NCBI GenBank assembly: GCA_017860135.1
Contig: JAFNAG010000009.1
Coordinates: forward strand, 1 to 32,368
Source of the DNA: Acidobacteriota bacterium
GTDB taxonomy: Bacteria > Acidobacteriota > UBA6911
Length of the DNA stretch: 32,368 nucleotides
Direction: 5' to 3'
Within the stretch, counting starts at the first letter, position 1. Each line of letters opens with the position of its first letter. The translations under genes and the position numbers were made by a program. Positions 1-32,368 of this stretch are shown here, one piece after another. A model generated the notes under the pieces. It was not told the origin of the DNA and ran no database searches. It saw nothing but the letters and a program-made list of their open reading frames with translations.

Positions 1-519
1 CTGGTAACTCCGGCCCAGACCTTCCACACCGGCATCAAAAGAGCAGGAATCCATGCTGATGAACTGGCGCGACCGGAAAAGGCCTGACCCGGGGTGAGCC
101 TCGCCGCGGAACTTTCTCTGGATCCGGTACCAGATCTGCGGCAAGTCCCGGTAGGAACGCAGTTCTCTGCGCGCAAGGTCGGTGAACATCTCCTCGTGGG
201 ACATACCCAGGCAGAGGTCGCGGCCGCTCAAGCGCGACGGGGAGGCATTTCCGGGGGTGTCGCGGAGCACCTCTTCCTGCAACCGGCCTGCCATGTGAGT
301 GACCGGAAGAGAAAATTCCTGTGCGCCGACCTCCTCCATCTCCTGACGCAGGATGAGGGCGATCTTGCGGATTGTGCGTTGCCCCAGCGGAAGATATGTG
401 TAAATGCCCGGCGAAAGCTGGCGGATGAAACCGCCGCGAATCAGCAGGCGCTGTGACGGATGCTCTGCGTCGGCGGGATTGTCCCGCAACGTCGGAATGA
501 AGGTGCCGCTCCATCGCAT
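1..519 (-). CDS. proS: Proline--tRNA ligase, N-terminal part (gene runs off the left edge)
   Basis: Minus-frame translation from ATG at 519 reads MRWSGTFIPTLRDNPADAEHPSQRLLIRGGFIRQLSPGIYTYLPLGQRTIRKIALILRQEMEEVGAQEFSLPVTHMAGRLQEEVLRDTPGNA...LCLGMSHEEMFTDLARRELRSYRDLPQIWYRIQRKFRGEAHPGSGLFRSRQFISMDSCSFDA, typical of bacterial ProS. It is absent from the ORF track because it has no stop inside the window. Confidence 0.93.
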   Translation of the reverse strand, partial: MRWSGTFIPTLRDNPADAEHPSQRLLIRGGFIRQLSPGIYTYLPLGQRTIRKIALILRQEMEEVGAQEFSLPVTHMAGRLQEEVLRDTPGNASPSRLSGRDLCLGMSHEEMFTDLARRELRSYRDLPQIWYRIQRKFRGEAHPGSGLFRSRQFISMDSCSFDAGVEGLGRSYQ

Positions 520-714
520 GGATCACCCCCGGCTGGAAATGAATAAGGCATTTCCGACCCATTCTAGGGGAGTGTCGCCCGCAGTCAAGGGGCAACCCGA
601 TTCAGTCGCACCGTCAACGCGAACGTCGTGACGGATGCACCGCGATTCATTTGCTTCCGGCCGGCGGTAAGCTGGGGTAAACTACCATCCTGGTTTCCAG
701 GCATTCAAAATCTC

Positions 715-1986
715 ATGAGGTTGGCCGTGAAAATTCTTTTCGACGTGGATCCCGCAGTCGCCGACGCAATTGCGTCGGAAACTCGAAGACAGAACCAGAC
801 GCTCGAACTGATCGCTTCCGAGAACTTTGTCAGCGAAGCGGTGCTCGAAGCAACCGGGTCGGTCTTCACCAACAAGTACGCAGAAGGATATCCGGCAAAA
901 CGCTATTACGGAGGGTGTGAATTCGCCGATCAGGTTGAGACCCTGGCTCGGGAAAGAGCCATGAAGCTTTTCGGCGCGGAACACGTGAACGCACAGCCGC
1001 ACTCAGGATCACAGGCCAACATCGCGGTTTACATGACCGTCTGCAAGCCGGGCGACACGATCCTGGGCATGAGCCTGGCTCACGGCGGCCACCTGACGCA
1101 CGGGCATCCGCTGAACTTTTCGGGGAAGATGTACAATGTCAAGTCCTATGCTGTGCGTGCCGACACGGAACAGATCGATTACGATGAGCTTGCCGGACTC
1201 GCCGCAGAGCACAAGCCGCGCCTCATCGTATGCGGTGCAAGTGCCTACCCGCGCATCATCGATTTTGCGCGCATCGCGGAAATCGCGCGTTCTGTGAAGG
1301 CTGTCACGATGGCCGACATCGCCCATATTGCCGGGCTGGTCGCTGCCGGTCTGCACCCGAGCCCCTTTCCGCACATGGACTTCGTGACGACCACAACCCA
1401 TAAGACCCTGCGCGGGCCGCGCGGCGGCCTCATCATGTGCCGCCAGGAGTATGCGAAGGACCTAGACCGGGCCGTCTTTCCGGGCACACAGGGAGGGCCG
1501 CTGGTGCATGTAATCGCAGCCAAGGCCGTGTGCCTTTGGGAAGCGCTGCAGCCTGGATTTGTCCCGTACCAGCGCCAGATCCTGGCCAATGCCAGTGCTT
1601 TGGCCAGGACTCTCCTCGAAGAGGGATTCCGGCTCGTGTCGGGAGGGACCGACAACCATTTGATGCTGGTGGATGTGTTCAGCAGGGGTGTGACCGGCAA
1701 AGATGCCGAGCAGGCGCTGGAAAGAGCCAACATCACAGTCAACAAAAACGCCATCCCATTCGACAAGAACCCGCCGATGGTGGCGAGTGGGATCCGAATC
1801 GGCACGCCGGCGATTACGAGCCGCGGCCTTAAGGAGGAGGAGATGACAGAGATCGGGCGCCTGATCAGCCGCGTCCTTCGCGCTCCGGCGGATGGCACGG
1901 TACAGCAGCAGGTGCGCCAGGCGGTGCTGGCGCTCACCGCGAAATTCCCGCTCTACGCCGCGAGAATGGCAGCTTCAGGCGTGTGA
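715..1986 (+). CDS. glyA: Serine hydroxymethyltransferase
   Basis: [43 protein letters not shown] and [14 protein letters not shown] (PLP-lysine region). ORF track starts at 628; the ATG at 715 fits family length better. Confidence 0.96.
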
Positions 1987-2100
1987 CCTGCCGGCGGCGC
2001 ATCCCCCGGGCGGTGGCGCGAAATCGCCGTTGTCTCCGGGGCTGAGACGACTGCAGACCGCCCGTGGTCCACTTCTCTGATTTCACGGTCCGATATCCCG

Positions 2101-4059
2101 ATGATTCCGGCCGATCAATTGAGCGAAATCCTGGGTCCTTCCGGTCCGATCGCCCGAATGCACCCGAATTACGAGTTCCGGTCCGGACAGATCCGGATGG
2201 CACAGGCGGTGGCTGACGCCATCGGCACGCGATATCATCTGTGTGTGGAAGCCGGCACCGGAACCGGCAAGACTCTCGCCTACCTTCTGCCGTGTATTCA
2301 CAGCAGCGGGCGTGTGATCATCTCCACGGGCACTAAAAACCTGCAGGACCAGATTTTTTTCAAGGACGTCCCCTTTCTGGAGGAAGCGCTCGACCGCAAG
2401 ATCTCCGCCTGCTATCTGAAGGGACGAAGCAATTACCTGTGTCTTAAAAAGCTTGCCGGGATTGATGAGGGGGGATGGCTGTTCTCACGCCAGGATCCCG
2501 AATATCTCAGATCCATCCGTGCATGGTCCCGAGTGACGGAAACCGGCGATCGTGCCGAATTGAAGGACCTGCCTGAAGATCTCCTGCTCTGGCACTTTCT
2601 CGAGGCCAGTCGCGAGACGTGCACCGGCCAGAAGTGTCCCGACTTCGATGCGTGTTTCGTGACCCGCGTGCGGCAGCGCGCATTGGAATCGGATATCGTC
2701 ATCGTCAATCACCATCTGTTCTTTGCAGACCTGGCATTGCGCCAGGGGGATTTCGGGGCCGTACTGCCCGACTATTCGGCGGTCGTCTTCGATGAGGCGC
2801 ACGAACTTGAAAATGTCGCCACCCAGTATTTCGGCACCATGGTCAGCAGTTACCGCCTGGACGAATTCGCCCGCGACTGCTCGCGCACGCTGGACGACCT
2901 GGGCTCACCCTCCGATTTTATCCGGGAACAGGTTGCGAGATTGCTGGCAAGCGCGGGAGAATTCTTCGGCGCGTTCCGTGGCCGTGAGGGACGGTATCCA
3001 CTCCGTGAGCTTGGCTCCGACCTGGAAATGCGCCGCGGTCCCCAATCTGGAACGGTTCCGGCCGACCCGTATCGAAGGCTCCGCACCCACCTTACGACGG
3101 TGGGATCCGCCCTGGAGGGCATGCCGGTTCAGAGCGATGCGGTCGATTCGCTCCAGCGGCGGTGCCAAGAACTACATGATGAACTGGTCGCGATTCTGGA
3201 ATCCGCCTCTACCGAACATGTCTACTGGTATGATGTGCGCGGCAAGGGCGTCTTCCTGTGGGCCTCCCCGATCCGGGTGTCTTCGATCCTGGCAGACCGC
3301 CTGTTCGGGGAGGTGAATACCGTGGTTTTGACTTCGGCGACACTGTCGACCGGCGGCACCTTTGATTTCATCCGCTCCCGGCTCGGCCTGCGGGAGTGCC
3401 GCGAATTGATCGTGGATTCGCATTTCGATTTCAAAGAGCAGGCGGTTTTTTATGTGCCGATGGATATACCTGAACCGCGTGAGGAAGGGTGGGCGGCCTG
3501 TGCCTGCGACGAGATCGAGAGGATTCTCGAGGCGAGCCGGGGCTGTGCATTCGTCCTGTTCACAAGCATATCCCAGATGGAAACCATATACGGCGTGCTG
3601 CGGTCACGATTGCCATACCCTCTGTTTATGCAGGGGGAGGGGAGCAAGAGCGGCCTGCTGGAGAAATTCCGAAGCACTCCTCATGCGGTTCTGTTCGCCA
3701 CCTCCAGTTTCTGGCAGGGCGTGGACGTGCAGGGAGAGCAATTGAGTTGCGTCATCATCGACAAGCTCCCGTTCTCCGTTCCGAGCGACCCGCTGGTTGC
3801 GGCGCGCATCAGGCACCTGAATGAAAGCGGTAGCAATGCATTTTATGAATATCAGATCCCTGAAGCCATTATTCTCCTGAAGCAGGGATTGGGTAGGTTG
3901 ATACGCAACCGGGCGGATCGAGGCATCCTGGCCCTGCTCGACAAGCGGATTGCAACGAGAAGCTACGGGAAGTACTTCCTCCGCAGCCTGCCGCCCGCTC
4001 CTGTGACGCGCAACATAGCGGATCTTCGAAACTTTCTGCACCGCGATCCATCTTCATGA
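2101..4059 (+). CDS. dinG: ATP-dependent DNA helicase, DinG/XPD-like (Fe-S cluster type)
   Basis: Walker A CVEAGTGTGKT, DEAH box VVFDEAHELENVA, four-Cys cluster (CLKK...CTGQKCPDFDAC), C-terminal QGLGRLIRNRADRG. Confidence 0.88.
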   Translation: MIPADQLSEILGPSGPIARMHPNYEFRSGQIRMAQAVADAIGTRYHLCVEAGTGTGKTLAYLLPCIHSSGRVIISTGTKNLQDQIFFKDVPFLEEALDRKISACYLKGRSNYLCLKKLAGIDEGGWLFSRQDPEYLRSIRAWSRVTETGDRAELKDLPEDLLLWHFLEASRETCTGQKCPDFDACFVTRVRQRALESDIVIVNHHLFFADLALRQGDFGAVLPDYSAVVFDEAHELENVATQYFGTMVSSYRLDEFARDCSRTLDDLGSPSDFIREQVARLLASAGEFFGAFRGREGRYPLRELGSDLEMRRGPQSGTVPADPYRRLRTHLTTVGSALEGMPVQSDAVDSLQRRCQELHDELVAILESASTEHVYWYDVRGKGVFLWASPIRVSSILADRLFGEVNTVVLTSATLSTGGTFDFIRSRLGLRECRELIVDSHFDFKEQAVFYVPMDIPEPREEGWAACACDEIERILEASRGCAFVLFTSISQMETIYGVLRSRLPYPLFMQGEGSKSGLLEKFRSTPHAVLFATSSFWQGVDVQGEQLSCVIIDKLPFSVPSDPLVAARIRHLNESGSNAFYEYQIPEAIILLKQGLGRLIRNRADRGILALLDKRIATRSYGKYFLRSLPPAPVTRNIADLRNFLHRDPSS

Positions 4060-4110
4060 GTGGATGCAAGGAAACACAGGAAAATCCATGGGAGCCCGGG
4101 GCTTAGTTTG

Positions 4111-4140
4111 TTGACACGCCGTCCAGGCAGGTCATACAAT
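4111..4140 (+). promoter_or_regulatory. Predicted sigma-70 promoter upstream of the TPR gene (TTGACA-N18-TACAAT)
   Basis: Consensus -35 TTGACA at 4111-4116 and TACAAT at 4135-4140, about 60 nt before the ATG at 4200. Confidence 0.5.
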
Positions 4141-4199
4141 GCAGCCCTGAAGAATTGTAGGCCCCTAGTTCTCATATGTAGGCGATGCAAGGAGGTAAT

Positions 4200-5207
4200 A
4201 TGTGCAGCCTTTTTCGTAGGTTTGGCCTGTTTCTGATTCTACCCCTGGTCTTTGGTCTCACGTTTTCGGTGGCCGCTTTCTCCCAGAATCGCATTCTGGG
4301 AGGAAAAGTCACCAACGACAAAGGCGAAACCGTCGTGAACTGCAAGATCCAGATTCTTGGAGTCGGCAGCAAGCGGGAGTTGACCACCAAGACGGACAAA
4401 AAGGGTGAGTGGATTTACATGAACATCCCGACTGGGACTTATAACGTGGTGGCTCGTGCAGATGGTTACTCTCCGGGTTTCCAGGCGAATGTCCAGCCCG
4501 GGCTTTCCTACACCGCCGTCAACATCACCTTGACCCCGGGAGATCCGAACCAGAAGCTCGCCTTCGAACTGACCCCGGAAGAGCAGGAGAAGCTCAGGAA
4601 AGAGATGGAGAAGCAGAAAGAGCGCGGCAAGATGGCGGGCGAAATCAAGGCTGCCTTTGAGGCTGGTCTGGCGCTGTCCGGACAGGGCAAATATGCAGAG
4701 GCGATTGTCGAGTTCAACAAAGCACTCGAGAAGGCTCCCGACGAAGTTTATGTGCTCGCGAATCTCGCCGACGCGTACTTCAAGAACGGGCAGAACCAGG
4801 AAGCGCTGGACACGTATCAGAAAGCCATCGCCTTGAAACCGGACGATGCCGCACTGGTGACGAACCAGGGCGTCGTCCTTGGGAAAATGGGCAAGACGGA
4901 GGAATCCAAGGCGGCTTTCCAGAAGGCGGCGTCGCTCGACCCGGGCGCGGCTGCCCAGAATTTCTACAATCTCGGCGCCACCATGGTGAACAGCGGGCAG
5001 GCGAAAGATGCGGCTGAGGCTTTCCGGCAGGCGATCAAGGCGGATGCCAGTTATGCTGAGGCCTACTATCAGCTGGGCCTCTGCCTGTCCGGGGATCCCG
5101 GCACCATCGGTGAAGCCTTGCAGATGCTCCAGAAATACCTCTCCATCGGCAAGGATCCCACCAACCTCGAAGTCGCCAAACAGCTCATCGCTACTCTGAA
5201 GAAGTGA
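4200..5207 (+). CDS. Secreted protein with carboxypeptidase-regulatory-like domain plus TPR repeats
   Basis: Signal peptide-like N-terminus MCSLFRRFGLFLILPLVFGLTFSVAAFSQ; GGKVTNDKGETVVNCKIQIL...; TPR units (AIVEFNKALEKAPDEVYVLANLADAYFKNGQNQEALDTYQKAIALKPDD). RBS GGAGG 6 nt before ATG 4200. Confidence 0.85.
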   Translation: MCSLFRRFGLFLILPLVFGLTFSVAAFSQNRILGGKVTNDKGETVVNCKIQILGVGSKRELTTKTDKKGEWIYMNIPTGTYNVVARADGYSPGFQANVQPGLSYTAVNITLTPGDPNQKLAFELTPEEQEKLRKEMEKQKERGKMAGEIKAAFEAGLALSGQGKYAEAIVEFNKALEKAPDEVYVLANLADAYFKNGQNQEALDTYQKAIALKPDDAALVTNQGVVLGKMGKTEESKAAFQKAASLDPGAAAQNFYNLGATMVNSGQAKDAAEAFRQAIKADASYAEAYYQLGLCLSGDPGTIGEALQMLQKYLSIGKDPTNLEVAKQLIATLKK

Positions 5208-5314
5208 TTGCAGGCTGGAAAAGGGTTGGGCGGAGCGCATGAACGGGTCCGCCCGATCCTTTGCATGGCTGGTGAGATCCTTCATCAGGCAGGGTATGAT
5301 TCAGATCTGAGGCG

Positions 5315-6028
5315 CTAACTCCTGAAAAAACTCTCCGCACGCCGGCAGCCAACATCCGCCAGGCTCTGCAAAGCCGCCCAGGAAGCTTCCGCCACCATCG
5401 GAGTTCGATCCTTCGTGAGCTCATAGATCCTGTCGAGGATCATTTCCGAGATCTCATTCGGTCTGTGCCAGAAGGCCACTGACAACTCCGCCAGCGCCTG
5501 CGCGCGGATTTCCTGATTGCGATGTCCGGTCAGTTCCACCAGCGCCTCAAGCGATCGGGTTCCGCCCTGCTGGGCAATTGCGCCCAGCGATTCCACGATC
5601 CATTTCAGCATGCGCAACTGCGAAGGCGCGTCGCTGCTCTTTAAGATCGGCAGGAAAAACTCAACGGCAGCATCGTCGCCGATCGCTCCGATCGCCTCGA
5701 TCACGGCAATAAGGAATTCCTGCGATCCGAATCCTTTTACCTTCTGGGCTTTCAGGAATGCCTTCTTGAGATAATCCAGGAACTCCTGATTACCCATGGC
5801 TCCCATCGCATATGCGGCAAACTCGCAGCGCTTGACGTCGGCTTGAGCCAGCATGTTGATCAGAGGGGATATGAACCGGGGATCACGCAGGACACCCAAA
5901 CGGGGAATGATCTCGAAGAGTTCTTCGACACTCCCTGATTCCATGATCAGGAGGCAATCCTGAATGATTTCCTCAGAGAAACGGCAGTGCTTCCTGGAAG
6001 ATATGTTATTCACCGGGACAACATCCAA
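5315..6028 (-). CDS. HEAT-repeat domain protein
   Basis: 237-aa ORF with repeated helical units (LRDPRFISPLINMLAQADVKRCEFAAYAMGAMGNQEFLDYL...; LEALVELTGHRNQEIRAQALAELS). Confidence 0.75.
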   Translation of the reverse strand: MDVVPVNNISSRKHCRFSEEIIQDCLLIMESGSVEELFEIIPRLGVLRDPRFISPLINMLAQADVKRCEFAAYAMGAMGNQEFLDYLKKAFLKAQKVKGFGSQEFLIAVIEAIGAIGDDAAVEFFLPILKSSDAPSQLRMLKWIVESLGAIAQQGGTRSLEALVELTGHRNQEIRAQALAELSVAFWHRPNEISEMILDRIYELTKDRTPMVAEASWAALQSLADVGCRRAESFFRS

Positions 6029-6176
6029 AGCAATCGCAAAAAGATGTCCAACAAAGACCTGATTTCCCCGGCCATTATAAGAGCGATCGGCTCCAATTCA
6101 AGAGGGAAATCGCATTGCACGTCCCCCGCGGGGAGGCATGACCTGCCAGAGCCGCCTGAAAACCATCGGTATCATC

Positions 6177-6437
6177 TTACGCCGGGCGGTCGAGATGTTT
6201 CCGCCGGCATTCCTCGGAGCAGAAGAACAAATCACCGTCCCCCTGTTTCACCCGGAGCGCCAGCCTGGGATCCATGTACATGCCGCAGCAGGGATCCTTC
6301 ACCATTTTTTGCGGCTGCTCGGGATCGGAGGCCGGTGGCGAAGACTTGCCGGTCCTGGCCAGAACGATGCGGAAGGCCCGGAGCAGCATCCACAGCCCCC
6401 AGAGAACGGCAAGGACTCGCAATAAAAACGAGAACAT
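6177..6437 (-). CDS. Small membrane-anchored protein with TRASH/YHS-like metal-binding motif
   Basis: N-terminal TM helix MFSFLLRVLAVLWGLWMLLRAF, then DPCCGMYMDPRLALRVKQGDGDLFFCSEECRRKHL (Cys pattern of PP0621/TRASH-type proteins). Confidence 0.7.
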   Translation of the reverse strand: MFSFLLRVLAVLWGLWMLLRAFRIVLARTGKSSPPASDPEQPQKMVKDPCCGMYMDPRLALRVKQGDGDLFFCSEECRRKHLDRPA

Positions 6438-6655
6438 GTCTCACCGGGAATCGGAAGGAGCGTTCCAGGTGCCGGACACCTACTTTGCCGGCACCGGCAC
6501 CAATGTTATGCATGTTCCGGTACAGGAATCAAGCACGCTTCGTCTCTCCGGCTGCAGAGAGTGCCGATGGATGGGCAATCCTGCCTTATCGGGCATGAGG
6601 AGGCACTTTGATGCGAGACCGGCTTCCATCCGGTCACTGTGCCCGACCTCACCTG

Positions 6656-7345
6656 CTAAAAACGACGCCGGAGATCAGAGAATGCATGCAGTTCGATCAG
6701 GCCCGGGTGGCTCATGGACTCTTCATTCTCGAGCGTCCAGGTATGTTCGTGGGGAATGAAGACCGCGCTCATGCCCGCTGCCAGGGCGGGATTGATGTCC
6801 GAGCGCGGGCTGTTGCCGATCATCCAGGTTCGGATTGGATTCAAACGAAGACGTTCGAGAAGCATCGAATACGCCTGGGAGTTCTTTTCAGCCAGGATTT
6901 CGACGCCGAGAAAATAGCCGCGCAGGTTTGAGTCGCTGATCTTGCGTTCCTGTTCTTGCAGGTCTCCCTTCGTGACCAGGTACAACATGTGGCGGCCCGA
7001 CAGATATTCGAGTGTCTCCGGAACCTCCGGGAAGATTTCAACGGGATGACGGAGGATTGCCAGGGAAAGCTGTTCCACCTTCTCCGGAAGCACCGGGTCG
7101 GCATTGGCGGGCAGGAATCTCCGGAATGTATCTACCAGTGAACGGGTAAAGTTCACGGTGCCGTAGCCGCTGAACGGGATCCGTTGCCGTTCGGTTTCAT
7201 CCAGGACGGCTCTGAAGCGGCTTGCATCCGCGCCGGTCTTCTCCAGCAGCGCCAGAACCTCCCGAATCACACGCTCGTAGTAGATGTTGTTTTCCCAGAG
7301 GGTGTCGTCGGCGTCGATGAGCAGGTTTTGCGCTCTCTCGATCAA
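6656..7345 (-). CDS. HAD-superfamily hydrolase
   Basis: Motif I LLIDADDTLWENN; LYLVTKGD; motif IV-like MIGNSPRSDINPALAAGM. Confidence 0.85.
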   Translation of the reverse strand: MIERAQNLLIDADDTLWENNIYYERVIREVLALLEKTGADASRFRAVLDETERQRIPFSGYGTVNFTRSLVDTFRRFLPANADPVLPEKVEQLSLAILRHPVEIFPEVPETLEYLSGRHMLYLVTKGDLQEQERKISDSNLRGYFLGVEILAEKNSQAYSMLLERLRLNPIRTWMIGNSPRSDINPALAAGMSAVFIPHEHTWTLENEESMSHPGLIELHAFSDLRRRF

Positions 7346-7494
7346 TGGGCCTCCCTTGAGTAGAAAAGGAGGTTACCCGAAAGAATCCAGAATGACAATT
7401 GCCGAAAAGCCGGCGACGGATTACGAATCTTGCGCAACTCCCGCCCCGATTCATGTGATTTGTGACTTTTGTGGCGCGCATTTGGAGTTGTGAT

Positions 7495-7968
7495 TCAGAT
7501 AGAGTTGCGTGACCGGAAAGCAGAGGGCCAGCGGCTGTCGAGGATGAGGGTTACAGGCCCTGAGTTGACCAATTCCACTTCCATCTCCGCCTGAAACCGG
7601 CCGCACTGCACGTCCGGAATCCACGTTCGGGCAATGCTGACAAAGTCTTCATAAAGGGCTTGTGCCGCTGAGGGAGGAGCCGCGTCGGAATAGGAGGGCC
7701 GCCGGCCTTTGCGGCAGTCCCCGTATAGTGTGAACTGGGAGACTACAAGGAGTTGCCCGCCGATGTCCAGCAGGCCCAGGTTCAGGCGCCCGGCCTCGTC
7801 ATCGAAGATCCGGAGTTCCACGATCTTTCTTGCCATCCACTCAAGATCGTGCGCGGAATCCTCCCGTCCGAAGGCCACGAGCGCGAGGATTCCCCTGCCG
7901 ATGCTGGCGATCTCCGAGTCTCCCACCTTCACGCGGCCCCTGTCGACCCTTTGAATGACGGCTCGCAT
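7495..7968 (-). CDS. dtd: D-aminoacyl-tRNA deacylase
   Basis: MRAVIQRVDRGRVKVGDSEIASIGRGILALVAFGREDSAHDLEWMARKIVELRIFDDE...GGQLLVVSQFTLYGDCRKGRRPSYSDAAPP. Start moved from 8046 to the internal Met at 7968. Confidence 0.95.
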   Translation of the reverse strand: MRAVIQRVDRGRVKVGDSEIASIGRGILALVAFGREDSAHDLEWMARKIVELRIFDDEAGRLNLGLLDIGGQLLVVSQFTLYGDCRKGRRPSYSDAAPPSAAQALYEDFVSIARTWIPDVQCGRFQAEMEVELVNSGPVTLILDSRWPSAFRSRNSI

Positions 7969-8201
7969 GTCGGCCTTGTCCCCGGAATACTGCGGTTTAG
8001 ACGGCTGCAGAGCGGATTGTACGCCAGACGACTCCGCACGCGTCATCCGGAGCCGCTTCCGTCAGGAGGCGGCAGTTCCGATCCGCCGGCATACCCCCCC
8101 GATCCCTGACGGTCGCGGCTCCGGACAGCCTGGGAATCCTGCTGTATGCGCTGCGACCATGCATATCATCTTCTGAAGCGCCGCTCCCGGCCTGCCATGC
8201 G

Positions 8202-8230
8202 TTGACAGCAAGAGGGGAGTCGAGTATAGT
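8202..8230 (+). promoter_or_regulatory. Predicted strong sigma-70 promoter (TTGACA-N17-TATAGT)
   Basis: Consensus -35 at 8202-8207, exact 17-nt spacer, -10 TATAGT at 8225-8230; about 130 nt upstream of the zinc-ribbon coiled-coil gene. Confidence 0.6.
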
Positions 8231-8356
8231 ACCATTCCCATTGACGATGTTGATACAAATGCTGTCGCGATCCCGTCAGAAATACCCTGGTGGTCAGGCA
8301 GGCCCTGGGCAGCTGGGAAGGGCCTCTTCCGCCACGCGTCAGATTGCGGAGGGGGC

Positions 8357-9079
8357 TTGCAGGTGAATGCCGATCTCCGCAACTTGATCAGCCTGCAAGA
8401 TATAGACCAAAAAATCGCCAGTCTGAAAAAACATATCTCCGAGGTTCCAGATAAGGTCCGCACGTTGCATGAGGAGTTGGTGCGGCTGATCCAGGCCCAT
8501 CAGGCGCGCGTGGGGCTGAATCAGGACCTGGCAAAGCAGCGTCGCGCCCGTGAGAGTGACGTGGACATGATGCGCACGAAGCTCTCTCGCCTTAAAGATC
8601 AGCTGATGACGGTGAAGACTAACCGGGAGTACACCGTCATGCTTCATGAAATCGAGTCAGGCGAGGAGCAGATACGCGTCGCCGAAGATGGGATCCTGGA
8701 TGTCATGGAGCAAATGGAAGCGATGGAAGGGGACCTGGCAGACTCGGACAGAGCCCTCGCAATCCGAAAGGAAGAACTCGACCGGGAAATCAAGAATGCG
8801 GAAAACGCTGCTCCCCTGATGGAGTCCGAAGTGGCCAGGCTGGGACAGGTGAAAACCGATTTGGAAGCCATCATTGGCGCGGATCTTCTGGGGCGCTATC
8901 ACCGGATCGCAGACGCGCGCAAAGGGATCGCTTTGGCGGAGGCTAAAAACGAGCTTTGCTCGGCCTGCCATGTCCGAATTCGTCCGCAGGTGTATGCCGA
9001 GCTGCTCCGCACGGATGAAATCCATGTTTGCGACAGCTGCTCGCGCATTCTGTTCCTCAGGGAAGGGGATAAGGCATAG
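8357..9079 (+). CDS. Coiled-coil protein with C-terminal C4-type zinc ribbon (DUF164/CT398-like)
   Basis: NADLRNLISLQDIDQKIASLKKHISEVP..., coiled coil, then CSACHVRIRPQVYAELLRTDEIHVCDSCSRILF. Start is TTG 8357 or GTG 8363. Confidence 0.85.
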   Translation: MQVNADLRNLISLQDIDQKIASLKKHISEVPDKVRTLHEELVRLIQAHQARVGLNQDLAKQRRARESDVDMMRTKLSRLKDQLMTVKTNREYTVMLHEIESGEEQIRVAEDGILDVMEQMEAMEGDLADSDRALAIRKEELDREIKNAENAAPLMESEVARLGQVKTDLEAIIGADLLGRYHRIADARKGIALAEAKNELCSACHVRIRPQVYAELLRTDEIHVCDSCSRILFLREGDKA

Positions 9080-9309
9080 ATGCCGGCGTCAGAAGGGGGT
9101 AATCGCAGCGGGAAGAACGCTCCGATCCGGCCGTCAGCACCCACAGTTCCAGTGAGCCTGGAAATCCAGAGCGCCGGCACGAGGTGCTCCGGCGGCTCCT
9201 CCCTGATCCCGTTTCCCGCGCTGTAGCTTCCGCGAAGCGCGGGCCGCCGGCCCCGCCCCCTGACCTTTTTTTGGCAAAGAATTGGCAATCGCCGCCCGTT
9301 CGCGGCACA

Positions 9310-10275
9310 ATGAATGGGAAACACAGGCTGCGAATGGATACAATGGCTTCGAGATTCTGCATTTGGCTTCTGACGGCCGGAATGTCCCTGTCGACATTCG
9401 CTCAGAAGCCTCCGGAAACCGCCCAGCGGCCTCAGACAACCATCAGGGCTGAAGTGGCCCTGGTCAATGTCATCTTCACTGCATCGGGCCGCGACGGCAA
9501 GCCCGTTGCCGGTCTCAACCCGGGAGACTTCCTGGTGTTCGAGGACGGCAAGCCTCAACAGGTCTTGCACTTCAGCGACTGGACCCAGGGATCCGAAGTA
9601 CCACTTACCATCGCGCTTCTCATCGATACCAGCGGCAGCGTGAAGAACCGGCTGGAATATGAGAAGCAGACTGCCGCGGAATTCTTCAGGCAGGTGCTGC
9701 GGAAAAACATGGATCTTGCCCTCGTTATCCAGTTTGATTCGGATGTGAATCTCGTCCAGGACTTTACCGACGATCAGGAGCGCCTGGCCGCAGCCCTGGA
9801 AACGCTCAGGGCAGGGAACAGCACCTCACTCTACGACGCGGTTTTCCTGGCCGTGGAAGAGAAGCTCAAACCGGAAACAGGACGCAAGGTGATCGTCGTC
9901 ATTACAGATGGCACGGATACCTCCAGCAGAGTCGCGGAGAAAGAAGCGATCGAGGTGGCGCAGCGTAACGACGTGCTGATTTATGGAATCGGAGTGAGAG
10001 GGGACTATTCCGCGAACTTCGGCGTGCTGAAGAAGTTTGCTGAAGATACCGGGGGAAGATTTTTTTCCCCGAGCTCAAACCTGGAGGAGATCCGGGACTC
10101 ATTTCGGGCGATCGGTGAGGACCTCAAAGGCCAATACAGCCTCGCCTACCAGTCGTCGAACCAGAAGAAAGACGGCAAGTTCCGCAAAGTGGAGCTTCGA
10201 TGCAATGTGCCGGGCGTGCGCATCCGCACCCGCAAGGGCTATTACGCACCCCGTCCCGACGGAAAGCTTCCCTGA
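9310..10275 (+). CDS. Secreted VWA-domain protein (acidobacterial 'VWFA-related' type)
   Basis: MIDAS motif LIDTSGSV; TTIRAEVALVNVIFTASGRDGKPVAGLNPGDFLVFEDGKPQQVLHF; C-terminal VPGVRIRTRKGYYAP. Start at ATG 9310 or about 9333. Confidence 0.85.
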   Translation: MNGKHRLRMDTMASRFCIWLLTAGMSLSTFAQKPPETAQRPQTTIRAEVALVNVIFTASGRDGKPVAGLNPGDFLVFEDGKPQQVLHFSDWTQGSEVPLTIALLIDTSGSVKNRLEYEKQTAAEFFRQVLRKNMDLALVIQFDSDVNLVQDFTDDQERLAAALETLRAGNSTSLYDAVFLAVEEKLKPETGRKVIVVITDGTDTSSRVAEKEAIEVAQRNDVLIYGIGVRGDYSANFGVLKKFAEDTGGRFFSPSSNLEEIRDSFRAIGEDLKGQYSLAYQSSNQKKDGKFRKVELRCNVPGVRIRTRKGYYAPRPDGKLP

Positions 10276-10285
10276 AGTCCCCACA

Positions 10286-10480
10286 TCAACCGGATACAAC
10301 TTTTTCCGTCTTGCAGGGGCGATAAACGAAAAGGTCCGCGTCCCGGTCGCGCGAGATGTGGTAGATGGCGTCTCGGCAGATCTCACATTGATCCAGGTGA
10401 TCCAGCACATCCAGCTTGCCGTCCAGATCCAGCTGCTTGTCGAGAAACATCACAAGCTTTTCAAAGTTGCATGTCTGCAT
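10286..10480 (-). CDS. Small zf-HC2 / zinc-containing anti-sigma-like protein (64 aa)
   Basis: MQTCNFEKLVMFLDKQLDLDGKLDVLDHLDQCEICRDAIYHISRD: H-x3-C-x2-C anti-sigma zinc motif; no TM segment. Confidence 0.65.
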   Translation of the reverse strand: MQTCNFEKLVMFLDKQLDLDGKLDVLDHLDQCEICRDAIYHISRDRDADLFVYRPCKTEKVVSG

Positions 10481-10568
10481 AGGTCCCCCCGCAGCTTCAT
10501 ACTAATCACATCGGAGAACCTTTCAAAAGCATGAGAAAACTTTTTCGAACAAAAGAGCGTCTAAGGAA

Positions 10569-10596
10569 GTATTACAAGACAGAGTGACTAGTGCAA
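10569..10596 (-). promoter_or_regulatory. Predicted sigma-70 promoter for the small zf-HC2 gene (TTGCAC-N16-TAATAC, minus strand)
   Basis: Minus-strand reading TTGCACTAGTCACTCTGTCTTGTAATAC, about 90 nt upstream of the start at 10480. Confidence 0.35.
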
Positions 10597-10616
10597 GACA
10601 ATGCGGGGAAAACGTT

Positions 10617-10922
10617 ATGGCAAGCGACAGTCTGAGAGTCGAGCCTTCGAGGGAATCAATATCGCGTGCGATTCTGGGATGTCTGAAATCCTGGCCGGCG
10701 CTGCCGCGTCAGGTTTTCATTGATGTCCACTATCAGGGGCGTTCCGTGGAAGAGGTCGCCAGGTCTCGACAGATGTCTTCGAACGAGGTGACCCGCATCC
10801 TCCTGCACTGCGAGCGACGTTTGCACCAGGCGCTTCATGCCCTGCTGGGCGAGGCGTCCTCGGGGGTGATGGCGCACACGGACCGGCACGTGGAAAGCCT
10901 CCGCAGCGGCTGCATTTTCTGA
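10617..10922 (+). CDS. Sigma-70 region 4-like HTH protein
   Basis: ISRAILGCLKSWPALPRQVFIDVHYQGRSVEEVARSRQMSSNEVTRILLHCERRLHQALHALL resembles sigma region 4; no region 2. ATG at 10617 preferred over the track start at 10584. Confidence 0.6.
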   Translation: MASDSLRVEPSRESISRAILGCLKSWPALPRQVFIDVHYQGRSVEEVARSRQMSSNEVTRILLHCERRLHQALHALLGEASSGVMAHTDRHVESLRSGCIF

Positions 10923-11142
10923 CTCCGTCTTTTCGTGAGCCCTCTTCTCCCATCCTGGGCATTCTCATCGGGTCCGGCACCCGGGGCGTGCCTTGTCCGC
11001 GGTTCGGCCTGCCGGTGATTCCTCAGCGATGTGTTCTCCCCTGCCGAAAAGCGCCACCAAAAGGTTCAGATTTTCTGCTTGTGGCCGATATGTATTTTTG
11101 TACCCCAATCTTTGCTGGCATTCGAGGGAACAGGATTAAGCC

Positions 11143-11916
11143 ATGCAGAAGGGATCGCAGCAGGGTGCGGCTGACATCATCATCCCGGTGAGGAATTGTT
11201 ACGCCGAAACCAGGGCGTTGCTGGAGAGCATTTACCGGCACACTGATTATCAGTTTCACATCTACGTCATCGACGATGCTTCCACAGATGAGACGGTGGA
11301 TCTCGCCAAGATCTACACGAGAGACATCACGATTCTGCGGAACCGGGTGAGCCGCGGACGGAGCTCTGCCCTCAACAAGGGGATTCAGGCGGGATCGAAC
11401 CCGTACCTGGTCTTTCTGGACAACGGGATCGAACTGGCGCAAGGCTGGCTCGAAAGCATGGTGGCATTCCTGGACACTCATCCGCGCATCGCGGCGGTCG
11501 GTCCTCTGCGGTCCGGCAGTCAGGGATGGCAGAGTGTGGAGCGGGTACGCGCCAGGCTGGTTCCCGAAATCCCATGTTTTTTTACCCGCGACACCCAGGA
11601 GCGCAATCGAATCCTGCAGTACCATTTTCATCGCACCGGCATCCTGATTGACGGGACTCTGTCATTCTCCTGCTCTGTGTTCGCCCGCAGGGCGGTCGAG
11701 GAGGTCGGACCCGTGCTTGAATCCGATGCCGGGCGTGCCGACGCCGATTATTGCCGAAGGTTGAGGAGGGCGGGGTATGTACTCGGGCTTGCGCTGGATG
11801 TGTACGTGGCATGTCGAAATGGTGCCAGCGAGGAGGTGCGGTGTCACATCGCACGGCCGAAGGCACGGAGCGAAGCCGTCAGGGTACGTCCCGCACGCCT
11901 GGGAGTGAGGCGCTGA
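11143..11916 (+). CDS. Glycosyltransferase family 2
   Basis: ADIIIPVRNCYAETRALLESIYRHTDYQFHIYVIDDASTDETVDLAK...NKGIQAGSNPYLVFLDNGIELAQGWLESMV. Confidence 0.88.
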   Translation: MQKGSQQGAADIIIPVRNCYAETRALLESIYRHTDYQFHIYVIDDASTDETVDLAKIYTRDITILRNRVSRGRSSALNKGIQAGSNPYLVFLDNGIELAQGWLESMVAFLDTHPRIAAVGPLRSGSQGWQSVERVRARLVPEIPCFFTRDTQERNRILQYHFHRTGILIDGTLSFSCSVFARRAVEEVGPVLESDAGRADADYCRRLRRAGYVLGLALDVYVACRNGASEEVRCHIARPKARSEAVRVRPARLGVRR

Positions 11917-12041
11917 GCCCCCCGAATTCCGCCGGCAGATCCGCCTCCTGAATCATGGACTTCCCGTCATAATCCGCATCTGGGTCCGCCCGGGCCGCAG
12001 GCGTCCGGTGCCTTCCCGGCGGCGGATCGGGAGTTGCCGGA

Positions 12042-12758
12042 TCACCCCTTCCTGTACATATAGCCCTGACCTCGCACGCTGACGATGAAGCGGGGCCGAT
12101 CCGGCTCCGGTTCGAAGTATTTGCGCAGGCGCACGATGAAATTGTCCACTGTGCGGGTTTCGATGTCGGAGTGGTACCCCCAGACTTGCGCCAGGAGCTC
12201 GGCGCGTGAGACCACCCGGTCCGGCTGCGAACTCAGCACCTCGAGCAGGCGGGTCTCCAGGGATGTCAAATGCAGTTTGCTGCCGGCGCGTGTGGCTGTC
12301 AGCTGATCCAGGTTCACGACGAAGCCGGCGAAGTGAAGCACACGCTCCGGTTCGGAGCGGTCGGCGTACCAGCAGCTCCGCTGCAGCATGCGGCGAACGC
12401 GCAGCAGGAGTTCGCGCAGGTGAAACGGCTTGACCAGATAATCATCCGCGCCAATTTCCAGCCCGTGAACGCGGTCGGCTTCCGCGGTGCGGGCGGTTAG
12501 CATCAGGATCGGGAGTTTCTGATCCCGTTGGCGCACCCGGCGGGCCACTTCGAAACCATCCATCTCCTCAATCATGATGTCTAGAACGATCAGGTCAAAC
12601 TGCTCCGCGGTCAGCCACTGCAGCGCTTCCCTTCCGCTCGGTGTCGCGCGCACGCGGTATCCTTCCTGCTCCAGGTTGAAGTGCAGCGAGCGGGCAAGGT
12701 TGATCTCATCTTCAACCAGGAGGACGAGCGGACGATCGGGACAGGCTGCTGCAGCCAT
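12042..12758 (-). CDS. OmpR-family DNA-binding response regulator
   Basis: LVLLVEDEINLARSL, phosphoacceptor LIVLDIMIEEMDGFE, MLTAR, K in DDYLVKPFHLREL, winged-helix C-terminus (VVSRAELLAQVWGYHSDIETRTVDNFIVRLRKYFEP). Confidence 0.93.
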   Translation of the reverse strand: MAAAACPDRPLVLLVEDEINLARSLHFNLEQEGYRVRATPSGREALQWLTAEQFDLIVLDIMIEEMDGFEVARRVRQRDQKLPILMLTARTAEADRVHGLEIGADDYLVKPFHLRELLLRVRRMLQRSCWYADRSEPERVLHFAGFVVNLDQLTATRAGSKLHLTSLETRLLEVLSSQPDRVVSRAELLAQVWGYHSDIETRTVDNFIVRLRKYFEPEPDRPRFIVSVRGQGYMYRKG

Positions 12759-12767
12759 GCGACCTCC

Positions 12768-13772
12768 TCAGTGGCGTTGTCGGGAGGGCCGCAGGCTTCT
12801 GCGGGCCGAAACGCCCCAGTAGCGGCGCGCCCGCGGGAGACTCACGCTGAAGGTGGAGCCGCGTCCCGGGCCGGGGCTGGACGCCCAGACCTTCCCGTTG
12901 TGGTCTCTTACTATATGCCGGACGATGTACAGCCCCAGCCCCGTCCCTGCTGTATTGGTTCCCCCGCCACGCCAGAAGATCTTGAAGATATTCTTGAGAT
13001 CCCTGCGCGCGATGCCGATGCCGCTGTCGCTCACGTCCAGGCGGCAATGGCGCAGGTCGCGGTGCAACCGCAACCGGATCGTGGAGCCCCGCGGGGAGTA
13101 GCGGGCTGCATTATCGATCAGGTTTCCCAGGATCATGCGCATGCTCTCCCGATCGATGGAGACGCGCGCGTCACCTCCGCCTTCCAGAACGACCCGGTGG
13201 CCGTCCTTTTCGAAGAGGTGGCGGTCCTGACCCAGTATTTCCTCCACGAAATGACGCATGCTGACCGGGGGCTTCTGGGAACGCGCGCGTTTTTTTTCGA
13301 TGCGCGCCGCACCGAGAATGCGGTCGATCAGGGTGGTCAGGCGTTCGGTGTCATCGAGCATCATGGAAAGAAACGAGTGCGTCTGCTCGGGGGATAGCCG
13401 GCGCAGTGCCATGGTTTCGAGTGCCAGCTGGATGGAGGCAACGGGCGATTTCAGTTCGTGTGTGACATTCGACACGAACGCGCGCTGCATGAGGTTCAGG
13501 CGATGCTGTTTGCTCCAGTAAACGAAAATCACCGTCGCCCCCGCCAGGATCAGCGCAAGCAGGATTCCTCCCTCCACTACGGGAAGCCAGCCCAGCCGCT
13601 CCACTTCAGTTTGGAGTGTGAGCTGCTCCGCCATCTGGCGCAGTTGAGCGTATTTGACGACATACCATTGGATCCAGACCGCCATCAGCAGAATCCATAG
13701 AATCTGCATCACGAGGAAAACGGTGATGGGGTGGTACAGCCAGCGTGCTTTGCTCCGCACGGTCTTGATCAT
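12768..13772 (-). CDS. Membrane sensor histidine kinase
   Basis: Two TM segments; H-box VTHELKSPVASIQLAL; N-box LGNLIDNAARYS; G-boxes DSGIGIARRDL, GTGLGLYIVRHIV. Confidence 0.93.
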   Translation of the reverse strand: MIKTVRSKARWLYHPITVFLVMQILWILLMAVWIQWYVVKYAQLRQMAEQLTLQTEVERLGWLPVVEGGILLALILAGATVIFVYWSKQHRLNLMQRAFVSNVTHELKSPVASIQLALETMALRRLSPEQTHSFLSMMLDDTERLTTLIDRILGAARIEKKRARSQKPPVSMRHFVEEILGQDRHLFEKDGHRVVLEGGGDARVSIDRESMRMILGNLIDNAARYSPRGSTIRLRLHRDLRHCRLDVSDSGIGIARRDLKNIFKIFWRGGGTNTAGTGLGLYIVRHIVRDHNGKVWASSPGPGRGSTFSVSLPRARRYWGVSARRSLRPSRQRH

Positions 13773-13860
13773 GCGGCTATTGTACCAGCGAAGGTCGGCG
13801 GTTTACGAGACGTGAGTGGAATTCCGGCCTGCCGATCACGGGGCCGTGCGCGACGTGGCT

Positions 13861-15042
13861 TCATTCCTGACGGTGCGACTGAAGAAGACCGAGAATCTCG
13901 GTGCCGAATTCCCTGGAACGCCAGGAGCGCATGCCGATGACTCTCTCCATTCCTCCCAGGTCGGCGGGGGGTATGGAAGCCAGGGCTTCCAACAGCGTCC
14001 CCGGGAACAGGACACCGACGTGCAGGCCGTAAGCTTCCGCTTTGGCGCGACGCCAGCGCCGCAGTGCCTCCAGGCGCACCCTTGCCTCCCGGGAAGGAGC
14101 TTTTCCCGGAGAGCGCGCCGGCAGCGCAAGCGGCGCAGGATCCTCTGACCGGGCCGATTCGATGGTCCTGCAGATCTCCTTGGCATATTTGCGCGCAACG
14201 CGGAAGGAGATCCCGGGGCGCTTGAACATCTCGCCCGGAGAGCGGGGCGGATGGCGCGTGAGGTCCATCAATACCGTGTTGTTCATGACCTTGAAAGGAG
14301 GAACGTCGAGTTCGCGGGCGAGCCGGTCGCGAAGCAGATACAGGTTCCGCAAAACGGAGAGCTGCAGCAGTGAAAGCTCCCTGCTGCCCTTGATCCGGCG
14401 GAATCCCTGTGGATCGAACTCTCTCTCCGGAGGTGCCTGACCGCACAGGGCACTGAATTCCTCCAGCGCCCAGGCCAGGCGCCCCGCGGCGCGCAACTGC
14501 TGTTCGAGTTCGTCCCGCAGTTTCAGGAGATAATGGGTGTCCATGGCGGCATATGCCAGCTGCTCGGCTGCGAGCGGACGGTGCGACCAGTCATCCCGCT
14601 GGCGCCGCTTGGAGTGGGTGATTCCCAGGACATGCTCGAGCAGTGCATCCAGTCCCAGCTGCTCGTGGCCCAGGAATTGGGCGGCTATGTGAGTGTCGAA
14701 TATGTTCCGGAATGAAAACCCGTAACCACGGCTCAGGCAATATATGTCATAGGTGGCTGCGTGAAGCACTTTTTCCACGGCAGGATCTTCCAGGATGCGG
14801 CCGAGCGGATCCAAATCCCTGACGGCCAGAGGATCCAGGACGAAGGTTCCCCCTTCGGACGAGGCCTGGATCAGACAGACTTTTTCGAAATAGTGGTACA
14901 GGCTGTCCGCTTCAATGTCGAGCGCCAACCTGTCGGCGGGTTCCAGAACATCGAGCATTTTCCGGAATCCTTCGGCATCCGCAACCCAGGTAAAAGGCGG
15001 GGTCTCGGAACCTGCGCCGGTTTGTTTCTTTATTGGATGCAT
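13861..15042 (-). CDS. rnd: Ribonuclease D (DEDDy exonuclease + HRDC)
   Basis: LALDIEADSLYHYFEKVCLIQ; VEKVLHAATYDIYCLSR; IFDTHIAAQFLG; LAYAAMDTHYLLKLRD; downstream HRDC-like region. Confidence 0.88.
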   Translation of the reverse strand: MHPIKKQTGAGSETPPFTWVADAEGFRKMLDVLEPADRLALDIEADSLYHYFEKVCLIQASSEGGTFVLDPLAVRDLDPLGRILEDPAVEKVLHAATYDIYCLSRGYGFSFRNIFDTHIAAQFLGHEQLGLDALLEHVLGITHSKRRQRDDWSHRPLAAEQLAYAAMDTHYLLKLRDELEQQLRAAGRLAWALEEFSALCGQAPPEREFDPQGFRRIKGSRELSLLQLSVLRNLYLLRDRLARELDVPPFKVMNNTVLMDLTRHPPRSPGEMFKRPGISFRVARKYAKEICRTIESARSEDPAPLALPARSPGKAPSREARVRLEALRRWRRAKAEAYGLHVGVLFPGTLLEALASIPPADLGGMERVIGMRSWRSREFGTEILGLLQSHRQE

Positions 15043-15130
15043 GTCCGGGTCAATGTCATGCTATCTGGGACTATTTGATCCGCGCGTTTACCTCCCGGGC
15101 AACACGCCAAACGCTCGAACGCTCCGCGTC

Positions 15131-15159
15131 ACTATACAAGGTGCCAGGCTGCTCGGCAA
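15131..15159 (-). promoter_or_regulatory. Predicted sigma-70 promoter for rnd (TTGCCG-N17-TATAGT, minus strand)
   Basis: Minus-strand reading TTGCCGAGCAGCCTGGCACCTTGTATAGT, about 90 nt upstream of the rnd start. Confidence 0.45.
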
Positions 15160-15322
15160 CTGGAGTTCACATTTCCCCGTATTGAAATCCGGCGGGGGAC
15201 GACCGGAGCGAGAGGGCAGGGAGCGCGCTTCCGCATGCCGGGCTTTCCCGGAGGCGAGCGGTCTGGTTTTCAATGCCGTAACTGTCTAACCGGCTCGAAA
15301 CAGTCAAGGGTCTGCAGATAAA

Positions 15323-15419
15323 GCCACGAATAATTTCACGAATTCTCACAAAGAATTATCTCCCTTGATGCGAGCCATGCGATGCGGCTTTCGTGATAAT
15401 TCGTGAAATTATTCGTGGC
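15323..15419. repeat. Perfect 22-bp inverted repeat with 53-nt spacer (REP/MITE-like)
   Basis: GCCACGAATAATTTCACGAATT at 15323-15344 and its exact reverse complement AATTCGTGAAATTATTCGTGGC at 15398-15419. Confidence 0.85.
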
Positions 15420-15500
15420 AGTTTTCTTCGGGCTGGCCAGACAATAACTCTATGCCGCATTGCCTCGAGTATTATACTCAGGGGCAAATGGAGGTGCCAT

Positions 15501-16313
15501 TTGTTGAAGATTGCACTGATACAGCAGCATGCTTCCGCAGATCGCGAAACCAATGTGCAGCGAGGTGTCCTTGCCCTGGAGCAGGCCGCAGCGCGGGGAG
15601 CCCGCCTGGCGGTATTTCCGGAGCTGGCGTTTCTGCGTTTTTTCCCCCAACGCAGGCGTGATGTGCAGCCCGCGCCTCCGGCCGAATCGGTCCCGGGTCC
15701 TACCACAGAGGTGTTTTGCGAACTGGCCCGGAAGCACGGCATCGTGATTGTGCTGAACCTTTACGAAAAAGACGGGGACTGCACCTACGACTCCTCGCCT
15801 GTGATCGATGCCGACGGCAAGCTGGCCGGAATCACCCGCATGATCCACATCATGGAAGGGCCGGGTTTTCATGAGACCGATTTTTACGATCCCGGGAATC
15901 TCGGAGCACCCGTCTTTCAGACCTCGATTGGTCGGCTGGGAGTGGCGATCTGCTACGACCGGCATTTCCCGGAATACATGCGGGCGCTCGGCGTGAAGGG
16001 CGCCGACCTGGTTGTTGTGCCCCAGGCGGGATCGGTCGGTGAGTGGCCTGCCGGCGTCTTCGAGGCCGAGCTCCAGGTGGCGGGGTTTCAGAACGGCTAT
16101 TTCGCCGCACTGGCGAACCGTGTCGGCGCCGAAGAGTCCTTGACCTTCGCAGGCGAATCGTTCGTCACAGACCCTTTTGGCCGGGTGATTGCGCGGGCAG
16201 CCGCCGGGGAAGATTGTACGCTACACGCCGAATTGGACCTCTCCCTGCTGGAACGGTGTCCGGCGCGCCGGCATTTCATGCGAGATCGCCGGCCGGGCAT
16301 CTACCCGCTGTGA
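15501..16313 (+). CDS. Carbon-nitrogen hydrolase (nitrilase superfamily)
   Basis: LLKIALIQQHASADRETNVQRGVLALEQAAARGARLAVFPELAFL...LGVAICYDRHFPEYMRALGVKGADLVVVPQAG. TTG start with RBS GGAGG at about 15490. Confidence 0.87.
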   Translation: MLKIALIQQHASADRETNVQRGVLALEQAAARGARLAVFPELAFLRFFPQRRRDVQPAPPAESVPGPTTEVFCELARKHGIVIVLNLYEKDGDCTYDSSPVIDADGKLAGITRMIHIMEGPGFHETDFYDPGNLGAPVFQTSIGRLGVAICYDRHFPEYMRALGVKGADLVVVPQAGSVGEWPAGVFEAELQVAGFQNGYFAALANRVGAEESLTFAGESFVTDPFGRVIARAAAGEDCTLHAELDLSLLERCPARRHFMRDRRPGIYPL

Positions 16314-16350
16314 CAGTCCGACCGTCACGGAAGCCGATCTCAAGCGGAAC

Positions 16351-17694
16351 CTACGGTTTCCTCAGGTTGTATCTGTGAATCTTGTTGTACAGCGTCACGC
16401 GGTCGATTTCAAGAATCTCGGCGGACCGTGAAATGTTCCAGTTGTTCTGGGCCAGGACCTGAGCGATGTGGAGCTTTTCGACTGCCGCCAGCGATCCGGA
16501 ACGGGGCATGTTGTTCTTTTCCGACAACCGGAAGGGAAGATCCTCAGGCAAAATCGACGGCGGCCTGCCCACCACCATGGCCCTCTCGATCGCATTTCCC
16601 AGTTCGCGCACATTCCCGGGCCAGTTGTACCGCACCAGGACATCCATGGCCTCGGGTGAAATGGAGGCAACGGACTTCGCCATCGCACGGGCGTACTTCC
16701 TGACAAAGTAGTTGACAAGCAAAGGTATGTCCGACTTCCGTTCTCTGAGGGGCGGCACGACAATCGTAAATGCGTTCAGCCGGTAATATAAGTCCTCGCG
16801 GAATGTGTTCTCCTGAATGGCTTTCTCGAGATCCTTGTTCGTTGCGCAGATGATCCGGAAATCGACCTTGACGTTCTCGTTGCCGCCGACCCGGGTGAAC
16901 TGCTTGGTCTCGAGGGCTCTCAACAAATCCACCTGAGGCTTCATCCCTACATTGCCGATTTCGTCCAGGAACAGGGTTCCCTGATCGGCCAGCTCAAGCT
17001 TACCTTTGCGCCGATACCGAGCGCCCGTAAAGGCTCCTCTCTCATAGCCGAACAGTTCGCTTCCGAGCACCCCCTCCGGCACGGCTCCGCAATTGATGGT
17101 TACAATCGGAAGATACCGCCGCTCGCTGTTGCTGTGAATGGCACGCGCGATCAACTCCTTCCCCGTGCCGCTTTCACCGCGGATCATGACAGTGGTGTCC
17201 GTGCGTGCTACCGTCTCAATGAGCTGAAACACTTTCTCCATCGATGGCGACTCGCCGATGATCTCATCCAGTCTGGGCATCTCGGCGATCTGTTCCCTGA
17301 GCTTGACGTTCTCCTGCATCATCGCGCGCTGCTTGACGGCATTCCGGATCAAATGGGAGAGGTAGTCCGGGTCGACCGGCTTAGTCACATAATCGAAGGC
17401 GCCTGACTTGAGGGCCTGGACAGCAGTGTCGACAGATCCGTGAGCTGTGATGAAAATGACCGCCGCCAGGGGATCAACCTCCCGGATGCGCTGTTGCAGC
17501 TCCATGCCGTCCATCCCGGGCATCTTGATGTCCAGCAGGATGATGTCCCAGAGCTGCGCCTGGAGCTGACGGATGGCTGCCGACGCATCCTCCGCTGCTC
17601 CCACGTGATATCCGTCCTCGAGGAACCACTTGGTCAGCGATTCCCTCACCATCCTTTCGTCGTCGACAATAAGAATCGAAGTACGATTGCTCAT
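16351..17694 (-). CDS. Sigma-54-dependent response regulator (NtrC/AtoC family)
   Basis: Receiver IILLDIKMPGMDG; GESGTGKELIARAIH; intact GAFTGA (GYERGAFTGARYR); GTLFLDEIGNV; C-terminal Fis-type HTH. Confidence 0.95.
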   Translation of the reverse strand: MSNRTSILIVDDERMVRESLTKWFLEDGYHVGAAEDASAAIRQLQAQLWDIILLDIKMPGMDGMELQQRIREVDPLAAVIFITAHGSVDTAVQALKSGAFDYVTKPVDPDYLSHLIRNAVKQRAMMQENVKLREQIAEMPRLDEIIGESPSMEKVFQLIETVARTDTTVMIRGESGTGKELIARAIHSNSERRYLPIVTINCGAVPEGVLGSELFGYERGAFTGARYRRKGKLELADQGTLFLDEIGNVGMKPQVDLLRALETKQFTRVGGNENVKVDFRIICATNKDLEKAIQENTFREDLYYRLNAFTIVVPPLRERKSDIPLLVNYFVRKYARAMAKSVASISPEAMDVLVRYNWPGNVRELGNAIERAMVVGRPPSILPEDLPFRLSEKNNMPRSGSLAAVEKLHIAQVLAQNNWNISRSAEILEIDRVTLYNKIHRYNLRKP

Positions 17695-17869
17695 AACACC
17701 TCGAAACCCAGCCCTGACTCATGAGGTGGATTTCCTTCCCTCCATCCTGGGACGAGGCATTGCAGCCGGAGGAAAAGCAAGAACAAACACCGTTTCTTTG
17801 CCTGGCTCAGTCTGGACCGAAGCCGTCCCGCCGGGCTCTGTTGTTTCCGTGTGGCGGCAGTCGGCTTGC

Positions 17870-18631
17870 TTATCTCCGACTCCAACCGTATGCCTCGCGG
17901 ACAATGTCAAAATAGCGGGATGGGCCGAGGACTTCGCAGAGATTCTGCAGCATTTCACCTCCGTCAGCCTGAGCAGGGCCTGCAGCCCGGCGCTTGCCGC
18001 GCATGGCCCTGTTGAGGGAAGCCAGAAACCGCTTGCGGTCGGCAGCGAACTTCGGGCGCGCGTCGTCGGCCGCATATAGGTCTTTTGTAACTTCGTCCGG
18101 TGTATCGAGGTCCAGTTCGCAGAGCCATCCCCCGCCAAACGGATCAAGGCAGAGCATGTGCGGCTTTGCGACCAGGTCGTGATTAATCCTGCGGACGATA
18201 CCGTCCAGGGGAGCCTCCAGGGGCAGAGTTCCCCCATCCATGATCAGCCACACGAACGATTGGCCCCTTAGAACATGCTGTTCAGGGGATGGGAAGACGA
18301 TCGCTTTCACCGTCAGCAGGGCCTGGGACAGCCCCGCCTCAATGCCGAAGCGGACCCTCCCGTCGTCGATGTAACACCCCCACAAATGGTTTCGGCTGTA
18401 ACGATAGCCTTCCTCCGGGATCTGCTGCAGCGTTGTAGAAGCAGGAATTGCGTGTTCCTCGTCCAATCCCGGAATGCGCGAAGGGAATCGCCTGGTAATC
18501 GCCGCATCCAACGGGCAGTCGTCGCAATCCAGTGTCCGGTCACAGAGTCGATACGCCAGCACACCGGCTGTCATCCAGACGCACCGCAGCTCTCCAGCAG
18601 GGATTAGATGAAAACGGTTTGCGGTATCCAT
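17870..18631 (-). CDS. Glycine-cleavage H-like protein lacking the lipoyl lysine, with N-terminal Cys motif
   Basis: H-protein-like core NHLWGCYIDDGRVRFGIEAGLSQALL...VLRGQSFVWLIMDGGTLPLEAPLDGIVRRINHDLVAKPHMLCLDPFGGGWLCELDL; N-terminal CDRTLDCDDCPLD. Confidence 0.75.
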   Translation of the reverse strand: MDTANRFHLIPAGELRCVWMTAGVLAYRLCDRTLDCDDCPLDAAITRRFPSRIPGLDEEHAIPASTTLQQIPEEGYRYSRNHLWGCYIDDGRVRFGIEAGLSQALLTVKAIVFPSPEQHVLRGQSFVWLIMDGGTLPLEAPLDGIVRRINHDLVAKPHMLCLDPFGGGWLCELDLDTPDEVTKDLYAADDARPKFAADRKRFLASLNRAMRGKRRAAGPAQADGGEMLQNLCEVLGPSRYFDIVREAYGWSRR

Positions 18632-19057
18632 GAGGTGACCTCCGCACGAGCTGTAAGAAATAATTGTGCCAGAACCTGATACTGGAGAATCAACCTTATA
18701 ATATATTTATATACAGTCATTTGCCATATTTTCCCCTCGGGACTTCCGATAATCCTCATCCGACAGACTGCTGATTAAGTCAACAGTCAGGGCGTTAAAC
18801 CCAGGTCAGCGGCGATAATGTATTGAAGTAAAAACGCTTCAGAACATGATGACATATTCATCACCCATTGTTGAAAAAACCTCCAACTCGATGATTTTCT
18901 GGCGAGGAAGCGCAAGAGTCAAGTCGGCTTCAGTCTGAACTGTCGGATGGACCGTAAACAGTCTGCCGCAGCCTCCAGAGCGGGAGGGCGACTGCATCCT
19001 TGGATCGTTTGAACTCTCTTGCTTCCAGGGCAGGATCGTCTGATACAATCTCCGCTC

Positions 19058-19831
19058 ATGGATGGAATCATGAGGCTGAAAAAGCGGCTCCTGCGATGTG
19101 TTGGGGAGGCGATCGCCGACTATGGAATGATTCTCGAGGGTGACCGGGTGATGGTGTGTTTGAGCGGAGGCAAGGACAGTTACACGCTGCTCAGCCTGCT
19201 GCGGGACCTGCAAGTCCGGTCGCCGGTACGGTTCGACCTGCTTGCCGTGTGCCTGGACCAGAGCCAGCCCGGATTCCCGGTTCACGTGATGGACAGGCAT
19301 CTTCGGGATGAAGGAATTCCCTACCGCATTGTGAGGCGGGATACATATTCGGTCGTGATCCGCAAGATACCGAAGGGTAAGACTACGTGTTCTCTCTGTT
19401 CCAGGTTGAGGCGGGGAGTCTTATATGGTCTGGCTGTGGAGGAAGGCTGCACCAAGGTGGCATTGGGGCACCATGCAGACGACATACTGGAAACGCTGCT
19501 GCTGAACCTGTTTTATAATGGATCCATCAAGGCGATGCCGGCGATCCTCAAGAGTTCCGACGGCCGCAATACAGTAATCCGCCCCCTCGCCTACTGTTGG
19601 GAAAAGGACATTTCCGAATATGCCAGGCAGCGGCAATTCCCGATCATTCCCTGCAGTCTCTGCGGATCTCAGGAGCACCAGAAGCGCAGGCGCATGCGGC
19701 GGTTGATAGACGATCTGCAGCGGGAGAATCCCCGGGTCCGCGAGTCGATGCTCGCAGCACTGGGCAGAGTGACTCCCAGTCATCTCATGGATCGTGTGCT
19801 GTATGATTTTCGCCTCATGAAGGGTCGCTGA
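19058..19831 (+). CDS. ttcA: tRNA 2-thiocytidine(32) synthetase TtcA-like
   Basis: PP-loop [85 protein letters not shown] at 19058 (or 19070) preferred over the track start at 19019. Confidence 0.88.
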
Positions 19832-19860
19832 ACAGCCCCGGGGGCTCAGGTTGGTGCAGG

Positions 19861-19878
19861 CCTTTCACTCTTGAAAGG
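19861..19878. terminator. Hairpin between convergent ttcA and rluA-type genes, possible terminator
   Basis: CCTTTC-actctt-GAAAGG perfect 6-bp stem in the convergent gap; no clear T-tract. Confidence 0.25.
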
Positions 19879-19903
19879 AGTCCCGGGGAAGGCAGGGGCC
19901 TGC

Positions 19904-20770
19904 TCACCGCTTTTCGGGCAGGTACCGGATAAACTCCGGCGGGATCCTGGTTTTGTGCAGGATGTGCGTGCCGTGGACCGGGTGACTGAATCCCAGAAGG
20001 CACGCATGCAAGCCTAATCGGCCCATGGGATTCACCCCGCTCCCATAGGCCCGGTCTCCCACGATGGGGTGTCCGGACTCGGAGAGATGAACGCGGATCT
20101 GGTTCTTTCTTCCCGTCTCGAGCGTCACTTCCAGAGAAGTGAGCTGCGGGAAGCGCCGCAGCACACGGAAATGGGTGATTGCCTCCTTTCCGGATGCGGG
20201 GTCGGCGGTGGAATGCATTCTCTGCACCCGGTTTTCAGCCAGATAGCTTCGGATCGTGCCGTGATCAGGTTTCACCCGGCCTTCCACGATCGCCCAATAT
20301 ATGCGCTGGATGTCGTGCCGGCTGAACATGTTCTTCAGCTGTGTCTGGATGGTCTGTGATTTGGCGAAAACCAGAACGCCGCTGGCAAACTTGTCCAGAC
20401 GATGCACAATGAACAACCTCTGCCTGTTGTTGCGGGCTTTCAGGTATTGGAGAAGATAGGCGAAGGCAGTTCGTTGACGTTCGTGCTTCGTAGCCACCGT
20501 GAGCAATCCCGCGGGCTTCTCGACCACAAGGAGGGCTTCATCCTCGAACGCGATCGTGATGCCATGAAGCGGCGGCGAGGGGACTTCGTGCGATGTGATT
20601 TCCACCAGATCACCCGGAGCCAACCTGAGGGAGGCGATCTTGGCGGGCAGGCCATTGAGGCGCACGCGCCCACGCTCAAGCATCTGACGTAATGTCCGAT
20701 TGGATGTGCTGGGGACCAGGACTCGAACCGCTTCTAGAAGAGAACTTTCTGCCGGAAGTAAGAGTTTCAC
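19904..20770 (-). CDS. RluA-family 23S rRNA/tRNA pseudouridine synthase
   Basis: S4-like N-terminus (SNRTLRQMLERGRVRLNGLPAK); LFIVHRLDKFASGVLVFAKS; LTSLEVTLETGRKNQIRVHLSESGHPIVGDRAYG. GTG start directly follows the upstream TAG. Confidence 0.92.
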   Translation of the reverse strand: MKLLLPAESSLLEAVRVLVPSTSNRTLRQMLERGRVRLNGLPAKIASLRLAPGDLVEITSHEVPSPPLHGITIAFEDEALLVVEKPAGLLTVATKHERQRTAFAYLLQYLKARNNRQRLFIVHRLDKFASGVLVFAKSQTIQTQLKNMFSRHDIQRIYWAIVEGRVKPDHGTIRSYLAENRVQRMHSTADPASGKEAITHFRVLRRFPQLTSLEVTLETGRKNQIRVHLSESGHPIVGDRAYGSGVNPMGRLGLHACLLGFSHPVHGTHILHKTRIPPEFIRYLPEKR

Positions 20771-21184
20771 CTAACTCCGGTTGCAGATCAGCAGTTTCGT
20801 GGAATCGGCGAAGCGTACGGTGATTTTATTGGGGGGAGTGAAAGACTGGACGCACCCCAAGCCGAACACTCCGTGTTCGATCCAGTCCCCCTCTCCAAAG
20901 CTGCCCGACATACTGTACGGCTTGTGAGGCTTCCCAGCTGCCTCCTGCATGACCTCAGACCAGGTTTGCCGGGTTCGTTTGCCGGGGGATTTCGTCTTCG
21001 GCTTTTTCGGGGCAGCAGTTTTCGATACAGGCTTCTGGGCTCTGTAGTTATGCTCACCGCTGCAAGTGTTGCACTTGACTCGGCGCGGCTTTGCGCCTTC
21101 CATACTCACAACTGTATGGGCGAGCACAATCTTGCACTTTGTGCAATAAGCCTCGACATCCGATCCGGCAGCAATCTTCTTCAT
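20771..21184 (-). CDS. Zinc-ribbon protein with C-terminal CarD/TRCF-like beta domain, function unknown
   Basis: YCTKCKIVLAHTVVSMEGAKPRRVKCNTCSGEHNYR; C-terminal FGEGDWIEHGVFGLGCVQSFTPPNKITVRFADSTKLLI. Confidence 0.7.
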   Translation of the reverse strand: MKKIAAGSDVEAYCTKCKIVLAHTVVSMEGAKPRRVKCNTCSGEHNYRAQKPVSKTAAPKKPKTKSPGKRTRQTWSEVMQEAAGKPHKPYSMSGSFGEGDWIEHGVFGLGCVQSFTPPNKITVRFADSTKLLICNRS

Positions 21185-21341
21185 GGGAAATCCTCGAATT
21201 TTTATTTAGCTGTCAATCGAAAAGTATATCACAAACGAGGTGCGCTTGTCGGGAATTTAAGCTATTTCAGCAGTAAAGGGGATTGGGGGGACAAAGTCCC
21301 GCCAGCCTGAGGAATCGCGACCGCAGCCCCGTGAGGCCGGC

Positions 21342-22733
21342 TCAATTGGAGAGTCTGCTGGACATGCTGGCCATAAATCGGCGGATTTCGTCCAGGTTCT
21401 CGCGGATCAGGCATATGTCGTCCTGTGCCGGCATGCTGCCGGCCACCGTCTTGCCGGATGCCGCCGATCCGGAGAGGTGATGCGTCAGGGCCTGCAACTG
21501 CGAATGCATCTGGGACATGTCCCCCCGCAGTTTTTCGATCTCGCATCCCTGCTCGGCTATCTTTTGCGGCGCCCCGTTCGTGGCGGTGCAGACCTGTTCG
21601 AGCATCCGTGTCAGCGGCTGGTACTGTTGGTCGAGCCGGCTGAGCTGGGATGCCTGTGATTCCAACCTCTCCGGGAGCGCCCCGAGTGACTGTACTGTTT
21701 CCTCGAGCTTCGAGCGCAGACTGCTGAGCTGGGATCGCACCTCCTGCTGCTCCTCACAGTGCAATCTGCCGGCCGCCGCCATTTCCTCGCGCAACGAGCT
21801 GACCTCTATCGCAGGAGAGGCTTCCGGCGCAGAATCTGCAGCGGCGGCACACGACTCCAGAGAATCGATGCGCTCATATGCCCTGCGGACTTCAGCTCCG
21901 AGCGCCCTCACCTCCTTTTGGAGTTCGCCAATCTTCACCGAAGTGCCGAGCGTCGATTCCTTCCGGACGCTCTCGGTGACCTGCTGAAGCGCTTCAATCA
22001 TGTCTCGCATCACCAGGTGGTTCTTCTTCAGCTCCCCGATCTCCGTATAACGGACCGTTACATTCTGGAGCGCGGTCTTCAGCTCTTCGAGATTCTTTGA
22101 AACCGCGCTGAGTTGCGCCGAAGGCCCATTGGTTGTGATTTTCTCTCCCATTTCGATCAGGGCGGTCACCCGATCTTCGACGTCTGCCAAACGCCCTTCC
22201 AGCCTGGGAAGCAGCCTCATAATCTCCGGATCGATCCGGGAGGCCGCCTCGGCGCGTGAGTCCACCATCCGCTCGATTTGTTCTGTCCGCAGGCAAAGCG
22301 CGTCGATTCTCTGCACCTCCTGCTTCAAGGCATCAAAGTCCTGGACGTTTGGTGAAGGCGGGAGTGCAGACAACTCCAGCACACGGCTGCGAATCTCCTC
22401 CTGGTGTTTGGAGGTCTCTGCCTGGAGTTCCTGCAGGCGATCCTCGAGTGCCCGGATTTCACTGCGAATGCGCCTGCGTTCGGCCCGCTCAAATTCCAAT
22501 TCCGTGAACCTTTGCTGGAGCGTTTTCAGATTCTGCTGAACTTCAAGAAGCTGCGGCAGGAGTGGAACAGCAAGCTCTTGTTGGGAAGACCCGTTTCCTG
22601 CGGCCTGCGGTTCCTGGATTTCCGGCTGTGTTCCCGGCTCGTGGTGGAGGGCAAGGTACTTGGCAAACACGACACCGCACCTCTTGCAGTCCGTCCCTTC
22701 CTCCTGGATAAATCCGCACTTTGGACAATTCAC
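21342..22733 (-). CDS. N-terminal zinc ribbon + long coiled-coil protein
   Basis: MNCPKCGFIQEEGTDCKRCGVVFAKYLAL (CxxC-x8-CxxC), then about 400 aa of heptad-rich sequence. Confidence 0.78.
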   Translation of the reverse strand: MNCPKCGFIQEEGTDCKRCGVVFAKYLALHHEPGTQPEIQEPQAAGNGSSQQELAVPLLPQLLEVQQNLKTLQQRFTELEFERAERRRIRSEIRALEDRLQELQAETSKHQEEIRSRVLELSALPPSPNVQDFDALKQEVQRIDALCLRTEQIERMVDSRAEAASRIDPEIMRLLPRLEGRLADVEDRVTALIEMGEKITTNGPSAQLSAVSKNLEELKTALQNVTVRYTEIGELKKNHLVMRDMIEALQQVTESVRKESTLGTSVKIGELQKEVRALGAEVRRAYERIDSLESCAAAADSAPEASPAIEVSSLREEMAAAGRLHCEEQQEVRSQLSSLRSKLEETVQSLGALPERLESQASQLSRLDQQYQPLTRMLEQVCTATNGAPQKIAEQGCEIEKLRGDMSQMHSQLQALTHHLSGSAASGKTVAGSMPAQDDICLIRENLDEIRRFMASMSSRLSN

Positions 22734-22928
22734 GATAAAGGACTCCGCATAGCAATAGTTGAACGAATCAATTCGTGTCTTCTAATTCATCGGCCGGGAC
22801 TTCGGGGATCTTCACCAGAAAAACCCATGCTTCATGTTACAATGCTCTGCAGCCCCGGATCCAAATGGCCCCGGTTCGCCGGGCGCACGCCAAGTGCCTG
22901 GACGTATCTTGTTTTTCTTGAGGAACAT

Positions 22929-25562
22929 ATGCAGAGCCGCAAGCGCCTGTTTCTGATCGACGGCATGTCACATATTTATCGCGCCTTCTATGCCATACCA
23001 AAACTGAGCAATTCCAAAGGGCTTCCCACAAACGCTATATACGGTTTCACAACCATGTTGCGCAAACTTATCGACGACGAGAAGCCGGATTTCATTGGTG
23101 TTGCTTTTGATCTGGAAGGCCCAACCGTCCGGCACGAGAAATTCGAAGCTTACAAGGCGACTCGCAAGCCCATGCCCGAAGATCTGTCTCTCCAGTTGCC
23201 CTTTATTCGAAGAGTATGCGATGTCTTTCGCGTGCCTGTCATTTCGTGCCCCGGATACGAGGCCGACGATGTTCTGGGGACGCTGGCGGACAAGGCGGCA
23301 GGTTCCGGGCTCACGGCTGTCCTGGTTACGAGCGACAAAGATATGCTTCAGTTAGTAGGTGAGCATATCCTCGTTTTGGATCCGATGAAGGACAACATGC
23401 TGCTGGATCACCAGAAGGTATTGGAGAGATTCGGAGTTGATCCCGAACTGGTGCCCGACCTGCTGGGGCTTTGGGGCGACAGTTCCGACAATATCCCCGG
23501 TGCGCCCGGGATAGGCGAAAAGGGTGCGAAGGAACTGGTCCGGACATTCGGCACGGTGGACAGCGTGCTGCTGAACTGGGAACAGGTAAAGCGGAAGACC
23601 TATAGAGAGAGCCTTCGCGACAACGCCGATCTGATCCGACTGAGCCGGGAACTTGCCGAGATACATCGGGACCTTCCTCTTGAGCTTGATCTCGATTCTC
23701 TGGTGCTGAGCCCTCCCGACCGTGAAGCTGCATTCCGGCTGTTCGCTGAGCTCGAATTCAAGTCCCTGGTGGCTGAATTTCACGCAGCAGAGCCGCAGAA
23801 GATGCCGGCTGCAGTGTGGCAGGAGTCCGGAAATGAGGCTGCGCTCATCCAGCGGCTCGACCGCAAGGCCGGTATCGCCGTGTCACTGCGGCTCCGGGAG
23901 GACGTTCGGAATCGCGCAACTGCCGAGACCGTTTGCGTGATTTCACCTTCCACCGGTCCCATTCTGCTGGACCTGCGCAAAGAGGAGGCCTCCGGCGCGT
24001 GGGATCGGTTAGTGAGTGATCCCTCTCTGACCCTGATCTGTTGGGATTCCAAGACATTGCGGCTCGCGCAGGCCCGCCGCGGGACGCCTGTGGAGGCGGC
24101 GGTCATTGATGTGATGCTCATGGCATTTCTGACATCACCTCACCTTGGGGACTACTCCATCCATCGCTGGGCAATGGATCAGCTGCAGGTGTCGATCCCT
24201 CAGCAAAAAGGGACGGAGAGCTCCGGGCTGCTTTCGGAAACTGTGCGCAACGAGGTCGGCCAGGCGCTCAGCCTGGAAGCCGAATCTGTGCGCCGAATCC
24301 ACGACCTCCTGGCGCCTCTGCTGGAAAGCCTCGGAGTGCGGCAGTTGTATGACGAGGTCGAGCTGCCACTCGTCCCCGTACTTGCGGATATGGAGTTCGT
24401 GGGTGTAAAGGTGGATCCTCGAGTGCTCAGATCGCTCTCCTCCGAAATGGATGAACAGCTGGTCGGCCTGACGCGCCGCATCTATGAAAGCGCGGGCGGC
24501 GAGTTCAACATTAACTCTCCCAAACAGCTCGGCGAAATCCTCTTTGAAAAGCTCAATCTGCCCATGTTGAAAAAGACGCGCAAGACAAAGGGGTATAGCA
24601 CGGACCAGACCGTGCTGGAAGAACTGGCGGTTTCCTACGAACTTCCGCGCCTGATCCTGGAATATCGCCAACTTACCAAGCTGAAGTCGACGTATGTTGA
24701 CACTCTTCCCTCCCTAATCCATCCGGAAACGGGAAGAGTGCACACCTCTTACAACCAGGCCGGGGCTGCAACCGGGAGAATATCCAGTTCGGACCCGAAC
24801 CTGCAGAATATCCCGGTCCGTACCGACTTGGGCCGGCGGATCCGCGGCGCTTTTGTGCCGGAAGCGGGGAACTTGTTGATTTCGGCCGATTATTCACAGA
24901 TTGAATTGCGCGTATTGGCCCACCTGTCGGAGGACGAAGGCCTCATAGATGCGTTTTTGAAGAACGAGGACATCCATGAGCGCACCGCTCGTGAGGTTTT
25001 TACGGAGCCGCAGAGAAAAAACCAGGCGGAATGCCGGCGACGGGCCAAAGTCATAAACTTTGGAATCGTTTATGGACTTTCATCCTTTGGCCTGGCACAG
25101 CGGCTGGGGATTTCGCGCGAGGATGCGCAGGCTTACATTAATGCGTATTTCGAGCGTTATAAAGGGGTTCGCGTCTGGATTGACCGCACCGTCGCGCAGG
25201 CCCGGGAGGAAGGTCTGGTACGCACTTTGCTTGGGCGGATTCGTCCCATCCCTGATATCCACAGCAGGGACTACTCTGTCCGCCAGTTTGCGGAGCGCAC
25301 TGCGGTGAACACACCCATCCAGGGTACGGCAGCGGATCTCATCAAGATCGCGATGATCCGCATCTGGAAATCGTTGCAGGAAAAGAACCTGTCGACTAAA
25401 ATGTTACTGCAGGTTCATGACGAGCTCGTTCTGGAAAGCCCGGAGCGGGAAGTGGATCAAGTGCAGCACCTGGTGCGGCAGGAAATGGAAGCCGCCGTTT
25501 CCCTGAAAGTCCCGCTCCGAGTGGAGATGAGTCTGGGTAACAGCTGGCAGGAAATGAAATAA
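22929..25562 (+). CDS. polA: DNA polymerase I
   Basis: 5' nuclease MQSRKRLFLIDGMSHIYRAFYAI; motif A LLISADYSQIELRVLAHLS; motif B RRRAKVINFGIVYG; motif C LLQVHDELVLE. Start at ATG 22929, not 22404. Confidence 0.96.
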   Translation: MQSRKRLFLIDGMSHIYRAFYAIPKLSNSKGLPTNAIYGFTTMLRKLIDDEKPDFIGVAFDLEGPTVRHEKFEAYKATRKPMPEDLSLQLPFIRRVCDVFRVPVISCPGYEADDVLGTLADKAAGSGLTAVLVTSDKDMLQLVGEHILVLDPMKDNMLLDHQKVLERFGVDPELVPDLLGLWGDSSDNIPGAPGIGEKGAKELVRTFGTVDSVLLNWEQVKRKTYRESLRDNADLIRLSRELAEIHRDLPLELDLDSLVLSPPDREAAFRLFAELEFKSLVAEFHAAEPQKMPAAVWQESGNEAALIQRLDRKAGIAVSLRLREDVRNRATAETVCVISPSTGPILLDLRKEEASGAWDRLVSDPSLTLICWDSKTLRLAQARRGTPVEAAVIDVMLMAFLTSPHLGDYSIHRWAMDQLQVSIPQQKGTESSGLLSETVRNEVGQALSLEAESVRRIHDLLAPLLESLGVRQLYDEVELPLVPVLADMEFVGVKVDPRVLRSLSSEMDEQLVGLTRRIYESAGGEFNINSPKQLGEILFEKLNLPMLKKTRKTKGYSTDQTVLEELAVSYELPRLILEYRQLTKLKSTYVDTLPSLIHPETGRVHTSYNQAGAATGRISSSDPNLQNIPVRTDLGRRIRGAFVPEAGNLLISADYSQIELRVLAHLSEDEGLIDAFLKNEDIHERTAREVFTEPQRKNQAECRRRAKVINFGIVYGLSSFGLAQRLGISREDAQAYINAYFERYKGVRVWIDRTVAQAREEGLVRTLLGRIRPIPDIHSRDYSVRQFAERTAVNTPIQGTAADLIKIAMIRIWKSLQEKNLSTKMLLQVHDELVLESPEREVDQVQHLVRQEMEAAVSLKVPLRVEMSLGNSWQEMK

Positions 25563-25565
25563 TTC

Positions 25566-25594
25566 GGGAACAGGAAGCCCGTGGCATCGTGTAA
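25566..25594 (+). promoter_or_regulatory. Possible ECF-type promoter (GGGAAC-N16-CGTGTAA)
   Basis: GGAAC at 25567-25571 and CGTGTAA at 25588-25594, just after the polA stop and upstream of the ECF sigma gene. Confidence 0.35.
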
Positions 25595-25631
25595 GTCTAT
25601 GATATCGTGGAAGCGGGGAAAGAGGGCAGGA

Positions 25632-26276
25632 ATGGCGGAGGTTCAGGGGGGGGTATTGCCGCTGCAGGAGCTGGAGATTGGACTGCCGCAGTCCGTGCCA
25701 GGCACCGACAATCAGCTTGTGCGCGACTTCATATCCGGCAACGACGCGGCATTCACCCTTCTCGTGACCAAATACAAGGATTCATTGACTAACTATTTGA
25801 ATGTGATGATCGGCAACTACGATATAGCCGCCGACCTTGCGCAGGAGACCTTCCTTCGCGTATATAAGAACATCGGCCGATACAGCAACATGTACCAGTT
25901 TTCGACCTGGCTCTATCGCATCGCTACCAACCTGGCGATCGACGAGATGCGCTACCGCAAGCGACGCGGCCAGGTGTTTTACAATAACGTATGGGACAGC
26001 AGCAGGGCCGCCGATTCCGATCGGCCGGAGATGCAGATCTCGGATGTACGACGCGGGCCAAGAGATGAATTCCTGTGCAAAGAACGAGGTCAGGTGATTG
26101 GTGATGCGATTCGCTCGCTCCCGGAAAAGTACAGGACCGCTTTCGTCATGAAGGAAGTTCAAGAGCTGTCGTATGAGACGATCGCTCAAGTGCTGAAATG
26201 CTCTGTCGGTACAGTCAAATCGCGCCTGCACCGGTCGAGAGAACTCCTCCAGCGCAAGCTGGAACATTACGTATAG
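25632..26276 (+). CDS. RNA polymerase ECF-type sigma factor (RpoE-like)
   Basis: Region 2 DIAADLAQETFLRVYKNIGRYSNMYQFSTWLYRIATNLAIDEMRYRKRR; region 4 LPEKYRTAFVMKEVQELSYETIAQVLKCSVGTVKSRLHRSRELLQRKL. Start uncertain (25581/25599/25632). Confidence 0.92.
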   Translation: MAEVQGGVLPLQELEIGLPQSVPGTDNQLVRDFISGNDAAFTLLVTKYKDSLTNYLNVMIGNYDIAADLAQETFLRVYKNIGRYSNMYQFSTWLYRIATNLAIDEMRYRKRRGQVFYNNVWDSSRAADSDRPEMQISDVRRGPRDEFLCKERGQVIGDAIRSLPEKYRTAFVMKEVQELSYETIAQVLKCSVGTVKSRLHRSRELLQRKLEHYV

Positions 26277-26285
26277 ATTCGGATT

Positions 26286-26993
26286 ATGGACTGCCATACC
26301 TTTCACAAGAGATTGGAAGATTACCTGGATGGCGGATTGGATTTTCCCGGCCGATTCGCGATGGAGCGTCATGCCAGGCAATGCTTCGGCTGTGAAAGAG
26401 ACATCGCCGAGACATTGCGGCTCAAGCAGATGGTCCGTGACATCCGTCGGGTTTCCGCTCCCGCCGATTTCGAAACCTCGCTTCTTGCCAGAATACGGAC
26501 GGATACCTCACGGCATCGTTTCTGGAGGTTGCAAAGCCTGTGGTGGTATGGTTTCGAAAATCTCTCCTGGCGCAAGGTCGGCGTCGGAGCCGCAGCGGTT
26601 ATTCTCGTTGCGGGCATCACCGCGCTGGTGCACTTCGGGAATGGATTCAATCGCCCCGCTGCAATGCAAAATCCGGAAGCCGGTCCTTCGCGCGCTGCGG
26701 TTGGGGAGTCGGACAACCTCCAGGGGCCCGGCCCTGCTATCGCGGCCCGTGCGGTGCCGCCGTCGCGACAGGCCATGCTGGCGGAGATCTCTCCGGTTGC
26801 CGTTGACGGCTCCGGGTTCCGTGTTCAGGATCAATGGGCCACTCCCTATCTGGAACCTGGCGATCTGGACTTTTTTGAATATCTCGTTCCCGTTTCCGGG
26901 GACCGGCAGCTTATTCTCCAGTTGCCGAGGACAATACGCATGCGGTACGCGCAGCCATCGCGCGAATATTATATCCGCAACGTGAGCCATTGA
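26286..26993 (+). CDS. Membrane anti-sigma factor with zf-HC2 domain
   Basis: MDCHTFHKRLEDYLDGGLDFPGRFAMERHARQCFGCERDIAETL (H-x3-C-x2-C), single TM (VGVGAAAVILVAGITALVHF); directly follows the sigma gene. Confidence 0.85.
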   Translation: MDCHTFHKRLEDYLDGGLDFPGRFAMERHARQCFGCERDIAETLRLKQMVRDIRRVSAPADFETSLLARIRTDTSRHRFWRLQSLWWYGFENLSWRKVGVGAAAVILVAGITALVHFGNGFNRPAAMQNPEAGPSRAAVGESDNLQGPGPAIAARAVPPSRQAMLAEISPVAVDGSGFRVQDQWATPYLEPGDLDFFEYLVPVSGDRQLILQLPRTIRMRYAQPSREYYIRNVSH

Positions 26994-27000
26994 ATTGACC

Positions 27001-28446
27001 ATGCCTGCTGCAAGAGTGAAATCTCCCGCCTACTGTTTCCGCCTCTTCCTGCTGGGTGCTGTTCTGGCGATGAACGGGAAGGCGGGGCTGGCACAGGTCG
27101 GCGCGCTCAAGGATTCTGAGCAGACCGCTGTTCGTGTCAACATCCTCACCGAGTATCTGGGATCCCCTGAATCGGTCGTGGAATTTGGCGGTAAGGTAGC
27201 GATTCCGGATTACCGGCCCAGGATCATCAAGCTGTTCCCCTCCACCGGCATCGTGATCGACGGCAAAGGGCATGTAGTAACCTATCTCGGATACCGCTGG
27301 GTGGACATTCACTCCAGAAATCCGCGTGTTGAAATCGTAGATTTCCGTGGCAAGAAATTCCCTGCGGAGCTGATCGGCATCGACCAGAGCGTGAGGATTG
27401 CCGTTGTGCTGTGCCGCGACTGCAATCTGAAGGCGAGTTCTCTTTGTCGGCGCTGCGAAATCAAGGACGGCGCCTTCGTGGTTGCTCCGCTCCTGGACGG
27501 TTCCAATGCTTCCCGGTTCGAGAGCGCCAAAGTGCTCTCGGCCAGCGCACGCGGGGATTCAGCCGGTGGCCGCGAGTGGACGATCCAGGTGAACCGGCCC
27601 CTGAGCCTGGTCGGGGCTCCGATGCTGAACTCTCAAAAACAGGTCATCGGCCTTGTCGCAGATGAGCCGTCCCGGGACTCTTCCGGGGATGCCAGGGTGA
27701 ATGTGACAATCATGCCCGTCGAGCAGATGCTCGGTTCAGCGGACAGGATTATCAAGGCGGGCGGTGATATCCAGAGCGGATGGCTGGGCGTGAAAGTCGA
27801 TTCGGATGCGGGATCGCCATCCGGGGTTGCGGTTACGGAAGTGGAAAAAGAGAGTCCTGCTCACAAAGCGGGTGTGCTCCCCGGCGACATTATGGTGAAG
27901 TGGAACGGGGCGTCGATCCAGGATCCGCTCAAGTACATCAGGATCGTCGAGAATACCCCGATCGGTTCCAAGGCCGTTATTGAAGTGTTGCGTCAGGGAA
28001 GGCCCGTCACGCTCACCGCAATCATCGAGGCCCGCAGACCGCAGGACCCCGAAGAAAAACTGGTGATTGATGTTCAGGATGCGATCGCCCTCCCCCGGAG
28101 TGGACGGGCCTCGTCGGACGCAGAGTTTGTCTCCTTGCTCGGGATCGAAGTCCAGTCGGTGCCGCCGCAGCTGGCTGAATTCCTGCAGATGCCCGGCCAG
28201 ACAGGTCTGCTGGTCATGAGTGTGAAGAAGCAGGCTGCGTTCGATCGCGCCGGCGTGGCTGCGGGCGACGTCATTCTGGACGTGGATGGCACCCGCGTAG
28301 CGGTTCCCCAGAGTTTCTTCGACCACATCAAGTCGCGCGGGTGGGGGAGCCGCATTCTCCTCCGGCTCTGGCGCAGAGGGATCGAACTGAGCAAGGCAGT
28401 TCAACTGCCCCGGCTCCCCGGCTCCTCCCGCAGGCCGTCGCCGTGA
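27001..28446 (+). CDS. Secreted HtrA/Deg-like protein with two PDZ domains, predicted protease-dead
   Basis: Signal-like N-terminus; STGIVIDGKGHVVTYLGYR (HtrA-like strand); PDZ1 SGWLGVKVDSDAGSPSGVAVTEVEKESPAHKAGVLPGDIMVKWNG; PDZ2 TGLLVMSVKKQAAFDRAGVAAGDVILDVDGTRV. Confidence 0.8.
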   Translation: MPAARVKSPAYCFRLFLLGAVLAMNGKAGLAQVGALKDSEQTAVRVNILTEYLGSPESVVEFGGKVAIPDYRPRIIKLFPSTGIVIDGKGHVVTYLGYRWVDIHSRNPRVEIVDFRGKKFPAELIGIDQSVRIAVVLCRDCNLKASSLCRRCEIKDGAFVVAPLLDGSNASRFESAKVLSASARGDSAGGREWTIQVNRPLSLVGAPMLNSQKQVIGLVADEPSRDSSGDARVNVTIMPVEQMLGSADRIIKAGGDIQSGWLGVKVDSDAGSPSGVAVTEVEKESPAHKAGVLPGDIMVKWNGASIQDPLKYIRIVENTPIGSKAVIEVLRQGRPVTLTAIIEARRPQDPEEKLVIDVQDAIALPRSGRASSDAEFVSLLGIEVQSVPPQLAEFLQMPGQTGLLVMSVKKQAAFDRAGVAAGDVILDVDGTRVAVPQSFFDHIKSRGWGSRILLRLWRRGIELSKAVQLPRLPGSSRRPSP

Positions 28447-28470
28447 AGCCACTCCGATCAGGGGCGGCAT

Positions 28471-30678
28471 TCAGCCGCGGCGCACCTCCAGCCCTTTCAG
28501 GGTTCGCACCAGGGAAAAAGTGAGCCGGTAACTTTCCTGGTCGGCGTGATCCAGGCGCACAACCACTCTGGTGCCGGGCTGAAGGTGGCGCCGGTACCGC
28601 TCGCCCACAAAAGAGCGGGTTTTCTCCGCATACTGGTAGTTGTCGTCCACGAGAGAGCCCGCAGGCACCAGTCCTTCCACGAAGTGATCCAGCAGCTCGA
28701 CGAAGAAGCCCTGGCGAATGACCGAGAAGATGATCCCCTCAAATTCCTCGCCGACCTTGCCGGTCATGAACTGGACTTTCTTGATCCTCTCCACCTCCCG
28801 TTCCGCTTCGTCGGCATTGCGCTCCCGCGCCGACGTATGAGAGGCGATCTCGGGCAGCAGGGAAGCCATCTTTGCCCGCCACGCTTCGGAGGGGTGATCC
28901 TGTAAGCACTCCTTCATCAGGCGGTGGACCACCAGGTCAGGGTAGCGGCGGATCGGGGAAGTGAAGTGAGTATATTCGGATGTGGCCAGGCCGAAATGGC
29001 CCAGGTTTTCCGCACAGTAGCGCGCCTGCATGAACGAACGCAGCATCAGGTAGGCAAGGAACCGTGCCTCCGGCTTGCCTTCCAGGCGGGCGACAAAACT
29101 CTGGAAATCACGGGGGCGAGCCACCCCATCGTGAGTTTCCAACGGATACCCGAGCGTGAGCGCGAACTCCGCGAAATCCTGCACCTTTTGCGCATCCGGC
29201 TTTTCGTGAATCCTATACAGCGCCGGCCCCCCGGAAGCCGCCAGCTCCGCCGCCACGGTTTCGTTCGCGAGCAGCATGAATTCCTCGATGATGCGGTGCG
29301 CGATATTCCGCTCCGCAGCTACCACGCCGATGACGCGCCCGCTGCGGTCGAACTCCATTTCCGCTTCGGGCAAATCGAAATCCACGGCGCCGCGGCGCAC
29401 CCGCTTGTTCGAGAGGATCAGGCACAGCTCCTCCATGGATTCGAACAGAGGGACAAGCTCTGCGTAACGTCGGCGCTCCTCCGGATCCTTGTCTGCCAGA
29501 ACCCGCGCCACGGAGGTATAGGTCAGCCGCGCTCGACTCTGCAGGACTGCCTGTGCGAATCGATGCGAAACGACATTTCCGCTCCGGTCGACTTCCATGA
29601 CGATCGAGAAAACCAGCCTGTCCGCACCGGCCTGAAGACAGCAGATTCCGTTTGACAGCCGCGGCGGCAGCATCGGAATCGCCCGGTCCGGGAAATAGAC
29701 CGACGTGCCGCGCGCATACGCTTCGGCATCGATTGCCGTGCCTTCTCCCACATAGTGCGAAACATCGGCGATGTGCACTCCCAGCAGGAAATGTCCCGAC
29801 GACAGCTTTTCCAGTGTGATAGCGTCGTCAAAATCACGAGCGTCTTCGCCGTCGATGGTGACCGCGGTTTCGCTGCGAAAATCCTCGCGCCCCACGCAAT
29901 CCTCTTCCGCGACACGATCCGGCATCGCGGCCACCTCGTCCATTACCTGCGCGTTGAAGTGCACCGGGAGTCCATACTTGTGTTCGACAATCCGGTACTC
30001 GATGTCCTTGTCCCCCGGAAACCCCAGTATCTCCAGCACGCGGCCCTGCGGAGTCTGATTCCTTCCCGGCGGCACCAGGATTGTGACTACCACGATCTGG
30101 CCGTTTCGGGCGCCATTGCTGTGCTGGTGAGGTATCAGGATGTCCTGGAAAATTCTAGCATCCAGAGGCGCTACCATGGGAAAGCGCGGATGCTCGCAAA
30201 AACGCCCGATGATAGTCGGATGTGCCCGCTCAAGAACCCTGACGACCACACCTTCCAAGCGCTCCACCGGTTCACGGTCCGGCCGACGGACACGCCGGCC
30301 CGGACGGAGGGGCGGTTTTTTCCGGGCGATCCGGATCAACACCCTGTCTCCGTGGAGAGCCTCGCCCATGTTGCGCGCCGGGACAAATATGTCCGGGCCG
30401 GGAGCTGGAGGAGTCTCGGGCTTGACGAAGCCATAACCGTCCCGATGGCAACTCAATATCCCGGAGAGCAGACCCTCTTTGGATGGAAGAGAATACCTGC
30501 CCCGCTTAATGCGGTGAATGATCCCTTGCGCGTCCAGTTCGTCCAGGAATCGTTGCAGGTCGCGTCTCTCGTCACTGCCGATATCGAGCAGTCTGACCAC
30601 GTCGCGGAACGTGAACGTGCGGCTTCCATGCTCGCGGACAAACTGTAACACCTTCTGCTTCTGCGATTCCTGCAGCAA
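28471..30678 (-). CDS. rnr: Ribonuclease R
   Basis: VTIDGEDARDFDDAITLEKL, VSHYVGEGTAIDAEAYARGTSVYFPDRAIPMLPPRLSNGICCL, YTHFTSPIRRYPDLVVHRLM, C-terminal S1 domain. TTG start with AAGGAG RBS. Confidence 0.95.
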   Translation of the reverse strand: MLQESQKQKVLQFVREHGSRTFTFRDVVRLLDIGSDERRDLQRFLDELDAQGIIHRIKRGRYSLPSKEGLLSGILSCHRDGYGFVKPETPPAPGPDIFVPARNMGEALHGDRVLIRIARKKPPLRPGRRVRRPDREPVERLEGVVVRVLERAHPTIIGRFCEHPRFPMVAPLDARIFQDILIPHQHSNGARNGQIVVVTILVPPGRNQTPQGRVLEILGFPGDKDIEYRIVEHKYGLPVHFNAQVMDEVAAMPDRVAEEDCVGREDFRSETAVTIDGEDARDFDDAITLEKLSSGHFLLGVHIADVSHYVGEGTAIDAEAYARGTSVYFPDRAIPMLPPRLSNGICCLQAGADRLVFSIVMEVDRSGNVVSHRFAQAVLQSRARLTYTSVARVLADKDPEERRRYAELVPLFESMEELCLILSNKRVRRGAVDFDLPEAEMEFDRSGRVIGVVAAERNIAHRIIEEFMLLANETVAAELAASGGPALYRIHEKPDAQKVQDFAEFALTLGYPLETHDGVARPRDFQSFVARLEGKPEARFLAYLMLRSFMQARYCAENLGHFGLATSEYTHFTSPIRRYPDLVVHRLMKECLQDHPSEAWRAKMASLLPEIASHTSARERNADEAEREVERIKKVQFMTGKVGEEFEGIIFSVIRQGFFVELLDHFVEGLVPAGSLVDDNYQYAEKTRSFVGERYRRHLQPGTRVVVRLDHADQESYRLTFSLVRTLKGLEVRRG

Positions 30679-30710
30679 ATCGGCTCCTTCAGCGAGAGAT
30701 CATACCATTG

Positions 30711-30751
30711 AGTGAGGAGTCAGGAGACAGGAGTCATGAGTCAGGAGAAAG
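30711..30751. repeat. GGAGTCAG-type short degenerate tandem repeat
   Basis: AGTGAGGAGTCAGGAGACAGGAGTCATGAGTCAGGAGAAAGAGG. Confidence 0.75.
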
Positions 30752-30828
30752 AGGGTAAAACCGTCATCAACAATAGATGTGACTAGGCCGCTTGTTCCCC
30801 GCATCATTCCTCCGCCTCCGATCAGCTG

Positions 30829-30857
30829 AAAAACCGGGAGTGCTGGCCGGCTTTTTT
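30829..30857. terminator. Possible bidirectional hairpin terminator
   Basis: AAAAACCGG-gagtgctgg-CCGGcTTTTTT; U-tract on either strand. Lies downstream of the minus-strand Mut7-C gene. Confidence 0.4.
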
Positions 30858-30890
30858 ACGAGACGGCCAATCTGGCGTCTTCCCGGCCTT

Positions 30891-31421
30891 CTATTCTGAC
30901 TCCTCACTCCCGATTCCCGACTCCTCCGCGGGAAGGAGCTCCTCAAGCACACGAAGTACCGAGCGCCGGTGTGTTCCGGGCCAAAAAATCCTGCCGCATT
31001 TCGAGCAGCCCTTGAACTGGGTTTGGGTTTTATACACATAGGGAGGAACCCTGTCACGCACCTCTTCCCGATGCATTTCCTCCAGCATTTCGTTGCAGCT
31101 CAGGCAGCGGACGAGGACGCCGGGAAAACTGGCGGTATGGACAGACTGGAACACCTGCCTGAGCTGGGTCTGGACTTTCTCGCTTTCGAGGAATATGAAT
31201 CGCCGCACTGACTTGCGCACGAGGAGGCGAGTATCGCGGGAAAGGAGGATTCTTCCCTCCTGTGCGGACCCTGCGATGCGCAGCCACTTGGCCAGGCGGC
31301 CGAGCATGACATCCGCAACAAACGCGGGTTGTTCACCGCCTGCCGCGAAAGCTACCGCCTTAGAGCGTATCTGCCGCTGGCGCAGGCTCGCCGCCTTTCT
31401 GCGCGAATCGTTGTTGCCCAT
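30891..31421 (-). CDS. Mut7-C (PIN-like) RNase-domain and zinc-ribbon protein, apparently internally shortened
   Basis: FVADVMLGRLAKWLRIAGSAQEGRILLSRDTRLLVR; VRCLSCNEMLEE...FKGCSKCGRIFWPGTHRRSVLRVLEELL. Confidence 0.75.
   Translation of the reverse strand: MGNNDSRRKAASLRQRQIRSKAVAFAAGGEQPAFVADVMLGRLAKWLRIAGSAQEGRILLSRDTRLLVRKSVRRFIFLESEKVQTQLRQVFQSVHTASFPGVLVRCLSCNEMLEEMHREEVRDRVPPYVYKTQTQFKGCSKCGRIFWPGTHRRSVLRVLEELLPAEESGIGSEESE
30894..30927. repeat. GGAGTCAG-type repeat (reverse orientation) overlapping the 3' end of the Mut7-C ORF
   Basis: TTCTGACTCCTCACTCCCGATTCCCGACTCCTCC; encodes the C-terminal ESGIGSEESE. Confidence 0.7.
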
Positions 31422-31435
31422 TCATACCTCAAAAG

Positions 31436-31466
31436 CAGGAGCCAGGAGTCAGGATGGGAAATCCTG
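31436..31466. repeat. GGAGTCAG-type repeat plus small palindrome
   Basis: CAGGAGCCAGGAGTCAGGA at 31436-31454, followed by palindrome CAGGAT-gggaa-ATCCTG at 31450-31466. Confidence 0.6.
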
Positions 31467-31493
31467 CACCCAATCTGCTCCAATAGCATGCCT

Positions 31494-31514
31494 CAAGCCA
31501 ACGCGCTTGGCTTG
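31494..31514. repeat. Perfect 8-bp stem-loop CAAGCCAA-cgcgc-TTGGCTTG
   Basis: Exact inverted repeat with 5-nt loop in the noncoding region. Confidence 0.6.
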
Positions 31515-31680
31515 GATGTCAGGTAGGTACAAGCCGCAACCTCCTCCCCCGGGTGCTGCCAAGTGCCTGCTTCGGATTCAAGTTCAGCGAAATTGCCTTC
31601 CCATGGGCTCGCACAATCGTTTACGGGCGGATTGGCCCAATAGCAATTGGCTCACTTTGGGATCCGGGTTTGGAAAAGGC

Positions 31681-31748
31681 GCCACGAATTACGAACCTGA
31701 CTCCCGGCTCCTGTCTCCCGACTCCCAATCTCCACAGTTGGGAGTCAG
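31681..31748. repeat. Composite repeat: CCACGAATTACGAA motif plus GACTCC-type repeats
   Basis: GCCACGAATTACGAACCTGACTCCCGGCTCCTGTCTCCCGACTCCCAATCTCCACAGTTGGGAGTCAG; outer 9-bp arms CTGACTCCC (31697-31705) / GGGAGTCAG (31740-31748). Confidence 0.7.
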
Positions 31749-32368
31749 CCTTTGAGCTTTCTCTTCAGCAGCTTATTCAGCACCTGCGGGTTTGCCTGGC
31801 CTTTGGTCTCCTTCATTGCCTGACCGGCGAAGTAGCCGAACAGTTTCTCTTTTCCAGCCCTGAATTCTGAGAGCTGCGCGGGATTTGCGGCCATAATCCT
31901 CTCGATGACGGCCTCGAGCGCAGCCTCGTCGCTGACTTGAACCAGCCCGAGGCGGGAGACCACCGCAGCCGGGTCGTCGCCGGAGCGGAACATTTCTTCG
32001 AATACGGTCTTGGCGATCTTTCCGGAAATATCCGCCGCATCGATCATACGGATCAGCGCAGCGAGCCGATCTGGAGGCAGAGGGTTGTCTTCCATGTCAA
32101 GTCCGGTATCTTTGAGTGCATATGCCAGATCGCCGGTAATCCAGTGGAGTGTTGCGCGCGGATTGGCAGAAAGCACAGCGCATTTTTCGAAGTAATCGGC
32201 CAGTCTGGCGCCAGATGTCAGCTGAAAAGCCTCCTCGACGGACAAACGGTATTCGGCAGTGAATCGAAGCGCTTTTTCATGGGGGAGTTCCGGGAGTGAT
32301 GCCTGGATCCCGGCGATCCAGCCGGGATCCAATTGGAGCGGAAGCAGGTCAGGCTCCGGAAAGTAGCG
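31745..32368 (-). CDS. gatB: Aspartyl/glutamyl-tRNA(Asn/Gln) amidotransferase subunit B, C-terminal part (runs off the right edge)
   Basis: Frame continues to the window end as RYFPEPDLLPLQLDPGWIAGIQASLPELPHEKALRFTAEYRLS...NPQVLNKLLKRKLKG, typical of the GatB C-terminus and Yqey domain. Confidence 0.94.
   Translation of the reverse strand, partial: RYFPEPDLLPLQLDPGWIAGIQASLPELPHEKALRFTAEYRLSVEEAFQLTSGARLADYFEKCAVLSANPRATLHWITGDLAYALKDTGLDMEDNPLPPDRLAALIRMIDAADISGKIAKTVFEEMFRSGDDPAAVVSRLGLVQVSDEAALEAVIERIMAANPAQLSEFRAGKEKLFGYFAGQAMKETKGQANPQVLNKLLKRKLKG

Follow-up and report, generated by a model that had tools for sequence, protein, structure and literature searches.

Organization of the Operon

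The window, by which the whole analysed stretch of 32,368 nucleotides of contig JAFNAG010000009.1 from an Acidobacteriota bacterium is meant, contains three consecutive genes which code for an ECF sigma factor, a membrane anti-sigma factor and a protein related to the HtrA/Deg proteases, designated pseudo-HtrA here (Table 1). The ATG at 25632 was inferred as the start of the sigma gene from the homologues, and in-frame starts located further upstream overlap the promoter. The anti-sigma factor is composed of a zinc-binding zf-HC2 N-terminus, one hydrophobic TM-like stretch and a periplasmic tail. The placement of pseudo-HtrA in a sigma/anti-sigma operon, as claimed in a preliminary description made from the sequence alone, was thereby confirmed.

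Table 1: Features identified at the pseudo-HtrA locus (positions refer to the window).
Feature	Position	Strand	Remarks
Likely ECF-type autoregulatory promoter	25566..25593	+	GGGAAC-N16-CGTGTA, upstream of the sigma gene
ECF sigma factor	25632..26276	+	Sigma70_r2 and Sigma70_r4_2 over cut-off
Membrane anti-sigma factor	26286..26993	+	zf-HC2 over cut-off; conserved in homologous loci
TM-like stretch of the anti-sigma factor	26577-26636		about residues 98-117
Conserved end of the periplasmic tail	26922..26990	+	...YYIRNVSH-COOH; candidate PDZ ligand
Pseudo-HtrA	27001..28446	+	ATG at 27001, stop codon ending at 28446 (481 aa); signal or anchor at the N-terminus, then the dead protease domain and two PDZ domains
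Trypsin-fold domain without His, Asp and Ser	27127..27756	+	about residues 43-252
His strand	27280-27300	+	TYLGYRW; from HtrA alignment
Asp strand	27394-27396 (R132 codon)	+	VRIAVV
Ser strand	about 27601-27627	+	LSLVGAPML
PDZ1	27772..28029	+	about residues 258-343; carboxylate-loop motif GWLGV
PDZ2	28132..28410	+	about residues 378-470

The order of ECF sigma factor, zf-HC2 anti-sigma factor and pseudo-HtrA on one strand was identified in every locus whose contig reaches far enough and spans at least 14 families of the phylum; the sigma factor is 83-46% identical in the homologous operons. Both this gene neighbourhood and a promoter-like sequence upstream of it are shown. Autoregulated ECF promoters usually consist of a GGAAC element and CGT separated by a spacer, and GGAAC, a spacer of 16-17 bases and CGT were identified before the sigma gene in most loci for which upstream DNA was available. 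The exact form occurs once in a sister genome, there at the same operon. When the strict promoter was used for a regulon search of the own genome, one further site was obtained, which is no more than with the backwards control.

An active HtrA is not encoded within the operon. Elsewhere in the genome, genes for an RseP-like M50 protease and for other, active HtrAs are present. For the triad-intact HtrAs sampled from the same and from related genomes, no homologue of this sigma factor or of this anti-sigma factor was identified within the stretch that was read.

Domain Structure and Fold of Pseudo-HtrA

Pseudo-HtrA is likely to be a periplasmic protein. As an alternative start to the ATG, a TTG at 26995 was also offered by the ORF caller. 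Both PDZ stretches scored over the Pfam cut-off (PDZ_2, E 6.4e-22), and the Trypsin_2 match of the protease domain was below it (E 0.0033). TIGR02037, the profile for whole HtrA proteins, was matched with an E-value of 3.2e-37 and 128.5 bits, far under the curated cut-off of 416.2. An AlphaFold model with a mean pLDDT of 81.6 retrieved DegQ, DegP, M. tuberculosis HtrA, AlgW and DegS as the top PDB folds in a Foldseek search, so that structure prediction, one of the checks proposed in the preliminary description, recovered the HtrA fold. The architecture of pseudo-HtrA is a trypsin fold followed by PDZ domains, as in HtrA/Deg proteins, with the fold being that predicted by the model.

In PDZ1, Gly260 and Gly263 are invariant among 28 homologues, and the carboxylate loop GWLGV is the same as in active DegP-like proteins. 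At the sequence level, PDZ1 has retained the carboxylate-binding loop, as a DegS/AlgW-type PDZ domain would; binding of a C-terminus by this loop is inferred.

The dead protease domain additionally contains two CxxC pairs, CRDC and CRRC (window positions 27415-27456, residues 139-152). The second pair, C149/C152, is invariant in 14 aligned family members and missing from most of the class. A role as a disulfide, redox or metal site is possible.

Loss of the Catalytic Triad

In a joint alignment with active HtrAs, in which H, D and S were present in 14/14 active sequences, the same columns of the triad-less homologues contained H in 0/43, D in 1/43 and S in 3/43 rows, and a complete triad was found in none of the 43. 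It had been claimed before that the His, Asp and Ser strands of pseudo-HtrA read TYLGYRW, VRIAVV and LSLVGAPML, and that all three catalytic residues appear to be absent while two PDZ domains are kept; the strand assignments held in the alignment with active HtrAs, and the retention of the two PDZ domains was confirmed by Pfam. The alignment of homologues, which had been proposed as a further check, showed the loss to be conserved.

A replacement triad elsewhere in the pseudo-HtrA family was considered and ruled out. The fullest His column anywhere in the alignment contains His in just 20/43 rows, and no His is present among the invariant columns of the homologue alignment; since there is no conserved His column, a family-wide alternative triad is excluded. 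Likewise, a homologue with an intact triad at this operon position was not found among the loci examined. The two observations that would have refuted the preliminary description, a conserved triad elsewhere or an intact homologue in this position, were therefore not made, and from the absence of both it follows that the loss is old and has been maintained.

With this family-wide and maintained loss of catalytic residues, pseudo-HtrA meets the criterion for an HtrA pseudoprotease, while a non-catalytic role of the protein is inferred. The triad criterion for an active HtrA/Deg protease of the S1C type is unmet. From the missing residues it is inferred that pseudo-HtrA is neither such a protease nor a DegS/AlgW-type site-1 protease cutting the anti-sigma factor.

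Two copies from outside the class, L053 and L054, have kept the Ser motif (GASGSP and GTSGSP, resp.) and lost His and Asp. They might represent intermediates of triad loss.

Distribution of the Operon

A first scan of genome contigs with the pseudo-HtrA protein gave no matches. A homologue was identified in 14/14 other searched genomes of the same family, with about 30-52% identity, and in 9/10 other sampled families of the class, with 20-30% identity. The reading frame is open over the full length in nearly all of these homologues, whose PDZ domains contain invariant positions and whose place in the operon is fixed. When 149 genomes of the phylum were searched with a profile and the best loci were read, triad-less copies at the same operon place were additionally identified in four families outside the class (f26, f39, f43 and f58). 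A search with the sigma alignment revealed one close named relative and one case from Schekmanbacteria, and the same operon is present in the record "Acidobacteria bacterium isolate Zod_Metabat.95".

In the tree, the 38 dead and the 15 active HtrA copies fall, without exception, on opposite sides of a single branch (100/99). As the root of the tree is not known, a single loss of the triad is compatible with this topology and remains unproven.

In the Schekmanbacteria record (L170), at positions 4395-7376, an ECF sigma factor is followed by a zf-HC2 frame with the C-terminus ...LANY and by an HtrA-like frame which contains PDZ and lacks the triad. The arrangement of sigma factor, anti-sigma factor and dead HtrA may thus extend past Acidobacteriota.

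The C-Terminus of the Anti-Sigma Factor

The periplasmic tails of the homologous anti-sigma factors vary in length and sequence, with a variable middle part, and their terminal residues belong to the most conserved positions. The terminal residue is H in 30/40, Y in 8/40 and F in 2/40 tails. Ser is found at position -1 in 37 of the 40 tails, and the same number end in S[HY]; at position -2, V, A or I is present in 38/40 (Val in 32/40), and hydrophobic or aromatic residues prevail at positions -5 and -6. An ending of the form [VAI]S[HY] was found in 0/30 other zf-HC2 loci, which were taken from five of the same genomes, with five of the 30 frames being cut off by the end of the locus. On this basis, the motif was rejected as a general feature of anti-sigma factors.

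It was also considered whether the conservation reflects the ribosome-binding site of the following gene, which was mostly rejected. The codons for Val, His, Tyr and Asn vary synonymously, and the motif persists where a long gap precedes the start of the next gene, for example in L037; selection is therefore mainly on the protein. The Ser at position -1 (window positions 26985-26987) is encoded by an AGY codon in 36/37 tails even though other codons vary, so that some constraint at the nucleotide level is possible.

The tail end resembles the Phi-x-aromatic-COOH peptides bound by PDZ domains of HtrA proteins. The PDZ domain of DegS takes YQF and that of AlgW takes WVF, with pockets that accommodate bulky side chains at 0 and -2 (PMC8545111). 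While the likeness is shown, binding of the tail is inferred, in the absence of binding data. The suggestion that a dead PDZ protein might bind rather than cleave the anti-sigma factor is supported by this ligand-like tail; the conserved C-terminus had not been seen in the preliminary description and constitutes independent support. The co-fold proposed there was carried out as a single-chain model for L025, in which the stop codon between the anti-sigma tail and pseudo-HtrA was read as Gly. The tail remained disordered and undocked, and the block containing NVSH reached a pLDDT of about 33; as the carboxylate is not free in this fusion and few paired rows were available, the model is only weak evidence against binding.

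The C-termini of barrel proteins of these genomes are mostly of the form Phi-x-Phe, with 38/44 being Phe-terminal, which implies that natural competitors for the PDZ domain exist. Genomes G000 and G001 each gave about 50 matches to PF25183, the Oar-like family of outer-membrane barrels.

Proposed Role of Pseudo-HtrA

The main reading, to which a probability of roughly 0.5 is assigned, is that the dead HtrA holds the C-terminus of the anti-sigma factor as its guard and yields to competing C-termini of outer-membrane proteins. The three genes would form an envelope-stress switch consisting of an ECF sigma factor, a membrane anti-sigma factor and a catalytically dead HtrA, in which pseudo-HtrA would be the reader and not the cutter, and the switch would be held by binding. 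One PDZ domain of pseudo-HtrA is predicted to grip the free C-terminus of the anti-sigma factor (RNVSH-COOH) in the periplasm and to protect the tail against cleavage at site 1 and, by RseP-type proteases, at site 2. As unassembled outer-membrane proteins pile up, their mostly Phe-ending C-termini would compete for the PDZ domain; the displaced anti-sigma factor would be cleaved by other proteases, and the freed sigma factor would transcribe the operon again. The sequence in which these events would occur and the sign of the effect (a guard and not an activator) are the weakest points of this scheme.

This reading is favoured because of the triad loss, the HtrA fold, the co-location of the genes, the split between dead and active copies in the tree, the matching tail, the GWLGV loop, the Phe-ending barrels, the RseP-like proteases and the promoter-like element. 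Binding of the anti-sigma C-terminus by a PDZ domain of pseudo-HtrA is inferred and not backed by binding data. Against it stands the terminal His, which is atypical of known HtrA ligands. RseP, an active HtrA or some other PDZ protein could possibly recognise the tail instead.

An alternative ranked below the guard, and possible nonetheless, is that pseudo-HtrA acts as an adaptor or activator, which delivers the anti-sigma C-terminus to a true HtrA or another site-1 protease, or activates such a protease. There is precedent in MamO, a degenerate HtrA-like protein which promotes the proteolysis carried out by MamE, its active partner (PMC4794232), and active HtrAs are encoded in the same genomes; on the other hand, the operon is without an active HtrA gene. 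No evidence presented here separates the adaptor from the guard. It appears unlikely that pseudo-HtrA is merely an effector, namely a sigma-controlled periplasmic chaperone for unfolded proteins, with the tail being read by RseP or an active HtrA. In favour of the effector, HtrAs are known as chaperones besides being proteases (PMC12826053), effectors are often included in sigma operons, and PDZ-containing proteins of the RseP-like and active HtrA types are also encoded. However, the tail motif occurs together with pseudo-HtrA in 40 loci and in 0/30 other zf-HC2 loci despite the presence of RseP and active HtrAs; as the sampling began from pseudo-HtrA, this contrast is only suggestive. A decaying or non-functional HtrA copy would explain why the catalytic residues are gone, but is refuted by the conservation of the family, with its full-length frames, invariant PDZ positions and fixed operon place, and can be all but excluded.

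Extending the guard reading, a bolder proposal is a widespread Acidobacteriota pathway in which an anti-sigma factor with a built-in C-terminal PDZ ligand would be held by a dedicated non-catalytic HtrA, and in which competition by the C-termini of outer-membrane proteins for this PDZ domain would take the place of allosteric protease activation. The evidence falls slightly short of making this the expected outcome.

Comparison to Known Systems

The operon resembles the RpoE-RseA-DegS system of E. coli and the AlgU-MucA-AlgW system of Pseudomonas in combining an ECF sigma factor, a membrane anti-sigma factor and a periplasmic PDZ protein of the HtrA fold, and it shares with them C-terminal peptides as the likely signals (PMC8545111). 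While DegS and AlgW contain one PDZ domain and are active proteases triggered by a peptide, pseudo-HtrA contains two PDZ domains and no triad. Unlike in these systems, its gene is part of the sigma operon, and it is the anti-sigma factor itself that carries the peptide-like end. The protection of the anti-sigma factor, which is the role of RseB/MucB, may fall to pseudo-HtrA on an unrelated fold, with both the binding and the blocked cleavage being inferred; the RseB fold criterion is unmet, the fold of pseudo-HtrA being that of HtrA. DegS and AlgW are the textbook PDZ-controlled proteases starting an ECF stress response. A deeply conserved operon with a dead HtrA, retained PDZ domains and a matching anti-sigma C-terminus would show that an HtrA can be employed for sensing alone, in the absence of cleavage. 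In addition, a candidate envelope-stress regulator is named for a large and little-studied phylum.

Maintained HtrA pseudoproteases are already known from MamO, the magnetosome pseudoprotease of Magnetospirillum, which likewise has a degenerate, selected, non-catalytic HtrA-like protease domain (PMC4794232). MamO has kept His and Asp, carries Thr in place of Ser, binds metal and is encoded in the magnetosome island (PMC4794232). In contrast, pseudo-HtrA has lost all three residues and keeps two PDZ domains, and its proposed partner is an anti-sigma factor. What is new here is the conserved, PDZ-ligand-like end of an anti-sigma factor beside a dead HtrA. No description of a triad-less HtrA in an ECF operon was found in the open-licence literature searched. 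In the sigE-rseA-htrA region of Mycobacterium, an HtrA gene is located near the genes for an ECF sigma factor and an anti-sigma factor (cf. PMC10027907, PMC3062566). The HtrA encoded there is regarded as an intact protease. The operon described here differs from that region in phylum and in architecture.

In three other ECF loci of Acidobacteriota (L143, L144 and L165), the sigma gene is followed by a gene for a PDZ protein, either directly or after a different membrane protein; at L144 and L165 this is a PDZ-only protein without any protease domain. These loci may constitute a parallel PDZ-regulated sigma system.
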